Assembly (NCBI RefSeq): GCF_000179235.2
Contig: NZ_CP039373.1
Location: 310,032-374,031, forward strand
Length of the DNA stretch: 64,000 bases
From: Synechococcus sp. CB0101
GTDB taxonomy: Bacteria > Cyanobacteriota > Cyanobacteriia > PCC-6307 > Cyanobiaceae
Direction of reading: 5' to 3'
A model generated the notes under the pieces. The model was not told the origin of the DNA, ran no database searches, and saw only the letters and a list, made by a program, of their open reading frames with translations. Made by a program: the position numbers and the translations under genes. Position 1 is the first letter of the stretch. Each line of letters opens with the position of its first letter. Below are positions 1-64,000 of this stretch, in pieces.

Positions 1-10
1 TCGCTGCACA

Positions 11-39
11 CCCCAGGCCCAGGCGGGTCTGGGGTTTTT
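11..39 (+). terminator. Rho-independent terminator
   Basis: A 10-bp stem (CCCCAGGCCC against GGGTCTGGGG, one G-T wobble) with a four-base loop AGGC is followed directly by TTTTT. It points rightwards, so it would end a plus-strand gene lying left of the window. The recJ stop codon lies 13 bases downstream on the other strand. Confidence 0.75.
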
Positions 40-51
40 GCTGTGAAGCGA

Positions 52-1980
52 TCAGGCTGCCAAACCCATGGCCATAGCAGCGTCTTGCAGTAACGCCTGC
101 ACGTAGGGATGGGTGCCTTGGGGGTGATCGCTGTTCACGGCGCAGCCGCCCATCGGATCCGGGAGTCCGCGCAGCTCCTCACCGGCTGCATTGCGAATCA
201 CCAGCGCATCGCCCTCGCGGCTCACCCAGTAGCGGCGGTTGCAACGCTCCAGCACCAGACCATCCCCTGAGCTGGCCCGCAGCGCAGCGATCTCGAGCTG
301 AAGTTGCTCGGTGCCATTCCAGCGATTCAGACGCAGCTGAAAGGCCACATCCACCTCCTTGGGTAGCTGCTGCTCGTCGTTGCCCCAACGCCAGGCGATG
401 GCGCGGATCACCGCATCGCCCTGGCGCAAGGTGAGTTGCAGATGGCCGCCGCGCAGCAGCCGCTGCTGGCTGATGCGGCAGCGGCTGCTCCAGAACAGCG
501 GTGCCGGATGGCCGCTGCCAAAGGGTTCAAGCCGCTGCAGTTGCTGCCAGAACTGGGGGGTGATCTCCTGAAGTTGCACCAGCGCTTCCGGTTCCACCAG
601 CCGCAGGCCGCCCTGCTGCTGGAGCCAGGTCTCGGCCCGGGCATTGAGGCGCTCATGCAGGGCGGTGATCTGTTCGGCCCGCACCGTGAAGCCTCCGGCG
701 GCTGGATGGCCGCCATGGCGCTCCAGCAGATCGCTGCAGGCCTGCAGCGCGGCATCCACTGCAAAGCCTCGGGGTGCCCGCACGGAGGCTCGCAGGCGGC
801 CATCCCCTTCGGAGGCCAGCAGGGCCACCGGCAACCCGAAGGCATCCACCAGCCGGGCCGCCACGATGCCGATCACGCCGTGGTGCCAATGGCTCTGGGC
901 CAGCAGCAGGAAGGGGCTGCGCTGATCGCCGTCGGCGTCCACCAGGGCGCGTGCCTCCGCTTCGATCGCATCGCAGAGGTCGCGGCGCTGGCGATTGAGC
1001 TGTTCGCATTGGCGAGCCAGTTCCAGGGCTTCTTTCTCATCGGCCGTGGTGAGCAGATCCACCACGAGCTGCGGATCCCCAAGCCGCCCCACCGCGTTGA
1101 TGCGGGGTGCGATCTGAAAGCCCACGGCACCGGCATCCACGGGGGCATCCTCGAGACCGGCCACCTGTTGCAGGGCCTGTAGACCCGCCAGCCCGCTGCG
1201 CTTGAGGCCCGGTAGGCCATCGATCAACCAACGCCGGTTCACCCCCTGCAGGGGAGCCATGTCGGCGATGGTGCCGATGCAGAACAGATCGCGGGCCATG
1301 GCCAGCCCCTGTTCGGAGCGGCAGTTGCGCGCCAGCGCCATGGCCAGCACGTAGGCCAGCCCCACTCCAGCCAGGCCGCGGTAAGGCGAGTGTTCAGGGG
1401 TGCAGGCCGGATGCAGCAGTGCCATCAGGGGCGGCAGCTCCTCCGGCAGGGTGTGGTGGTCGGTCACGACCACGTCCATCTCCAGGGCTTCGGCCCGCAA
1501 CAGGGCCTCGCGGGCGGCGACGCCGTTGTCCACCGTCACCAGCAGGCGAATGCCTTCTTCGGCCAGACGCTCCACCATCCCGGTGTTCAGGCCGTAGCCG
1601 TCGTCGAGCCGGCTGGGGATCTCCGCCTGGGGTTGGGCGCCGAGGTGACGCAGCACGCCCACCAGCAGCGCTGTGCTGGTCATGCCGTCGGCGTCGTAGT
1701 CGCCGCAGATCGCCAGGCGCTCGCCCTGTTTGCAGGCCAGGCGCAGGCGCTGCACCGCTTTGCCCAGATCGGGGAAATGGCGGCGCGGATCTGGCGCTGG
1801 CGCCGGCTCAAGCAAGGCTGCGATCGCCTCAGGATCGCCGTAGCCGCGTCGCTGCAGCACCGCCAGCAGTGGATCGCACAGCCCGCTGCTGCGCAGCTGG
1901 GGATCGATCTGAACCGGTGCCGGCAACTGCCAGCGCTGCTCGGAGGGTTGAGGGAGCAACGCCGGGGGGGCAGACCGCAT
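52..1980 (-). CDS. recJ: Single-stranded-DNA-specific exonuclease RecJ
   Basis: The 642-aa product carries the RecJ/DHH phosphoesterase signatures: GDYDADG near residue 93, TVDNG near 149 and the DHH motif (VVTDHHT) near 170. A DHHA1 region with a GGHPAAGG motif follows. RecJ degrades single-stranded DNA 5' to 3' in recombination and mismatch or base-excision repair. Most family members are 550-800 aa, so the gene looks complete. It starts with ATG, and the HAD gene diverges from it about 90 bp away, so the two probably share a promoter region. Confidence 0.95.
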   Translation of the reverse strand: MRSAPPALLPQPSEQRWQLPAPVQIDPQLRSSGLCDPLLAVLQRRGYGDPEAIAALLEPAPAPDPRRHFPDLGKAVQRLRLACKQGERLAICGDYDADGMTSTALLVGVLRHLGAQPQAEIPSRLDDGYGLNTGMVERLAEEGIRLLVTVDNGVAAREALLRAEALEMDVVVTDHHTLPEELPPLMALLHPACTPEHSPYRGLAGVGLAYVLAMALARNCRSEQGLAMARDLFCIGTIADMAPLQGVNRRWLIDGLPGLKRSGLAGLQALQQVAGLEDAPVDAGAVGFQIAPRINAVGRLGDPQLVVDLLTTADEKEALELARQCEQLNRQRRDLCDAIEAEARALVDADGDQRSPFLLLAQSHWHHGVIGIVAARLVDAFGLPVALLASEGDGRLRASVRAPRGFAVDAALQACSDLLERHGGHPAAGGFTVRAEQITALHERLNARAETWLQQQGGLRLVEPEALVQLQEITPQFWQQLQRLEPFGSGHPAPLFWSSRCRISQQRLLRGGHLQLTLRQGDAVIRAIAWRWGNDEQQLPKEVDVAFQLRLNRWNGTEQLQLEIAALRASSGDGLVLERCNRRYWVSREGDALVIRNAAGEELRGLPDPMGGCAVNSDHPQGTHPYVQALLQDAAMAMGLAA

Positions 1981-2069
1981 CCATTGTGAGGGGCGCCGCC
2001 CCGGGAGGCACGGCCTGGGCTGGTGGATCGCCGCGTCTCCGTAACCTGCAGGCCCTTGCGGTGGTGGCC

Positions 2070-2828
2070 ATGGCGGCGGAGCTGGCGGCGCTGCTCTGGG
2101 ATGTGGACGGCACCCTCGCCGAAACCGAGCTGGATGGCCATCGCCGCGCGTTCAATCGCGCCTTTGCCGATGCCGGCCTGCCTTGGCACTGGGATGTGCC
2201 CGCGTATCAGCGTTTGGTTCGGATCAGTGGCGGCCGCGAGCGCATCGCTGCGTTTCTGACCCAGGTGGATGGGGTCGCTCCAGCCCCAGAGCGGGTGGAG
2301 CAGCTGCAGGCGGCGAAGCAGCGCCACTACAACGACCTGGTGGCGCAGGGCGCGCTGCAGCTGCGCCCCGGGGTGGAGCGCATGATTCGTAGCGCTGCGG
2401 CAGCGGGCCTGGTTCAGGCCATCGTCACCACCAGCGGCCGCACGGCCGTGCAGGCGCTGCTGGATCGGTTATTGCCGGATCACGCCGCTTGTTTTGCCCT
2501 GTGGGTGTGCGGGGAGGATGTGCCGCGCAAAAAGCCCGATCCGGCGGCCTATGCCCGAGCCCTTTCCCTGCTGGATCTGCCTGCGGCTGGTGTGATCGCC
2601 CTGGAGGATTCCGGCAATGGTGTGGCGGCTGCCACCGGTGCCGGCCTCACCACCCTGGTGACCCGCAGCGGCGCCAGTGCCACCGAAGCCCCTGAGGCGT
2701 TTGCGGCAGCGGCGGTGGAGCTGGATCACCTCGGTGAGCCGCACCAGTTCCTCACGGTGCAACGCGGACCGGCTTGCCCCCAGGGCTGGATCACGCTCTC
2801 CTATCTGCAGCAGCTGCTGGCCGCCTGA
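2070..2828 (+). CDS. HAD superfamily hydrolase, CbbY-like
   Basis: This 252-aa haloacid-dehalogenase-type phosphatase has motif I DVDGT at residues 11-15, a threonine/serine motif II (VTTSG), the motif III lysine in RKKPDP and motif IV LEDSGNG. The layout (cap inserted after motif I, product about 250 aa) matches the CbbY / beta-phosphoglucomutase branch, which acts on sugar phosphates. The substrate cannot be read from sequence. The open frame continues far upstream antisense to recJ, but MAAELAALLWDVDGT is the natural start. The stop overlaps the next gene by one base (TGATG). Confidence 0.85.
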   Translation: MAAELAALLWDVDGTLAETELDGHRRAFNRAFADAGLPWHWDVPAYQRLVRISGGRERIAAFLTQVDGVAPAPERVEQLQAAKQRHYNDLVAQGALQLRPGVERMIRSAAAAGLVQAIVTTSGRTAVQALLDRLLPDHAACFALWVCGEDVPRKKPDPAAYARALSLLDLPAAGVIALEDSGNGVAAATGAGLTTLVTRSGASATEAPEAFAAAAVELDHLGEPHQFLTVQRGPACPQGWITLSYLQQLLAA

Positions 2829-3169
2829 TGACGCTTCCGCTCCAGCGCACTCGCTTTGATGGCGTGCAACGCCGAGCGGGCGAGCTGCTGTTCGGTGGAT
2901 TTCGGGGCAGCTGGCGCCGCCGCAGCTTGGCGGTGCTGGCGCTGCTGTTGGGGTTCTATGCCGGCGAGAACATCACAGCGCTTTGGTTGGAGCGGGTGGG
3001 CCAGCGGCCCGTTGTGGTGCTGATGCTGGTGGTGCTGTTGGAAGTGCTTGTGCGGCTGCGCACCCGCCTGGTGGGGGAGCGGCCCGGTCTGGGTTGGATC
3101 GTGACCGACAACCTGCGCCTGGGCGTGGTCTATGCCGTGGTGCTGGAAGCGTTCAAGCTCGGTTCATGA
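2828..3169 (+). CDS. DUF565 (Ycf20-family) membrane protein
   Basis: The 113-aa product fits the DUF565/Ycf20 family found in cyanobacteria and plastids. An N-terminal amphipathic region is followed by two hydrophobic segments (around AVLALLLGFYAGE and VVVLMLVVLLEVL) and a C-terminal hydrophobic stretch. Ycf20 relatives in algae have been linked to non-photochemical quenching; the role here is unproven. The ATG overlaps the HAD stop and the TGA overlaps the glycerate kinase ATG, so the three genes are translationally coupled. Confidence 0.75.
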   Translation: MTLPLQRTRFDGVQRRAGELLFGGFRGSWRRRSLAVLALLLGFYAGENITALWLERVGQRPVVVLMLVVLLEVLVRLRTRLVGERPGLGWIVTDNLRLGVVYAVVLEAFKLGS

Positions 3170-4014
3170 GCCTGGAGGAGCAACTGCTGCATTGGTGTCA
3201 GCAGCAGATCCGCAGCGGCCAGCGCCCGGTGATCGGCTTGAACGGGCCAGTGGGTGCCGGCAAAAGCACCCTCGCTCGGCGCCTCCAGCATCTGTTTGCT
3301 GCTGCTGATCTGCAATTGGCGGTGGCCTCGATCGACGATGCCTATCTGCCCTGGCCGCAACGGCTGGCTGCCATGGAGGGCAATCCCTATGGAGTCAATC
3401 GCGTACCCCCCGGTAGCCATGAGCCTGAGGCGCTGCGGCAGGGGGTGATCAGCTGGCGCGCTGCCGCTGATCGAATCCTCGAGCTGCCCCGCTTCGATAA
3501 AACCCTGTGCAATGGCCAGGGCGATCGCGTGGAGCCCTGGCGCGGGCCTGCCGATGCGCTGCTGCTCGAGGGCTGGATGCTCGCCTGCAGTCCCGTGCCG
3601 GATCCGGAGCAAGCCTCACTGGCGTTGCAGGCTCGCTTCAGCGCCGCGGAGCTGGATTGGTGGCGGCGCTGCAACCAAGCGTTGGAGGCCTACCTGCCGC
3701 TATGGCAAGAGCTCGACCATGTGGTCATGCTGTGGCCCAACAGCTGGCGCTGGCCGCGCCGCTGGCGGCTCCAGGCTGAAGCGCGGCAGCGGCGCAACGG
3801 TGGGGGCTGGATGCCCGCTGCGGAGCTCGACCGTCTGGTTACGGCCACATTGCAGTCGCTGCCACCTGATCTGTATCAGCAACCCGTGCTGGCACTGGCC
3901 AACAGCGTGCGGGTGCTGGATCAACGCAGGCGATGTGTGTGGGAGGGCAGCGGTGAGGCTGCCCTGGCGCGCTGGGCTCAGCCCTGCTCGGTTTCGTCTT
4001 CGGCCACGGGGTAG
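3166..4014 (+). CDS. glyK: D-glycerate 3-kinase (GLYK type)
   Basis: The 282-aa P-loop kinase has GPVGAGKST at residues 27-35 and the SIDDAYLP motif typical of plant and cyanobacterial glycerate kinases. It phosphorylates D-glycerate to 3-phosphoglycerate, the last step of photorespiratory 2-phosphoglycolate salvage, returning carbon to the Calvin cycle. The upstream HAD gene makes a phosphoglycolate-related role for the cluster tempting but unproven. The ATG overlaps the preceding TGA. The last 37 bp are antisense to the end of rpmF. Confidence 0.85.
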
Positions 4015-4154
4015 ACGAAGCCCTGAGCGCGACCGCTCAGCACGGCCTTACCGATCGAGAGAGCCTTTTGGGCGGCAATGGCAGCCTTGCCCTTCCAGGT
4101 GGCATGGCGCTGGTTGCGCTTGCCCTTGGACGTTTTCTTCTTGGGAACAGCCAT
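3978..4154 (-). CDS. rpmF: 50S ribosomal protein L32
   Basis: The 58-aa basic protein starts [17 protein letters not shown], the classic N-terminus of cyanobacterial L32. I chose ATG at 4154 rather than an upstream in-frame GTG because every L32 begins at MAVPKKK. The 3' end overlaps the glycerate kinase gene convergently by 37 bp. ftsH diverges from it across an 88-bp gap. Confidence 0.95.
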
Positions 4155-4242
4155 CCCGCTTGATTTCAGCCAAACCAAGAGTTTCCATTGCCGCCTTCCC
4201 TTTCGTCAAATCGCTAAGCTCAATTCCAAGATTTAGATCGGT

Positions 4243-6045
4243 GTGAGCAGCAGCGTTTCTTCTGATCTGCCGGTTGATCTGGGCCTGGCGCGCGCTCCGC
4301 AGCCCAGCTACACCCAGCTGCTCCAACAGTTGCGTGCTGGATCGGTGAAGGAGTTGCTCCTCTCCCCTGGCCAGCGGCAGGTGAAGGTCACCTACACCGA
4401 TGGCAAACAGGTCACCGTGCCGGTGTTCAGCAACGACCAGGTGTTGTTGCGCACGGCTCAGGATGCGCGGGTGCCTCTCACGGTGCGGGATGAGCGTCAA
4501 GACCAGGCGACGGCCAGCCTGGTGTCGAACGGGTTGCTGCTGTTGCTCCTCTTCGGGGGCCTGGCGTTGCTGCTGCGGCGTTCGGCCCAGGTGGCCAATC
4601 GGGCGATGGGCTTCGGTCGCAGCAAGGCGCGCATGGTGCAAAGCGAAGCGGCGGTGCCGGTGCGCTTTGAAGATGTGGCCGGTATTCAGGAAGCCAAGGA
4701 AGAGCTGCAGGAGGTGGTGGCCTTCCTGAAGGAGCCGGAGCGCTTCACGGCTGTGGGGGCGCGGATTCCGAAAGGGGTGCTGCTGGTGGGCCCGCCGGGC
4801 ACCGGCAAAACCCTGTTGGCCAAGGCGATTGCCGGAGAAGCAGGGGTGCCCTTCTTCTCGATGGCGGCTTCGGAGTTTGTGGAGTTGTTTGTGGGGGTTG
4901 GGGCCAGCCGCGTGCGCGATCTGTTCCGCCAGGCCAAAGAGAAAGCCCCCTGCATCGTGTTCATCGATGAAATCGATGCGGTGGGCCGCCAGCGCGGCGC
5001 CGGCATCGGTGGTGGCAACGACGAACGGGAGCAGACCCTCAACCAGCTGCTCACCGAGATGGATGGCTTCGCCGACAACTCCGGCGTGATTCTCTTGGCG
5101 GCCACCAATCGCCCCGATGTGCTGGATACGGCCTTGATGCGTCCCGGGCGCTTTGATCGCCGCATTCACGTGGATCTGCCCGATCGCCGCGGGCGCGAGG
5201 CGATCCTGGCGGTTCATGCCCGCAGCAGGCCCCTCGATCCTGAGGTGTCGTTGGCGGATTGGGCCAGCCGCACGCCCGGTTTCTCCGGCGCTGATCTCTC
5301 CAATCTGCTCAACGAAGCCGCGATCCTCACGGCCCGGCGGGAGCGCAGCTGCATCGATGACAGCGCCATGGGTGATGCCCTCGAGCGCATCACCATGGGC
5401 CTCACCGCCGCCCCTTTGCAGGACAGCGCCAAGAAGCGGTTGATCGCGTATCACGAGATCGGCCATGCCCTGCTCACCACGCTGTTGCCCGCCGCGGATC
5501 GGCTCGACAAGGTCACCCTGTTGCCCCGCGCGGGTGGTGTGGGGGGCTTCGCCCGCACCATGCCTGATGAGGATGTGCTCGATTCAGGCCTGATCAGTAA
5601 GGCCTACCTCCAGGCCCGCCTGGTGGTGGCCATGGGCGGCCGGGCCGCGGAGCTCGTGGTCTTCGGCCCCAGTGAGGTCACCCAAGGAGCGGCTGGCGAT
5701 CTGGAGATGGTGAGCCGCATCGGCCGTGAGATGGTCACGCGCTATGGCTTCTCCTCGCTGGGGCCCGTGTCGCTGGAGGGGGAGGGCCACGAGGTGTTTC
5801 TCGGTCGTGATTGGTTGCGCTCGGATCCCCATTACTCCCAGGAAACGGGCAACCGCATCGATGCTCAGGTGCAGCGGCTGGCCCGCGCTTCCCTCGATCA
5901 GGCCGTGGCCCTGCTCACGCCCCGCCGCGCGCTGATGGATGAGCTCGTGGAGCTGTTGATTCAGCGCGAAACCATCGATGGCGCTGAGTTCACAGCCCTG
6001 GTGGAGCGCCATGAGCAGCAGCCCAGCCCCGCAGCTGCGCTCTGA
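4243..6045 (+). CDS. ftsH: ATP-dependent zinc metalloprotease FtsH
   Basis: The 600-aa product has one clear membrane segment (about residues 92-110), then the AAA module with Walker A GPPGTGKT near 183, Walker B FIDEID near 240 and the arginine finger region RPGRFD. The M41 zinc site HEIGH lies near residue 403. FtsH degrades damaged membrane proteins such as photosystem II D1. Translation must start at GTG 4243, because an in-frame TAG lies at 4234-4236. The usual first transmembrane helix is absent. Confidence 0.93.
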
Positions 6046-6054
6046 GGTCTGCGC

Positions 6055-7014
6055 TCAGGCGAAGCGGATATCGAGGCTGCGCAGGTAGGTCTGCAGGCCG
6101 GCGTCTTGGATCGGCAGCAACCAAGCCGCTGCGCCGCTTTCATTCACGTGGGAGTGCCAGTGACCGGGAGGCGTGATGAAGGCTCCACCCGACTGCCAAT
6201 CGATGCGCCGCGGATGGCGGATGCTGCCGTCATCGTTGAGCTCGGTGCCCACCAGGGTGTACACCCCAGGGCTGCAATCAATGATCAGATCCAGCGCCAC
6301 CGATTGATGGCGATGGGGGGCCTGGGTGGCGCCAGCCGGCACGATCCCGTACATCGCCCAGAGCACATGGGTCACCGTGCGTGTGCTCGGCAGGTCGCGA
6401 TTGGCCAGCAGCAGGCTGATGCGGTTGCTGTTCTGGGAACCCGGCTGGTTGGCCAGGGCCAGCAGTTCGCTTTGCAGCCAGGCGGCGCTGTAGTGGGTCG
6501 GCTCGAAGCGCGCTGATGTGGGTGCTGCCCCCAGGTAGCTGAGCAGGGGTGCGTCGTGCACCCAATAAAGAACGCTGGTGCTGCTGGCCTCCAGCAGGGG
6601 CGTGCCACCGGCGGGCAAGACAAATAGATCGCCCTGCTGCCAGGCGATCTCGCCCGTGGCCGTAGCGCTCGTTTCGGTGGCGCGGTGGTGGCACACACCG
6701 CTGCCGGAGAGCACGAAGAAGAGGGAACTGGTGGCGGCCGCCGCGGCGCGAACACCCTCGCCCGCCTCGATGCGGATGAAATGGGCCGCCAGGCCAGGGC
6801 TGGTGGCCGGGCCCATCACCCCGAGTTCAGGGCTGAGATCCAGGGGCACAATGCCGCTCGGGCCCTGTTGGTGCAGTTCAGGTCCCCAAGAGCGGTACGG
6901 AATCGGATCCGTCAGGCCCGGTCGCACCGGGTTGGCGGCCTGCCGGTAGTCGAACAGCAGGGCCTTACTGGCGGACGCCGGGTCGTGACGCTTGCGTTCG
7001 GGTGCCTGGGTCAT
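6055..7014 (-). CDS. Bicupin protein (gentisate-dioxygenase-like fold)
   Basis: The 319-aa protein has two cupin-like halves: an N-terminal one around FFVLSGSGVC...LFVLPAGG and a C-terminal one with HRHQSVALDLI and TPPGHWHSH. The repeated barrel layout resembles gentisate 1,2-dioxygenase-type bicupins. The second barrel keeps HxH and a later His, so metal binding is plausible there. No neighbour points to aromatic degradation, so the substrate is unknown. It converges with ftsH (9 bp apart). Confidence 0.6.
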   Translation of the reverse strand: MTQAPERKRHDPASASKALLFDYRQAANPVRPGLTDPIPYRSWGPELHQQGPSGIVPLDLSPELGVMGPATSPGLAAHFIRIEAGEGVRAAAAATSSLFFVLSGSGVCHHRATETSATATGEIAWQQGDLFVLPAGGTPLLEASSTSVLYWVHDAPLLSYLGAAPTSARFEPTHYSAAWLQSELLALANQPGSQNSNRISLLLANRDLPSTRTVTHVLWAMYGIVPAGATQAPHRHQSVALDLIIDCSPGVYTLVGTELNDDGSIRHPRRIDWQSGGAFITPPGHWHSHVNESGAAAWLLPIQDAGLQTYLRSLDIRFA

Positions 7015-7072
7015 GCAATCACTCTCGCTGAACGGAGGGTGGGTTGACTGCTGTGATGGCTACGGGCTGATC

Positions 7073-7348
7073 TCAGCCGCCTGCTACGGCAGGCACGATG
7101 CTCACTTCATCACCGTCCTTGAGGGCGGTGGCCTGGTTGTCGAGGAAGCGGATGTCCTCGCTGTTCACGTACACGTTGAGGAAGCGGCGCAGCTTGCCGG
7201 CTTCATCACACAGGCGACCTTTCAGGCCGGGATAGCGGCTGTCGAGGGCATCCACCAGGGCGTCCACGCTGGTGGCGTCCAGCTCAACGCTGGCTTCGTC
7301 GTTGGTGAACTTCTGAAGGGGGGTGGGGATCAGAACCTGAACGGCCAT
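7073..7348 (-). CDS. MoaD/ThiS-family sulfur carrier protein
   Basis: The 91-aa beta-grasp protein ends in VAGG, the diglycine tail that is adenylated and thiocarboxylated in MoaD, ThiS and CysO. The [14 protein letters not shown] ending is diagnostic. It lies 40 bp downstream of threonine synthase on the same strand, not beside moaE or thiG. That resembles the CysO-type arrangement in which a ubiquitin-like carrier feeds sulfur into amino-acid synthesis. The acceptor enzyme is inferred only. Confidence 0.8.
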
Positions 7349-7388
7349 CGCGGGTGAAGTTGGAACGGGTTGTGGTGGGGGTTGGGGA

Positions 7389-8690
7389 TCAGGCCTGGCC
7401 GTGACCGGCCTGGGCTTGCTTCCAGGCAGCGTTGAAGCTGTCGAGCTGGGCTTCGATCGTGTAGGGCTGGCCGATGTGATCGACCACGGCCTCGGTGGTC
7501 TTCAGACCGTTGCCGGTGATGTAAGCCACGGTGCGCTCCTCAGGGTTGATCTTGCCCTGCTCCACCAGCTTCTTGAGCACGGCGATGGTGGTGCCGCCGG
7601 CGGTTTCAGTGAACACGCCCTCGGTTTCCGCCAGGAGCTTGATGCCGTCGATGATCTCGGCGTCGGTCACATCGGCGATGTTGCCGCCGGTGCGGTTGGC
7701 GATGTCGATGGCGTAGGGGCCATCGGCGGGGTTGCCGATCGCGATCGACTTGGCGATGGTGCTGGGCTTCACCGGGGTGATGAAGTCGCGGCCTTCGCGG
7801 AAGGCGGTGGCGATGGGGTTGCAGCCTTCGGCCTGGGCGCCGCTGAAGCGCACGGCCTTCTCGTCCACCAGGCCGCACTTGATGAATTCATCAAAGCCCT
7901 TGCGGATCTTGGTGAACAGGGAGCCGGAGGCCAGGGGCGCCACAATGTGGTCGGGCAGTTCCCAGCCCAGCTGCTCGATCACCTCGTAGCCGAGGGTCTT
8001 GGAGCCCTCGGAGTAGTAGGGGCGCAGGTTGATGTTCACGAAGCCCCAGCCATAAGTGTTGGCCACTTCCGAACAGAGGCGATTCACCTGGTCGTAGTTG
8101 CCCTTCACCGCCATCAGGGTGGGGTTGTAGATCAAGGTGCCGAGCACCTTGCCCAGCTCCAGATCGCTGGGGATGAACACACAGCAATCGAGGCCGGCGT
8201 GGGCGGCGATGGCGGCGGTGGAGTTGGCCAGGTTGCCGGTGGAGGCGCAGCTCACCGTTTTGAAGCCCAGTTCGCGGGCGCGGGTTAGGGCCACGCTCAC
8301 CACACGATCTTTGAACGAGAGCGTCGGCATGTTCACGCCGTCGTTCTTGATGTAGAGGCTCTTCAAACCCAGGCGCTTGGCCAGGTTGTTGGCCTTGAGC
8401 AGCGGCGTGAAGCCGGTGCCCACATCAATCGGGTCGCCCTCGATCGGCAGAAATTCGCGGTAGCGCCAGATCGAAGCGGGACCGGCTTCGATCGTGGCGC
8501 GGCTGACACGGCTTTTGATCGCTTCGTAGTCGTAGACCACTTCCAGTGGTCCGAAGCAGACGTCTTCACAGACGTGACGGGCGCCGGCCTCGTAGGGCTG
8601 GCCGCATTCCTTGCACTTCAGCCCGGTGAAGGTGGGGCCGAGGGTGGAGCGGGAAAGGGTGGCCGTCACGATCACACCGTTGAGGTGCAT
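7389..8690 (-). CDS. thrC: Threonine synthase
   Basis: The 433-aa PLP enzyme has the lysine motif SFKDR, the long [15 protein letters not shown] phosphate-binding region and an N-terminal Cys cluster (CKECG...CEDVC) seen in cyanobacterial ThrC. It converts O-phosphohomoserine to threonine. Start choice is uncertain: ATG at 8690 is used here, but GTG codons at 8675 and 8669 precede TATLSRST, a plausible native N-terminus. It is followed by the sulfur carrier gene and diverges from the UPF0182 gene. Confidence 0.92.
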
Positions 8691-8761
8691 GGAAGCTAGC
8701 AGCGCTGTTCGCCGGGGCGAATAAAAGCCGATCTGCGAAGTCGGGTATCTAGCTGGCCTCT

Positions 8762-11689
8762 GTGGGCGACGCGTTTCGCCTTGACCCACCGGTGCAGCTG
8801 CCTAGCCTCGGCCTGTGCACGGTTCCCTCCTTGCGGCTTTCCGTTAACGCCCTCAAACGGGGTTTGCGCTGGCTGGGCTGGCTGGCCATCGCACTGGGGT
8901 TGGTGGTGCTGCTGCCGCGGCTGGTGATCGAAGCCCAGTGGTTTGCGCAGTTCCAGAGCCAGTCGGTGGTGTTGCGCCGCTGGCTGTTGCAGCTGCTCGC
9001 CTTCGCCCTGGTGTTTGGTCTGGGTGTGCCGCTGCAGTTACAGCAGCTGCAGCGCTGTTGGCGGTTGCGTCAGCAGGCCTCCCGCAAGACCCTGCCCAGC
9101 GCTCCGCTGGTGCCCCTCGCTCCGCCGCTGCTGTTGTCGCTGCTCGGGGCGCTGTTGCTGCTGCTGGCCGGCGGGCTCACCTACTTGATGGTGCAGGCCT
9201 CTGACCTGATCGCTGCTCCCTTCAGCGGTGATGTGATCACCGGTATTCCGGTTCTGGCCGACCTCCCCCCCTGGCTGTTTCTGGGGTTGGCGGCGGCCTT
9301 GCTGCCCTTGCTGCTGATCTGGCCCTACACAAGCCTTCGGGTCGCGCTGGCGGCAGCCCTGGCCGGCTCGGCCACGGCGGTGGCCCGCGGCTGGAGCCTC
9401 TGGCTGCCCGCTCTTTTGGCGGTGCCATTCGGCGAGCGGGATCCCCTCACGGGCTTTGATCTGAGTTTCACCGTGCTGCGCCTGCCGGCCCTGCATCTGT
9501 TGGTGAGTGTGGTGTTGGTGCAGGGCCTGGTGGGGCTGGCCGGATGCCTCTGGCTCACCTTCAGCGAGGGCGACAGCCTCTCGGAATTGCGCTTTCCAGG
9601 CTTGAGCCGTGAGCAGCAGCGGGTGTTGCAACCGCAGTTGGCGGTGCTGGCCCTGATGGGGGCCCTCAGCAACGCCCTGGCGCCCTTCGATTTGATGCTG
9701 CACGGCAGCGGTGTGGCGGCTGGTGCCGGCTTCGTGGATCTGCATGTGCGGCTGCCGCTGCGCCTGCTGCTGGCACTTCTGCTGCTGATCACCGGCCTTG
9801 GCCTGCTGGTGCCGATCCCGCGCCGCTGGCTGCGGCGTGGTGCGCTGCTGCCGTTGCTCTCCACCACCTTGCTGGTGCCCTTTGTGGAGTGGGTGGTGGC
9901 GCCTGTGGTGCAGCGCATCTGGGTGCAGCCGCGGGAGCTGGCCCTGGAAACCCCCTATCTGCAGCGCACGATTGCTGCCACGCGCCGTGCCTTCGGGCTT
10001 GAGGCCGTGCGGGAGGTGGACCTCACACCCCGCCAACAGCTCACCCCGGCGGACCTCAAGGCGGCGCCTGGCACCTTGGCGAACGTGCGCCTGTGGGATA
10101 GCGGACCTCTGCTGGAGGCCAACCGGCAGTTGCAGCAGCTGCGCCTTTACTACCGCTTCCCCTCGGCGGCGGTGGATCGCTACCCGCTCAATGCCGATCC
10201 AGAACGCCAGGGCAAGCAGCAGGTGCTGATCGCGGCCCGGGAACTGGATACATCCGCCCTGGCCAAGAACTCCCGCACCTGGCTGAATCGCCACCTGGTG
10301 TTCACCCATGGCTACGGCTTCACCGTGTCCACGGTGAATGCCTCCGGGCCCGATGGGCTGCCGCTCTATTTCGTGAAAGACCTGGGCCGCAGCGGCAAGG
10401 TGCAGGGCATCCCCCAGCTGGGCATCAGCGATGCGCAGGCCCAGCGGGCCCTGCCGGTGGGTCGCCCCAAGCTCTATTTCGCTTCCGATCGCGCCCCGTA
10501 CGCGATCGCGCCTACCCAGGTGCGTGAGTTCGATTACCCCGAGGGTGATCTGAACGTGTACTCCCACTACGACGGGCTGGCGGGGGTCCCGATCCATGGA
10601 CCGCTGGATCGGGTGATGGCGGCGCTCTACCTCTGGGAGCCGCGGCTGCTGTTCACCGGCTCGCTCACGGCGGACTCGCGCCTGCTGATGCGCCGCCAGG
10701 TGAATGAACGGCTCACGGCCCTGGCCCCCTTCCTGCGCTTTGAGAGCAAGCCGTATCTGGTGACCGCCCGGGTGAACAACGTGCCGGGCTTCCAGAACGA
10801 CCATCACCAGTACTGGTTGCTGGATGGCTTCACGGTGAGCCGCAGTTATCCCTACTCCGATCCCAATCCCAGCGGCATCCGTTATTTCCGTAATCCGGTG
10901 AAGGCGGTGGTGGATGCCTACAACGGCCACGTGTGGCTTTACGTGAGCGATCCCACCGATCCGGTGCTGCGCACCTGGAAGCGGGCCTTCCCGGATCTGT
11001 TCAAACCGTTGTCGGCGATGCCGCCGGAGCTGCTGGCCCACATTCAGGTGCCCCAGAGCCAGTTCCAGGTGCAGGCGGAGCGGCTGCTCCGCTACCACGT
11101 CACCGACGTGCGCACCTTCTACAACGGCGACGACGTGTGGGCGATACCCCAGGAGATCTACGGCGACAGCACCGCGCCGGTGCGCCCGTATCACGTGACG
11201 ATGCAGCTCCCGGGCGAGACCCGGCCGGAATTCGTGCTGCTTCTGCCGTTCACACCCCTGCGCCGCGCCAACATGGTGGGGTGGCTGGCTGCCCGCAACG
11301 ACACGCCGAATTACGGCGAGCTGCTGCTGGCGCGCTTCCCGCAGCAGCGGTTGCTGCTCGGTCCTCAGCAGGTGTCGGCCCTGATTGAGCAGGATCCGGC
11401 GATCAGCTACCAGTTCGGGCTGTGGAACCGGGACGGTTCGAAGCTGATCCGCGGCAACCTGCTGGTGATGCCGGTGGGCAAGGGTCTGCTCTACGTGGAA
11501 CCGATCTACCTGCAGAGCAACAACAACGGCCTGCCCACGCTGGTGCGGGTGGTGGTCACCGATGGTCGCCGCTTCGTGATGGAGCGCAATCTCGATGCGG
11601 CCTTGCAGGAGCTGGTGGCAGCCCAGCCCCGGCCGCTGCCGCAGGCCCTCACGCTGCCCGATCCGGCGGCAGCGTTGCCGTTGCCCTGA
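8762..11689 (+). CDS. UPF0182 family large membrane protein
   Basis: The 975-aa protein has about seven hydrophobic segments in the first 350 residues, followed by a roughly 600-residue non-cytoplasmic region rich in aromatic, Asp and Gly residues (FNPVKAVVDAYNG-like block, YVEPIYLQ motif). This is the layout of UPF0182 (COG1615), a conserved family of unknown function in cyanobacteria and actinobacteria. The start is taken at GTG 8762; TTG near 8833 is an alternative that gives a more basic N-terminus before the first helix. Confidence 0.85.
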   Translation: MGDAFRLDPPVQLPSLGLCTVPSLRLSVNALKRGLRWLGWLAIALGLVVLLPRLVIEAQWFAQFQSQSVVLRRWLLQLLAFALVFGLGVPLQLQQLQRCWRLRQQASRKTLPSAPLVPLAPPLLLSLLGALLLLLAGGLTYLMVQASDLIAAPFSGDVITGIPVLADLPPWLFLGLAAALLPLLLIWPYTSLRVALAAALAGSATAVARGWSLWLPALLAVPFGERDPLTGFDLSFTVLRLPALHLLVSVVLVQGLVGLAGCLWLTFSEGDSLSELRFPGLSREQQRVLQPQLAVLALMGALSNALAPFDLMLHGSGVAAGAGFVDLHVRLPLRLLLALLLLITGLGLLVPIPRRWLRRGALLPLLSTTLLVPFVEWVVAPVVQRIWVQPRELALETPYLQRTIAATRRAFGLEAVREVDLTPRQQLTPADLKAAPGTLANVRLWDSGPLLEANRQLQQLRLYYRFPSAAVDRYPLNADPERQGKQQVLIAARELDTSALAKNSRTWLNRHLVFTHGYGFTVSTVNASGPDGLPLYFVKDLGRSGKVQGIPQLGISDAQAQRALPVGRPKLYFASDRAPYAIAPTQVREFDYPEGDLNVYSHYDGLAGVPIHGPLDRVMAALYLWEPRLLFTGSLTADSRLLMRRQVNERLTALAPFLRFESKPYLVTARVNNVPGFQNDHHQYWLLDGFTVSRSYPYSDPNPSGIRYFRNPVKAVVDAYNGHVWLYVSDPTDPVLRTWKRAFPDLFKPLSAMPPELLAHIQVPQSQFQVQAERLLRYHVTDVRTFYNGDDVWAIPQEIYGDSTAPVRPYHVTMQLPGETRPEFVLLLPFTPLRRANMVGWLAARNDTPNYGELLLARFPQQRLLLGPQQVSALIEQDPAISYQFGLWNRDGSKLIRGNLLVMPVGKGLLYVEPIYLQSNNNGLPTLVRVVVTDGRRFVMERNLDAALQELVAAQPRPLPQALTLPDPAAALPLP

Positions 11690-11701
11690 CGCGCAGCCAT
11701 C

Positions 11702-11725
11702 AAAAAAGGGGCCTTGCGGCCCCTT
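11702..11725 (-). terminator. Rho-independent terminator of fba
   Basis: Read on the minus strand, this is an AAGGGGCC stem, a GCAA tetraloop and GGCCCCTT followed by TTTT. It lies 26 bp beyond the fba stop. The same hairpin sits just after the UPF0182 stop on the plus strand, where a weaker T-rich tail (TTGGTCTT) follows, so it may serve both genes. Confidence 0.85.
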
Positions 11726-11750
11726 GGTCTTCAACGATCGAGGCTGACGA

Positions 11751-12824
11751 TCAGGCGGCCACAGCGGTCTTGGGGTCGAGTTCGCCCTTGGCGTAGAGAC
11801 CGGCGTAGTAGTTGATGTCGCGCTGCTTGATCTTGCTGGCGTTGCCGGCGCACCAGAACTGCTGGTAACGATCCAGGCACACCTGCTTCATGTAGGCCCG
11901 GGCGGGCTTGTTGAAGTGGCGGGGATCGAAGTTGGCAGGATCCTTGGCGGCGGCTTCACGCACAGCGGCGGTGAAGGCGAGGCGGTTGTCGGTGTCGATG
12001 TTCACCTTGCGCACACCGTTGCGGATGCCTTCCTGGATTTCTTCCACAGGCACGCCGTAGGTCTCGGGGATGGCACCGCCGTACTTGTTGATCATGTCCA
12101 GCCACTCCTGGGGCACGGAGGAGGAGCCGTGCATCACCAGGTGGGTGTTGGGGATGGCCTTGTGGATTTCAGCGATGCGGCTGATGGCCAGCACTTCGCC
12201 GGTGGGCTTACGGGTGAACTTGTAAGCGCCGTGGCTGGTGCCGATGGCAATCGCCAGGGCATCAACCTTGGTCTTGGCGACGAAGTCGGCAGCCTCAGCG
12301 GGATCGGTGAGCAGCTGGCTGTGGTCGAGCTTGCCCTCGAAACCGTGGCCGTCCTCGGCCTCACCCATGCCGGTCTCCAGGGAGCCCAGGCAGCCCAGTT
12401 CGCCTTCCACGCTCACGCCGATGGCGTGGGCCACATCCACCACTTCCTTGGTGACAGCCACGTTGTACTCGTAGCTGGCGGGGGTCTTGGCGTCGGCCAT
12501 CAGGGAGCCGTCCATCATCACCGAGGTGAAGCCGTTGGCGGCAGCACCGAAGCAGGTGGCGGGGCTGTTGCCGTGGTCCTGGTGCATCACCACCGGGATG
12601 TCGGGATAGGTCTCAACAGCAGCCAGGATCAGGTGGCGCAGGAAGTTCTCACCGGCGTACTGACGGGCGCCGCGGGAGGCCTGCAGGATCACCGGGGAGT
12701 CGGTCTCGTAGGCCGCCTCCATGATCGACTGCACCTGCTCCAGGTTGTTCACGTTGAAAGCAGGGATGCCGTAGCCGTTTTCAGCGGCGTGGTCGAGCAG
12801 CAGCCGAAGCGGGACGAGCGCCAT
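11751..12824 (-). CDS. fba: Class II fructose-bisphosphate aldolase
   Basis: The 357-aa protein has the class II zinc motifs HQDHGN (near residue 90) and VEGELGCLG, plus HGSSSVP and NIDTDNR further on. It cleaves or forms fructose-1,6-bisphosphate, and in cyanobacteria also sedoheptulose-1,7-bisphosphate, in the Calvin cycle and glycolysis. The Calvin-type subfamily (CbbA, about 350 aa) is typical here. It is the last gene of a leftward run and ends at a strong terminator. Confidence 0.95.
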
Positions 12825-12875
12825 GGGGACACCGGGAGAATGAATGCGGGCGATCCTAACTGGCGCCTTTTTCGT

Positions 12876-13985
12876 CTAAATCGGCTGGCGGATGCCGCTG
12901 TCGGCTGCCTGCAGGGCTCGGTCGCAGATCAGCTGGCTATGCACGGCTTCCGATAGCCCCGGCCGCATCGGCCGGCCTTCCTGTGCCGCTTCGGCCCACC
13001 AGTGGATCAGGCGCCGCACCGGGGCGACGCGGCCATCGGGCCAGGTGTGGCTGAACGCCAGCTGCGGATCGGGCGCGATCTCCTCCAGCGCTCCGCCGGC
13101 GCGTGAGCGCCAGAGCTGGAAGCCATGCACGTAATCGCTCTGGTTGCTGGAGCCCAGCACCAGGCTGCCCTCGCTGCCGTACACCTCAATCCAGTAGCCC
13201 CGCCCTGGACGCGTGACGGAGGCCAGGCTCACCTGGGCCGGCAGGGGTTGGCCGTTGGCGGTTTCCAGCTCCAGCTGGAGCAGGGCGATGTCTTCCGCGT
13301 CCACCGCCGCCAGGCGGCCACTGCCATCGGTCAGGGGGCGATGGGGGATGGCCATGCTGCGCAGGCAGCTCACCTGCCGCGCCGGCCCAAGCAGCCAATG
13401 CAGCGTGTCGAAGGCGTGGGTGCCGAGGGAGCCCAGCACGCCGCCACCGGCTGCGCGTTGGGAATACCAATTCCAGGGGCGGCTGGCATCGGCGCGGCTG
13501 CCCATCAGCCAATCGAGCTTCACCAGCCAGGGGGTGCCGATGGCGTCTTGCTGCAGCAGCGCTGCCAGTTGCATGAAGGCCGGCACGGCTCGGTATTCGA
13601 AATCCACCGCAACACACACGCCGGCGCTGAGGGCCTGGCGTTGCAACTCCTCGATCTGCGGGGCCTCCAGGGCCACCGGTTTCTCCAGCAGCAGATGCTT
13701 GCCGGCGGCGATGGCGGCCTGGGCCAGGGCGAAGCGCGGCTCGGGCGGGGTGGCGATCACCAACGCGTCGACGCGGGGATCGGCCAGCAACGCCTCAAAG
13801 CTGTTGAAGCCTGGTAAACCCGTGGCGGCGCAGGCCTGTTCGAGTCGCTCAGGCCTGTGGTGCCAGAGAGCCACCGGTTCGGTGAGGGGGCAGTCCTGCA
13901 GGGCCGGCAGGTGAACCTTTTCGCCGAAGCCGAGGCCCACCAGGGCGACACCGAGGGGACGCTGCGAAGAAGGGGCTGCCGTCAC
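12876..13985 (-). CDS. Gfo/Idh/MocA family oxidoreductase
   Basis: The 369-aa product has an N-terminal Rossmann fold (VGLGFGEKVHLPAL) and the EKPVAL motif that marks the Gfo/Idh/MocA NAD(P)-dependent oxidoreductases, followed by the C-terminal alpha/beta domain with GGGVLGSLGTHAFD. Members act on sugars, inositol or similar cyclic substrates; this one cannot be assigned. A GTG start at 13985 fits the Rossmann fold best. It lies 17 bp after the upstream exported-protein gene. Confidence 0.85.
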   Translation of the reverse strand: MTAAPSSQRPLGVALVGLGFGEKVHLPALQDCPLTEPVALWHHRPERLEQACAATGLPGFNSFEALLADPRVDALVIATPPEPRFALAQAAIAAGKHLLLEKPVALEAPQIEELQRQALSAGVCVAVDFEYRAVPAFMQLAALLQQDAIGTPWLVKLDWLMGSRADASRPWNWYSQRAAGGGVLGSLGTHAFDTLHWLLGPARQVSCLRSMAIPHRPLTDGSGRLAAVDAEDIALLQLELETANGQPLPAQVSLASVTRPGRGYWIEVYGSEGSLVLGSSNQSDYVHGFQLWRSRAGGALEEIAPDPQLAFSHTWPDGRVAPVRRLIHWWAEAAQEGRPMRPGLSEAVHSQLICDRALQAADSGIRQPI

Positions 13986-14002
13986 GGGCGGTTGGTCACG
14001 CC

Positions 14003-14445
14003 TCAGAAGCCTGCCAGCAGGTTCTCCCCAGCGGCGCAGGCTTCGTTGATGGTGGAGCTGATCAGATCGTCGCCGGAGGCGGCCTGCCAGCTGCTTCCCC
14101 ACTGGGGAATGCCGTTGATGGAGGTGTCGCGGAAGAGCGTCTGGCCGCAGTCGATCTCCATCACGTAGAGGTCGCTGGCGGGCGGGCGTGGCTCGCTGCC
14201 ATCGGCATTGCGCGGCTGGTCGGCCGGCGTTGCGGGCTGGAACCGGCTGAGCACGGTGAGGTTGCCGCTGCGGTTGATCCGCAAGCTCCCGGCATCCCAC
14301 CACTGGCGGCCGTCTGCACTGGCGGGCACTTCGTGCCAATCCACCGGCCCGGCCCAGGCCGGCGCCGTGAAGCCGCCCAGCAGCAGCAGCCCCAGGAGAA
14401 GGGCCAGCCCGCGGCTGAGCAGGCCCTGATGGCCTGTGGGCTGAT

Positions 14446-14449
<4 letters not shown>
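14003..14449 (-). CDS. Exported hypothetical protein
   Basis: The 148-aa product has a clear signal peptide (hydrophobic core [10 protein letters not shown], cleavage after APAWA). The mature part has two Cys residues (EIDCGQ, NEACAAG) and the motif YVMEIDC, as in small exported proteins of picocyanobacteria with unknown function. Its ATG overlaps the accD stop by 4 nt (ATGA), so it is translationally coupled to accD. Confidence 0.7.
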
Positions 14450-15321
<872 letters not shown>

Positions 15322-15356
15322 CGGGCCAGCGGTGTCCGCAGCTACAGGTCAGTCCA

Positions 15357-16217
15357 TTAAAGGGCGCCCCAGCCCAGCCACAGGCTGAAGCGTTGCAGCC
15401 AGAAGCCATTGCCGGCGCACCACACCGCCAACCCAGCCCCGCCCAGAAACGGACCAAAGGGGAAGGGCTGCCCGCGCTTGAGGCGGCCGCTGATCAGGCC
15501 GATCACCCCAAAGAGAGCCCCCGCAAACACCGACAGCATCACGCTGAGCCCGACGCCGGTGAGGCCCAGCCAGGCCCCGAGCAGCGCCGCCAGCTTGGCG
15601 TCGCCCAACCCCAGGGCCGGTTTGCCGAGCAGCTTCTGGGCCAGGGCGCTGGTGGTTTCAAAGCCCAGCAGGCCGGCGCTGGCCGCCAGCAGATGCCATA
15701 GCAGCAGTTGGCGGCCAGCAGCATCGCCCTGGCTGAAGCCGGCGACGGCACTGACCACGAGGCCGAGCACCACGCCCCAGCGGCAGAGGGGCTCCGGCAG
15801 CCAGAGCTGATCGAGATCGATCAACAGCATGGGCAGCAACAGGCTGATCAGCAGCCAGCCACCGCCCACCACCAGCCAGGCGGGTGCGCCGGGCAGGCTG
15901 GATCCGGCTGCGCTCACGGCGGCTGGCGCGGCAGCGGCGGCCACAAACAACCCGGAGCAGAGCAGCTCCACGGCGGGATAGCGCACGGCGATGGCCGTTC
16001 CACAGTGTCGGCAGCGGCCCTGCAGCAGCAGCCAGCTCAGCACGGGGATGTTCTCGAACCAGCGCAGGGTGGTGCCGCAGCGGGGGCAATGGCTGCGCGG
16101 GCGCACCACCGATTCCTGGCGCGGCAGGCGCCAGGCCACCACATTGAGAAAACTGCCGATGCAGGCCCCCAGCAGGGCCGACAGCAGGGCGAGCTCAGGC
16201 ACAAGAGGAGGCTGCAT
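15357..16217 (-). CDS. pilD: Prepilin peptidase, type IV (A24 family)
   Basis: This 286-aa polytopic membrane protein begins with GSFLNVVAWRLPR, the conserved N-terminus of TFPP enzymes. Two CxxC pairs in the cytoplasmic loop (CPRCG and CRHCG) and two aspartates (DLDQL and GLGDAKL) mark the aspartyl protease that cleaves and methylates type IV prepilins. Its ATG touches the stop of the upstream 95-aa gene at 16217. Confidence 0.92.
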   Translation of the reverse strand: MQPPLVPELALLSALLGACIGSFLNVVAWRLPRQESVVRPRSHCPRCGTTLRWFENIPVLSWLLLQGRCRHCGTAIAVRYPAVELLCSGLFVAAAAAPAAVSAAGSSLPGAPAWLVVGGGWLLISLLLPMLLIDLDQLWLPEPLCRWGVVLGLVVSAVAGFSQGDAAGRQLLLWHLLAASAGLLGFETTSALAQKLLGKPALGLGDAKLAALLGAWLGLTGVGLSVMLSVFAGALFGVIGLISGRLKRGQPFPFGPFLGGAGLAVWCAGNGFWLQRFSLWLGWGAL

Positions 16218-16504
16218 CAGCCGCGCAGAGGGGATCGAGCGGAGCGGCCGCGCGGGCTGCGTCCGCGCACCAACTCCAACGGAATGAATTGTTCCTCAGG
16301 CAGCAACACCGGCAGTTCGAACACCACACGGCCCTGCAGGGAACCGATCACCACACCCAACGGATCGGGGTGGGTTGGTGAGCCTTCGAGAAAGTGGAAA
16401 TAGATCCGCCGTGCCTGGGCAATCACCTCGGCACTGTTGATTCGATCCCAACGGGGTTGCGTTGCGGCCGGCTGCACAGAAGAACCCACCGCCCCCCGAA
16501 TCAC
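16217..16504 (-). CDS. Conserved hypothetical protein (95 aa)
   Basis: This soluble 95-aa protein has no signal peptide or membrane segment and ends in an Arg/Ser-rich tail. The centre (FHFLEGSPTHPDPLGVVIGSLQG) looks like a folded cyanobacterial conserved protein. It overlaps pilD by one base, suggesting joint translation. Function unknown. Confidence 0.6.
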   Translation of the reverse strand: MIRGAVGSSVQPAATQPRWDRINSAEVIAQARRIYFHFLEGSPTHPDPLGVVIGSLQGRVVFELPVLLPEEQFIPLELVRGRSPRGRSARSPLRG

Positions 16505-16532
16505 AAAGGATGGGGAGGCCGGTGGGTTGTTA

Positions 16533-16572
16533 CGCCGGGGAAGTCCGGCGCGGTTGGGCTGAGGAGCAACCG
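16533..16572. other. Two adjacent stem-loops between prk and the 95-aa gene
   Basis: A perfect 6-bp stem CGCCGG/CCGGCG (16533-16550, six-base loop) is followed immediately by a second perfect stem CGGTTG/CAACCG (16551-16572, ten-base loop). There is no T-tract on either strand, so these are not canonical terminators. They could stabilise the prk 3' end or attenuate read-through into the 95-aa gene. Confidence 0.35.
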
Positions 16573-16625
16573 AGATGGGTGGACCCTGTCCGCCAGTTGT
16601 GCCCCAGCCTAGGTGCAGCGAAGGC

Positions 16626-17528
16626 TCAGGCCAGTCGCTTCTTTTCTTCGATCATGCGGTGAATGATCGGGGTGAGGATCAGCTCCATCGCGAAGCCCAT
16701 CTTGCCGCCGTTCACCACGATCGAGGTGGGGCTGGACATGAACGAATCGTGGATCATGTCGAGCAGGTAGGTGAAGTCGATCCCCCACTTCTCACGGGCG
16801 CCCTTGCGGAAGTGAATGATCACGAACGATTCATCCGGGGTGGGGATGTCGCGGATCATGAAGGGGTTCGAGGTGTCCACGGTGGGGACACGCTGGAAGT
16901 TGATGTCGGTCTGGCTGAACTGCGGGCAGATGTGGTTGATGTAATCCGGCATGCGACGCAGGATCGTGTCCACGGTGGCCTCGGCCGAGTAGCCGCGCTC
17001 CTTGTTGTCGCGGGCGATCTTCTGGATCCACTCCAGGTTCACGATCGGCACCACGCCCACCAGCAGGTCGGCCAGGCCGGCCACGTCGTAGCCGTCACCC
17101 TTCACGCCGCCGTGCAGGCCTTCGTAGAAGAGCAGGTCGGTGCCGGCGGGGATGGGTTCCCAGGGGGTGAACTGACCGGGCTCGAGGTTCGTGCCGAGAC
17201 GGGCGTTGTGCTCGGCGGCTTCCTCGACGGAGTGCAGGTAGTAGCGCTTCTCGCCGGTGCCGGTTTCGCCGTAGCTCTTGAACAGTTCGCCGAGCTTGTC
17301 GAACAGGTTGGCCTCAGGGCCGAAGTGGCTGAAGTTCTCGCCCTTGGCCATCGCAGCGGCCATGGCTTCCTTCATGGGGCCACGCTCGTAGCGGTGGTAG
17401 CTGTCGCCCTCCACCACGGCCGGGGTGATGCCTTCGCGCTTGAAGATGTGCTCGAAGGCGCGCTTCACGGTGCTGGTTCCCGCGCCGGAGGAACCGGTGA
17501 CCGACACGACCGGGTGACGCTTCGACAT
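16626..17528 (-). CDS. prk: Phosphoribulokinase, CbbP (class I-like) type
   Basis: The 300-aa kinase has P-loop GSSGAGTS near residue 12, VEGDSYHRY, SHFGPEANLFD and FYEGLHGG. It phosphorylates ribulose-5-phosphate to ribulose-1,5-bisphosphate, the CO2 acceptor. The sequence follows the proteobacterial CbbP pattern rather than the longer plant/beta-cyanobacterial enzyme with its GDSGCGKST loop. This suggests ancestral transfer in the alpha-cyanobacterial line. Confidence 0.92.
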   Translation of the reverse strand: MSKRHPVVSVTGSSGAGTSTVKRAFEHIFKREGITPAVVEGDSYHRYERGPMKEAMAAAMAKGENFSHFGPEANLFDKLGELFKSYGETGTGEKRYYLHSVEEAAEHNARLGTNLEPGQFTPWEPIPAGTDLLFYEGLHGGVKGDGYDVAGLADLLVGVVPIVNLEWIQKIARDNKERGYSAEATVDTILRRMPDYINHICPQFSQTDINFQRVPTVDTSNPFMIRDIPTPDESFVIIHFRKGAREKWGIDFTYLLDMIHDSFMSSPTSIVVNGGKMGFAMELILTPIIHRMIEEKKRLA

Positions 17529-17608
17529 GCGCGAGATCAGCAGAACTGGGGGGAGTTTGGCAGGTCGTGGTGCCAGCTCCCCGGAATCGTGATCAGCGCT
17601 GGTTCAGC

Positions 17609-18694
17609 TCAGCCGGCCAGGGCCGTCAGCAGCTGATCGCCCATCGCCTTGCACCCCAACTGGGTGCAGCCTTCGGCCATCAGATCACCGGTGCGGTAAC
17701 CGCCGGCCAGCACCGTGTCGACGGCTTGCTCCAGGTCGGCGGCGGCGGCGTCCTGCTGGAGGCCAACGCGCAGCATCATCGCGGCGCTGAGCACCATCGC
17801 CATCGGGTTGGCTTTGTCCTGGCGGGCGATGTCGGGAGCTGAGCCGTGGATGGGCTCAAACAGGCCCGGGCCGCTGGTGCCCAGGGAGGCGGAGGGCAGC
17901 ATGCCGATCGAGCCGCTGAGCATGGCGGCCTCATCGCTGAGGATGTCGCCGAAGAGATTGCTGGTGAGCAGCACGTCGAACTGGCGGGGGTTGCGCACCA
18001 GCTGCATCGCAGCGTTGTCCACATACATGTGGCTGAGCTCCACGCCCGGATAGCTGGCGGCGTGCATCGCTTCCACCCGGTCGCGCCAGAGCTGGCTCAC
18101 ATCGAGCACGTTGGCTTTGTCCACGCTGCAGAGCCGGCCGCCGCGCTGCTGAGCCAGATCGAAGCCCACCTTGGCGATGCGATCGATCTCGTCGTCGAAG
18201 TAGGCCATGGTGTTGAAGCCGCGTACGCGGCCTTCCGCTTCCACCCGGCCCTTGGGGGTACCGAAGTACACACCACCGGTGAGCTCACGCACCACCATCA
18301 GATCCACCCCTTCGATCACCTCGCGCTTGAGGGTGGAGGCATCGATCAGGGCGGGGATGATCTTCACCGGCCGCAGGTTGGCGAACAGGCCCATGCCGGC
18401 CCGCAGCCCCAGCAGCCCGGTTTCGGGGCGCTTCTCGCGGGGCAGGGTGTCGTATTGGGGGGAGCCGATGGCGGCCAGCAGCACGGCATCGGCGGCCTTG
18501 CAGGCCTCCAGGGTGCTGGCAGGCAAGGGTTCGCCGGTGGCGTCAATGGCGGCGCCGCCCATGGGCTGCTCGTTGTAGACGAGCTCAAAGCCGTGCTTGC
18601 GGCTCACGGCATCCAGCAGTTGGCGGGCCACGGCCGTGATCTCCGGGCCGATGCCGTCGCCGGGGAGCAGGGTGATCCGGTAGCTGGAGGTCAT
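17609..18694 (-). CDS. leuB: 3-isopropylmalate dehydrogenase
   Basis: The 361-aa LeuB has LLPGDGIGPE at the N-terminus, the substrate-binding RELTGGVYFG motif, and GSAPDIARQDKANP near the C-terminus that binds NAD. It oxidatively decarboxylates 3-isopropylmalate in leucine synthesis. Length is normal. It sits 25 bp downstream of lpxD and 80 bp upstream of prk on the same strand. Confidence 0.96.
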   Translation of the reverse strand: MTSSYRITLLPGDGIGPEITAVARQLLDAVSRKHGFELVYNEQPMGGAAIDATGEPLPASTLEACKAADAVLLAAIGSPQYDTLPREKRPETGLLGLRAGMGLFANLRPVKIIPALIDASTLKREVIEGVDLMVVRELTGGVYFGTPKGRVEAEGRVRGFNTMAYFDDEIDRIAKVGFDLAQQRGGRLCSVDKANVLDVSQLWRDRVEAMHAASYPGVELSHMYVDNAAMQLVRNPRQFDVLLTSNLFGDILSDEAAMLSGSIGMLPSASLGTSGPGLFEPIHGSAPDIARQDKANPMAMVLSAAMMLRVGLQQDAAAADLEQAVDTVLAGGYRTGDLMAEGCTQLGCKAMGDQLLTALAG

Positions 18695-18719
18695 GGCCGC
18701 GCTGGTGCTGGGCGCGAGG

Positions 18720-19787
18720 CTACGGCTTGGCTTGCTTCTCGAGGCTGCGGATCGCCTTGGTGAGCTCGGGCAGTTTGTTGAAGGCGGCGGAGCAGCGCAG
18801 CCAGAGGCGGTTGGGGATGGCGGGGTAACCGCTCACCACCTCGCCGGCGGCCACCTCGCCATGGATGCCGGATTTGGAGGAGGCGATCGAGCGATCCCCC
18901 ATCACCGCTTTATTGGCCAGGCCCACCTGGCCCGCCAGGATCACGCCGTTGCCGAGGCGGGCACCGCCGGCGATGCCCACCTGGGCCGCCAGGGCGCAGC
19001 CCTTGCCGGTGGTCACACCGTGGCCGATGTGCACCAGGTTGTCGATCTTGGTGCCGGCGCCGATGCGGGTTTCGCCCACCGATGGGCGGTCGATGGTGCT
19101 GCCGCAGCCCACTTCCACACCGTCTTCGAGCACCACCAGGCCGGTTTGGGGCATCTTGCGCCAACCGCTGGCGGTGGGCACGAAGCCGAAGCCCTCGCTG
19201 CCCACCACCGCATTGGAGTGCACCACGCAGGCGCGGCCCAGGCGGGAGCCGGGATGCAGCACCGCCCCGGCATGCAGTTCACAGCCATCGCCGATCTGCA
19301 CGTCGTCGTAGATCACCACGTTGGGGTGGATCGTGCAGCTGGCGCCGATCTGCACCTGGGCACCGATCACCACATGGGCGCCCACATGGCTGCCCATGCC
19401 CACCACGGCCTCCGGATCCACCACGGCACTGGCATGGATGCCCGGGGCTTTGGGCTGGCGGGGATAGAGGGCATCGAGCGACTCCGCAAAGGCGAGGCGC
19501 GGATCCTTCAGGGCAATCCAGGCCTGGCCCCGTTGGCTGGCCTGCTGTTGCAGGGCTTCGGCTTCATCCCCTTTGGCGGGCAGCAAAACAGCGCTGGCAC
19601 CGCTGGCATCCAGGGCTGCGGCCAGGGCATTCCCCGGCTCCAGGAAGCTCAGCTGGCCGCTGCCGGATTGATCGAGGGCCGCGGCGCCCTGCAGATCGGG
19701 ATCGCTGGCCAGGTGGTGGCTGAGGCCCTGGGGGCCCCCCGCGGCCTGCACTTCGCTCAGTTGGCCGAGCAATTGGCTGAAGCGCAT
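18720..19787 (-). CDS. lpxD: UDP-3-O-acylglucosamine N-acyltransferase
   Basis: The 355-aa protein begins with an LpxD-type N-terminal domain ([10 protein letters not shown]) followed by many hexapeptide repeats of the left-handed beta-helix (e.g. [17 protein letters not shown]) and the active-site region [11 protein letters not shown]. It adds the N-acyl chain in lipid A synthesis. ATG 19787 is chosen because upstream in-frame residues do not resemble LpxD. Confidence 0.92.
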
Positions 19788-19888
19788 GGGAGCCGCGAGC
19801 ACCAGAGGGGTCGCGCGGATCGTAAGTGGATCACACCGGTTCAACAGACCGGCTGAACCGTGGTTGTGTCTGGGCACGGTGTCCACGG

Positions 19889-19910
19889 CCGGATATCCAT
19901 GGATATCCGG
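19889..19910. repeat. Perfect 22-bp palindrome
   Basis: The 11-base half CCGGATATCCA is followed exactly by its reverse complement, giving a perfect palindrome with no spacer. It lies in the 194-bp gap between the proB stop (19982) and the lpxD start (19787), both leftward genes. It is therefore in the likely lpxD promoter or leader. It could be an operator or a cruciform; it has no terminal T-run. The rest of the gap shows nothing recognisable. Confidence 0.6.
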
Positions 19911-19981
19911 AGCCGGAGAGCAGCCAGCACAGCAGCTCCTCCAGGCAACGGATCACGGTGGGCAGCCCGCTGGTTTGCCGT

Positions 19982-21061
19982 TCAGCCGGAGGCGCCAGGG
20001 GTGATCACCAGGTGGTCGCGGTGCACCACCAAGCCGCGCTGGCCTTTGCATTGCAACAGCTCCTGGCTGTCCATGGCGCTGAGGCCGCGGGCCAGTTCGC
20101 GTCCATCGAGGCTGAGCAGGCGCACGGCATCCCGCCGGCCGAAGCTGCCGTCCACGGCCTGCACGCCAACGGCTAAGAGCGAGGCCCCCTGCTCCAGCAG
20201 AGCCCGCTCCGCCCCTGCATCCACGGTGATGCTGCCTTTGGGCAGCAGGGCGTGGGCCAGCCAACCCTTGCGATCGCTCAGGGGGGTGTCGCTGGGGCGG
20301 AACAGGGTGCCGCGGGGTTCACCGGCGAGGACGGCGTTGAGCACGGCTGGGTCGCGCCCATCGGCCAGGCGCACCTGAATGCCGCTGGCAGTGGCGATGC
20401 GGGCGGCGGAGAGTTTGGTGGTCATGCCGCCGGTGCCCCAGCGACCGCCGCCTTTGGCGACGCCGCTGAGGGCTTCCAGTTCGGCCAGGTTGTTCACCTC
20501 CGGGATCGGGCGGGCGTCAGCGTCGCTGCGGGGATCACCGGAGTAGAGGCTGTCGATATCGGTGAGCAGCACCAGCTCATCGGCCTGCACCGCCACAGCC
20601 ACCAGGGCGGAGAGGGTGTCGTTGTCGCCGAAGCGCAGTTCGTCGGTGGCGAGGGTGTCGTTTTCGTTGATCACCGGCGTTACACCCCAGGCCAGCAGTT
20701 GCTCGAGGGTGCGACAGGCGTTCTGATAGCGGCGGCGCGAGGCCAGATCCCCACGGGTGAGCAGCACCTGGGCCACGCAGCGGCCGTGGCGGGCAAAGGC
20801 CTGGTCGTAGAGGGTCATCAGGCGGCCCTGGCCCACGGCGGCGGCAGCCTGCAGCCCTTCCAGCTCCGTGGGGCGATCCAGGCGGCCGAGGGCTGTGCAG
20901 CCCAGACCCACGGCGCCGCTGGTGACGAGCACCACCGGCTCCTGCCGCTGCCACAGGCTGCAGAGGCTGTCGGCGAGATCGCTGATCACCTGATCGGTGC
21001 TGCGGCCGCCGGCACCGCGCAGCACGCTGGTGCCCACCTTGATCACGCGGCGGATCGTCAT
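19982..21061 (-). CDS. proB: Glutamate 5-kinase
   Basis: The 359-aa enzyme has an N-terminal amino-acid kinase domain (IKVGTSVL, LVTSGAVGLG, NENDTLA, GTGGMTTKL) and a C-terminal PUA domain from about residue 270. It phosphorylates glutamate as the first step of proline synthesis. Full family length. Confidence 0.96.
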   Translation of the reverse strand: MTIRRVIKVGTSVLRGAGGRSTDQVISDLADSLCSLWQRQEPVVLVTSGAVGLGCTALGRLDRPTELEGLQAAAAVGQGRLMTLYDQAFARHGRCVAQVLLTRGDLASRRRYQNACRTLEQLLAWGVTPVINENDTLATDELRFGDNDTLSALVAVAVQADELVLLTDIDSLYSGDPRSDADARPIPEVNNLAELEALSGVAKGGGRWGTGGMTTKLSAARIATASGIQVRLADGRDPAVLNAVLAGEPRGTLFRPSDTPLSDRKGWLAHALLPKGSITVDAGAERALLEQGASLLAVGVQAVDGSFGRRDAVRLLSLDGRELARGLSAMDSQELLQCKGQRGLVVHRDHLVITPGASG

Positions 21062-21091
21062 CTCAGGCCCGGCATCCCCAGCGGCCCATCT

Positions 21092-21613
21092 TCAGCGCAG
21101 CGGCGCGCCGGCCAGCCGCGCCAGCCGCACCTCCAGCCGCTGCCAGTGGTCGTGGCGGCAGGGTTCGCCCTCGGGGTTCACCGGCTTCACGAGCACCGTG
21201 TAGAGGCCGAGGCGATTGCCGGCCAACACATCGGTGAACACGCGATCCCCCACGATCGCCACCTGAGCATGGGGCAGATCCAACTGCTCCAGCACCCGCC
21301 GCAGCGGTCCACGGCGCGGCTTGCCGGCGCTGGTGGTGTAGTTCACCCCCAGCTGAGCGGCCACGGCGCCGATCCGGCTGCGGGAGGGGTTGTTGCTGAA
21401 CAGGTGCAGCGGCAGCGTTTGCTGAGCACGGCGCAACCAGTCCTCCACCGCCGGGGGCAGATCGTTGCCCCGGCGCGGCAGCAGGGTGCGATCCACATCC
21501 AGCACCAGGGCGCGGATGCCCTGGGCCAGCAGCTGATGCAACGGCAGATCCGCCAGGGTGCCGGTGGCCACCAGGTTGGGCTGAAGCAGCTCGGGCAGAG
21601 ACAGGTTGCTCAC
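21092..21613 (-). CDS. YqeG family HAD IIIA-type phosphatase
   Basis: The 173-aa HAD protein has motif I DVDRTLLP (the DxD of YqeG-type proteins), motif II SNNPS and motif IV GDRVFTD. YqeG relatives include mitochondrial phosphatidylglycerophosphate phosphatase (Gep4/PTPMT-like function), so a PGP phosphatase role is possible but not shown. It lies 17 bp after the DUF3727 gene and 30 bp before proB. Confidence 0.85.
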   Translation of the reverse strand: MSNLSLPELLQPNLVATGTLADLPLHQLLAQGIRALVLDVDRTLLPRRGNDLPPAVEDWLRRAQQTLPLHLFSNNPSRSRIGAVAAQLGVNYTTSAGKPRRGPLRRVLEQLDLPHAQVAIVGDRVFTDVLAGNRLGLYTVLVKPVNPEGEPCRHDHWQRLEVRLARLAGAPLR

Positions 21614-21630
21614 GGTGGGTGGATTTGGGA

Positions 21631-22197
21631 TCAGCCTTCGCCGAGCTCGCGCTCGTCGAGTTCAGCCTCGATGCGGGGCTGGATCCGCTCGAACTCTTCG
21701 CCTTCCACCAGTCGGCCTTCCCCGTTCTCCATCCGGGCCACCACGAAAAAGGGATCGAGGGGAATGAACAGGCCGTATTCCTCGCCTTCGGCGCGGAACT
21801 GGATCAGCATTTCGTAGAGATCGCTCTCCTCGTCGTCGTCACCCTCCTCGATTTCCTCATCCACGTCTTCGGGATCGGGCTCTTCCAGTTCACCGCTCAC
21901 GGTGAGGGTGACGGCGGAGCGCACCAGTGTGAGGTCGTGCTCCTGCAACACCACATCGGCCACCGAGAGGATCGGTTCAGCGCCGCTGAGCTCATCGATC
22001 ACCTCGTCGTCGCTGTCGTCATCAGCGATCTTCACCAGGCACACCGGGGTATCCACCGGGGTGAGCAGGGCGTAGTCGTTGCCATCGAGGGGAATCAGCT
22101 GTTCAAGGAAGCAGAGCAGCTGACGCCCTTCGCTGTCGCGCACCAGCACGGTGGGGACATCGCCGGCACCGTTGCTGCTGGGACCGTCTGAGCTCAT
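21631..22197 (-). CDS. DUF3727 domain protein
   Basis: The 188-aa acidic protein is built of an N-terminal beta-rich unit (VLVRDSEGRQLLCFLEQLIPLDG), a very acidic linker (GDDDEESD) and a similar C-terminal unit (EGEEYGLFIPLDPFFVVAR). It matches the cyanobacterial DUF3727 / DUF1292-like family of unknown function. It lies between ruvX and the YqeG-type gene with short gaps, a common cyanobacterial order. Confidence 0.8.
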   Translation of the reverse strand: MSSDGPSSNGAGDVPTVLVRDSEGRQLLCFLEQLIPLDGNDYALLTPVDTPVCLVKIADDDSDDEVIDELSGAEPILSVADVVLQEHDLTLVRSAVTLTVSGELEEPDPEDVDEEIEEGDDDEESDLYEMLIQFRAEGEEYGLFIPLDPFFVVARMENGEGRLVEGEEFERIQPRIEAELDERELGEG

Positions 22198-22222
22198 GGG
22201 TCAGGGGGAGGGCTTGTTGTCT

Positions 22223-22702
22223 TCAGGATGCCTGGGCATCGGCCCCGGAGCCAACGCCAGGGGCCTGCGCGGCCACCGGCGCCGGCTCGGGACCCTCCTG
22301 CAGCCATTGCTCGAGCAGCAGTGCCGCGGCGGCACTGTCGAGGGCACCACTGCGATCGCCATGCAGACCGTGGCGCTCGGCCGCCGCCCAGCTGCTGGCG
22401 AATTCATTCACCAGGGCCAGCGGCAGCGCGAGATGGCGGGCCAGCCGTTCGCCGTAGCGGCGGCAATGCTCCGCCTGTTCGGTGGGTTGCTGTTGGGCAT
22501 CGAGCGGTAAGCCCACCACCAGGGCGGTGATGCGCCGCTGGGCCACCAGGCTGCGCAGGTGCTCGAGGTCGGCGGGGTAGCGGCCGCGCCGAAGGGCGGG
22601 CAGGGGGGTGACGGTGAGGCCCAGGGCATCACAGCCGGCCAACCCGATGCGCTTGCGGCCCACATCGAGGGCCAACACGGAGCGGGGCTTGGGCCGACTC
22701 AA
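22223..22702 (-). CDS. ruvX: Holliday junction resolvase-like RuvX (YqgF)
   Basis: The 159-aa RNase H-fold protein has the signature ALDVGRKRIGLA at the N-terminus and VVGLPLD near the middle. YqgF/RuvX proteins act in pre-16S rRNA 5' maturation and possibly junction resolution. The start overlaps the upstream GNAT-like gene stop by 4 nt. Slightly longer than usual (about 140 aa) owing to a non-conserved C-terminal tail. Confidence 0.9.
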   Translation of the reverse strand: MSRPKPRSVLALDVGRKRIGLAGCDALGLTVTPLPALRRGRYPADLEHLRSLVAQRRITALVVGLPLDAQQQPTEQAEHCRRYGERLARHLALPLALVNEFASSWAAAERHGLHGDRSGALDSAAAALLLEQWLQEGPEPAPVAAQAPGVGSGADAQAS

Positions 22703-23754
22703 GGCCGGCCCAGGGGGGTGGGAATCGGGCGCTGGCCGGGTTGCAGCCGGCCAAGCACCGCTTCGAGCCGTTGGGCGACCTGAGCGCTGGCCTGGGGGGC
22801 ATGGCGGCGCCAGACGCTGCGGGCCATCACCACCTCTTCACCCTCGGGTGCCATGCCGAGGCTCTGCAGCCAGTTGCTGCGTTCAGCGTCGAGCACATCG
22901 CTGCGCACCAGCAATTGATCGGCGCCGGCTGCGCTGCGCTCCAGCAGCAGCTGCAGGGGTTCACCGAGCAGGTGTTGCCAGCCCGGGTGCACGCTCAGCT
23001 CCAGTTCGGGCAGGCCGCGGTTGCCGGGGCGCAGGCGCCGGGCACCGGCTACGGCTTGTTGACGGTTGCAGTCGAACAGCATCAGGCTCGGCTGCTCGCT
23101 TTGGTCGAGCAGATCCTCCACGCGCCGATCGAGCAGCTGGCGCAGCTGCGCCGGCAGCGCCGCTTGCTCCAGCTGCCACATCGCAGCGGCTGTTCGGCGA
23201 TTGAGCGGGCGCAATTGCAGATCGCTGGGCAGGGGCCGCTCCTGGGGCGATGCAGGCGGCTCCCAACGCCAGAGGGTTTCACGGCGCAGGGGCTGGAACC
23301 CCTGCTGGCGGAGCAGGGCGAGGCGATCGCTGTCGGTGGTGGCGGCGGTGGCGATCCAGCTGGCGGCGCCGCGGCTGCGCTGGATCGCTTCACGGATCAG
23401 TGCCGCTTCGATCGCCATGCGGCCCGCTTCCCCGGCCGCGAGGCTGGCTTCACTGCTGCGCAGCTGGAGGAGTTGCCAGCAACTGCCGCTGCGGTTGAGG
23501 CGTTGGCTGAGCAGCAACCCCAGCGGGTGCTGCGGCTCGCGGTAGGCCAGCAGCACATCGGGTACCAGCGGTGGCCGGGCGGTGAGGCTGTTGAGCAGGC
23601 GTTCGGGGCCCTGCAGCAACACCGCGCGCTGCAGCAGGGGGAGCAGGTCGGCGAAGCAGGGGTCTTGCAGGAGCGGAAGGTGCCAGCCGCGCAGCGCAAC
23701 CACATGCAGGCACGGGGCCTGAGCGGGTCGCTGGGCAGAAGCAGCTGAAGACAC
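22699..23754 (-). CDS. GNAT-like N-acetyltransferase domain protein
   Basis: The 351-aa cyanobacterial protein appears to have two half-repeats, each with a GNAT-like strand-helix pattern (LAYREPQHPLGLLL..., FDCNRQQAVAGARRLRPGNRG). The catalytic motif is not clear, so acetyltransferase activity is inferred from fold only. A GTG start at 23754 is chosen; further in-frame sequence upstream is not protein-like. It is coupled to ruvX through a 4-nt overlap. Confidence 0.6.
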   Translation of the reverse strand: MSSAASAQRPAQAPCLHVVALRGWHLPLLQDPCFADLLPLLQRAVLLQGPERLLNSLTARPPLVPDVLLAYREPQHPLGLLLSQRLNRSGSCWQLLQLRSSEASLAAGEAGRMAIEAALIREAIQRSRGAASWIATAATTDSDRLALLRQQGFQPLRRETLWRWEPPASPQERPLPSDLQLRPLNRRTAAAMWQLEQAALPAQLRQLLDRRVEDLLDQSEQPSLMLFDCNRQQAVAGARRLRPGNRGLPELELSVHPGWQHLLGEPLQLLLERSAAGADQLLVRSDVLDAERSNWLQSLGMAPEGEEVVMARSVWRRHAPQASAQVAQRLEAVLGRLQPGQRPIPTPLGRP

Positions 23755-23785
23755 GGCGCTCGGCCTGATTGGGCCTACACCAATG

Positions 23786-24964
23786 TTATGGGCGCACCAG
23801 CACCAGGGGCGTGCGCTCGTTGGCATTGCCGGCGGGGTTGGGCTTGAGGGCCCGCATCAGCAGTGCTTCATCACAGCCCGGGCTGGAGGCGAGCACTTTC
23901 ACCCGCCCCAGGTCGTTCACATCCACCACCGCGACGGCCACGCCCAGATCGGCGGCGAGCTGGCGGCAGACGGCGGCACTATCGGCGGGGCCAAGCACGA
24001 TCGTCTGGTCGTAGGGGGGAGTGGTGCCGGTGACGTCGTCGATCAGGCGGGCCTGTTCACCGGCCAGGCGATAGAACCAGCCCTTGGAGCCCACAAGCTT
24101 GAGGGCTGTACCGAGCAGCCAGGCGCAGAGCACGCGGGCGGGACCCACGTTGTCGATCAGGGTTTGCAGGCCGCAGGCGGTGGCCAGGGAGCTGGTGGGG
24201 TGGAACACCCGGCAGAGCAGCCGCGCCAGGCTCGAAGGCTGCAGATTCGCCGGGTGGTTGTAGCGGCCCTGCATCACCGCCAGAGGGGTTTCGCCGATGG
24301 TGAGCACATCACCCGGTTGGAGCACGGCGCCGGCGTAGTGGCGCAGCACCTCGGCTGGATCGTCGAGGGTGCCGAGCAGATGGGTGCGGATCGGCAACAC
24401 CGAGCAGCGATCACCCTGGCGCCAGTTGGCGGTATCTGGCTGGGCGGCTGCGGGGCGGCGCAGCGGGATCAACACGCCATCACGCTTCTGTAGCCGGCCG
24501 AAGGGGCCGTAGTTGGTCCAGAGGATCTCCAGCCAGAGGGTGTCCACCAGCTTGCGCAGATCGCTGCCAGCCGGACCGCTGATGCTGATGCGCACCTCGG
24601 CCTGGGTGGTTTTGTGCCCTTTCACGATGTAGGCGAACCAGTAGCCATCGGCCCTGGCCTCTTCATCCGGGTGCTGCGGCTTGAGGCTGGTTGTGACCTG
24701 CACATCGGCCAGATCGACGCGCCCCAGCAGGGTGGGTTTGAGCTCGATCTCCGGCACGAACACCTCCATGCGGGCATGGGGATTGCGGATCGCGATCGTG
24801 CCTTTCACCTCCAGGCGCTCGTCGCCTTTGCGCTTCACGCTCCAATTGGCGCTGCTCAGCCGCAGTGGAGAGGCCGGCCGCAGCCGATGGCGTGCCTCAA
24901 GCCACAGCAGTGCCAGCCCGAAAACCAGGGCGGCGATCAACAACACAGCCAACAGTGCAGACAA
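23786..24964 (-). CDS. Membrane-anchored CofE-like protein (F420-0 gamma-glutamyl ligase family)
   Basis: The 392-aa product has one N-terminal anchor helix (LLAVLLIAALVFGLALLWL). A beta-sandwich-like region (residues 35-140) precedes a CofE-like domain with GDVLTIGETPLAVMQGR and DDVTGTTPPYDQ. Cyanobacterial relatives carry the F420-0 gamma-glutamyl ligase label. No other F420 gene is nearby, so the reaction is unknown. It diverges from the phoH-like gene. Confidence 0.6.
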   Translation of the reverse strand: MSALLAVLLIAALVFGLALLWLEARHRLRPASPLRLSSANWSVKRKGDERLEVKGTIAIRNPHARMEVFVPEIELKPTLLGRVDLADVQVTTSLKPQHPDEEARADGYWFAYIVKGHKTTQAEVRISISGPAGSDLRKLVDTLWLEILWTNYGPFGRLQKRDGVLIPLRRPAAAQPDTANWRQGDRCSVLPIRTHLLGTLDDPAEVLRHYAGAVLQPGDVLTIGETPLAVMQGRYNHPANLQPSSLARLLCRVFHPTSSLATACGLQTLIDNVGPARVLCAWLLGTALKLVGSKGWFYRLAGEQARLIDDVTGTTPPYDQTIVLGPADSAAVCRQLAADLGVAVAVVDVNDLGRVKVLASSPGCDEALLMRALKPNPAGNANERTPLVLVRP

Positions 24965-25050
24965 CGCCAGTGCTTTGAGTTCTGCGGGAGCGTAGAGCTT
25001 GCAGCTGAAAAAGCCGCTTAGCGTGCGCGCATCTCCATGGGAGGGCCGTG

Positions 25051-26455
25051 ATGCGCAAGACCTTCGTTCTCGATACGAATGTGTTGCTCCACGACCCGCA
25101 GGCGCTCACCCGCTTTTGAAGACAACGCGGTGGTGATCCCCATCGAGGTGGTGGAGGAGATCGACCGCTTCAAGCGTGACTCCGAGAAGGGCCGTAATGC
25201 CCGCCAGATCTCCCGGCTGCTGGATGCGCTGCGGGAGAAGGGCAACCTGGCCGATGGCGTGCCGATCGACGACGCCAGCGGCGGCACCCTGCAGGTGGTG
25301 TTCTGCCGCAGTGAAACCCTGGCTCAGTTGCCGCCTGAACTGAAGGGCGGTAATGGCGATAACAACATCCTGGCGGTGGCGCTCGAGCAGCTCCGCTCCG
25401 GCCTGATCAGCGACCAGCCACCGGTGGTGCTGGTCACCAAAGACACCAATCTGCGCATCAAGGCCGATGCGGTGGGCCTCACGGCGCAGGACTACACCAC
25501 CGACAAGGTCGACATCGCCGACCTCTACCCCGGGGTGTGCGAGCTGATGGCCAGCGCTGCGGCGATGGAGCAGCTCAAAGGGGAGGGGGGGCTGGCGCTT
25601 GTTGATCTTCCCTCTGCGCAAGGGGCAGCTCTCCAGGCGAATGAGGGGGTCACCCTCGTGGATCAGGCCCAGCCCAACCACACGCTTTTGGCCCGTTTCG
25701 ATGCGGGAACTGGTCGCCTGTTGCCGCTGCAGCGCGCCGGCAAAGTGCGGCTCGGCAAGGTGAGCGCCCGCAACCGCGAGCAAACCTTCGCCCTCGACCT
25801 ACTGCTGGATCCTTCGGTGCAGTTGCTCACACTGGTGGGCAAGGCCGGCACCGGCAAAACTCTTCTGGCCCTGGCGGCCGGATTGCACCAGGTGGCTGAT
25901 GAGCATCTCTACGAGCGCCTGCTGGTGACACGCCCGGTGATTTCCCTGGGCAAAGAGATCGGCTTCCTGCCCGGAAGCCTTGAGGAAAAGATGGGTCCCT
26001 GGATGCAGCCGATCATCGACAACCTCGATTTCCTGCTTGGTGGTGCTGATGCCGATGAGGGCCGCTCACCACGACCCAGCAGCGGCAGCAATCGCCCTGG
26101 TACCCAGCGCGGTAACCGCAGCAATTGGACCGACCTCAAGGGCATGGGCCTGCTGGAAGTGGAAGCGATCAGCTACATCCGCGGCCGATCGATTCCGCGG
26201 CAGTTCATGGTGGTGGATGAGGCCCAGAACCTCACCCCCCACGAGGTGAAAACGATTGTGACCCGGGTGGGCGAAGGCACCAAGATCGTGTTCACCGGTG
26301 ACCCCTATCAGATCGACAATCCCTACGTGGATGCCGAGAGCAACGGCCTCACCTGGCTGGTGGAGCGCTTTAAAGGGCAACGCCTTGCCGGCCACGTGAC
26401 CCTGATGCGCGGCGAGCGGAGCGAATTGGCGGAACTGGCGGCGAACTTGCTCTGA
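25051..26455 (+). pseudogene. PhoH-like PIN-domain ATPase gene, frameshifted near its 5' end
   Basis: ATG 25051 opens with a PIN-domain N-terminus (RKTFVLDTNVLLHDPQALTRF) but runs into TGA at 25117-25119. The family continues one frame over as FEDNAVVIPIEVVEEIDRFKR to 26455. The shift falls in a TTTT run (25114-25117), where one T fewer restores a protein of about 467 aa. The rest is intact: PIN domain (to about residue 150), Walker A GKAGTGKT, Walker B VVDEAQNL and a TGDPYQID motif. PhoH2-type proteins are RNA helicase/RNases. Sequencing error, true mutation or +1 recoding (TTT TGA) are all possible. Confidence 0.8.
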
Positions 26456-26456
26456 C

Positions 26457-27785
26457 TCAGCAATCCAGGCAGGAGCGGCGTTCGGTGTCACTGATGTCGC
26501 CGCGTTCGCGTTGCCATTGGCGCCGCCGTAGCCGCTCATAGGCCTGGCAGAACTCTTCGCCCAGGGCGCTTCGCAGGTCGGTATCGGCGCTGAACGCATC
26601 CAGGGCTTCACCCAGATCGGCGGGCAGCCGCTGGCATTGGCCAGGCGTGAGCGGGTTGGCGTAGTTGTCGTTGTCGTGGCGCGGGCCTGGATCGAGCTGG
26701 CGCTCAATCCCATCGAGCCCCGCCGCCAGCACCGCTGCTTGCAGCAGGTAGGGGTGGGTGGAGCCATCCGGCAGGCGCAGTTCCAGACGTTGCCCATCGG
26801 GGATGCGCACCATGTGGGTGCGGTTGTTGCCGGTGTAGCTGATCCCGCCCGGGCTCCAGGTGGCGCCGGAGGTGGTCGGCGGTGCGGCGAGGCGCCGGTA
26901 ACTGTTCACCGTGGGGTTGGTGATGGCGCAAAGCGCCGGTGCGTGCTCGATGAGTCCGCCAAGGAAGTGATAGGCCAGCGAGGAGAGGCCCAGCTCACCG
27001 TTGGGGTCGTGGAACAGATTGCGCCCGGCCATCGCACTGCCGTTGGCTCCCCACAGGGAGAGGTGGGTGTGGCAGCCGTTGCCGGTAAGGGCGGCGAAGG
27101 GTTTGGCCATAAAGCTGGCCCGCAGACCCTGTTGCTCCGCCATCGCCTTCACCATCACCTTGAAGAAGGCATGGCGATCCGCAGTGGTGAGGGCTTCAGC
27201 GAAAGTCCAGTTGATCTCGAACTGGCCGTTGGCATCCTCGTGGTCGGCTTGGTAGGGCCCCCAGCCCAGCTGCTCCATCGCGGTGAGCAAGGGCCCGATG
27301 AGGCCGAACTGGCGCATCAGCGCCAGCTGGTCGTAACAGGGTTTTTCCTGATGATCGGCGGTGTCGGCGATGGCGGCGCCATCGGGGCTGAGCAGGAAAA
27401 ATTCCGCCTCAACGCCGCTGCGCAGCTCGTAGCCGAGTGCCGCTGCTCGTTGCTGCTGCCGGCGCAGCAGGCGACGTGGGCACTGCGCCATGGGCTCGCC
27501 ATTCAGTGTGAGCTCGGCGGCCACCCAGCCCACACCCGGTTGCCAGGGCAGGGGTGTGAGGCTGCTGGGATCGGGAATCGCCATCACATCCCCATCGGCG
27601 GGGGAGAGGTCGAGCCAGGCGGCAAAGCCGGCAAAGCCGGCTCCATCGCCCGCCATGGCTGCGGCCGCTGACGCGGGGACCAACTTGGCCCGCTGCATTC
27701 CGAACAGATCGGTGAACGACACCAGCAGGAACTGAAGCCCGAGCTCCTGCATCTGTGCGTTCAGGGTTGGGGAAGGAGTGTTCAT
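26457..27785 (-). CDS. glnT: Type III glutamine synthetase family protein
   Basis: The 442-aa protein has the N-terminal beta-grasp (FTDLFGMQRAKLVP), the GS catalytic region with VEAEFF, NGCHTHLSLW and NPTVNSYRRL, and the arginine-binding SPGGISYTGNNRTHM segment. Length and pattern match the type III glutamate-ammonia ligase (GlnT) branch, distinct from GlnA. Some relatives make gamma-glutamyl amides rather than glutamine. It is the third gene after a desaturase and an alpha/beta hydrolase, 20 bp from the latter, and convergent with phoH. Confidence 0.85.
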   Translation of the reverse strand: MNTPSPTLNAQMQELGLQFLLVSFTDLFGMQRAKLVPASAAAAMAGDGAGFAGFAAWLDLSPADGDVMAIPDPSSLTPLPWQPGVGWVAAELTLNGEPMAQCPRRLLRRQQQRAAALGYELRSGVEAEFFLLSPDGAAIADTADHQEKPCYDQLALMRQFGLIGPLLTAMEQLGWGPYQADHEDANGQFEINWTFAEALTTADRHAFFKVMVKAMAEQQGLRASFMAKPFAALTGNGCHTHLSLWGANGSAMAGRNLFHDPNGELGLSSLAYHFLGGLIEHAPALCAITNPTVNSYRRLAAPPTTSGATWSPGGISYTGNNRTHMVRIPDGQRLELRLPDGSTHPYLLQAAVLAAGLDGIERQLDPGPRHDNDNYANPLTPGQCQRLPADLGEALDAFSADTDLRSALGEEFCQAYERLRRRQWQRERGDISDTERRSCLDC

Positions 27786-27805
27786 GCCGGAGTGGGGTTG
27801 CGGAA

Positions 27806-28795
27806 TTAGAGGGCGATGGGTTGGGCGAGCAGCTCGGCCACGATGCGCTGCAGCTGCTGTTGCTCGGCAGCACTGCTGTGGGGGTTGCCGGCGCGGTGCC
27901 CCAGTTCGGACTGGATCAGATGCCACTGCGCCCCTGGGATCGCAGCGGCGTCTGCCGCGAGATCGTCGGGGGTGAAATAGAGGTCGTGGCTGCCGGCCAC
28001 CACCGCTGTGCGGGCCTGGATCGCCGCCAGGGTGGCGGGGAGATCACCGCCGGCTGCGACATCGTGCGCGAGCCAGGTGTCGAGCATGGCGATCAGATCG
28101 CGCGGATCATGGCGCTGGTAGTGGGGCAACCACTGCTGTTCCACGTGCTGCTCCACCGGCTCCTGCAGGCCGCGGAAAAACGGCTGACTCGCCGCCCAGC
28201 TGGCATAGATCAGCGCATAGGTGCGCAGCCCCTGATCCGGTGGATCTGAGAAGCCCGATCCGTTCCAGTTGGCATCGGCGGTGAGAGCCTGGCGCAGGCT
28301 GAGGCAGAACAGTCGGTTATGGGGTGAGGTGCGCGTGGTGCCGCAGACGCAGCAGATGCGCTCCACAAGCTCCGGCCGATCCACGGCCCACTGGTAGGCC
28401 TGCTGGGCTCCCATCGACCATCCGTAGATCAGGGCGAGCCGTTTCACCCCAAAGGCCTCCATCAGCAGCTGGTGTTGGGCGGCCACGTTGTCGCGATGGC
28501 TCACCACCCAGCCCTGCTCGGCTAGACCCATGGCTCCGTGGCTGGGGCTGCTGGAGGCGCCGTTGCCGAACTGGCCCGCAATCACGATGCAGTAGCGATC
28601 GGGATCGAGAACGGGGCCAGCCAGCCAGGCCAGATCGTCGGGCCGGGCGCCGTAGGAGGTGGGAACCAGGATCAGGTTGGAGCGATCGGCATTGAGCTCG
28701 CCGATCTTCAAGTAGGTGATCTGGGCATCCGGGATGGTCTTGCCGCACTGCAGAGGCCAATGCCCGAGATGGTGCTGCTGCAACTGGGCTGTCAT
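27806..28795 (-). CDS. Alpha/beta hydrolase, homoserine O-acetyltransferase (MetX)-like
   Basis: The 329-aa alpha/beta-hydrolase has the nucleophile elbow GWSMG near residue 135, the acid region VVAGSHDLYF and a late histidine in ELGHRAGNP. The pattern GASSSPSHG and QQAYQWAVDRP matches the MetX-like branch. Real MetX acylates homoserine; smaller relatives such as this are often hydrolases or acyltransferases of unknown substrate. Its ATG overlaps the desaturase stop by 4 nt. Confidence 0.75.
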   Translation of the reverse strand: MTAQLQQHHLGHWPLQCGKTIPDAQITYLKIGELNADRSNLILVPTSYGARPDDLAWLAGPVLDPDRYCIVIAGQFGNGASSSPSHGAMGLAEQGWVVSHRDNVAAQHQLLMEAFGVKRLALIYGWSMGAQQAYQWAVDRPELVERICCVCGTTRTSPHNRLFCLSLRQALTADANWNGSGFSDPPDQGLRTYALIYASWAASQPFFRGLQEPVEQHVEQQWLPHYQRHDPRDLIAMLDTWLAHDVAAGGDLPATLAAIQARTAVVAGSHDLYFTPDDLAADAAAIPGAQWHLIQSELGHRAGNPHSSAAEQQQLQRIVAELLAQPIAL

Positions 28796-29709
28796 GCAGC
28801 CAGTGCCGCAAGGTTGCGTTGCAGGCCGCGATGAACGTTGATGTAGCCCTGATCGAGATGGTGCAAGGCCGGAGCCACATAGCCGTGGGCTTTGGGCAGG
28901 GCGTGGAACGGTATGGAGGCGTAGAGGTGGTGTTCGGCATGGAACGGCATGTTCCACATCAGCCAGCGCAGCGGCTGCAGCGTCAGCGTGGTGCGGGTGT
29001 TGCGGGTGCCGTCATCGCTGAAGCTGCAGCCGCCGTGCTCGGCCAGCAACACGAAGCGCAGCAAGGGTTGTCCCACCGCCAGGGGGAGCAACCAGGCCCA
29101 GAAGAGCAGCCCATTCCCGCTGGGAATCGAGGCCAACAGCAAAAGGCCGTAGAGGCCAAATTGCAGCCGCACCGATCGCGTGACCTGAGCGGCTGCCTCC
29201 TCAGGGATATAGGGGCAGCCGCTGAAATCCCCCAGCAAGGCGCGCGTGTGGCCGCGGAGTTTTCCGATCCACCAGGTGAGTCCGCTGAGCTCGAGGAGAT
29301 AGGCGGCCAGGGTGCTGGGTGCCGGATCCTCCAGTTCCGGATCGAGCCCGGGCTGATGGGTGTAGCGGTGATGCCACTGGTGATAGCGGCGATAGAAATC
29401 GGCGTTGTAGAAGCTCAAGACCCCGGCCCACCAGGCCACCGTGTCGTTGAGGCGGCGGCCGGCGAAAGCGGTGCGGTGGCCGCACTCGTGCATGGCGCAA
29501 AAGCAGAACGCCAAGCCAGCGCCCAGCAGGACCAGCGCCACCAGCCGCAGGGGGAGCGGCAGGTCGCTCCGCAGCCACAGGCTTGCCGTCACCGCGATGA
29601 ACGCAGCATGCGCGAGGGTCTGGCGCCAGCCGGGGCCATCCGAGCGTTCGTTGAGTTGGCGCAGAGCGTCGGGTGGAATCAGCGCTGGGCTGAGCGGGTT
29701 GGCGGCCAT
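28792..29709 (-). CDS. Fatty acid desaturase family protein
   Basis: The 305-aa membrane protein has the three histidine boxes of di-iron desaturases: HECGH near residue 95, HQWHHRYTH near 130 and HAEHH near 262, with hydrophobic segments between. It resembles fatty-acid desaturase / carotenoid hydroxylase-type membrane enzymes; the electron donor and substrate are unknown. First gene of a three-gene operon with the MetX-like hydrolase and GlnT. Confidence 0.85.
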   Translation of the reverse strand: MAANPLSPALIPPDALRQLNERSDGPGWRQTLAHAAFIAVTASLWLRSDLPLPLRLVALVLLGAGLAFCFCAMHECGHRTAFAGRRLNDTVAWWAGVLSFYNADFYRRYHQWHHRYTHQPGLDPELEDPAPSTLAAYLLELSGLTWWIGKLRGHTRALLGDFSGCPYIPEEAAAQVTRSVRLQFGLYGLLLLASIPSGNGLLFWAWLLPLAVGQPLLRFVLLAEHGGCSFSDDGTRNTRTTLTLQPLRWLMWNMPFHAEHHLYASIPFHALPKAHGYVAPALHHLDQGYINVHRGLQRNLAALAA

Positions 29710-29789
29710 CGATGGATGGAACGGTCGCTCGCACTGTCTGTCAGTGCCCTGACCGCTGACCGTTCAGCCTGAACAACCGGCCGGGCGGC

Positions 29790-31166
29790 TCAAACCATCC
29801 GCTCTGGCCGCACCCACTGGTCGAACTCTTCGCCGCTGATTTCGCCCAGCACCAGTGCGGCTTCCCGCAGGCTGAGGCCGTGCTTGTGGGCGTGTTTGGC
29901 AATGCCGCTGGCGCGGTCGTAGCCGATGGCGGGGGTGAGGGCCGTGACCAGCATCAGGCTCTGGTTGAGCAGCCTCTCGATGCGCTGTTCGTTGGCCCGC
30001 AGGCCCTCGATGCAGTGCTCACGGAAGCTCGTGCAGGCGCCGGCCAGCAGCTCGATGCTCTCGAGCACGTTGTGGGCAATCAGGGGTTTGAACACGTTGA
30101 GTTCAAAGTTGCCCTGGCTGGAAGCCATCTGCACGGCGGTGTTGTTGCCCATCACCTGCACGGCCACCATCGTGAGGCTTTCGCACTGGGTGGGATTCAC
30201 CTTGCCCGGCATGATCGAGCTGCCGGGTTCGTTTTCCGGCAGTACCAGTTCGCCCAGGCCGCAGCGGGGGCCGCTGCCCAGCCAGCGGATGTCATTGGCG
30301 ATCTTCATCAAGCTGCCGGCCAGCACCGTGAGCGCGCCATGGGCTGATGCCAATGCTTCGTGGCCGGCCAGGGCCTGGAATTTGTTGGGGGCACTGCTAA
30401 AGGCTGTGCCCAGCCGTTCGCTCAGGCGTGCGGCCACCGCCTCGCCAAAGCCCTTCGGGGCATTGAGGCCGGTACCCACCGCGGTGCCGCCGATGGCGAG
30501 TTCGCGTACGCGTGGCAAGCTCTGGCGGATCGCCTCCAGCGCCAGTTGCAGCTGCATCACGTAGCCGCTGAATTCCTGGCCCAGGCTCAATGGCACCGCA
30601 TCCTGCAGATGGGTGCGGCCGATTTTCACCAGGCCGGCGTAGCTGGTGGCCTTGGCCTGGAGCGCGGCGGCGAGCTGCTCCACCGCCGGTAGGAGCTGTT
30701 GCTCCAGTTCGAGCACCACGGCCACGTGCATCGCAGCCGGGAAGGTGTCGTTGCTCGACTGGCTGAGATTCACATGATCGTTGGGATGCACCGGGCTCTT
30801 GCTGCCGAGCTCGCCGCCCAGGGCCTCCACCGCTCGATTGGCAATCACCTCATTGGCGTTCATGTTGCTCTGGGTACCCGAGCCTGTCTGCCACACCTTC
30901 AGCGGGAATTCCGCGTCGAGCTCACCGCCAGCCACCTGCTCCGCTGCCGCCACGATGGCGGCGCAGAGGCCTGGCTCCAGCTTGCCCAGATCACGGTTGG
31001 CTTCGGCGCAGGCCGCCTTCAGTTGCCCGAAGGCGTGCACGATCGCCAGCGGCATGCGCTGACCGAAGGGGAAGTTGGTGATCGAGCGCTGGGTCTGGGC
31101 ACCCCAGTAGTGCTCGGCGGGCACCGCGATGGCGCCCATGCTGTCGGTTTCCTGGCGGGTGCTCAT
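29790..31166 (-). CDS. fumC: Class II fumarate hydratase
   Basis: The 458-aa protein has [15 protein letters not shown] (fumarase/aspartase signature), [14 protein letters not shown] and [14 protein letters not shown]. It interconverts fumarate and malate in the partial TCA cycle and recycles fumarate from purine and arginine synthesis. Complete, normal length. It lies 20 bp after the PSI accumulation factor gene, so the two may be co-transcribed. Confidence 0.96.
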
Positions 31167-31186
31167 CGGCGGCTGCGAGTTAAGGA

Positions 31187-31756
31187 TCAGCGGGAGGCCA
31201 CGATTTCGCTATTCAGCTCGTTCACATCGCGGCTGAGGCTCAAGGTCACATCACCCTGGGGTTTGAGCCCGGTGATCTCGCTGAGGGCGGCGTTGATGGC
31301 ATCGATGCTCACAGGTCCGGTTTCATCGAGAACAGCCTTGCCATCGCTGTTGAAGACCACCACCTGAGGAATCACACCTCTCCAATAGGAGGCCGGATCG
31401 GTGGGCCCGTGCGTGTCGCGGTTCTGCAAGGGATCGGTGGACAGCAGGATCAATTCCACGCTGCGGCCCCAGAGCCGCTGCAGTTCGTTGAACACCACGG
31501 CGTATTGCTTGCTGGCGGCACTGTCGTCGAGGAAATAGCCCAGCACGATGGGCCGATGGTTGGCCATGGCATCGGCAAGGGTGCTGCGGGGTGGCACCAG
31601 AGAGCCGTTGCCGGCGTAGAGGGCGTAGATGTTGCCGTCGTAGCTGTTGGTGTCGCGGGCGGCGTGGGCCGCACCAGGAGCCAGGCCGAGCGCGAGCAGA
31701 GCGGAGAGGACCAGGGCTGCCAGGGGTTTCAGCAACCGGGCCAGGAGGCCAGGCAT
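31187..31756 (-). CDS. Thylakoid membrane photosystem I accumulation factor (thioredoxin-like)
   Basis: The 189-aa protein has a signal/anchor segment ([21 protein letters not shown]) followed by a thioredoxin-like fold without a CxxC motif. The blocks [34 protein letters not shown] and [14 protein letters not shown] match the cyanobacterial protein annotated as a PSI accumulation factor. It probably acts in the thylakoid lumen in PSI biogenesis, without redox catalysis. Confidence 0.75.
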
Positions 31757-31817
31757 CAAGACGACAAAGAGGCTGCCGCCATTGTGGACTCCGGCCTTGG
31801 ATTGTTGCTGGGTTGCT

Positions 31818-33455
31818 TTAGCCCCGCCCCACGCTGCGGCCCATTCCTTGCAGGATGCCGCGGCCCACCAGGCCGATGGCACGGCCGATCACTTGCGTCA
31901 GCACCACAACGAACAGATCTCCCACCCGCCGCACGAAGCTCTGAAGCTGCGGAGCAAGGGCATCGCGGGCCTCCAAGCTGAGGGTGATCAATTGCTGGGT
32001 CCAGCTCAGCTGGCGCAGCTCGCCGTCGCGAGGTTCGGTGAGCAGTAATGGGGTGATCGCCCCGTTCTGCAAACCAAACAGCAGCCGGCGGCTTTCATAG
32101 AGCTGCACGGGCCGTTCGAACAGGTTGTCCCAGCGCTGCTGGGAGTTGAGCTGGTTGCGCAGACGTTCCAGGTTGCGGGTGGCGAGCAAGTCGGGTCGCA
32201 GCAGGTAGCGGCGCAGCTCCGGCCAGGCGCTGCAGCAGCTGAGGATTTCAGCGCTGATCAATTCGGCGCTGCGGATCAACCAGTTGCTGATCAGCAGTTC
32301 CAGATGCAGAAGGGCCTGGGGCTCATCCGGCGCCAGAAGCCGCCCCTCCACCAGGAGCGGTTGGGCCTGCACCAGGGCCGCCAGCATGGGAAGCGCCAGG
32401 GGGAGATCGGGATCAAGGCCCTCCAACTGGCTGGCGCTACTGAGGCTCTCCGCCACCGGCAGCAATCCCCCCTGCTGGGGCAGTTGCACGTATTCACCGG
32501 CCATGGCCCGCAGCGACAGACGGCGCAGTTCGGGCTGTTGCTGCAGCCAGCGCTGCTCCAGCTCTTCGCCGCGCAGCTGTTCATGGCGCAGGCGGGTGAT
32601 CAGCAGATCCAGCTGACTGATCAAGGCCAGCAGTAGATCGCGGCGGTGCTCCTCGGTGAGGCCTTCGAGGGCCAGCAGCTGGCCGCTTTGATTGCTCAGG
32701 TCTGCGGTGATAGCGGCGGTGATCCGTTGTTGTATCGCTTGCCATACGCCTTCGGCTGTGCGTTGGCGCAGGGTGATCGCCAGGGTCTGAGGTGGTTCGG
32801 GTTGGGAAACCCGTGGGGCCACTGGCTCGGGAAAGGCCATGCTCACGGGGCCCCAGAGCCAGAGCAGCAATCGGCGCGCCGCCGCAAGCTCCCGCAGCCG
32901 GCCGAGCAGCAGCAGCCTGCTCACGCCTCCGCCGCACTGCTCCAGCCAGCGCTCACAACGGCACTGTTCCGCCTGGATCTGGCTGAGGCCGCTGCGCAGC
33001 AGCCATTGGCCGAAGCCGAGTGCTTCGGGTTCAGGGCTGTTGGCTGCCAGGGGGCGCAGTTCCACGATGCGGCCGCCGCTGAGCAGGGTGGCCACGGCTT
33101 GGGGGATCTCGCTCGGCTCCGCCTGCTGCAGCACCCCTTCGGCGCTGAGGCGCAACAGCGCTTCACTGGGGTATGGCGTTTGGCCTGGCAAGAGCAGGAG
33201 CACCGGGGCCGGTTGCCAGCGCTCCTGCAGCTGCTGGAGTTCGTAGTGGAGGCTGGCCAGGGGCAGATCGTTGCCACAGCTCCAGATCACCAGCTGCACG
33301 CCGCTGATGGGTTCGGCAGGGTTGGTGGCGATGCGGTAGTCGCGATCAAGCAGCCGCACCAGGCCTTCGCGCAGGAGCGGTTCGGCCAGGATCAAAAGCT
33401 GGGGTGCGGCCTTGGCCTGAGGCACGTGCGCCAGGTGATGCAATCTGGCGCGCAC
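31818..33455 (-). CDS. DUF3685 domain protein
   Basis: The 545-aa protein starts with a response-regulator-like N-terminal fold (LLILAEPLLREGLVRLL...VQLVIWSCG) without obvious phosphorylation residues. A helical, Leu/Gln-rich C-terminal part corresponds to DUF3685, restricted to cyanobacteria and plastids. The last 40 residues are hydrophobic (VVVLTQVIGRAIGLVGRG) and may bind membrane. Function unknown. It is 29 bp downstream of the fur-family gene. Confidence 0.8.
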   Translation of the reverse strand: MRARLHHLAHVPQAKAAPQLLILAEPLLREGLVRLLDRDYRIATNPAEPISGVQLVIWSCGNDLPLASLHYELQQLQERWQPAPVLLLLPGQTPYPSEALLRLSAEGVLQQAEPSEIPQAVATLLSGGRIVELRPLAANSPEPEALGFGQWLLRSGLSQIQAEQCRCERWLEQCGGGVSRLLLLGRLRELAAARRLLLWLWGPVSMAFPEPVAPRVSQPEPPQTLAITLRQRTAEGVWQAIQQRITAAITADLSNQSGQLLALEGLTEEHRRDLLLALISQLDLLITRLRHEQLRGEELEQRWLQQQPELRRLSLRAMAGEYVQLPQQGGLLPVAESLSSASQLEGLDPDLPLALPMLAALVQAQPLLVEGRLLAPDEPQALLHLELLISNWLIRSAELISAEILSCCSAWPELRRYLLRPDLLATRNLERLRNQLNSQQRWDNLFERPVQLYESRRLLFGLQNGAITPLLLTEPRDGELRQLSWTQQLITLSLEARDALAPQLQSFVRRVGDLFVVVLTQVIGRAIGLVGRGILQGMGRSVGRG

Positions 33456-33484
33456 GTTAACGGCCCTCGGCTGGGTTCTCCAGC

Positions 33485-33931
33485 TCAGCGGGGCCGGCCG
33501 CTCAGATGCAGGGTGTAGGTCTCGATCGAAAAGCCGGTGTGCTCCTCGATTTGACGCAACAGCTCAACCGGAAGTTCCACATCCAGATCCTGGATGGCCC
33601 CTGTTTTGAGGCAGGTGAGATGGCTGTGGGGATCGCTTCGATAGCCGTAAAGGCGGCCATTGGCACGATCGAGGCACTCGATCACGCCGGCGCTCTGCAG
33701 GGCCTCAAGGTTTTGATACACCGAGGTGTGGCCGATGTTGCGGCCCCGGGCATTGAGCTTCTCGAAAATGTCGCGGGCGCTCAGGTGATCTTTCACATCC
33801 CAGAGCAGCTCCAGCACCATGCGGCGCTGCCGCGAGAGGCGCATGCCCAGATCACGGCAGCGCGCAATCGCTCCCTCCAGACCGCTCTGGATCTGCTGTT
33901 CAGCTGTAGGAGGAAGGGATGTCGCCCCCAA
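33485..33931 (-). CDS. Fur family transcriptional regulator
   Basis: The 148-aa protein has the Fur winged helix (RQRRMVLELLWDV, HTSVYQNLEALQSAGVI) and the metal region HSHLTCLKTG. The usual second CxxC of the structural zinc site is missing: only one Cys stays in this block and no C-terminal CxxC is present. This pattern is common in cyanobacterial PerR-like or atypical Fur proteins. It may sense peroxide or a metal other than zinc. Confidence 0.88.
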   Translation of the reverse strand: MGATSLPPTAEQQIQSGLEGAIARCRDLGMRLSRQRRMVLELLWDVKDHLSARDIFEKLNARGRNIGHTSVYQNLEALQSAGVIECLDRANGRLYGYRSDPHSHLTCLKTGAIQDLDVELPVELLRQIEEHTGFSIETYTLHLSGRPR

Positions 33932-33947
33932 AACAGGCGTGTGTTGC

Positions 33948-34721
33948 TTACACCGTTATAGAACCCGTAGACGAAGTGAGTGCGTCTTGTAAGCGTTCCG
34001 GGCCAATCGCCTGCAGCGCCTCCGCCAGATCCACGGTGCCGTCGTAGAGGGCGCGGCCCACGATCACCCCTTCCACGCCCAGGGGTGCGATCGACAGCAG
34101 CGACAGGATGTCGTCGAGGGTGCCGATGCCGCCGGAGGCGATCACCGGAATCGAGCTGGCTTCCGCCATCGCCCGCAGCGCTTCGAGGTTGGGGCCGGCC
34201 AGGGTGCCATCGGTCGCGATGTCGGTGCTGATGATCGCGGCCACGCCGCAGCCTTCGAAGCTTTTGGCCAGATCCGTGGCCTTCACGGTGCTGGTTTCGA
34301 TCCAGCCGCGGGTGGCCACCAGGCCGTCTTTGGCGTCGATGCCCACCACCACCTTGCCGGGGTGGCGTGCCGCCAGCTCCTTCACCAGCTCGGGCTTCTC
34401 GATCGCCACGGTGCCGAGGATCACCCGATCGAGGCCACAGGCCAGCAGCTCTTCAGCCCGCTCAGCGCTGCGCACGCCACCCCCCAGTTGCACCGGAATG
34501 GAGAGGGCAGCGGTGATCGCCTTCACCGCCTGATCGTTCACCGGTTGGCCGGTTTTGGCGCCATCGAGATCCACCAGGTGCAGCCGCTGGGCCCCCTGGC
34601 GTTGCCAATCGAGGGCCTGGGCTACGGGGTCATCGTTGAAGCGGGTCACCTGGTCGTAGTCGCCCTGGTGCAGGCGCACGCAGTGGCCGTCGAGCAGGTC
34701 GATGGCGGGGATGATCTGCAT
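33948..34721 (-). CDS. hisA: ProFAR isomerase HisA
   Basis: The 257-aa TIM barrel has IIPAIDLLDGHCVRL at the start, the first phosphate loop LGGGVRS and the second ASGGIGTLDD. It isomerises ProFAR to PRFAR in histidine synthesis. ATG 34721 gives exactly family length. The frame stays open upstream to a Trp-rich domain starting at ATG 34943, so a 331-aa fusion may be made as well or instead. Confidence 0.94.
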   Translation of the reverse strand: MQIIPAIDLLDGHCVRLHQGDYDQVTRFNDDPVAQALDWQRQGAQRLHLVDLDGAKTGQPVNDQAVKAITAALSIPVQLGGGVRSAERAEELLACGLDRVILGTVAIEKPELVKELAARHPGKVVVGIDAKDGLVATRGWIETSTVKATDLAKSFEGCGVAAIISTDIATDGTLAGPNLEALRAMAEASSIPVIASGGIGTLDDILSLLSIAPLGVEGVIVGRALYDGTVDLAEALQAIGPERLQDALTSSTGSITV

Positions 34722-34943
34722 GGATACCGGGCGGCTCAACGATTGCCAGCCAGGCTGCCAGAGGCCCCGATCGCGCAGCTGGCGCAGGGGGATCAGCAGG
34801 CGGCAGCTGCGCTCGAGCACCGCCTCCAGCCGGGCGGCACGCTCAGCCCCTTTGCCCTGCTCCCCCAGCAGCTGGAAATGGCGGTAGCCCTGGGTGAGGC
34901 CGAGGCTGGCGGGTTGGGCGGTCCAGCGCTGGGTCAGCTTCAT
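34722..34943 (-). other. Trp-rich TIGR02450-like domain, open in frame into hisA
   Basis: Starting at ATG 34943 (4-nt overlap with the COQ4-like stop), 74 codons read MKLTQRWTA...YRHFQLLG...IPLRQLRDRGLWQPGWQ. This resembles the small Trp-rich TIGR02450 proteins of cyanobacteria (RWTA, RHF, LRDxxxWxPGW). Normally such a protein has its own stop, but here no stop occurs before HisA Met34721. Either a real domain fusion or a lost stop with hisA internal initiation. Confidence 0.6.
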
Positions 34944-35641
34944 GGCAGCTGGGCCGCGAGGCCGTAGGGCTCGTGGTCGGCCGGATCGCTGAGGCCCAGC
35001 TCGCTGCGCCACTGGCTCACGGGTTTCTCCCAGCCCTCTTCCCAACGGGCCGCCGCCAGGCAGCTGGCCTGACGGGCGATGGCCTGGCCATGGCTCACGG
35101 CCCGGCTGATGGCTTCGAACCTCTCGATCTGGAAGCGGAAACTGGCCAGCTGGCCGGCGCTGGTGAGCAGCACATAGGCCGGGAAGCCGATCTGGGCGGC
35201 TGTGACAGCCAACACGCCGTTTTCACCCTGGGGCTCGGTGCCGAAGCCACACACCACGTGGTGGATGTCGTGGGTGGTGGCGATCCGTTGGGTGAGCCAC
35301 TGGGCCTCGCTGTCGGTGGGCCGCGGGCGGAAGAACTCCGGGTCGTAGCCGAGGCTGGTGATCAGGCGGGCGTAGCGCTCACCGAGGCTGCCGCTGGGTA
35401 GTTGGCTGAGCCGCTCGATGTCGGGCTGCAGGGGCGGATAGCGCTGATCCATCAGCTCAGCACCGCCGGGGGTGGCGCGAAAGCGGCGGATGCAATCGGC
35501 CATCTGGGGGCTGTCGATGAAGCTGTCCACCAGGTCGGCGATGCTGGCCAGGTCGCCGCCGCTGCGGCCGATGGCGGCCAGCAGTTTGAGGTTGTTGAGC
35601 GCCCGCAGCACCTCGTTGAACCGTCCCATGGCCGCCCGCAT
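34940..35641 (-). CDS. COQ4-like protein
   Basis: The 233-aa soluble protein has the COQ4 signature THDIHHVVCGFGTEPQGE (HDxxH with a later Glu, a zinc-binding motif). COQ4 organises ubiquinone synthesis in mitochondria; in cyanobacteria, which make plastoquinone, the role is unproven. ATG 35641 is preferred because the alternative at 35728 would overlap the divergent epimerase start. The stop overlaps the next ATG by 4 nt. Confidence 0.7.
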   Translation of the reverse strand: MRAAMGRFNEVLRALNNLKLLAAIGRSGGDLASIADLVDSFIDSPQMADCIRRFRATPGGAELMDQRYPPLQPDIERLSQLPSGSLGERYARLITSLGYDPEFFRPRPTDSEAQWLTQRIATTHDIHHVVCGFGTEPQGENGVLAVTAAQIGFPAYVLLTSAGQLASFRFQIERFEAISRAVSHGQAIARQASCLAAARWEEGWEKPVSQWRSELGLSDPADHEPYGLAAQLP

Positions 35642-35702
35642 CGCAGGCCCCCAGTGTGGGCTGGCAAGGCTTTGAATGGCCGCCAGTTTCAACGGTTCGC
35701 GC

Positions 35703-36620
35703 GTGAAGATCCTCGTGATGGGCGGCACCCGCTTTGTGGGTAAGCCCCTGGTGGCTCAGCTGCTGAGCGAGGGTCATGCGCTCACCCTGTTCACACGCGG
35801 CAACAAGCCCGTGCCCGCTGGTGTGGAACACCTCTGCGGTGACCGCAGCACCGCCGAAGGCCTGGCCGCCCTGCAGGGCCGCAGCTTCGACGTGATCGTG
35901 GATAGCTCGGGCCGCACGCTCGACGACAGCCGCGCCGTGATCGAGCGCACCGGTGCCCCCAGCCACCGCTTTCTGTATGTGAGCTCCGCCGGCGTTTACG
36001 CCGACAGCGAGCTCTGGCCCCTCAACGAAGACTCCCCCACCGATCCCCTGAGCCGCCACAGCGGCAAGCTCGACACCGAGGCTTGGCTCACGGCCGAGAA
36101 GATCCCCTTCACCAGCTTCCGCCCCACCTACATCGTGGGCGCCGGCAACTACAACCCAGTGGAGAGCTGGTTCTTTGATCGGATCGTGCACGGCCGGCCG
36201 GTGCCCCTGCCCGGCGATGGCAGCACGATCACCCAGCTCGGCCATGTGAACGACCTGGCCACGGCCATGGCCCTGAGCCTGGGCGTGGATGCCGCCGCCA
36301 ACCGCATCTACAACTGCAGCAGCGTGCAGGGCATCACCTTTAAGGGCCTGGTGGCTGCCGCCGCTCGCGCCTGCGGCAAGGACCCCGCCTCGGTGGAGAT
36401 TCGCAGCTTTGATCCCGCCGGCCTGGATAAGAAGGCCCGCAAGGCCTTCCCCCTGCGCCAAGCCCACTTCCTCACCGATGTGACCCGGGTGCAGCGCGAA
36501 CTGGCCTGGACACCCACCTACAGCGTGGAGCAGGCCCTGGTGGATAGCTACAGCAACGACTACGCCAAGCAGATGCCCACCAGTCCTGATTTCTCAGGCG
36601 ATGAGGCCCTGATCGGCTGA
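35703..36620 (+). CDS. CSP41-like NAD-dependent epimerase/dehydratase
   Basis: The 305-aa short-chain-dehydrogenase-like protein has the Rossmann motif VMGGTRFVG and a variant active-site region YVSSAGVY. It resembles the CSP41b branch of plant and cyanobacterial proteins, which bind RNA in chloroplasts and lack normal epimerase activity. GTG 35703 (VKILVMGG) is the best start. Confidence 0.8.
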   Translation: MKILVMGGTRFVGKPLVAQLLSEGHALTLFTRGNKPVPAGVEHLCGDRSTAEGLAALQGRSFDVIVDSSGRTLDDSRAVIERTGAPSHRFLYVSSAGVYADSELWPLNEDSPTDPLSRHSGKLDTEAWLTAEKIPFTSFRPTYIVGAGNYNPVESWFFDRIVHGRPVPLPGDGSTITQLGHVNDLATAMALSLGVDAAANRIYNCSSVQGITFKGLVAAAARACGKDPASVEIRSFDPAGLDKKARKAFPLRQAHFLTDVTRVQRELAWTPTYSVEQALVDSYSNDYAKQMPTSPDFSGDEALIG

Positions 36621-36626
36621 GCCTCT

Positions 36627-37157
36627 TCAGGCCTTGCGCAAATAGCCCCAGGCGGAGCTCAGGGCCAGCAGGAGCGAGGGCCAGAACAGCCCGAACCCCG
36701 CCAGGTGCAGTGAAGCCACTGCGCCGGCGGGACCCCAGCCATCGGGCCAGAGCAGGAGCAGCAGCGAGGCGAACTGCAGGATCGTTTTGGCCTTGCCGCT
36801 CCAGGAGGCTGGGCCGCCGCTGCCCTGGCCTGCCCGCCAGCCGGAGATCAGCAGCTCCCGGGCCAGCAGCAGCCAGATGGCCCACAGCGGCAGGCTTCCG
36901 GCCGCCCCCAGCCAGAGCAGTGGCGCCAGGATCAGGATCTTGTCGGTGAGGGGATCGAGGCGAGCTCCCCACACCGAACCGCCGCCAGCGCGGCGGGCCA
37001 GCCAGCCATCGGCGGCATCGCTCAGGCCACCCAGCAGCAGCAGCCACCAGGCCAGGACCGGCTGGCTAAGGCTGAGGGCCACGATGAGCGGCAGGCCGAT
37101 TGCGGCACGACCCACGGTGAGGCCATCCGCCAGCCGGCGGCACTGGGCTGCGTTCAT
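36627..37157 (-). CDS. pgsA: CDP-diacylglycerol-glycerol-3-phosphate 3-phosphatidyltransferase
   Basis: This 176-aa polytopic protein has the CDP-alcohol phosphotransferase motif: D-x2-DG-x2-AR-x8-G-x3-D-x3-D, read here in DAADGWLARR...GARLDPLTDK. It forms phosphatidylglycerophosphate, the precursor of phosphatidylglycerol, which is essential in thylakoids. It converges with the epimerase and diverges from the CBS gene (34 bp). Confidence 0.92.
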   Translation of the reverse strand: MNAAQCRRLADGLTVGRAAIGLPLIVALSLSQPVLAWWLLLLGGLSDAADGWLARRAGGGSVWGARLDPLTDKILILAPLLWLGAAGSLPLWAIWLLLARELLISGWRAGQGSGGPASWSGKAKTILQFASLLLLLWPDGWGPAGAVASLHLAGFGLFWPSLLLALSSAWGYLRKA

Positions 37158-37191
37158 GGCGGGTCACAATGGCGCCAGTCCCGAGCCTGCC

Positions 37192-37656
37192 ATGGTCGTT
37201 GAACGCCGCGTCTCCGAAGTGATGACCACGCCGGTGCGCAGTGTCTCCACCACCACACCGCTTCAGGAGGCGGTGAAGCTGATGAGCGAGCACCACATCA
37301 GTGGTTTGCCCGTGGTGGATGAGAGCGGAGCCCTGGTGGGCGAGCTCACCGAGCAGGACCTGATGGTGCGCGAGAGCGGCTTTGATGCCGGCCCCTACGT
37401 GATGCTGCTCGACGCGGTGATCTACCTGCGCAACCCCCTCAACTGGGACAAGGAAGTGCATCAGGTGCTTGGCAGCACCGTGGGCGAGCTGATGAGCAAG
37501 CACCCGCACCACTGCAGCCCCGACACGCAGCTACCGGCAGCCGCGCGCCAGCTGCACGACCGCAGCACCCAACGGTTGTTTGTTCTCGATGCCGCGAACA
37601 AGCCCGTGGGCGTGCTCACCCGCGGCGATGTGGTGCGTGCCCTCGCGGCCGCTTAA
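37192..37656 (+). CDS. CBS-domain pair protein
   Basis: This 154-aa protein consists of two CBS motifs: VMTTPVRSVSTTTPLQEAV...ISGLPVVDESGALVGELTEQDL, then LMSKHPHHCSPDT...RLFVLDAANKPVGVLTRGDV. Stand-alone CBS pairs bind adenosine nucleotides and regulate partner enzymes such as thioredoxins. The last four bases overlap the next gene convergently. Confidence 0.88.
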   Translation: MVVERRVSEVMTTPVRSVSTTTPLQEAVKLMSEHHISGLPVVDESGALVGELTEQDLMVRESGFDAGPYVMLLDAVIYLRNPLNWDKEVHQVLGSTVGELMSKHPHHCSPDTQLPAAARQLHDRSTQRLFVLDAANKPVGVLTRGDVVRALAAA

Positions 37657-39002
37657 GGCAGCGGAGGCGGTGCCGCTGGCGGCGGCATCAGCGGCGGCAG
37701 CAACGGTGGGGGCGGTGGTGCCCCCTGGGGCATCGCACCTGGCGGTTGATTCACCGCTGGGTTGAGCGCGTCGGCCTGCGGCTGGGCGGGGACCAGCGCG
37801 GGGTCGGCGGTGGTGGCATCGGGATCGGCAGGGAGTTCCTGGCCGTCTTGCAGCAGCAGGGGCGGCGGCAGATCCGGCGCCTGTGGAGCGCTGTCGTCGG
37901 GGTTGATGGTTTCGGGGTTGTTCTCCTGAAGCCGCAGTGCCATCGGATCGGCGGTGATCGGTGGTTCCCGCAGCGGCGATTGCAGGCCGTCGCGTTTGGG
38001 TGAGCGCTGGCCCTTCGGTTCCCAGATCAACCGCGCCAGGGGCTCGACGCCCTGTTCCATCAGGCGGTTGAAGCCCGCCAGGGCGCGATCGAAGAGTTGC
38101 GTCCCCAGCGACTGGCCACACTCCAGCGGATTCCCGCAGCTGCGTTTGGCGCTGCGGCTGGCGATCGCTTCCATCAGGTTGCCCTGCAGCGGCATGGCGC
38201 GCCGGCTGATGCGCAGCAGGTAGGGCACGTGCACAAAACTGGTGGCGCCGCCGCTGATCCAGTTGGCGTCGTCCTCGGTGAAGCCCTTCACCCCGGGGAT
38301 GATCAGGCGGCTCTTGGAGGCATGGTCGGGCAGGTAGGCGGCCTGCAGGCCACGCCGCCGCGCCAGCGCTTTGGTTTGTTCGAGGGTGAGCCCATCGCGG
38401 CTCATCAACACCTCCAGCCGTCCATCGCGCCGCAGCCCCATCACCATGCGGATGCGGGGGAGGTAGTAGCGAATCTGTTGCCCCATCGAGATGCTGTAGG
38501 CACCGCGGTAGCTGGAGGGGGGGGCTTCGAGGTCGTTGTAAATGCTGTGCAGGCCGCCGATGAAGCTGTCGTACTCAGCAGCGCGTTCCGGGGTCAGCTC
38601 GCCGTAGCCGAAGTCCACCTGGCCGTTGCGGCGGATGCCGATGAACGCCCGCTGGCGCGCAGCGGTGCGGTTGCGCCCGCGCCACACGCGGGCGCCGAGC
38701 TTGATGTCACCGAGTGGAACGGTGATCTCCTGGCCGTTGTCGTTGACGTGCCGCTCATACATCGGGCCCGACACGTAGGCCAGGGCGGCGCTGTCTTCAA
38801 AGGCGTCCTGCTCGCGGTCCCAGCCTTCCAGCAGGTCGAGCTGCACCTGGCGGGGATCGACATCGAGGGCGTAAACCTCGTCGTTGGGTAGATAGCGGAA
38901 GGCCTCGCCACTGGCGGCGGGCACGCTGATCTCGGCGCCTTGCTGGGGTTCGGGCAGCGGCGGCGCAATCGCCACCAGAAACGCCAGCCCGGCCAGTGGC
39001 AC
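37653..39002 (-). CDS. Exported protein with proline-rich C-terminus
   Basis: The 449-aa product has an N-terminal hydrophobic segment (LAGLAFLVAIAPP), a roughly 290-residue globular extracytoplasmic domain and a long Pro/Ala/Gln-rich low-complexity tail (GAPPPPPLLPPL). The only start codon before the hydrophobic segment is GTG 39002; a basic stretch that would make a normal N-region lies upstream in frame without ATG/GTG/TTG before a TAG. Function unknown; conserved-looking in the central part. Confidence 0.7.
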   Translation of the reverse strand: MPLAGLAFLVAIAPPLPEPQQGAEISVPAASGEAFRYLPNDEVYALDVDPRQVQLDLLEGWDREQDAFEDSAALAYVSGPMYERHVNDNGQEITVPLGDIKLGARVWRGRNRTAARQRAFIGIRRNGQVDFGYGELTPERAAEYDSFIGGLHSIYNDLEAPPSSYRGAYSISMGQQIRYYLPRIRMVMGLRRDGRLEVLMSRDGLTLEQTKALARRRGLQAAYLPDHASKSRLIIPGVKGFTEDDANWISGGATSFVHVPYLLRISRRAMPLQGNLMEAIASRSAKRSCGNPLECGQSLGTQLFDRALAGFNRLMEQGVEPLARLIWEPKGQRSPKRDGLQSPLREPPITADPMALRLQENNPETINPDDSAPQAPDLPPPLLLQDGQELPADPDATTADPALVPAQPQADALNPAVNQPPGAMPQGAPPPPPLLPPLMPPPAAPPPLP

Positions 39003-39138
39003 GCCGATCGTGAGCCAGCGCTTGCGCTGCCACTGCGGCCGTGGGTCCTTGCGACGGGCGGCTGGAGGTGGCGGGGAAGCAGTGTCCAGGTTTTGCGGCC
39101 CGTTGCTGCAAATCTACGGGCCGTTGCCGGATCAGGCC

Positions 39139-39777
39139 TCAGGGCACCGCCAGCACCTGGGCATCGGCGATCACCCAGCGTTGGTAAGCCGGCGACACGG
39201 CATAGCCGCCGGTGAGGCTTCCGAAGGCGGGAAGCAACAGTTGGCGCTGCTGGCGCTCCAACGCGAAACAGGGCAAGCGCAGGCGATCACTCCCTTGGCC
39301 GAGCACGGCCACCGGATGCACATGGCCCGCCACATTCAGCAGGTCGGCCTCCGGCGGGGAGCAGGGTTCGTGGCTCAGCCAGAGATCGCCGCAGCGCCGC
39401 GGTGGCCCTGCCGCAAGCCCCTCCAGCCAGCTGCCCTGATCGTGGTTGCCGCCGATCAGCTCCAGCGGGCACCCCAGCAACTCCGGTAGGGCCCGGATCT
39501 TGCTGCGCAATTCCGCGGTGAGCCCCAGCCGGCTGTGGATCAGATCCCCCAGCACCACCACCCGCTGCGGTTGCAGCTGCGCCGCCAGATCGAGCAGTTG
39601 GTTGAGATTGCTCAGGTCTCCGTCGCTGGGCAGCGGGATACCGCTGGCCTGAAAGCTCTCGGCTTTGCCCAGATGCAGATCCGCCACCAGCAGCAGGCCG
39701 GTGGCGGCCTGCCACAGCGCCCGTTGGGGCAACAGCTCGAGCTCAGAGGTTTGCCAGTGCAGCCTTGTGGGCTGCAT
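39139..39777 (-). CDS. pdeM: PdeM-type metallophosphoesterase (ligase-associated endonuclease-like)
   Basis: The 212-aa calcineurin-like phosphoesterase has ADLHLGK, VVLGDLIHS, GGNHDQ and NVAGHVHP metal motifs. It fits the PdeM family, usually found with ligase-associated DNA repair genes; here it follows a GST gene instead. The stop and start of neighbours overlap at 39777. Confidence 0.85.
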   Translation of the reverse strand: MQPTRLHWQTSELELLPQRALWQAATGLLLVADLHLGKAESFQASGIPLPSDGDLSNLNQLLDLAAQLQPQRVVVLGDLIHSRLGLTAELRSKIRALPELLGCPLELIGGNHDQGSWLEGLAAGPPRRCGDLWLSHEPCSPPEADLLNVAGHVHPVAVLGQGSDRLRLPCFALERQQRQLLLPAFGSLTGGYAVSPAYQRWVIADAQVLAVP

Positions 39778-40355
39778 CAGCGCTGACCCATCACGTGTTG
39801 GTACGCGGGGCGCTGCTGGGTGGCCGCGATCGTGGCCTGCACCTGGGGGAAGGGGCTGAGGTCGATCTGGGGGAAGAAGATCGGCAGGTAGGCGAGGTAG
39901 GCGTTCACGGCGCAGTCGGCCACGCTCCAGCTGTTGCCCATCAGCGGCCCCTCGCCGAGCTTGCGATCCAGCACCTCCATCAGCCGCGGAAATTCGCGCT
40001 CGCGGTTGGAGGGCACGAACAGCGCCGTGGCCAAGGTGGCATTGGCAAACAGCACCCACTGCTGCGCTAGCCCCCGCTCAGCCGCGTTCTGGCATTCGCC
40101 GCCATAGCGCTCGGCCAAATACAGCAGGATCGCGCCGCTTTCAAACAGTTGCAGGCGGCCGCCGGGAAGGGTGGGGTCGTCGTCGACCAGGGCCGGCACC
40201 TTGCCGAAGGGATTGATGGCGGTGAAGCCTTCCTGGCGGTGCTCTCCAGCCTCCATGTCGAGCAGCTGCCAGGTGTAAGGGATCCCTTTCTCCTCCATGT
40301 ACCAGCGCGGCATCGAGGCGCGGCTGCGAGCACCGCCGTACAGGGTGAGGGCCAT
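39777..40355 (-). CDS. Glutathione S-transferase family protein
   Basis: The 192-aa protein has a thioredoxin-like N-terminal domain (YGGARSRASMPRWYMEEKGI, FESGAILLYLAERYG) and an all-helical C-terminal domain (NSWSVADCAVNAYLAY). It conjugates or binds glutathione; the substrate is unknown. ATG 40355 is preferred over an in-frame upstream ATG because MALTLYGG starts the fold. Confidence 0.88.
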   Translation of the reverse strand: MALTLYGGARSRASMPRWYMEEKGIPYTWQLLDMEAGEHRQEGFTAINPFGKVPALVDDDPTLPGGRLQLFESGAILLYLAERYGGECQNAAERGLAQQWVLFANATLATALFVPSNREREFPRLMEVLDRKLGEGPLMGNSWSVADCAVNAYLAYLPIFFPQIDLSPFPQVQATIAATQQRPAYQHVMGQR

Positions 40356-40377
40356 GCGTGCTTGGACAACTGGCTGG

Positions 40378-40797
40378 TCAGTATCGGGCTCGCCCACGCC
40401 GTTTGAAATGGGGATCGGGGCCCTTCCAGCAGCCATCCGCCACGCGCGGCACGTGGCGCACCTGCTCGGTTCGGCCCACATACACCCAGGCTTTCAAGCC
40501 GTTGGCGAGCACATGGCACTGGCGTGCATAGAGCCTGGGCACGCCTTCAAAGCGATCCAGCTGTTCCAGCAGAGCGGCATTTACGGCAAAGCATTCGCCC
40601 CTGATCGCACAGCCCGGTTCGCTGCAGGGAATGGCCATTGGGAAGGGGCCGAGGTCGTACAGCGCAAAGCCCGGAAGCATGGCTGCACCCCGCCAGCACG
40701 CTCCTTGCAGCTGCCCGTGGGCAGCCATGCCTCGCTTGAGGCTGCCGTACACGAACACCAGCGCGTCAGAATCAGCGCCGTTGCCGGCCTGGTTCAT
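40378..40797 (-). CDS. Gamma-glutamylcyclotransferase (AIG2-like) family protein
   Basis: The 139-aa protein has the signature VYGSLKRG near residue 16 and the catalytic-acid region RFEGVPRLYARQ. AIG2-like proteins break gamma-glutamyl bonds with cyclisation. It overlaps the 3' end of the upstream DUF3104 gene, so both are likely in one transcript. The adjacent GST gene suggests a glutathione context. Confidence 0.8.
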   Translation of the reverse strand: MNQAGNGADSDALVFVYGSLKRGMAAHGQLQGACWRGAAMLPGFALYDLGPFPMAIPCSEPGCAIRGECFAVNAALLEQLDRFEGVPRLYARQCHVLANGLKAWVYVGRTEQVRHVPRVADGCWKGPDPHFKRRGRARY

Positions 40798-41092
40798 GAC
40801 GATTGCTCTGCTGATTGCACTGGCTGGATCGCTGGGTCTGATGGCGGTGATTGTGCGTCGTCTGGAGCGCTCCTGATTGCTGCGCAGCGCGTGGGCAGAG
40901 AACGTCGATCACACCGTTGGCATTGACCGTGCGGATCACGCCGCTGTCGATGCAGGCGATCTGAAACAGCGAGTTGGCGTTGCAGCGTGCTCCGCCTTCC
41001 GCATGAATCACCTGCCCGACCCACCAATCGCCGCTTCCTTGCACGGCCACGAGGTCGCCCACCTGCACTGCCAGAAACCGAGGCTCATCCAT
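40772..41092 (-). CDS. DUF3104 family protein with unusual C-terminal tail
   Basis: Residues 1-65 (MDEPRFLAVQVGDLVAVQG...WVGQVIHAEGGARCNANSLFQIACIDSG) match DUF3104, a small family common in marine Synechococcus and Prochlorococcus. The remaining 40 residues (rich in Gln, His, Ser, Arg) look non-conserved and read antisense to a possible 26-aa ORF. The tail may come from loss of the normal stop. Function unknown. Confidence 0.65.
   Translation of the reverse strand: MDEPRFLAVQVGDLVAVQGSGDWWVGQVIHAEGGARCNANSLFQIACIDSGVIRTVNANGVIDVLCPRAAQQSGALQTTHNHRHQTQRSSQCNQQSNRHEPGRQRR
40796..40876 (+). CDS. Possible 26-aa membrane peptide
   Basis: ATG 40796 opens MTIALLIALAGSLGLMAVIV followed by RRLERS and a stop: one transmembrane helix with a basic C-terminus. 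It shares a CATG with the divergent gamma-glutamylcyclotransferase start and is antisense to the DUF3104 tail. It may be real or chance. Confidence 0.3.
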   Translation: MTIALLIALAGSLGLMAVIVRRLERS

Positions 41093-41108
41093 CGACCGAA
41101 GGGTATGT

Positions 41109-41122
41109 AGTTCAAATGTACT
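41109..41122. promoter_or_regulatory. Possible LexA-like operator
   Basis: The element AGTTCAAATGTACT fits the published cyanobacterial LexA box RGTACNNNDGTWCB with one mismatch. It lies 17 bp upstream of the DUF3104 start on one side and 83 bp from the exported CaMKII-AD-like gene on the other. Chance match is possible. Confidence 0.2.
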
Positions 41123-41204
41123 GATCGCGTGCCTTTTTGTGTGTTGTCGGTTGTCGTTGTCTCGGGGTCTGTGCAGGGTGTGGATGCTCTGACCTGATCC
41201 GGCC

Positions 41205-41771
41205 TTGGCTCGTTTCCGCATCACCCCAGCGCTGCCTGCTTTGCTTCTCGGTCTGGCTCTGCCCGCTGAGGCGGCCCCGGCGGTGCAGGTCCTCAACGCC
41301 AACATCACTGAATCGGAGGTGGTGGCTGCTCAGAAGGGGTGGTGCGAGGCCCTGCTGAAGATCAGTTCGGCCTATGCCTCAGGCGGGTATGCCAAGGCCA
41401 AAGCCACGGCCTCTGCAGTGATTGACCAGGCCTACGCCTATCAATTCGGCCCGGTGGCGTTCAAGCCCACCCTCGCCTCCGGAGCTCAAACCTTCCGCCC
41501 CACCCGAGCTGGCGCCCTGGCCTATTTCGTGGGTGGAGATCCGGCCTTCCCGAACGACAAGGGCTTTGCGATCAAGCCCTGGCGCCGCTGTGAGGTGACC
41601 AATCAGGTGATCCAGCTCAGCGGTAGCCAGGCCATCACCATGGGCAACGTGAGCTTCACGGATGCCTCCGGCGCAACCACCACTGTTGATAAGACCTGGT
41701 CGTTTGTGAAAGAGCCGGACGGTTCGATCCGGATCGTGCTCCACCACTCCTCGTTGCCCTACGGAAGCTGA
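41205..41771 (+). CDS. Exported SnoaL/CaMKII-association-domain-like protein
   Basis: The 188-aa product has a signal peptide ([15 protein letters not shown]) and a roughly 140-residue alpha+beta barrel-like domain ending in KTWSFVKEPDG...RIVLHHSSLPY, typical of the CaMKII association / SnoaL-like (NTF2 fold) group. TTG 41205 is the start; no ATG precedes the signal peptide. Function unknown. Confidence 0.65.
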   Translation: MARFRITPALPALLLGLALPAEAAPAVQVLNANITESEVVAAQKGWCEALLKISSAYASGGYAKAKATASAVIDQAYAYQFGPVAFKPTLASGAQTFRPTRAGALAYFVGGDPAFPNDKGFAIKPWRRCEVTNQVIQLSGSQAITMGNVSFTDASGATTTVDKTWSFVKEPDGSIRIVLHHSSLPYGS

Positions 41772-41879
41772 TCGAGCTGCCGCGGATCACTCGGTGCCAA
41801 TCGCCCGTTATGTGATCCGTGGAACCTGGCGCGAGCTGGATCGGCTTGGCATGGTGAGAGACCCAGGGGTTTGCTTCCC

Positions 41880-42071
41880 ATGAGCTGGTCTGAACTGGAG
41901 CGGCTGGTGTGTGATGCCGAGGCCGATGCCGCCATGCAGCGCGCGCTCAGGCACTGCCGCTCGCGCAAAGAGTTGATCCTGGCGGCGCGGCGCCTTGGCT
42001 ACCGGATCACCCGCCTCGATCTGCAGCGGGCCTGGCAGGAGCATCAGGCCCTGGAGGCAGAAGCTCAGTAG
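41880..42071 (+). CDS. Nif11-domain small protein without precursor core
   Basis: The 63-aa protein reads MSWSELERLVCDAEADAAMQRA...ELILAARRLGYRITRLDL, matching the Nif11 N-terminal domain used as leader peptide of proteusin/lanthipeptide precursors. No double-Gly cleavage site or Cys/Ser/Thr core follows, and no modification enzyme lies nearby, so this is a stand-alone Nif11 protein. Confidence 0.65.
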   Translation: MSWSELERLVCDAEADAAMQRALRHCRSRKELILAARRLGYRITRLDLQRAWQEHQALEAEAQ

Positions 42072-42235
42072 GGCAGCGTGAAGCCCGACTGCATGTTCTT
42101 CACGTCGAGCATCACCCAGGTGAGCCACACCACCAGGCCGATCACCCCCGACACCGCCGCAATCCGACCTGCGGCGCGCAACACCAGTTCCAGCAGGCTG
42201 ATTTCTTTCACGGGCGGCAGGGCGTTCTGGCTCAC
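42065..42235 (-). CDS. Small single-helix membrane protein (56 aa)
   Basis: GTG 42235 opens VSQNALPPVKEISLLELVLR, followed by a hydrophobic helix (VSGVIGLVVWLTWVML) and a short polar tail ending GFTLPY. The basic-amphipathic then helical layout looks genuine. It overlaps the Nif11 gene end convergently by 7 bp. Function unknown. Confidence 0.55.
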   Translation of the reverse strand: MSQNALPPVKEISLLELVLRAAGRIAAVSGVIGLVVWLTWVMLDVKNMQSGFTLPY

Positions 42236-42294
42236 TATGGGTGGCCGGATGCCGATCTCCGGACCAGCGTGAGGCTAGTGCTGCAAATCCAGCG

Positions 42295-42807
42295 ATGGCG
42301 CGCCGTGATGCCGCGGGAGATTTCGTTCAGTTCCTCGTCGGGGGATGCCTGTTTGGGGCAGGGGGATTCCTGCTCGCCAATCAGGTGATGGTGCGATCGG
42401 AGCTGGTTTGGGGCCGCTTCGGACGCTGGGGCGGCGGATTTCAGGCTATGCCTTGGGGTACGCCGGGCATGGGGTTGTTGATGGTTCCCCTCGGGATCGG
42501 GGTGTGTCTGTTGTTTGCCGGTACCGGTCGCCGCTGGGCGAATCTGCTCATCTGGGCTTCGCTGGCGGCGCTTCTGGTGGGTGTGCTGAACAGCCTGCGG
42601 ATGACGTTCATGCCTGTCACCCTCTGGCAGCTCGGGGTGTACGTGGTGATGATCGCTGCCGGTGGTGGATTGATGTTTCGCGGTTTGCGTGCCTACGACG
42701 ATCAGGGCCGCGCCGGTGTTGGCCACTCCGATCCCTCCGCTGAGGGATTGCGCCGTGAGATCGACGAACTCCGGGCTCGGATCGATGCCCAGACCAGCAA
42801 AGACTGA
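42295..42807 (+). CDS. Polytopic membrane protein
   Basis: The 170-aa product has about four transmembrane segments (LVGGCLFGAGGFLLA, LLMVPLGIGVCLLF, LLIWASLAALLVGVL, VYVVMIAAGGGLMF) and a short charged coiled tail (EGLRREIDELRARI). First gene of an overlapping four-gene chain ending in the nitrilase. Function unknown. Confidence 0.65.
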   Translation: MARRDAAGDFVQFLVGGCLFGAGGFLLANQVMVRSELVWGRFGRWGGGFQAMPWGTPGMGLLMVPLGIGVCLLFAGTGRRWANLLIWASLAALLVGVLNSLRMTFMPVTLWQLGVYVVMIAAGGGLMFRGLRAYDDQGRAGVGHSDPSAEGLRREIDELRARIDAQTSKD

Positions 42808-43138
42808 GCCTGCCTGGTGGGCTTCCTCAGGTGTTGCGGGAGTGTTCTTGGGGGTAGTAGTGGGCGCCCTGAGCAGCGCCTCGGCTGAACCATGGAAAGC
42901 CTGTGCTTTTAACGATCAGGCGATTGGCTGCCGCGATGTGCACCATGCCAATGGCAGCCTCACGATCCATTGGCAGGACGGTCTGTTGATGACCTATCGG
43001 TTGATTGAGGAAGGGTTCCCCCGCTCACTGTTGCGGGATTCGCTTGGTGGTGTTTGGCGACGCGAGGTGTTGGTGCAGGGCAATGCCGTGTTCACCCATG
43101 CCATCAATGGCAACAGGATTGCGGTGCCGCTGCGATGA
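42785..43138 (+). CDS. Exported small protein of picocyanobacterial type
   Basis: The 117-aa product has a signal peptide (VAGVFLGVVVGALSSASA) and two Cys in CAFNDQAIGCRD, likely a disulfide. The block LRDSLGGVWRREVLVQGNAV and the ending NGNRIAVPLR look like a folded family seen in Synechococcus. It overlaps the previous gene by 23 nt and the next by 4. Confidence 0.6.
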   Translation: MPRPAKTEPAWWASSGVAGVFLGVVVGALSSASAEPWKACAFNDQAIGCRDVHHANGSLTIHWQDGLLMTYRLIEEGFPRSLLRDSLGGVWRREVLVQGNAVFTHAINGNRIAVPLR

Positions 43139-43641
43139 GGCGAATCGGTGGGCTGGCAGCGTTGCTGGCGGTGGCTATGCCAGCGGCCGGGGTGGCGGAC
43201 CCTTGCCCCGCCGGGGTGATCGAACAGCTGGATGGCCTCTATCGCTGGCAGCTGGAGCGCCAGAGCGTGCCCGGCCCGACGCTGATCGCCAGTCAGCTTC
43301 CGCGTTTCACCCCTGGATTGGCGGTGTTGCTTCAGGAGGCCACCGCACTGACGCCCGCCGACGGGCGCTTCGTCGACTTTGACCTGTTCAGCGGCACGCA
43401 GGTGGAGACCTTTGCTGCCGAGGTGGAGCGATGTACGGGTCAGTCAAGCGGCGCAGTGGTTGCTGAGGTGGCCGTGCGGGCCGGCCTGCGCGGCCGCACC
43501 GGTGAAGCTCCGCAGCAGCTGCGCTACGTGATGGAGCCATCGCCGACTCAGGGTTGGCGTATTGCCGACATCGTCTACCCGGGGGAGCCGTCCTTCCTGC
43601 TCTCCACGGTTCTGAAGGATTTACTCGAGCAGCGGCCATGA
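43135..43641 (+). CDS. Exported hypothetical protein
   Basis: The 168-aa product has a signal peptide (IGGLAALLAVAMPAAGVA) and a mature part with PCPAGVIEQLDGLYRWQ and FVDFDLFSGTQVETF. A Cys pair (DPCP, ERCTG) may form a disulfide. Coupled by 4-nt overlaps to both neighbours. Function unknown. Confidence 0.6.
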   Translation: MRRIGGLAALLAVAMPAAGVADPCPAGVIEQLDGLYRWQLERQSVPGPTLIASQLPRFTPGLAVLLQEATALTPADGRFVDFDLFSGTQVETFAAEVERCTGQSSGAVVAEVAVRAGLRGRTGEAPQQLRYVMEPSPTQGWRIADIVYPGEPSFLLSTVLKDLLEQRP

Positions 43642-44606
43642 GCGAGATGTGTTCGGCGTTGCCGGTTGCCCTGGTGCAGCTCTGCGCCACGGAGGATGCC
43701 GCCCTGAATCGCAGCCAGGCCGAGGCCTGGCTGGAGCGTGCAGTGCTGGAAGCGCCCGGCGGAGTGCGCCCGCGGCTGCTGATGCTGCCCGAAGTGTGGA
43801 ATGCACCCTATGCAGTGGATCGCTTTGCCGCCTTTGCCGAGCCGATCCCGCAGCCCGGGGCTGATCTCACGCATGGACCATCGCCTTCGTTGGCCATGGT
43901 GGCGAGCCTGGCCCGCCGCCATGGTGTGGCGGTGATCGCCGGTTCGATTCCCGAACAGGGCGAAGCTGGGCGCATCTACAACACGGCCACGGTGGTAGAT
44001 CCCCGTGGGGTGTTGCTGGCGAAGCATCGCAAGCTGCATCTGTTCGATGTGGATGTGCCCGGCGGGATCTGCTTTCGCGAATCCGACAGCCTCACGGCAG
44101 GAGAGGATCTCACCGTGCTCAGCGGCTCCAGCGACCCCCTCCGCACCGGCCTGCAAGAACCGCCCAACCTGGGACTGCTGATCTGTTACGACATCCGCTT
44201 CCCAGAGCTGGCCTTGCTGATGCAGCAGCGCCACGGCTGCACGCTGTTTGCCTGTCCGGCCGCCTTTAACACCACCACCGGGCCGCGGCATTGGCATCTG
44301 GTGATGCGTGCCCGCGCTATCGATACCCAATGCTTTGTACTTGCCTGCTCCAGTGCCAGGCCTCAGGGTGGTGGCTACCCCAGCTACGGCCATTCGCTGG
44401 TGGTGGATCCCTGGGGAACGGTGATCGCCGAGGCCGGAGAGGGGGAGCAGGTGTTGCATGCGCAGCTTGATCTGAGCCAGGTGGCGCTGGCACGCCAGGC
44501 CATTCCCACGGGTAACCAGCGCCGGCAAGACGTGTATCGCCTCAGTGGTGCGCCCGGTCTGAGCGTTCATGAAGCCGCCTTCATGAAGGGCGATTGCGCT
44601 GGGTGA
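43638..44606 (+). CDS. Nitrilase superfamily protein (omega-amidase Nit2-like)
   Basis: The 322-aa protein has the Glu-Lys-Cys catalytic triad in LPEVWN, KHRKLHLFDVDVPGG and LICYDIRFPE. The motif set matches the Nit2/omega-amidase branch, which hydrolyses 2-oxoglutaramate or 2-oxosuccinamate. Somewhat longer than the usual 270-280 aa because of a C-terminal tail. Confidence 0.85.
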   Translation: MSEMCSALPVALVQLCATEDAALNRSQAEAWLERAVLEAPGGVRPRLLMLPEVWNAPYAVDRFAAFAEPIPQPGADLTHGPSPSLAMVASLARRHGVAVIAGSIPEQGEAGRIYNTATVVDPRGVLLAKHRKLHLFDVDVPGGICFRESDSLTAGEDLTVLSGSSDPLRTGLQEPPNLGLLICYDIRFPELALLMQQRHGCTLFACPAAFNTTTGPRHWHLVMRARAIDTQCFVLACSSARPQGGGYPSYGHSLVVDPWGTVIAEAGEGEQVLHAQLDLSQVALARQAIPTGNQRRQDVYRLSGAPGLSVHEAAFMKGDCAG

Positions 44607-44850
44607 AGAGCGATGTCGATCGTTCCCGACCGGTTGCCGGATGCCTTCGGCCGGTCCATCGTGATGGCAACGGGATTCGGAGGCGCCATTGATGGACGAC
44701 ACCCCCCCTGAGCACCAGACAGGAGCGCGCTGACGATCCGGCCCCTGCTCCAACACTCTCAACGGATCTCTGATGTCCCCCGTGCGCAACTGTTGCGCCG
44801 TCCACTGCGCCGCCTGAGGTGCCCCGGATTCAGTGGGACGTCCCCCTAGA

Positions 44851-44926
44851 CACCTGGCCCCAGGTGCCAGCGCCGGCAGCTCCGCCCCACAACCAAAGAC
44901 TTCAGACCTCGATCGCTGGATCGAGG
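44851..44926 (+). other. Two stem-loops in a 472-bp gene-free stretch
   Basis: CACCTG/CAGGTG with loop GCCC (44851-44866) and CCTCGATC/GATCGAGG with loop GCTG (44907-44926) precede a third, terminator-like hairpin at 44994. Together with a 16-codon ORF at 44932, they suggest a structured transcript. No known RNA family was recognised. The rest of 44607-45078 shows nothing I can support. Confidence 0.35.
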
Positions 44927-44993
44927 TTGTTCATGAGCATCACGATGGCAACGCTGGCCCCAATCCGCGGGCAGATCAGCTGAGCAGGCAAAC

Positions 44994-45024
44994 GCCCGGG
45001 GCCTTGGTCCCGGGCTTTGTTGTG
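44994..45024 (+). terminator. Probable rho-independent terminator
   Basis: The GCCCGGG/CCCGGGC stem has the loop GCCTTGGT, followed by a T-rich tail (TTTGTTGTGTTT). It could end a transcript from the nitrilase operon or a small RNA in this gap. The next gene starts 55 bp further on. Confidence 0.6.
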
Positions 45025-45078
45025 TTTCCCCGCACTTTGTCCTAGGGATTTGAGCAAGGCAGCACGGAGCGGGTGGTG

Positions 45079-45399
45079 ATGGAACGTGGGCGCGCTGGAT
45101 GGCTTCGGCCGTTGCTGCTGCTGCCCCTCCTATGGCCGGCGCCAGCGGCAGCGCAGCACATGGCGGCCTACGGCCAACTCGCGCAGCAGTGCCGTGATTC
45201 GGGCTCGCCCGCTTCATGCCGCGCGGCTCTGGAGCATTCCCATCGGCTTAAGAACTGGGCTGAAGCGAGTAAGCGCTGGCGCTGTTACACCGCCGTGCTT
45301 GGTGCCGAAGCGGAAATGGTGGCAGCAACGCTGACGGCTAATCCCCAGACGCCTTCGTTGGATGCTCTCCAGGAGATGCGGCAGGTGTGCGGGCGTTAG
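45079..45399 (+). CDS. Exported small hypothetical protein
   Basis: The 106-aa product has a signal peptide (PLLLLPLLWPAPAAA) and four Cys in the mature part (QQCRDSGS, ASCRAA, RCYTAV, QVCGR). Probably a periplasmic disulfide-bonded helical protein. ATG 45079 is preferred over GTG 45073 or 45076. It converges with the next gene with a 4-bp overlap. Confidence 0.55.
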   Translation: MERGRAGWLRPLLLLPLLWPAPAAAQHMAAYGQLAQQCRDSGSPASCRAALEHSHRLKNWAEASKRWRCYTAVLGAEAEMVAATLTANPQTPSLDALQEMRQVCGR

Positions 45400-45884
45400 T
45401 TCGCCCCCAGCGCCGTTGGTTTGATTTCGCCGCTTTCCATCAGGCAGGCGTTCTGCCAACCCACCTGCAAGGGCACATTGGGGCAGGCGGGGTCGTGAGC
45501 TGCGGCCACCGTGTCGGTGCCCCAGCGCAGCGAACCGTTGCGGGAGAACAGTCCGGTTCTTGGGCATTTGTTGCCTTTGCCAGCCAGTTCAGGGTCATGA
45601 CCGTCTGAACTGAGAACCATGCGTGTCAGTACTCCTCCACGAGGCGAATCGCAGATCACGCGCGTGCAGTAACCAGCTCCTGAGTAGGCATGGCCTGCGG
45701 GGCAGGCATTGAGGCTGAGCTTGGTTGGACTCTCTGCCCCCTGCTGATGCATCTGGATACAGCCGGCGTAATCGCGGGCATCCACACAGAGTTGGTGGAG
45801 TTCGGGATCAATCGTGGCGAATGCCGGAATGGCCGCAGCGCTGAACAGTGATGAGCTGAGGAGGATGGCTCTCACTGCGTTCAT
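45396..45884 (-). CDS. Exported Cys-rich protein with ACPxG-GAGYC motif
   Basis: The 162-aa product has a signal peptide (ILLSSSLFSAAAIPAFA) and about eight Cys in the mature part. The motif ACPAG-x4-GAGYC also occurs with identical spacing in the 86-aa protein at 50680, indicating a shared domain. Function unknown; disulfide-rich periplasmic protein inferred. Confidence 0.6.
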   Translation of the reverse strand: MNAVRAILLSSSLFSAAAIPAFATIDPELHQLCVDARDYAGCIQMHQQGAESPTKLSLNACPAGHAYSGAGYCTRVICDSPRGGVLTRMVLSSDGHDPELAGKGNKCPRTGLFSRNGSLRWGTDTVAAAHDPACPNVPLQVGWQNACLMESGEIKPTALGAN

Positions 45885-45952
45885 GGCCGTTCATTGCTTT
45901 GGGATGAGCCTAGGGGCTGTCTCGAATGCGCTAAACACTGGGATCGTGATCA

Positions 45953-46351
45953 ATGTCTTTGATGAGCGTTCCTGCATTGCCGGCGGTGGTGAGCCTTGCG
46001 GCGCTGATCACCTACCAGGGCACGGCGATGGCTGTGGGTCAGGCGCGGGTGAAGCACAAGGTGATGCCACCGGCCACATCCGGCCCTGAGCCGTTTGAGT
46101 GCGCTCTGCGGGTGCAGCAGAACACCCTGGAGCAGCTGGTGTTCTTCCTGCCGGTGTTCTGGCTGGCCGCCTTGATGGGCAGCGAAACCTGGGCTTGCCT
46201 GCTCGGCTTTATTTGGGTGGGAGGTCGCGTCGCCTACGGCGTGGGTTACCGGTTGGCACCGGGCAAGCGCGGCCCGGGCTTCGGCATCAGCTTTCTGTGT
46301 TCGATTGCCCTGCTGGTGATGGCGATCGTGGCGGCGTTCAGCCAGGGATGA
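45953..46351 (+). CDS. MAPEG family membrane protein
   Basis: The 132-aa polytopic protein has RVQQNTLEQLVFFLPVFW, the MAPEG signature (ERxxxNxxE-like), and ends with three more hydrophobic segments. MAPEG proteins include microsomal glutathione S-transferases. It may act on lipophilic peroxides; substrate unknown. Confidence 0.75.
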   Translation: MSLMSVPALPAVVSLAALITYQGTAMAVGQARVKHKVMPPATSGPEPFECALRVQQNTLEQLVFFLPVFWLAALMGSETWACLLGFIWVGGRVAYGVGYRLAPGKRGPGFGISFLCSIALLVMAIVAAFSQG

Positions 46352-46439
46352 GGCGCAGCAGGGTCGCTGCCGTGGCCAGCTGACGCAGGGGAATGCCGAA
46401 CAGCAGGCTCACAAAGTCGATGGCAACGGTGGCGACCAC
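46338..46439 (-). CDS. Possible 33-aa membrane peptide
   Basis: GTG 46439 opens VVATVAIDFVSLLFGIPLRQL and ends TLLRLIPG. It would be a short helical membrane peptide converging with MAPEG by 14 bp. Evidence is only the open frame and hydrophobicity. Nothing else was recognised in 46352-46522. Confidence 0.25.
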   Translation of the reverse strand: MVATVAIDFVSLLFGIPLRQLATAATLLRLIPG

Positions 46440-46522
46440 TGAGGCAGGAAGCGTTCCTGAGAAGTGTAACGAAAGATTGCGCGACCACTTCTTGTGGCCC
46501 GGGGCTCAGCCGTGCCCTCCGT

Positions 46523-47947
46523 TCATGCCCCCGGTGAGTGGGGCTGCTCGATCCCTGCAAGACCGCGGCGAAACAGCTCCCTGGCGTAGTCGGTCCAGGT
46601 GCCCTGGCCCCAGTAGCGGAAGCAGCTGGTTTCCAGCAAAAGCAGATGCAGGAGCGCGTTCTGGTAGGCGGGGGTGCGGGTTGTGCCGGGGTCGTCGGCA
46701 ACGGCTGGATCGAAGCGTTGGTGAAAGCGCGCGCTGAGCTCCTGCATCGGCTCCAGCACGTTGGTGTAGCCCTCCACCCAGCTGATGTTGTTGGTCCAGG
46801 ACGATCCCTCCAGGTTCACAGGGCCGCCTGAATCCGCTTCTTGCCAGACCCGGTGTTGGCCGGCGGCCTGAATCGCGGTGAAATCCTGTTCCGACACACC
46901 GCTGGCCGCCAGCCGATCGAGATACTCCGTGCCGTTGATCGCAGTGGTGCGGCCATCAGCGTCGTCGCGCAGGCGCTGGTAGCTCTGAATGAAAGCCGGC
47001 GGGAATTCGTTCATCATCACGCCGCCGTTTTCGCCATCGGCGATCTGAGCCACCAGCGGCGGGATCGTGGTGGATCCGAGCTCAACAGGGTGCAACCCCA
47101 TCGCTTCATAGAAGGGCTGCATCTGCCCCACCAACTTTGTGTCGGAGCCCTGGGTTTTGATCAGCGCCGTGATCTCGGCCAGCTGGCCGGCGCGATTGCG
47201 GGCTACAAGTTGATGGGGAACGAGGCATTCCGCGTGGCTGAGCCCGGAGCCATCGGGGTGCTCCACGCTGTGTTCCTGCACCAACAGCCAGCGGTAGCCC
47301 GCCTGTTTCAGGGCCACCACCAGGGCGTAGAGCACATCGGGGTCATTGGGCAGGTGCATCTCCGGTAGGGAGAAACCGCGCACCCGTTGCAGAGCCGCCT
47401 CACCGAAGAGGGCCGCGAAGTGGTGCTGCCAGGCCTGGATCTGCAAGGCGAAATCGGCCACCGGTGTGGAGCTGGCCACGGCGTGGCCCCAGAAGGTGCC
47501 GAGCCACTCCACATGCGGTTGCAGGCCGGGGTCGCAGGCGAGCTGGTGCAGCGCATCGAGGATGTCGCGCCGGCCCATCTGCTCGAAGCCCCACAGCAAG
47601 GTGCCGGAGTAATCGAGCATGATCCGCGGATTGCAGCCCTCTGCCATCAGCTGCGGAATCAGATCCGCCATGCGGCGGTAGCACTGGGCAAAGGGTTCAG
47701 CGTTGTGGTTATCGCCTTCGCCTGGGTGCTCCAGCATGTACTGGAGATGGCTGATCAGCTCACCATGGGCCCCGGCGGGGATGGTGGGCTGATGCATGTG
47801 GAGCGCGCAGGCAAAGCAGGCGTTCACCCCCGCCAGGCTTTGCGCTGGGCTGGCCGGCGCTGCTTGCGCCATCAGGGCGCGCAGTTCAGCTTCACGGCCA
47901 GCAATTGGGGGCAGCGGTTTTAGCGCTTCACAGTTGTCCAGATCCAC
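46523..47947 (-). CDS. Glycoside hydrolase family 57-like protein
   Basis: The 474-aa protein has the GH57 N-terminal hallmark ALHMHQPTIPAG, LDYSGTLLWGFEQM, and a central barrel with SLPEMHLPND and DGENGGVMMNEFP. GH57 enzymes are alpha-amylases, amylopullulanases or branching enzymes. GTG 47947 overlaps the upstream 48-aa gene by 28 nt; ATG 47872 is an alternative start within a variable N-terminus. Confidence 0.8.
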   Translation of the reverse strand: MDLDNCEALKPLPPIAGREAELRALMAQAAPASPAQSLAGVNACFACALHMHQPTIPAGAHGELISHLQYMLEHPGEGDNHNAEPFAQCYRRMADLIPQLMAEGCNPRIMLDYSGTLLWGFEQMGRRDILDALHQLACDPGLQPHVEWLGTFWGHAVASSTPVADFALQIQAWQHHFAALFGEAALQRVRGFSLPEMHLPNDPDVLYALVVALKQAGYRWLLVQEHSVEHPDGSGLSHAECLVPHQLVARNRAGQLAEITALIKTQGSDTKLVGQMQPFYEAMGLHPVELGSTTIPPLVAQIADGENGGVMMNEFPPAFIQSYQRLRDDADGRTTAINGTEYLDRLAASGVSEQDFTAIQAAGQHRVWQEADSGGPVNLEGSSWTNNISWVEGYTNVLEPMQELSARFHQRFDPAVADDPGTTRTPAYQNALLHLLLLETSCFRYWGQGTWTDYARELFRRGLAGIEQPHSPGA

Positions 47948-48066
47948 CAGGCAATCACTCCCACGATCACCCAGGGCAGCAAGGCCCGCAACAACACCAG
48001 TGCGCCGATCACCGCCAATGCCGACACCGCCACGCGGCGCGTTAGCGCTTTGGCCTCGTCGGTCAT
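47920..48066 (-). CDS. Small membrane protein (48 aa)
   Basis: ATG 48066 opens MTDEAKALTRRVAV and continues with two hydrophobic stretches (SALAVIGALVLLRALL, WVIVGVIAWWIWTTV) ending KR. The frame and composition look like a genuine small membrane protein just upstream of the GH57 gene. Confidence 0.55.
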   Translation of the reverse strand: MTDEAKALTRRVAVSALAVIGALVLLRALLPWVIVGVIAWWIWTTVKR

Positions 48067-48123
48067 GTATCTCCAGCGGGGAACGATCGGCATCCGTGGC
48101 GTAGAGGCTGGTTGGGGTTCTAG

Positions 48124-48858
48124 CTAAGAGCGGCGGCGGCGATTGGCCTTGCGCGTACCGCCGTAGCGATAGCCGGGTTGCGCGCGCAGGCTGGGCCAGC
48201 ACTGCGGGCACACCAGTTGCCATTGCGGATCCAACGCCGTGCTCACCCGGTAGTGGATCGGCCCATGGGCCTGGCAGCGCTCGCAGCACATCGTTTCCGC
48301 TGGCGCGGCTGGAGGTTGCAGCAGCTCGAGTTCCGGCGGCGTGGCGCGCCGGCCGAGGGCGAGATTGCGATGCGGGTAGCGCCCGAAGCGCCGCAGCAGA
48401 TCCGCATGGCGTCTGGCGATGGCGGTGGTGGCGGGATCGCTGTAGCGATCAAAGAGCGCCACGCTGGCCTCCACCACCTCAAGGCATTCGCTGTGCAACT
48501 GCGGCATCAGCCAGAACTGGCGCCGCACGCGAACCGGTTCAGCCTCAATCCAGCCGAGTTTCAGAGCCCGTTGGCTGAGGGCCAGGGCGCGGGCATCACC
48601 GCTGAAGGCCCGGGCCTGATCGCGCCAGATCTGGCGGCTGAATTGATCGAGCACCAGCACCAAGGCCAGGGCGCTCTCTGGCTCCGCTTCCCAGCTGCCG
48701 AGACCTCCGGCGCAGGCCTGTTCGGTGAGTGCGCCGAAGCGATGGCGCACCTCAGCGTCGAAGGCGTCGCAGCGGCGAAACCACTGGCGCGGTTTGCTCT
48801 CGTTGAACCAGAAGTGGAGAACAGCCTCGGCCCCGATATCGGGGCGGGCATCGCTCAT
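48124..48858 (-). CDS. DUF924 protein with C-terminal zinc ribbon
   Basis: Residues 1-170 match DUF924 ([39 protein letters not shown]), a TPR-like helical family. The last 70 residues add a four-Cys unit, CERCQA...LVCPQCW, and a basic tail (RKANRRRRS), suggesting nucleic-acid contact. The Cys unit is unusual for DUF924. The ATG overlaps the preceding stop by 4 nt. Confidence 0.8.
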
Positions 48859-49091
48859 GCGCGCTTCTGGCTGGCGGCGTAGAGCACGGCGCCGCCGGCC
48901 ACCACGGTGAGCAGCCCCGTGCTGATCAGGAAGCCTGTGAGCATGAACAGGCCAAGCAGCGAGCCAAGCAGCGACATCTTCACCCGCAGCAGCTTCGACT
49001 TGATCAGCAGCACCAACAGCAGCATCACCGTGGCTTTCAGGCCGGCGATCCGGGCTGCACTGATCGGGCAGAAGGGATTGAGGAGAAGCAT
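48855..49091 (-). CDS. Small membrane protein (78 aa)
   Basis: The 78-aa product has two hydrophobic segments ([42 protein letters not shown]) separated by a basic loop (KSKLLRVK). ATG 49091 fits the membrane topology. Translationally coupled to the DUF924 gene. Function unknown. Confidence 0.55.
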
Positions 49092-49178
49092 GGCCGCAGT
49101 GGCTGGATCACCACTCTGTCGAACCTGGCAGCGGGCTGCGTGGTGCTGCCAGGCTGGGCTGATCTGATCGTTGGATGG

Positions 49179-49861
<683 letters not shown>

Positions 49862-49865
<4 letters not shown>

Positions 49866-50080
49866 CGGGCAATCTGCAGGCCATCGGCTTTCTGCTCACC
49901 TGGGTGCTGGGCTGGGGGATCGGCGGCTCGCTGATCGATGCGGGCCTGATCAATGCAGGGGTGTATTCGCTGGAAACCGGCCAGCTGGGCACCGCCACCA
50001 CGTTTGTGCTGTGGACCGTGCTCTGGGGTGGTGGCGGCGTTTGGCTCTATCGCTACTGGACCAAGCCCGACGCCAACTGA
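49862..50080 (+). CDS. Small membrane protein coupled to sodA
   Basis: The 72-aa product has two transmembrane segments ([36 protein letters not shown]) and a short polar tail. Translation is coupled to the exported SOD. Function unknown; a membrane partner of the SOD is possible but speculative. Confidence 0.6.
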
Positions 50081-50085
50081 CCGGC

Positions 50086-50319
50086 TCAGTCGGGCAGCGT
50101 GCAGAGCAACTGGGTGGGGAGCCGGCAAGTGCGCCAGTCGCCATTGGCGGCGCACACTTCCACGCCGATCAACTGTTGATGCGGTTCACCGCAGATCTGA
50201 TCGAGCCAGGCCACGGCATCGCTGAGAGCCTCATCCAGGCTGCTGTAGCAGTCGTCGAGGTGTTGATGGGGCTCGAAGCAGGCATCAATCAGTCGGTAAA
50301 TCCGTTCCATCGCCTCCAC
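50086..50319 (-). CDS. Conserved hypothetical protein (77 aa)
   Basis: This soluble small protein reads MERIYRLIDACFEP...LDQICGEPHQQLIGVEVCAANGDW, with four Cys. It looks like a conserved cytoplasmic family of picocyanobacteria. The first Met (50319) or Met at 50310 may start it. Confidence 0.5.
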   Translation of the reverse strand: MEAMERIYRLIDACFEPHQHLDDCYSSLDEALSDAVAWLDQICGEPHQQLIGVEVCAANGDWRTCRLPTQLLCTLPD

Positions 50320-50408
50320 TGTTCCTTTTCCGGATCGTCAATCTGATCCGTAAGGCCGGCCTCACACGGTGTTCAATCCAACTGTTTTAAGGATCGCTTC
50401 AGCAATCT

Positions 50409-50618
50409 TCAGGTGTGCGGGAAGCTGAAGCGCTCAACGGTGCAGGGCTCGGAGCCGCTGGTTTGCTGCACGATCGAGAGGCCGCGCACACTGCCATCCG
50501 CCAGAAACCAGCGGTCGTTCTGCAGGGCCTGAAACACCTCACGGGCCTGCTCCAGGCTGGCGAAGCTGCCCACATCGGCGCTGCCCCAGGCGTCGTGGCT
50601 GATCACGGTGTAGGTCAT
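50409..50618 (-). CDS. Small hypothetical protein (69 aa)
   Basis: ATG 50618 opens MTYTVISHDAWGSADVGSF, then SLEQAREVFQALQNDRWFLADGSVRGLSIVQ. The alternation resembles a ferredoxin-like alpha+beta fold. No recognised function. Confidence 0.55.
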   Translation of the reverse strand: MTYTVISHDAWGSADVGSFASLEQAREVFQALQNDRWFLADGSVRGLSIVQQTSGSEPCTVERFSFPHT

Positions 50619-50679
50619 GGGGGCATCCTGGCAGTTCTGGATGGGTTCCCTAGGGTTGAGCCAGTTGCCTGAATCTGCA

Positions 50680-50940
50680 GTGAACACGCTTCGCGTTGCA
50701 GCGGCATGTGCCTTGGTGGGTGCTCCGTTGCTGGCCTCCGGTTCTGCCCTCGCCCAGAACCGGATCCCCAAGCTGCCGGGCTACGACCAGTGCCCGCTCG
50801 GCTACGTGAACGATCTCAAGCAGAGCTGCTACTCGCCGATCTACTACGACGTGCAGCCCACCAACGGCAAAGCCTGCCCATCCGGCTGGATGAACATCGG
50901 CGCCGGCTACTGCAAGAAGAAGACCCTCGGGATCTTCTGA
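50680..50940 (+). CDS. Exported Cys-rich small protein with ACPxG-GAGYC motif
   Basis: The 86-aa product has a signal peptide (VAAACALVGAPLLASGSALA) and four Cys in the mature part (QCPLG, SCYSP, ACPSG, GYC). The motif ACPSG-x4-GAGYC matches the 162-aa protein at 45396. GTG 50680 is the start. Function unknown. Confidence 0.6.
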   Translation: MNTLRVAAACALVGAPLLASGSALAQNRIPKLPGYDQCPLGYVNDLKQSCYSPIYYDVQPTNGKACPSGWMNIGAGYCKKKTLGIF

Positions 50941-50952
50941 TCGCGTCTGATC

Positions 50953-51078
50953 TCAGTGATGGGGGTGGGTCGCCGTCCAGAGCGCGATCCCTTCCAGGCT
51001 GAGCGCCGTGATCAACACGGCGAGTCCAACGCCCCAGGCGATGGCCTGTGGATGGGCGAATTCCCAGATGCCTGTCAT
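50953..51078 (-). CDS. Small membrane protein (41 aa)
   Basis: ATG 51078 opens MTGIWEFAHPQAIAWGVGL, a single helix (AVLITALSLEGIALW) and a His-rich end THPHH. Helix and start codon look real, but no homolog is recognised. Confidence 0.4.
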   Translation of the reverse strand: MTGIWEFAHPQAIAWGVGLAVLITALSLEGIALWTATHPHH

Positions 51079-51127
51079 GGCTTGAACAGCGGCTGTTTCA
51101 ATGCTCCTCAGCCGGGCGTTCGCTGTC

Positions 51128-52408
51128 ATGGGTACAACAACTCAAGCGACGTCTCTTCCCAGCACCGGCGCGGTGACCGGGCTGCTCGAGGCGCTGGCGT
51201 TCTTCCGCGATCCGGATTTCGCCAGCACGCGCTTTGCGCAGTTCGGGGATGTGTTTGAGACCCGGCTGGTGGGTCAGCAGCTGGTGTTCATCCGAGGTGG
51301 TCAGGCGATCAGCGATCTGTTGGCCCAGCCCGAGGCCACAGAGGGCTGGTGGCCCGAGAGCGTGAAACAACTTCTGGGTAGCCGTTCGCTGGCCAACCGC
51401 AATGGCGCCGATCACCGCGCCCGCCGGCGGGCGGTGGGTCAACTGTTTTCGGCGGCGGCGCTGAAGCGCTACACGCCGGAGATCGTTGCGCTGGTGGATG
51501 GCTTGGCGCTCGAGCTGCAGCAGGCTCCTGCGCCTCTGCGCCTGGTGGATCGCATGCGCCGCTTTGCCTTCAGCGTGATTGCCACGGTGGTGCTGGGGCT
51601 GGAGGGCAGCGATGTGGAGGCGCTGTTCGCCGATTTCGAGATCTGGACGCGGGCGCTGTTTTCCGTGCCGATCGCGATCCCGGGCAGCCCGTTTGCCCGG
51701 GCGCTCCAGGCCCGGGCACGGCTATTGGCGCGCCTGAAGCAGGTGCTGCAACGTGCCCCGGAGCATCGCAGCGGTGGGCTGGATCTGCTCAGTGGCGCTG
51801 TGGATGAGGCTGGCTTGCCTCTCAGTGACGACGACCTGGTGGAGCAGTTGTTGTTGCTGCTTTTCGCCGGCTATGAGACCACGGCCTCCTCGTTGAGCTG
51901 CCTGATGGCAGCCCTGTTGCAGCACCCCCAGCAAGCGGCCTGGTTGCAGGAGGAGATCGAGGTGCTTCCTTGGCCTGGCTACGAGGGCGAGTCAACGCCG
52001 CGGCTTACGGCGGTGGTGCAGGAGGTGATGCGCCTGAATCCACCGGTGGGTGGCTTCTTCCGCCGCACCACAGCGCCGCTGGTGCTGGCGGGTGTGCAGG
52101 TGCCGGCCGGCCGTGTGGTGCAGGTGGCCCTGGCCGCCTCCAACCGCATCAGCTCCAGTGGTGCCGATGATCTGGATCAGTTCCGGCCTGAGCGACACCT
52201 CGAGGCAGAGAGCGGTCTCACCCTGCTGCCGTTCGGCGGCGGTGAGCGGGTGTGCCTCGGCAAGGCGCTGGCGGAGCTGGAAATCCGCTTGATGGCAGTG
52301 GGTCTGCTGCGTCAGGTGCGGCTGCAGTTGCAGCCCGATCAGGATCTGAGCCTGGCGTTGATCCCCAGCCCCAGCCCGCGCGATGGGCTGCTGGTGATGC
52401 CGCTTTAG
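51128..52408 (+). CDS. Cytochrome P450 (CYP120-like)
   Basis: The 426-aa P450 has I-helix FAGYETTAS, ExxR in EVMRL, and the heme loop FGGGERVCLG with its thiolate Cys. It resembles CYP120, a cyanobacterial retinoid/fatty-acid hydroxylase. No N-terminal anchor is evident, so it is probably soluble. No redox partner lies nearby. Confidence 0.88.
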   Translation: MGTTTQATSLPSTGAVTGLLEALAFFRDPDFASTRFAQFGDVFETRLVGQQLVFIRGGQAISDLLAQPEATEGWWPESVKQLLGSRSLANRNGADHRARRRAVGQLFSAAALKRYTPEIVALVDGLALELQQAPAPLRLVDRMRRFAFSVIATVVLGLEGSDVEALFADFEIWTRALFSVPIAIPGSPFARALQARARLLARLKQVLQRAPEHRSGGLDLLSGAVDEAGLPLSDDDLVEQLLLLLFAGYETTASSLSCLMAALLQHPQQAAWLQEEIEVLPWPGYEGESTPRLTAVVQEVMRLNPPVGGFFRRTTAPLVLAGVQVPAGRVVQVALAASNRISSSGADDLDQFRPERHLEAESGLTLLPFGGGERVCLGKALAELEIRLMAVGLLRQVRLQLQPDQDLSLALIPSPSPRDGLLVMPL

Positions 52409-52440
52409 TTCGGCATCATGGGCGCACTTGTTTGGCCGCC

Positions 52441-53097
52441 ATGCTCCGCTTGCCGTCGCTCGCTGTGGTGGGCCTGGCTGTAACGCTGGTGGGATGCAGC
52501 TCAGCTCAGAAGGCCAGCAAGCCGGCCTCGGTGGTGACTGGCCCGATCCAGATCAATCTCGATCTGAAGGATTCCTCCAAGAGCTTTGGTGTGGTGCCCC
52601 TCGGTGAGGAGCGCAAGATCTTCAAGGTGGGCTATGGCAAAAACGGTGTGACCTGCGCCGGTAGCCGCTTTGAAGAGGGCTATACGCCGCTGGGCACCTT
52701 CAAGGTGAACGCCATCCTCAGCAATGACCGCTTTGAGATGGACCCGGCCTTGATCAAGCAATCGGGCAAAACGGAAGCCGAACTGAAGCAGATGCTGTTC
52801 AAAAGCATGAATTCCATCGATTTCAGTGGCGATGGAGAGATCGGTGAATACGGCATCGGCTATGTGAGCCTGGCGCCGGTGAACAGCGTGAAGCAGCCCT
52901 TTCGCTTCAACACTTACGACGGCAAATTCCGCTGGTACAGCTTTGCCATTCACGGCAGCAACAACGACGCCCGCATCGGTCAGCGGATCACCGGCGGATG
53001 TGTGAATGTGGGCGCGCTGATCCTGAAGGTGTTGCTCAGCAGCGTGAAGCTCGGCGATGAGGTGATCGTGAATGCCAATGGCCCTTGCACGCCTTGA
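52441..53097 (+). CDS. L,D-transpeptidase (YkuD)-like lipoprotein
   Basis: The 218-aa product has a lipobox LVGC (Cys19), so it is likely lipid-anchored. The C-terminal half carries the YkuD motif FAIHGSNNDARIG...GGCVNV with its catalytic Cys; the segment is shorter than many L,D-transpeptidases. It may cross-link peptidoglycan or anchor proteins to it. Confidence 0.75.
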   Translation: MLRLPSLAVVGLAVTLVGCSSAQKASKPASVVTGPIQINLDLKDSSKSFGVVPLGEERKIFKVGYGKNGVTCAGSRFEEGYTPLGTFKVNAILSNDRFEMDPALIKQSGKTEAELKQMLFKSMNSIDFSGDGEIGEYGIGYVSLAPVNSVKQPFRFNTYDGKFRWYSFAIHGSNNDARIGQRITGGCVNVGALILKVLLSSVKLGDEVIVNANGPCTP

Positions 53098-53119
53098 TGG
53101 CGCTGCTCCACGGCTGCAT

Positions 53120-53662
53120 TCAGCTGTTGCAGACCAGGTTTTGGCCGCGCCAGTTGATCTGGGTGGTGCCCTGATGCTCCCAAAGCTCAACGCCTGAGCC
53201 GCTGTAGCGGGCGCCGCTGCCGGATGGAGCAACGGGAAGCAGCACGTGTTGATCACCCACGGCTAACGCTGCACGGCGCGGTTCAGCCTGGTTGAGGTAA
53301 ACCACTGAGACCGGTGCCTTGATCGGGCCCTGGCATTGCAGAGCCCGGGGCCAATACACACTCAAGGTGTAATCGCCATCACGGGTGAAGCGGATTCCAT
53401 CCTCACCGTTCTCGCGCTGATAGCCGGTTCCTTGCTCATTGGCGTTGAATCGAAATACCCAGCGCTGCCCCATGTGCACCGTCACATTGCCCTGGCGTTG
53501 GCTGAAGCTGCAGGGGCCCGATTCCACAGCAATGGTGTGATCGTGGCGGCTCAGTTGGCAGAAGGCCGCGGTGCTGTCGGCGCGAGCTGTGGCGGGCCAG
53601 CTCAACAGGCTCAGGCCGAGCAGGGCGACAGCGGCGTTTGCTTGAACAGGGCGGAGTGTCAT
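53120..53662 (-). CDS. Exported hypothetical protein
   Basis: The 180-aa product has a signal peptide (VALLGLSLLSWPATARA) and a beta-rich mature part with CQLSRHDHTIAVESGPC and ALQCQGP. Start at Met 53662 or two codons earlier. No function recognised; it converges with the lipoprotein gene. Confidence 0.55.
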   Translation of the reverse strand: MTLRPVQANAAVALLGLSLLSWPATARADSTAAFCQLSRHDHTIAVESGPCSFSQRQGNVTVHMGQRWVFRFNANEQGTGYQRENGEDGIRFTRDGDYTLSVYWPRALQCQGPIKAPVSVVYLNQAEPRRAALAVGDQHVLLPVAPSGSGARYSGSGVELWEHQGTTQINWRGQNLVCNS

Positions 53663-53700
53663 GCACAAACGCTAGGGATCAGCCCGTGCAGTGGGACTGT

Positions 53701-54360
53701 TCAGGCCGCAGGCTGAAACACGGTTTGTGAGCCGTTGATGGTGAGCGTCACCTCCGCCTGGGTGTCGACCGTGAACAAGCTCCAGGTGGCCATGGGCTCG
53801 GGATGGCGATGCACCTGCGGCCATTCGATGCGTTGTCCGCCGTAGGTGAGGCCCACGCAGGTGAGGCTCACGTCGTCGGCGAGCAGGCTCCAGAGCAGGG
53901 TGAGCTGGCTGCGTTCGTAGGAACTGGGGAGTTGGTGTTGGGCTTCTGCCGGCACCATGCCTGGCTCCAGCCCGATCGTGAGGGCTCGCTCCCAGCTGAG
54001 AAAGGTGCCGTCGTGGGTGGGATAAAACCAACAGGTTTCATTGCTGGCTTCGCTCAGTTCGAAGCGATCGAGGCAGTGGAACTGGTTGGGGTCAGCTCCG
54101 CTCTGGTACACGCCAATGGCGTTGCTGCGCGGATCGAACTGCGGCACCACGGCATCGCAGATGCAACGGCGGGATGGGCTGTCGCCTGACCAGGGGAGAT
54201 CGGCCAGATCGTCGGTGGCCGTGGTGCCTGCCGTGAAGATGCGCAGGGCGAAGGCACCACACGGCCCCTGGCGCTGGGCCAGGGCGAGCTCTTCCCATGT
54301 GGCCTCCGCTTCCGGGAGGCATGCGGCTGGAGCCACCACAAACACCAGGGGATGGTCCAT
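53701..54360 (-). CDS. Hypothetical protein (219 aa)
   Basis: This mostly polar 219-aa product (starting MDHPLVFVV) has several Trp and Cys and a hydrophobic N-terminal strand. An in-frame ATG at 54384 would add eight residues. No recognised family; composition and frame fit a real protein. Confidence 0.5.
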   Translation of the reverse strand: MDHPLVFVVAPAACLPEAEATWEELALAQRQGPCGAFALRIFTAGTTATDDLADLPWSGDSPSRRCICDAVVPQFDPRSNAIGVYQSGADPNQFHCLDRFELSEASNETCWFYPTHDGTFLSWERALTIGLEPGMVPAEAQHQLPSSYERSQLTLLWSLLADDVSLTCVGLTYGGQRIEWPQVHRHPEPMATWSLFTVDTQAEVTLTINGSQTVFQPAA

Positions 54361-54461
54361 GGCTGGTGTCTGCGGCGCCCCCATTGTCCAGGGTGTTGAT
54401 CAGCAGCGCACAGTCTGCTGCTGGGTGCGGTTGAACCGCTTGGTTCGTCGCTGGTGAGACC

Positions 54462-54563
54462 TCAGCCCTGGCGCTGCCCCAGGGTTGACCACAACCAGGC
54501 GCCAAGGCTCATCACCGCGGCGCCCAATGCCAGAAAAGCAATTAGTAGATCGGAGCGTTCCAT
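54462..54563 (-). CDS. Tiny membrane protein (33 aa) in hli cluster
   Basis: ATG 54563 opens MERSDLLIAFLALGAAVMSLG and ends STLGQRQG, one transmembrane helix. It is third in a row of tiny genes after hli, spaced 24 bp from the 25-aa gene. Confidence 0.5.
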   Translation of the reverse strand: MERSDLLIAFLALGAAVMSLGAWLWSTLGQRQG

Positions 54564-54587
54564 GGCGGGGCGGGCTGAGCCGCTGGT

Positions 54588-54665
54588 TCAGGCGTTGGCG
54601 GAGCGACCAACCAGGGCTGTGACCAGCCAGGCGGTGATCAGCAGAGCGGGGATCAGGAGGCTCAT
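54588..54665 (-). CDS. Tiny membrane protein (25 aa) in hli cluster
   Basis: ATG 54665 shares its A with the hli stop (TGATG). The peptide MSLLIPALLITAWLVTALVG then RSANA is a single helix. The coupling to hli argues that it is translated. Confidence 0.45.
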   Translation of the reverse strand: MSLLIPALLITAWLVTALVGRSANA

Positions 54666-54823
54666 CAGCCCAGCCCCAGCTGGCCGAGGATGCCTTTGCC
54701 GCTGAGCGCTTCAGTGGCGATCGCAATCACGAACCCGAGCATGGCCAGGCGGCCGTTGAGGGATTCCGCAAAGGGCACAAAGCCCGTGCGCTGATAGGGA
54801 ATCTTGAAGTCGGAGCTGGCCAT
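54665..54823 (-). CDS. hli: High-light-inducible protein (Hli/SCP)
   Basis: The 52-aa protein has the chlorophyll-binding helix signature ESLNGRLAMLGFVIAIATEALSGKG, as in LHC-like Hli proteins (ExxNxRxAMxGF). It binds chlorophyll and carotenoid and protects photosystem assembly under strong light. No gene was seen in the 224 bp upstream (54824-55047), which is relatively AT-rich and probably holds the promoter. Confidence 0.93.
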   Translation of the reverse strand: MASSDFKIPYQRTGFVPFAESLNGRLAMLGFVIAIATEALSGKGILGQLGLG

Positions 54824-55047
54824 GATGGTCAAGCGTCTGTTACAGATGTTAACGCTTTGTGACGGGTTTGTCGTCTTTTTGAGGTGCTGCTGGCAAGCAT
54901 CGGTTCACGGCTTGCCCCACCGCCGTGGCCACGTGTGATGTCGAAGCAGCGTGCAGAGCTGTTGGTTGTCGTCTTGTCTCTCACCCATCACCAGGCAGTG
55001 ATCCTGAGTTGCCCCCTTCTCCATGACGGGGCGTTTGGTGTTTTCAG

Positions 55048-55668
55048 CTATCCCTTCAAGCTTTCACAGGCCTCCCCGTCTCCATCCCCATCGAGATAAC
55101 GGTGCCCCTGCCGCAGTAGCACCTGCGCCTGGGCATAAGAGCCGATCTGGCTGCACGTGTAGCGGCGGCCAGTTGGTGCGCTCGAGCTTGAGCTGGGTTT
55201 GCGTTGGCCGGAGCGGTACTCCCACGGCCGCGTCAGCCCACCGTTGACGCCCCAGACGCCAAGCCTCTTCAGCCGGGCCTCCGTTTCCAGGCGCCCGTAG
55301 GTCTGCCGGTCGCAACCAGCGATGTACTGCCAGTACACAAAGGCCACGCCGGAAGCCACCAGGGCCTGGTTGAGGTTGCGGCCGCCTCTAGTGAGTTCGG
55401 CCACGGAGCGGCCGTAGCCATCGGTGGCCTTGATCCGCAGCTCCACGCTGCTTCCCACGGGCGCCAGGACCTGGAGTTGTTGCCGGGCCTGCGCGCCAAA
55501 GGGTGCCTGGCTGGATTCCGGCGCATCGATGCAGGCCAGACGCACGTTCACGGTGCGGTTGCCCTCGCGCACCCGCAGGGTGTCGCCATCGCCGATGGAG
55601 AGCACGGTGCCCGTGCGGGTTTGGGCGAGCAGTGCCACGGCTGCCAGCGGCAGGTCCAGGGTGATCAC
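55048..55668 (-). CDS. Exported thermonuclease (SNase family) with excalibur domain
   Basis: The 206-aa product has a signal-like N-terminus, the staphylococcal-nuclease domain (SIGDGDTLRV, RLACIDAPESSQ, YGRSVAEL, ALVASGVAFVYW) and a C-terminal excalibur calcium-binding motif (DGDGDGEACE). It degrades extracellular or periplasmic DNA/RNA. GTG 55668 overlaps the HD-gene stop. A second, damaged copy lies at 58519-59168. Confidence 0.85.
   Translation of the reverse strand: MITLDLPLAAVALLAQTRTGTVLSIGDGDTLRVREGNRTVNVRLACIDAPESSQAPFGAQARQQLQVLAPVGSSVELRIKATDGYGRSVAELTRGGRNLNQALVASGVAFVYWQYIAGCDRQTYGRLETEARLKRLGVWGVNGGLTRPWEYRSGQRKPSSSSSAPTGRRYTCSQIGSYAQAQVLLRQGHRYLDGDGDGEACESLKG
55196..55609 (-). 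repeat. Direct repeat, copy 1 (nuclease core)
   Basis: A 414-bp segment inside the intact nuclease gene recurs, in the same orientation and with roughly nine in ten bases identical by eye, at 58688-59100 (413 bp). The one-base length difference is the frameshift of copy 2. Confidence 0.75.
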
Positions 55669-56318
55669 GATTCTCCTGCTGCCAATCGCTCCGCGTACCC
55701 CGCCGCCCATACCGCCGGCGCCAGCCCATCGGGCACGAGCCGCCGATAGCTCTCGCTGGCGAGCACCTCACTTAACGCCTCACCGAGCCGTTCCACCGAA
55801 CGGCTCCCCGGTAGGCGGTGCTTGAGCTGTTGGTGCATCCGCAGCAGATACCAGGCTGATCCCTCCAGCCCGGCGTTGAACTTGCGCCACATCGAAGGGT
55901 CGCGGCGGGCATCGAGCACCATGTCGCCCGCGTTATGGGCCTTGTCGGCCGCCGTCACCAACAGCGAGGCCTCAGGCTTGTGCTCCAGAGAGGCGATGTA
56001 GCGGGTCTTGCGCAGCAGCCAGGGCTCCTTCTCCCCTCCTGCAGGAGTGCCGTTGGTGTCGGTGCAATCGCGCACGATGTCCGCCACAGGGCTTCCAAAC
56101 CGTTCGGCGATGGAGGCGTGGCTCTGGCCGGCGTCCTCGATGGCGTCATGCAGCAGGGCGGCGATGGCTTGATCTTCCGTGCCGCCGTCTTCCCACACCA
56201 GGGCGCTGACGCTGATCAGGTGGGAGATGTAGGGGATGGCCTTGCCTTTGCGGCGCTGATCCCGGTGGAGCTGCTCAGCCCAGAGCAGGGCTTCCCCGTA
56301 GCGGGCGCTCACGCTCAT
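55665..56318 (-). CDS. HD-domain phosphohydrolase (Mesh1/SpoT-HD-like)
   Basis: The 217-aa protein has the HD metal motifs ISHLISVSAL, LLHDAIEDAG and a later TAADKAHN, as in the (p)ppGpp hydrolase domain of RelA/SpoT and small Mesh1 enzymes. Substrate is inferred only. Its stop overlaps the nuclease GTG. Confidence 0.8.
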   Translation of the reverse strand: MSVSARYGEALLWAEQLHRDQRRKGKAIPYISHLISVSALVWEDGGTEDQAIAALLHDAIEDAGQSHASIAERFGSPVADIVRDCTDTNGTPAGGEKEPWLLRKTRYIASLEHKPEASLLVTAADKAHNAGDMVLDARRDPSMWRKFNAGLEGSAWYLLRMHQQLKHRLPGSRSVERLGEALSEVLASESYRRLVPDGLAPAVWAAGYAERLAAGES

Positions 56319-56489
56319 CGAAGCCTTGGCTGATGGGTCTCCATCCTGCGGCGGCCTGGCTGGTTTTTGGTTGTGCGCTGCTCAAGGCAGCTCCATCCAG
56401 CCGCAAACCCGGTTGCAGATCTCAAGCGCCAGCGGATCGCGCCGGCATCATGAGCTCCGATTCCCGGCCAAGCAGCCACACGACACGCC

Positions 56490-56867
56490 ATGAGCCGCAC
56501 ACGCAACTTTCTGACTGACTTCCGAGCCTTCATCAACCGCGGCAATGTGGTTGATCTGTCTGTGGCCGTGGTGATCGGCGGGGCCTTCGGGAAGGTGGTG
56601 AATGCGGTGGTGACTTTGGTGATGGATTCATTGCTGCAACCTGTTCTCAAGGCGGCGAACGTTGACGCCATTGCCAGCTGGCCAGCCGGTGAGGTGCTGG
56701 TAGCAGCGATCAATTTCCTGGTGATTTCATTTGTAGTGTTTTTGATCGTGCGCGCGATCGAAGCCCTGCGGCGCAAGGAAGAAGCCGTTGCGCCACCCGA
56801 CACTCAGGCCCAACTGGCCGCAGCGGTGACCCGCTTGGCGGATGCCCTGGATCGCCGCCAGCTCTGA
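56490..56867 (+). CDS. mscL: Large-conductance mechanosensitive channel
   Basis: The 125-aa MscL has the N-terminal helix FLTDFRAFINRGNVVDLSVAVVIGGAFGKVV, a second membrane helix INFLVISFVVFLIVRAI and a C-terminal charged bundle. It releases solutes during hypo-osmotic shock. The 170 bp upstream hold the divergent promoters; nothing else was recognised there. Confidence 0.93.
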   Translation: MSRTRNFLTDFRAFINRGNVVDLSVAVVIGGAFGKVVNAVVTLVMDSLLQPVLKAANVDAIASWPAGEVLVAAINFLVISFVVFLIVRAIEALRRKEEAVAPPDTQAQLAAAVTRLADALDRRQL

Positions 56868-56961
56868 ACCAGGCCCGGAGTCGTTCTCTCCCCAGCGAAT
56901 CCGGTCTGGCGGTCTGTTTTCTCATGCCTTGATCAGGAACGATGGCCACAATGCCTGCATC

Positions 56962-56967
56962 AGGAGG
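56962..56967 (+). promoter_or_regulatory. Strong Shine-Dalgarno site for the interrupted beta-lactamase ORF
   Basis: AGGAGG lies six bases before ATG 56974, a near-ideal ribosome binding site. This is notable because many genes in the window lack one. It supports ATG 56974 as the natural start of the broken gene. Confidence 0.7.
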
Positions 56968-56973
56968 ACACGA

Positions 56974-57804
56974 ATGGCAGGTGGTTTGCGGTCTTTGTTG
57001 GCTGGTACTGCCCTCACGCTGATCCACGTCACACCCGCTGCGGCGCTCACCTGGAGAGAGGAAGCGCGCTTGTAACCACTGTTTGAGAAGGCTGGTGTGG
57101 AGGGCACCTTCGTGGTGCTGGATGAGCGCAAAAACCTGTGGCGCGGGCACAACAGGTTGCGTGCAGAGCAGCGCTTCTCTCCTGCTTCCACCTTCAAGAT
57201 CCCCAATAGCCTGATCGCCCTCTCGCTTGGGGTAGTGGCCAACCCCGATGAGCTGATTCCCTACAAGGGTGATCCCAACCCGTTCATGCGCGAGTGGCTA
57301 GCGCCGATGGGGATGCGCGGCGCGATCAAGGTGTCGAATGTGCCGCTGTATCAGGAGCTGGCCCGGCGGATTGGGTTGCAGCGCATGCAAATCGCCCTGC
57401 AGCAGTTGCGCTATGGCAATGAGCAGATCGGTGATGACGTCACCACCTTCTGGCTGCGCGGGCCGCTGGCGATCAGTGCCCTTGAGCAAATGCAGTTCCT
57501 CCTGGGCCTGGCCAAACGCACGTTGCCGTTCCCTGTGGTCGCCCAGCAGCAGGTGGCTGAGATCACGCGCATCGATGGCGCCCCTGGCTGGAGCCTTCAT
57601 GCCAAGACCGGTTGGCAGAACGCTCCTGGCGCTGGTGTGGGCTGGTGGGTGGGTTGGGTGCAGCGAGGGGATGAGGTCACGCCTTTTGCACTCAACATCG
57701 CGATGAAAGGTAGTGCCGATGCCCCCAAGCGTGAGCAATTAGGTCGGCGCAGCTTGCAGCTGTTGGGAGTGTTGCCTGTTGATGATCAGAAGGCGGCACG
57801 TTGA
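56974..57804 (+). pseudogene. Class D beta-lactamase gene interrupted by an in-frame TAA
   Basis: Codons 1-33 encode a signal peptide (SLLAGTALTLIHVTPAAA) and LTWREEARL. TAA follows at 57073-57075, after which the same frame continues PLFEKAGVEGTF to 57804. The rest has the class D motifs STFK (SxxK), YGN and KTG, so only the stop disables it. The family has Gln or Ala at this position; CAA to TAA would be one transition. Re-initiation at GTG 57097 would yield a 235-aa form without signal peptide. Confidence 0.85.
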
Positions 57805-58102
57805 TCCAATTCCTGCCCGCTTGTGTGCCTGGTTCTCTCAGTGCTGACCCAGGCTCTTGAGGAGTGTGTCTACGGAACCTGGGGCTGTGTCTCGGTCAGG
57901 GATGCTTAGCCCGTTTCTGCAGACGGTGGTTGCGTACCCACTGGGTTGATGGGACTGGCAATGTCGCGACAAGCACGCACAGAGTGGCTTTCTTCTGAAT
58001 TCCTGCGGAATCTCTTGAACCCGAAGATCATCCGTAGATTTCGTTGCATTCGGGTCGGAATCCAGGACAGTGTGAACGCAACTGGCGAGATGCTGCACCC
58101 TG

Positions 58103-58273
58103 GTGATCGTGATTCAAAGCCGCGCAAGTGGTGAACTCGTCTGGCGTGATGAAGTTTTGAGGACTAACCACTTCAAGGCTTACATGACGGCCAAGGCGAA
58201 AGCTCGGCTGACTGGTCGTGTCTATCGACTCGTGGATCGAGATGGTGTTGTTTTGGAACAGATCTTCCATTAG
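58103..58273 (+). CDS. Small soluble protein (56 aa)
   Basis: GTG 58103 opens VIVIQSRASGELVWRDEVLR, then HFKAYMTAKAKARLTGRVYRLVDRDGVVLEQIFH. The alternating pattern looks like a small beta-alpha fold seen as cyanobacterial hypothetical proteins. No function. The flanks 57805-58102 and 58274-58427 hold nothing else I can support. Confidence 0.5.
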   Translation: MIVIQSRASGELVWRDEVLRTNHFKAYMTAKAKARLTGRVYRLVDRDGVVLEQIFH

Positions 58274-58427
58274 CGCTGTGATGCCCTCCGCGACGTCTGT
58301 CGTAGCTCTCAAGCACGCTTTGAACGGCCTTGCTGTGAAGCGGCGACCGGCTGTCAACTGAGTGCTTGTGTTGGCGTGCCGCTAATCGCCATCACCCCGC
58401 GGGTTCGATCCGCCTTGCGTTGCCATT

Positions 58428-58457
58428 AAAAAAGGAGGCCTCCTCAGACCTCCTTGG
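58428..58457 (-). terminator. Rho-independent terminator
   Basis: Read on the minus strand, AAGGAGGTC pairs with GGCCTCCTT around a TGAGGA loop, followed by TTTT. It lies about 60 bp beyond the broken nuclease copy and would end the leftward ocp-to-nuclease run. Confidence 0.75.
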
Positions 58458-58518
58458 ACAAGCAGTTTTCATCCTCTGCTCTGGCCGGGTTCTAACACCC
58501 CTTTTTGGGTTGACGCCA

Positions 58519-59168
58519 TCAAATGCTCTGCAGTAGGCGCTCCAACCGAACCAGTTGTATCGTTTGGCTTCTGTAGGCAGAGCGTTGTCCATCGTCCAGC
58601 ACTGGCGCAACTGGGCTTCCAATCCAAGCCGCAGCACGTGGTGATGGTGATGGAATGGAGTCAATTTCGCTGGGGGAGGAGGTTCCAGGTTTGCGTTCAT
58701 TGGAGCGGTAGTCCCATGGCAGCATCAGCCCACCGTTGACACTCCACACGCCAAGGCTCTTTATCCGGGCCTCAGTTTCCAGACGCCCGTAGGTCTGCCG
58801 GTCGCAGCCACCGATGAACTGCCAGTACACAAAGGCCACGCCAGAGGCCACCAGGCTTGGTTGAGGTTGCGGCCGCCTCTGGTGAGTTCGGCGACGGAGC
58901 GGCCGTAGCGATCGGTGGCCTTGATCCGGAGCTCCACGCTGCTTCCCACGGGCGCCAGGGCCTGCAGTTGTTGCCGGGCCTGCGCGCCAAAGGGTGCCTG
59001 GCTGGATTCCGGGGCATCGATGAAGGCCAGGCGCACGTTCACGGCGCGGTTGCCCTCGCGCACCCGCAGGGTGTCGCCATCGCCGATGGAGATCACCGTG
59101 GCTTGCAGGGGTTGGGCTGCTCCCGGTCCATGCAGCAGCACCACAACCGCAATACCCAGCCACCTCAC
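58519..59168 (-). pseudogene. Second thermonuclease copy, frameshifted and lacking excalibur domain
   Basis: From ATG 59168 (4-nt overlap with selO) the frame encodes a signal peptide and SNase domain up to GGRNLNQA. A one-base deletion near 58851-58861 then shifts the frame. The remainder (LVASGVAFVYW...CDRQTYGRLETEARIK) continues in another frame to 58519 with an unrelated tail instead of the excalibur motif. Compared with copy 1, CCAGGGCCTGG became CCAGGCTTGG. Confidence 0.75.
58688..59100 (-). repeat. Direct repeat, copy 2 (nuclease core)
   Basis: This is the 413-bp partner of 55196-55609, in the same orientation, about 3.1 kb apart. Differences are scattered single bases plus one deletion, indicating an old duplication rather than an assembly artefact. 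Confidence 0.75.
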
Positions 59169-60868
59169 GACGAACAGCTGTAGTGCGATACCCCTCCGGC
59201 GTTGAAAAACTCCCTGGGTTTGAGTTGGTCGTATCGCGTTGCCAGCTCCGCCGCTGGTGCGCTGTAGGGATCACGGAACAGGGTTTGCAGCTCGCGGATC
59301 AGGCTGAAGTTGCCCTCGGCGGCTTGCTCGTAAGCCGGTGCAATCAGCCATTCGCGCCAGGTGATGGCGGGGTTCACCCGTTGCATCGCCGCCGTTGCCT
59401 CCGCTGGGTTGTGGATCTGCATCCGCCAGCGCTCGAGCCAGGCCTGCCAGCGCTGATCCAGGTCTTCCGAGCTGGGCACGTAGAAGCTGGCTTTGAGGTC
59501 TTCCACGCTCTCGGGCAGGGCTGAAAGCCTGCGGAAGAAGATCGTGTAGTCGGCCCTGGAGCTCACCAGCAGCTGCAGCAGTTCCTGCATCAGCTCGGCG
59601 TTGTAGCTGGGAAGGCCCAGCTTGCTGCTCCACATCGCCTCCAGCGCTTCGGCCATCGCTGCCGCAAAACCATCCTTGATGGCATCGAGCTGCTCGAGGG
59701 CCTCGTTGTTGCCCTCCAGCAGTGGCTGCAGCGATCGCCAGAACATCCCGTAATTCACCTCGGCTGCTGCCGGTTGGTTGAAGAAGCAGAAGTGTTCGCC
59801 GCCACCGGTCCAGGGTTGGAAGCGTGGATCAAACAATTCGCAGAAGCCGAAGGGGCCGTAGTCGAGCGTGTAGCCGCCGGCGGCGCAGTTGTCGCTGTTG
59901 AAGTTGCCCTGGCAGTAGCCCACGCGCATCCACTGGGCCACCAGGTGCGTGAGCCGGCCGCGGAACAGCCGAGCCAGCTCCAGCACTTGCTCGGCGAAGG
60001 GCAGTGCGGCATTGATCTCGGATCGGTAGTTCCGCGCGATCAGATGTTCCACGATCATCTGCAGCTCGCGCTTGGCACCGGCATGGGCATTGCTCCTGGC
60101 CCGGCGTGCAAACAGCTCCAGCTGACCCACCCGCAAAAACGACGGCGCCACCCGGGTGGTGATCGCCGCAGGGTTGCTCACCATCACATCGGGATCAAAG
60201 GAGCGGGATCCCTCGCTGTACCAAGGCCGCAACACGCCCTCGGCCCGCGACATGTAGAGCGTGAGCGAGCGCGACGTTGGTACCCCCAGGGCATGCATCA
60301 GCTCCTGCGCCAGAAATTCCCGCACGCTCGAGCGCAACACGGCGCGGCCATCGGCGCCCCGGCAATAGGGCGTTGGCCCCCCGCCTTTGAGTTGCATCTC
60401 CCAGCGCTGGCCGTTGAACAACCCCTCAACAATCGAGATGGCGCGGCCATCGCCGTAGCCATTGCCCGTGCGGAACGGGCATTGCTGGGTGTATTCCGTT
60501 CCGTAGATCGAGAGGGCATAGCCAGTGGCCCAGCCGTAGGGCCGCATCGCCCCTGTGGCCACCGTGATGTCGCCGGAAAACAGGCGCCTGAAGCTGTCGT
60601 CGTGGGCGAGGTCGTCGCTCAGGCCCAGCTCGGCGAACAGGTTGTGGCTGTGGGCCACGTATTCCGCTTCCGGCAGCGGTGTGGGCGTCACCGGCACGTA
60701 GTGGCCTGAAAACACCTGGCGGGGCTGGTGGTCGTTGCCATCGCCGGTGGCATCGGGATCCACCAGGAGCGTTTCCAGCAGCGAGTAGTCCACCTGCCGC
60801 GTGAAGGCCTCAAAGCTGGTGGTGGCCTGCGCTGCCATGGGGCTGGGCTCTGAAGCTGGGGCCTTCAT
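59165..60868 (-). CDS. selO: Protein adenylyltransferase SelO (YdiU)
   Basis: The 567-aa pseudokinase-fold protein has [31 protein letters not shown] and the metal motif [11 protein letters not shown]. SelO transfers AMP to Ser/Thr/Tyr residues and affects redox homeostasis. The C-terminus SCSS carries Cys where eukaryotic SelO has selenocysteine. ATG 60868 or 60838 may be used. Confidence 0.9.
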
Positions 60869-60930
60869 CTTGAACGCCCTGCTGCTTCGATTGCCGACCG
60901 GCCGCCCAGCGCCTGGGTTGCCGCTGCCCT

Positions 60931-61260
60931 TTAAAACAGCGCCATTGCCTTGATTTTGGCCAGTTTGCCGGCGTCAAGCCCGTCGAGTTCTTCAACCTCG
61001 AGCAACTGGTCTTTCACGAGGCTGGCAAACACAAACAAGATTCCATCGAGGCGGAAATCGAATCGGCCTTCAATGATGTGGCGCTGAATGCTAAGGAAAT
61101 CGTGAAGCTTCCACACGCTGTCCGCGTCGTTGAGGTTGTCGCACTGGCTGCGAACATCCAGCACCAATCGATCGATGGAGCGCTGATAAGCGGTGTTAAA
61201 CGCTGTTCGAGCAATCTCCTGTTCGCAGTCGGTCCAGCCTTCTAATGTCATCTCCACCAT
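60931..61260 (-). CDS. frp: Fluorescence recovery protein (FRP)
   Basis: The 109-aa helical protein matches FRP in length and pattern: [48 protein letters not shown]-like [14 protein letters not shown] and [15 protein letters not shown] binds active OCP and speeds its return to the orange form, ending phycobilisome quenching. It lies 34 bp after crtW. Confidence 0.85.
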
Positions 61261-61294
61261 GATCGTTCACCTGCTGTTGCGGACGCTACCGCTT

Positions 61295-61993
61295 TCAACT
61301 GCTGATCGCGAGTGTTTGTGACTGTTGCCAGGCCCCTGGTAACTCAAACCAGCGCAGGCTGGGATGGTCGTGATGTTCGCGGTGATAACCAAAGTGGTAA
61401 CAGGCCAGAAACGACATCCACGCCGGTAGAGCAAGGCTGGCCGGATGCACTTCGTTTGAAGATTGTTGCTGCCGTTGATGGGGCAGATAGGTTCCCACCA
61501 CAAACAACTGCACGGAGCTCAACAGCAGTGGCAGGGTGCAAACCAGCAGCACATTGAGCCACTCCACTCCGGCGAGCAGCAATGTGCTCCATCCCATCAA
61601 TAGAAGGCTCATTTGTTGGCCACTGAGGTAGTGCGCCATGAACTGCCGGTACCACCCCAACACCGAAACATCCTGCGCAGCTGGAACATCGGGATCCAGG
61701 GCGGTGCCTGTGTGTTGATGGTGGCGATGATGGTTGTCGCGGCATCGCCCGTAGGGCAAGGCGGCGTAGAGCGCTAACGACAGCCACCCAAGCCTCTGGT
61801 TCCACTGGGGCTGCCGTTGCCAGAGCACACCGTGCATGGCGTCGTGCCCGAGGATGAACAACCCCGTTTGCAGGTGTGTGCGCAACAGGATGGCGGCCAC
61901 AAGGAGCCACCACGGCAGGCTGCTCACCGGGATGGCCAGAAGCACCACCACCGTGAGCAGCCAGCTCAGCAGGATCCAGGCCGACCAGCTCAA
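61295..61993 (-). CDS. crtW: Beta-carotene ketolase (CrtW type)
   Basis: The 232-aa membrane di-iron enzyme has histidine clusters HDAMHG, DNHHRHHQHTG and FGYHREHHDHP. It adds 4-keto groups to beta-carotene to form echinenone/canthaxanthin, the OCP pigments. The start is TTG 61993, overlapping the OCP stop by 4 nt (TTGA). Confidence 0.88.
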   Translation of the reverse strand: MSWSAWILLSWLLTVVVLLAIPVSSLPWWLLVAAILLRTHLQTGLFILGHDAMHGVLWQRQPQWNQRLGWLSLALYAALPYGRCRDNHHRHHQHTGTALDPDVPAAQDVSVLGWYRQFMAHYLSGQQMSLLLMGWSTLLLAGVEWLNVLLVCTLPLLLSSVQLFVVGTYLPHQRQQQSSNEVHPASLALPAWMSFLACYHFGYHREHHDHPSLRWFELPGAWQQSQTLAISS

Positions 61994-62943
61994 CGGGCGA
62001 ACTTGAGCAGTTCTGCCGGTGAGGCCAGCAGATCGATCGCCACGAAGTAGATCTTGCCCTCGGGATTGAGCAGGAAGCGCCAGGCCACGTTCATCCCCAC
62101 CCCGGCACCGAACCAAGGGGTTTGCACTTTGCCGGTCACTTTGATCTGGGTGAAACCGCCTTCGGTGGGCTCGGCATAGCCGCGCTCGGGCAGCAGTTTC
62201 AGGTTTTGGCAGTCTTCGCGGAAGAAGCGCAGGATCGCGTCGCTGCCCACGATCGGTTTCTGGAAGGGCGGTTGCAGGGCGCCGTCGCTCAGAAACAGCT
62301 CGATCAACGCATCGAAATCATTGGCGTTGAGCAGATCCATGTAGCTGTTCACGGTGGGGTTGATCACCCCTTCGATGAACACCTTCTTGCGCAGCTGCTC
62401 GGGGGTGGGCGGGGCCACCGGTTCCATCACCCGTTGGCCAACGCCTTTCTCGGGCGAGTAGCCCATGTCCACCACGAAGTTGCGAAGCAGCGTGATCTGC
62501 TGCCCTTGCTCCACCGCCTTCAGCGAGCTGAGCACTGCCGATGCGTTGGCCGACAGCTGATAGCCCTCGGGGATCGGGGCCACAAGGCCCGCGGCCATCC
62601 ATTCGCCCAGCTGATACCAGAAACCCAATTTGATGTTCACTGACCAGCCCGCATAGGTGCGGCCGATGGGCGTGTCGCTGCGGTTGGCCAGATCGCACAT
62701 CACCTGGCTCTGCTCAGCGAAGTTCATCGCCTTGATCTGGCTCAGCACTTGCTCAGCAAATTGCATGCGTGCTGCGGCAGGTGCAGCCACGGTGATGGTG
62801 GTGCCCATCTCCAGGTATGCATACCAGATGAGCGCCAGCTGATCTTCCGCACTGAGCTGCAAAAAGCGGGCTGTGATCGCCGGAACGGCATCAGCAGAAC
62901 GGGTTTCGGGAAAAATGCGCGTGGCGCGATCAAGGGTGAACAT
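61990..62943 (-). CDS. ocp: Orange carotenoid protein
   Basis: The 317-aa protein has exact OCP length. The N-terminal carotenoid domain shows RIFPETRSADAVPA, QLSAEDQLALIWYAYLEMG and LLRNFVVDMG (Arg155 equivalent). The C-terminal NTF2-like domain shows NSYMDLLNANDFDALIELF and MNVAWRFLLNPEGK (Tyr201 and Trp288 equivalents that bind the keto group). OCP binds a ketocarotenoid and, in light, quenches phycobilisomes. ATG 62943 is chosen over an upstream in-frame one. Confidence 0.96.
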   Translation of the reverse strand: MFTLDRATRIFPETRSADAVPAITARFLQLSAEDQLALIWYAYLEMGTTITVAAPAAARMQFAEQVLSQIKAMNFAEQSQVMCDLANRSDTPIGRTYAGWSVNIKLGFWYQLGEWMAAGLVAPIPEGYQLSANASAVLSSLKAVEQGQQITLLRNFVVDMGYSPEKGVGQRVMEPVAPPTPEQLRKKVFIEGVINPTVNSYMDLLNANDFDALIELFLSDGALQPPFQKPIVGSDAILRFFREDCQNLKLLPERGYAEPTEGGFTQIKVTGKVQTPWFGAGVGMNVAWRFLLNPEGKIYFVAIDLLASPAELLKFAR

Positions 62944-63316
62944 CGAATATCTCAACTGTTGTTAAGGATTGTTAAAGCGTAGCACTCTTTCTCTTGAAAA
63001 TTCGCTCGTTTCTTTTCACTGCACCCTTATGCAGGTTGTTTGCGGCGTTGCCGGCTGCGATCCGCTGCATCCTGGATCGCTCCGCTTCTCGATCCTGAAA
63101 ACCGCTGCTATCACTCGGGTCTTGGTGCTGCCGGTCGCCTCGTTGGGTGGCAATTGAATCACCGTCCACCCCGGTCGTGTAGAGTGAAGCTGATTCAACG
63201 ATCACTCTTCGGCGGGTTTCTCCTCCAGGCGGCGGGTTCTCAGGATTTCACCACCCGGCCAGCAACTTCCTTCAGGGCATTCAACGAATCGGGACCATAG
63301 ATTTTTCAAGCATTTC
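62944..63316. promoter_or_regulatory. Divergent promoter region of ocp and the RRM gene
   Basis: A 373-bp intergenic stretch between divergent genes. The part next to ocp is AT-rich. On the plus strand TGTAGAGT near 63178-63185 could be an extended -10, giving the RRM gene a leader of about 125 nt; long leaders are usual in cold-regulated rbp genes. No coding gene was seen. Confidence 0.35.
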
Positions 63317-63589
63317 ATGACCATTTACGTGGGTAACCTCTCCTTCGATGCCGAAGTGGAGGACCTTCAAAGCCTGTTCGCTGAATACGGCGCCGTGCGC
63401 AAATGCAGCGTGCCCCTCGATCGCGACACCGGTCGTAAGCGTGGCTTCGCCTTTGTTGAAATGGCGCAGGAAGCCGACGAGCAAAAAGCCATCGATGATC
63501 TCCAGAACGTGGAGTGGATGGGTCGGATGATCCGTGTCAACAAAGCCGAGCCCCGTCCCGCTCCCTCCGGCGGTGGTGGTCGCTGGTGA
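63317..63589 (+). CDS. rbp: RRM RNA-binding protein (Rbp)
   Basis: The 90-aa RRM protein has RNP2 IYVGNLSF and RNP1 KRGFAFVEM, with a short Gly-rich end (GGGGRW). Such proteins in cyanobacteria bind U-rich RNA, often respond to cold, and help thylakoid mRNA localisation. Confidence 0.92.
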   Translation: MTIYVGNLSFDAEVEDLQSLFAEYGAVRKCSVPLDRDTGRKRGFAFVEMAQEADEQKAIDDLQNVEWMGRMIRVNKAEPRPAPSGGGGRW

Positions 63590-63608
63590 TCGTCACGCGA
63601 TCCTGATG

Positions 63609-63635
63609 CCGCCCCCCCCCGGGGGCGGTTTTTTT
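63609..63635 (+). terminator. Rho-independent terminator of rbp
   Basis: Perfect stem CCGCCCCC/GGGGGCGG with loop CCCC, followed by seven T. It lies 20 bp after the rbp stop. Confidence 0.9.
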
Positions 63636-63648
63636 GTGCCTACAACAG

Positions 63649-63677
63649 AAAACCCCGGCGTGATCGCCGAGGGGTTT
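63649..63677 (-). terminator. Stem-loop, possible leftward terminator
   Basis: AAAACCCCGGCG, loop TGAT, then CGCCG with one bulged A and GGGGTTT. The T-run on the minus strand makes it a leftward terminator shape, but no minus-strand gene was recognised to its right. May be a second stop for antisense reading. Confidence 0.4.
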
Positions 63678-63848
63678 CCGGAGCGGCCGGGCAAGAGAGA
63701 GGTGGCGCTCAGCGGGCGCGGTGTTCAAGGGCGCCTGATCCAATGCTGAAGCTCCAGCCGGCGTGGAGCCATCGTGCGCAACGAATGCTCACGGTTACTC
63801 GCCTCAAAAAACCTGTGGCACCATGCGGCTCAGCGAGCGCTCCCAGCC

Positions 63849-64000
63849 GTGCCCCTCATCACCCTGCGCACATCCCTTCCGGCCGTGGAAGGGTCGACCG
63901 AATTGCTGCAAGACCTCTCCGCGGCTTTGGCGCAGCAAACCGGCAAGCCCGAGTCGTATGTGATGACCATGCTCGAAGCCGCTGTGCCAATGACATTCGG
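63849..64000 (+). CDS. MIF/phenylpyruvate tautomerase family protein (partial)
   Basis: GTG 63849 opens VPLITLRTSLPAVEGSTELL, then LSAALAQQTGKPESYVMTMLEAAVPMTF and is cut by the window edge after 50 codons. Pro2 and the overall pattern match macrophage migration inhibitory factor-like tautomerases. The 213 bp between the rbp terminator and this start hold only the stem-loop above. Confidence 0.8.
   Translation, partial: MPLITLRTSLPAVEGSTELLQDLSAALAQQTGKPESYVMTMLEAAVPMTF

Follow-up and report, generated by a model that had tools for sequence, protein, structure and literature searches.

Among the described systems closest to the locus analyzed here, the N-methylglutamate pathway combines the ligase GmaS with MgsABC and MgdABCD. 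GmaS is regarded as a marker for methylamine-using bacteria in the available sections of the GmaS paper, whose alignment takes in a cyanobacterial sequence (PMC7948447). In the degradation of aniline and 1-naphthylamine, gamma-glutamylation precedes oxygenation, and a glutamine synthetase-like ligase (gamma-glutamylanilide synthase; class GoaS) is accompanied by an oxygenase and a hydrolase, as described in the portions of the source available to us (PMC11335346). A cyanobacterial guanidine operon that includes a Rieske gene has also been published, and the sections of that report available to us do not mention the three genes described below (PMC10119275).

The window, a 64,000-nt stretch of Synechococcus sp. 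CB0101, encodes on its minus strand (26457–29709) a desaturase-superfamily membrane di-iron oxygenase (28792–29709; 305 aa), an alpha/beta hydrolase (27806–28795; 329 aa), and a predicted GmaS-type gamma-glutamyl-alkylamide synthetase, GlnT (26457–27785; 442 aa), hereafter the trio. The coordinates bear out the tight packing described in the first-pass annotation, with a 4-nt overlap of the first two genes and a 20-nt gap between the hydrolase gene and glnT. An 80-nt spacer (29710–29789) separates the desaturase start from the stop of the adjoining fumC; in G072 and G099 this is the site of a guanidine-operon block, which is absent here. As in the N-methylglutamate pathway, the ligase has GmaS catalytic and methylamine-pocket residues, but its neighbors are an oxygenase of the desaturase type and an alpha/beta hydrolase, and markers of Mgs and Mgd are absent from the 51 pair-bearing genomes tested. 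The trio likewise resembles the aniline and 1-naphthylamine systems in its ligase, oxygenase and hydrolase, whereas the latter two are a Rieske dioxygenase and a GAT-like hydrolase in those systems, and a membrane desaturase-type protein and an alpha/beta hydrolase here.

Conservation of the three genes

Across 201 Cyanobiaceae genomes, strong matches to the desaturase and to the hydrolase occurred in an identical set (66/66 genomes; relatedness uncorrected), and GlnT was found in 63 of these 66. In the three exceptions (G047, G074 and G107) the hydrolase gene or glnT was partial or cut at contig ends. Outside this family, 11 of the 12 genomes with the hydrolase had the desaturase gene next to it. 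In a sample of the phylum, GlnT was detected at E ≤ 1e-160 in 12 of 249 genomes, all of them hydrolase-positive, and glnT lay apart from the pair in four of the 12. The 4-nt overlap recurred in 19 of the 21 loci read in detail (the window and 20 picked for carrying the trio, with start codons chosen by script), the exceptions being L108, with 1 nt, and L099, with an 11-nt gap. Relative to the G150 orthologues, dN/dS (NG86) was 0.07 for GlnT, 0.17 for the hydrolase and 0.10 for the desaturase. The trio is not a chance cluster; the neighborhood comparison found it conserved together in relatives, in agreement with its initial description as one unit.

In two Proteobacteria, clustered homologues of the desaturase and hydrolase (35–41%) are accompanied by an iron alcohol dehydrogenase but not by GlnT, which indicates that the pair can act without the ligase. 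A single clade for all trio or pair desaturases was rejected by a tree test (p = 0.000126), the proteobacterial pairs not forming one clade with the cyanobacterial ones. Plasmid searches returned 277 and 153 records, mostly weak; the 14 regions opened from them, including L250, which has no annotation, were opened by choice and are therefore cited as examples and not as counts. Control by NtcA was not supported, as GTAN8TAC occurred in the 300 nt preceding the desaturase gene in just one of the 21 loci.

Predicted functions of the encoded proteins

GlnT matched PF00120 (303.9 bits; cut-off 24) and TIGR03105 (596.1 bits; cut-off 469.6), the latter a model for type III glutamate–ammonia ligases that is not methylamine-specific. 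Its closest PDB chain was 7cql, the GmaS of Rhodovulum (E = 2.5e-167), and it has the same residues at all ten RhGmaS positions compared (Lys30', Ala48', Tyr147, Gln175, Asp177, Glu179, Glu186, Asn188, Trp300 and Arg312), five of which were checked across the trio loci and present in 21/21 GlnTs. The catalytic Asp177, Glu186 and Arg312 of RhGmaS correspond to Asp181, Glu190 and Arg322 of GlnT, and the seven-residue methylamine pocket is identical. In all 21 trio GlnTs, Ala52 and Trp310 replace the ammonia-site Asp (Asp50') and the flap Glu of glutamine synthetase, whose RhGmaS equivalents are Ala48' and Trp300 according to the available part of the GmaS paper (PMC7948447). Judged by its residues, GlnT has a GmaS-type active site and is of the gamma-glutamyl-amide-forming type proposed in the first-pass annotation, and the two replacements speak against a sole role as glutamine synthetase.

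The desaturase matched PF00487 (135.9 bits; cut-off 29.7) and has three histidine boxes (HECGH 74–78, HQWHH 110–114 and HAEHH 257–261), the histidines of which are invariant in 21 trio desaturases. Its AlphaFold model (pLDDT 82.4) was most similar to the PDB chains 8xks_K and 8xqw_M, and weakly to AlkB. In the tree it lies far from lipid desaturases and CrtR, and we regard it as a putative small-molecule hydroxylase. The acyl-lipid desaturase model NF052548 failed (30.9 bits; cut-off 500), as did that of the arginine hydroxylase GntB, NF041365 (43.8 bits; cut-off 380); the resemblance to GntB was not used as evidence, because CrtR (47.9) and other desaturase-like proteins score similarly. MocD-like oxygenases act in rhizopine catabolism, by O-demethylation. 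A Rhizobium plasmid gene annotated as MocD-like is a homologue of the trio desaturase at 29.8%, and the desaturase tree groups a similar gene, that of L258, in the same region. However, identity is low, and a ferredoxin gene adjoins the genes of L258, L251 and L254, while none accompanies the trio.

The hydrolase matched PF00561 (46.8 bits; cut-off 25.8) and PRK07581 (338.5 bits; cut-off 332), with 5e4y, presumably MekB, as the closest PDB chain (E = 8.6e-54). Ser127, Asp271 and His300 are invariant in 27 homologues and probably form its catalytic triad. A homoserine O-acetyltransferase was rejected (TIGR01392, 106.5 bits; cut-off 500). The hydrolase has a MetX-like fold and is not MetX. In example regions that were chosen, genes for an amidase, a urea-type transporter or a hydantoinase are found close to some of its homologues. 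Cleaving hydroxylated amides is not an activity known for the PRK07581 family.

Genomic context in relatives

Where the trio and a Guanidine-I riboswitch were on one contig (31 genomes), they lay within 15 kb of each other in 21, representing seven genera, and more than 30 kb apart in the other 10 (the Fisher p of 1.8e-19 for trio and riboswitch takes no account of descent, and we do not treat it as a probability). The riboswitch near the trio heads a guanidine-hydrolase operon, and in L230, L233, L239 and others the trio is co-directional and behind the riboswitch, gdmH and a transporter, directly so in the three named loci, with a gap of about 350 nt between the ATPase gene and the desaturase gene. 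The name GdmH relies on the riboswitch, the neighbors and the published description, with no dedicated model; the protein scored 176.7 with the general agmatinase model (cut-off 174.3). The gene order in L103 and L111 is the trio, the guanidine block, fumC and two further genes, whereas in the window and L098 fumC and these two further genes follow the trio with no guanidine block between. The trio of relatives follows the guanidine hydrolase operon; both the riboswitch and the gdm genes are missing from the window. No Guanidine-I riboswitch was found in the window or in its own genome, where the best match to GdmH was a distant relative (E = 1.8e-24), and at least 11 near-complete trio genomes, including this one, have neither riboswitch nor GdmH.

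A second GmaS-type ligase, GlnT', is encoded inside the guanidine operon of 41 of the 201 genomes. All 41 carriers have the trio, and none of the 19 riboswitch-positive, trio-negative genomes carries GlnT'.

Other neighbors were rarer. In G319 the trio adjoins genes for a trimethylamine monooxygenase (Tmm) and a TMAO-demethylase-like (Tdm-like) protein, and urease genes adjoin it in a single case among relatives. Tmm was rejected as a general partner, as only 2 of 52 genomes had a hit above the cut-off and one of these had it linked to the trio. The creatininase-family gene that adjoins the trio in L279 scored below the creatininase cut-off (109.1; cut-off 235) and was not used as evidence; a like gene occurs in L280. 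In 20 clustered loci, part of whose genes were annotated, lipid gene families were not among the recurrent neighbors of the trio. The names of fumC, urease, HypA-, HypB- and PhoH-like and Mgs/Mgd cluster genes were given by eye, except for matches to SoxD and GXGXG.

SoxD, which we take to be a marker of Mgd, was found in none of the 51 pair-bearing genomes tested, the own genome included, and in none of 14 control genomes either. A free-standing gene for GXGXG, our assumed marker of MgsB, was likewise lacking in the 51 genomes, where GXGXG occurred only in frames of at least 750 aa. The contrast with Mgs and Mgd comes from one genome, G474, which has a gmaS–mgs–mgd cluster and neither the desaturase nor a close hydrolase.

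Favored explanation and alternatives

The explanation that we favor, at roughly even confidence, is nitrogen salvage from small alkylamines, with the oxygenase and hydrolase of the trio processing the gamma-glutamyl-alkylamide made by GlnT and replacing Mgs and Mgd. The trio's conservation, the GmaS-type site, the repeated linkage to the guanidine operon and the absence of Mgs/Mgd markers point to it, as do the restriction of GlnT' to trio genomes, the Tmm neighbor in G319 and the precedent of aniline and 1-naphthylamine degradation. The lack of a guanidine operon in the own genome, the other trio genomes with neither riboswitch nor GdmH, the 10 genomes in which trio and riboswitch lie far apart, the rarity of Tmm linkage, the pair without GlnT in the two Proteobacteria and the activities known for the hydrolase family count against it. 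The steps could also run in reverse, the oxygenase and hydrolase freeing an amine from an N-alkyl compound (a methylated amine, amide, urea or guanidine) that GlnT then captures. The gene order of desaturase, hydrolase and glnT in the window and relatives fits this sequence, as do the pairing of the first two genes where glnT is elsewhere or, in the Proteobacteria, missing, and the amidase, urea-type transporter and hydantoinase genes near some hydrolase homologues. However, it would leave a gamma-glutamyl-amide with no known next enzyme, since the Mgs/Mgd markers are missing, and in Cyanobiaceae GlnT' is always accompanied by the pair; we consider it improbable, though worth keeping in view. 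A narrower guanidino-specific role, with the oxygenase hydroxylating an alkylguanidine to yield guanidine for GdmH and GlnT handling the leftover amine, seems to us quite improbable. It would account for the riboswitch linkage in seven genera and the co-directional arrangement behind the transporter, and an Alisedimentitalea plasmid has a cluster for guanidino compounds with distant homologues of the desaturase (28%), the hydrolase (39%), the GS-type ligase (38%) and the transporter. There is also enzyme precedent, in that known enzymes free guanidine by hydroxylation adjoining the guanidino nitrogen, according to the available sections of the source (PMC12186494). Against this stand the trio genomes without riboswitch and GdmH, the other neighbors of the trio outside Cyanobiaceae and the unspecific nature of the weak GntB similarity, which CrtR equals in score.

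Two further readings are less compatible with the data. The first-pass annotation had suggested a fatty amide or glutamyl lipid as what the trio could make or remodel, for which the desaturase superfamily, the membrane fold and the MetX-like hydrolase could be cited, but the lipid desaturase and MetX models failed widely, the desaturase tree places the protein elsewhere, the ligase pocket is of the GmaS small-amine type, and beside the trio of relatives lie nitrogen genes and, in the 20 clustered loci, no recurrent lipid gene family. A lipid role is unlikely, and that particular product very unlikely. An amine-nitrogen kit is the likelier identity, because the trio of relatives adjoins guanidine-breakdown genes, with isolated cases of genes for urea or trimethylamine. 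That GlnT would be an ordinary glutamine synthetase, its gene merely adjoining the other two with no pathway in common, is extremely unlikely. TIGR03105 is indeed named for glutamate–ammonia ligases, and GmaS can take ammonia, at a much higher Km according to the available part of its description (PMC7948447), but the ammonia-site residues are replaced in GlnT, the desaturase and hydrolase sets match in 66/66 genomes, GlnT co-occurs with them even where unlinked, and the own genome has a separate glnA-like gene (G000:C1:614037-615131).

Discussion

The assignment of the trio to amine-nitrogen salvage as a class is well supported; from the comparisons above, we infer a substrate, step order and chemistry as follows. 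The substrate would most likely be methylamine or a similar amine, derived from methylated amines or guanidines, which GlnT would join to glutamate with ATP to form a gamma-glutamyl-alkylamide. The membrane di-iron oxygenase may then hydroxylate the alkyl carbon adjoining the nitrogen, and the serine hydrolase may split the oxidized product into glutamine or glutamate and an aldehyde, the two enzymes thus standing in place of MgsABC and MgdABCD.

More tentatively, the trio may represent an oxidative route, not described before, by which cyanobacteria obtain nitrogen from amines; we hold this possibility with less than even confidence. Its oxygenase and hydrolase would dealkylate gamma-glutamyl-methylamide to glutamine or glutamate and an aldehyde in place of the N-methylglutamate pathway, and in many freshwater picocyanobacteria the route would be tied to the guanidine-riboswitch operon with GlnT', pooling nitrogen from methylated amines and methylated guanidines. 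No description of such a methylated-nitrogen route was found in the literature searched.

The salvage interpretation is open to test in cultured strains and assigns a function to genes found alongside the guanidine operon in Cyanobium-type genomes. If it is correct, a gene annotated as a fatty acid desaturase would belong to nitrogen metabolism, and if the trio is the set of GmaS partners that cyanobacteria use, photosynthetic picocyanobacteria would count among the organisms that exploit methylated nitrogen.

Locus layout

The desaturase-superfamily gene (28792–29709), the alpha/beta hydrolase gene (27806–28795) and glnT (26457–27785) all lie on the minus strand of the window. The tight packing described in the first-pass annotation was confirmed: desaturase and hydrolase overlap by 4 nt, and a 20-nt gap separates the hydrolase from glnT. 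By eye, fumC (29790–31166) lies upstream on the same strand and a PhoH-like gene (25079–26455) converges on the trio from the other side. The genome is a single contig of 2.79 Mb; outside the window (G000:C1:239626-240168 and 378052-378558), two long open frames (776 and 742 aa) show a partial match to the catalytic domain of glutamine synthetase and are perhaps two GSIII-type enzymes.

Conservation of the trio

The grouping of the three genes held in relatives, with strong desaturase and strong hydrolase matches in the identical 66 of 201 family genomes. GlnT was strong in 63 of the 66; in the other three (G047, G074 and G107) the genes are incomplete or truncated by the end of the contig. 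In a desaturase scan of named genomes, the best 80 of 97 stretches encoding a relative were retained, and these came from Cyanobium, Synechococcus, Vulcanococcus, Aphanothece, unnamed cyanobacteria, one Gloeomargarita and one mislabelled Bifidobacterium MAG; on this basis the window is assigned to a picocyanobacterium of the Cyanobiaceae. The hydrolase adjoins the desaturase in all 80, and glnT is near the pair in 71 (69 within 900 nt, plus L192 and L219, where it abuts the hydrolase); in the nine loci without glnT the contig ends within 407 nt. The record titled Bifidobacterium breve MAG (L205) holds a Cyanobium-type trio on a contig that is probably mis-binned.

Across the phylum, the hydrolase was detected at E ≤ 1e-40 in 22 of 377 genomes, 12 of them outside Cyanobiaceae. 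In 11 of the latter the hydrolase has the desaturase beside it (at L278 the desaturase matched in two segments and may be frameshifted), and in six glnT is near, once divergent and once 1.5 kb away. GlnT at E ≤ 1e-160 occurred in 12 of 249 sampled genomes, all 12 hydrolase-positive in the phylum scan; in four of them (G211, G236, G361 and G367) glnT lies elsewhere in the genome. Two genomes with weaker GlnTs, G205 and G260, had no hydrolase match in that scan; by eye, a GATase-like gene follows the GlnT-type gene in G205, and no partner was seen beside that of G260. A Leptolyngbya sp. BL0902 plasmid carries the complete trio with the 4-nt overlap.

Predicted activities of the three proteins

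The solved structure nearest to the window GlnT is GmaS of Rhodovulum (RhGmaS). According to the accessible text of PMC7948447, Trp300 and Ala48' replace the ammonia-site Glu and Asp of glutamine synthetase, the catalytic residues are Asp177, Glu186 and Arg312, and seven residues form the methylamine pocket. GlnT has the RhGmaS residue at all ten distinct positions taken from that text and thus resembles a ligase for alkylamines rather than an enzyme that uses ammonia. Five of the ten were checked and are kept in 21 of 21 trio GlnTs. In GlnT', a second GmaS-type ligase encoded in relatives, the flap position is Trp and the other site is Thr (7/7).

The three histidine boxes of the desaturase are invariant across 21 sequences, and its NCBIfam scores are weak (GntB 43.8, DesA 30.9, CrtR 21.2). 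Structural matches to its model are membrane desaturase-like chains, with AlkB as a weak further match. Phylogenetically, a split with support 94/95 (not starred, with long branches present) separates lipid desaturases and CrtR from a group that contains the window desaturase, other pair desaturases of cyanobacteria, and MocD-like, guanidino-cluster and amine-cluster oxygenases of proteobacteria. The window and G150 desaturases fall in a clade different from that of their own hydrolase and GlnT. Forcing them into the expected clade was rejected (AU p 0.00125, for a group named after the identities were seen), and the first operon gene has apparently been replaced by a copy from a relative, with retention of the 4-nt overlap.

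The hydrolase, called MetX-like in the first-pass annotation, passed PRK07581 and failed the family model for MetX. Its Ser127, Asp271 and His300 are conserved in 27 of 27 sequences, and homologues with 37–43% identity in chosen plasmid regions have genes of the GS family, or for an amidase, a urea-type transporter or a hydantoinase, in their vicinity.

Association with guanidine genes

Among 20 loci compared for neighbours, eight have the trio with a co-directional block of genes for a GdmH-like ureohydrolase, HypA- and HypB-like proteins and a three-part ABC transporter; GlnT' occurs in six of the eight, a Rieske oxygenase in seven and an opposed TIM-barrel gene in some. The block runs in the opposite direction at L096. 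Upstream of the trio, two or more block genes are found in 29 of the 80 named loci (best 80 of 97), co-directionally in 28. A Guanidine-I riboswitch precedes gdmH in the loci scanned for it and was found in 71 of 201 family genomes, 52 with the trio and 19 without. Trio and riboswitch share a contig in 31 genomes (<15 kb apart in 21, from seven genera; farther in 10) and are split over contigs in 21. Fourteen trio genomes had no riboswitch match, and 11 near-complete ones among them also lack GdmH.

PMC10119275 already describes the guanidine operon, including its Rieske gene. Our literature search found no paper on the trio, and PMC11851481, which deals with organic nitrogen in picocyanobacteria of fresh water, does not mention guanidine, glnT or desaturase. 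Outside the family, the riboswitch-bearing guanidine operon of G361 (L318 6825-10841) holds a GlnT'-type gene between the HypA- and HypB-like genes, a position differing from the Cyanobiaceae arrangement.

Other company was seen in single cases. In G319, the trio adjoins a trimethylamine monooxygenase gene, which scores 770 bits against a cut-off of 675, and a TMAO-demethylase-like gene, which reaches 785.7 bits against a cut-off of 1100 and misses 158 positions of the model; in G254, of the same genus, glnT heads a run of genes identified by eye as ureA, B, C, G and D. True Tmm occurred in 2 of 52 genomes. An above-cut-off Tmm with a TMAO-demethylase-like gene is present in two cyanobacterial genomes, at L287 (3486-6798) and L313 (4483-8642), adjoining the trio only at L287.

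Fate of the ligase product

Markers of the N-methylglutamate pathway enzymes (Mgs/Mgd) were sought in 51 pair-bearing genomes, comprising 40 of the 66 family genomes (≥90% completeness) and 11 from outside. Neither SoxD, the Mgd marker, nor a free-standing GXGXG gene, the MgsB marker, was found in any. G474, whose distant hydrolase has no desaturase nearby, carries both markers; its gmaS-mgs-mgd cluster (L312 5792-15603), a cyanobacterial one, was read by eye with the SoxD and GXGXG matches. GlnT' occurred in 41 of 201 family genomes, each of which also has the trio; the 19 genomes with a riboswitch but no trio all lack it. GmaS-type ligases in the family sample thus occur only alongside the oxygenase and hydrolase, except for a truncated glnT in G044. 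The proposal that the pair acts after the ligase rests chiefly on this pattern. The two enzymes would then act on the gamma-glutamyl-alkylamide made by GlnT, a suggestion drawn from related genomes and the thin contrast of a single Mgs/Mgd genome.

In G044 (L327 5372-6979), a Guanidine-I riboswitch is followed by gdmH residues 4–181 abutting glnT residues 99–423. This is either what a deletion has left of a joint unit now in decay or an artefact of assembly.

Use of the trio without the guanidine block

The gene order is phoH, trio, fumC in the window and G150, and trio, guanidine block, fumC in G072 and G099, followed there by two further genes shared with the window side. The window's own genome had no riboswitch or Rieske match and only a distant ureohydrolase. 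We infer that the block was lost here and the trio kept under purifying selection; alternatively, the block may have been inserted in the lineage of G072 and G099.

Where the first-pass annotation had proposed a fatty amide or glutamyl-lipid product, the most probable mechanism, though unproven, is an oxidative route that processes a gamma-glutamyl-alkylamide. The trio is well supported as a conserved organic-nitrogen module and, since it is kept here though the block is absent, it has a use without guanidine.
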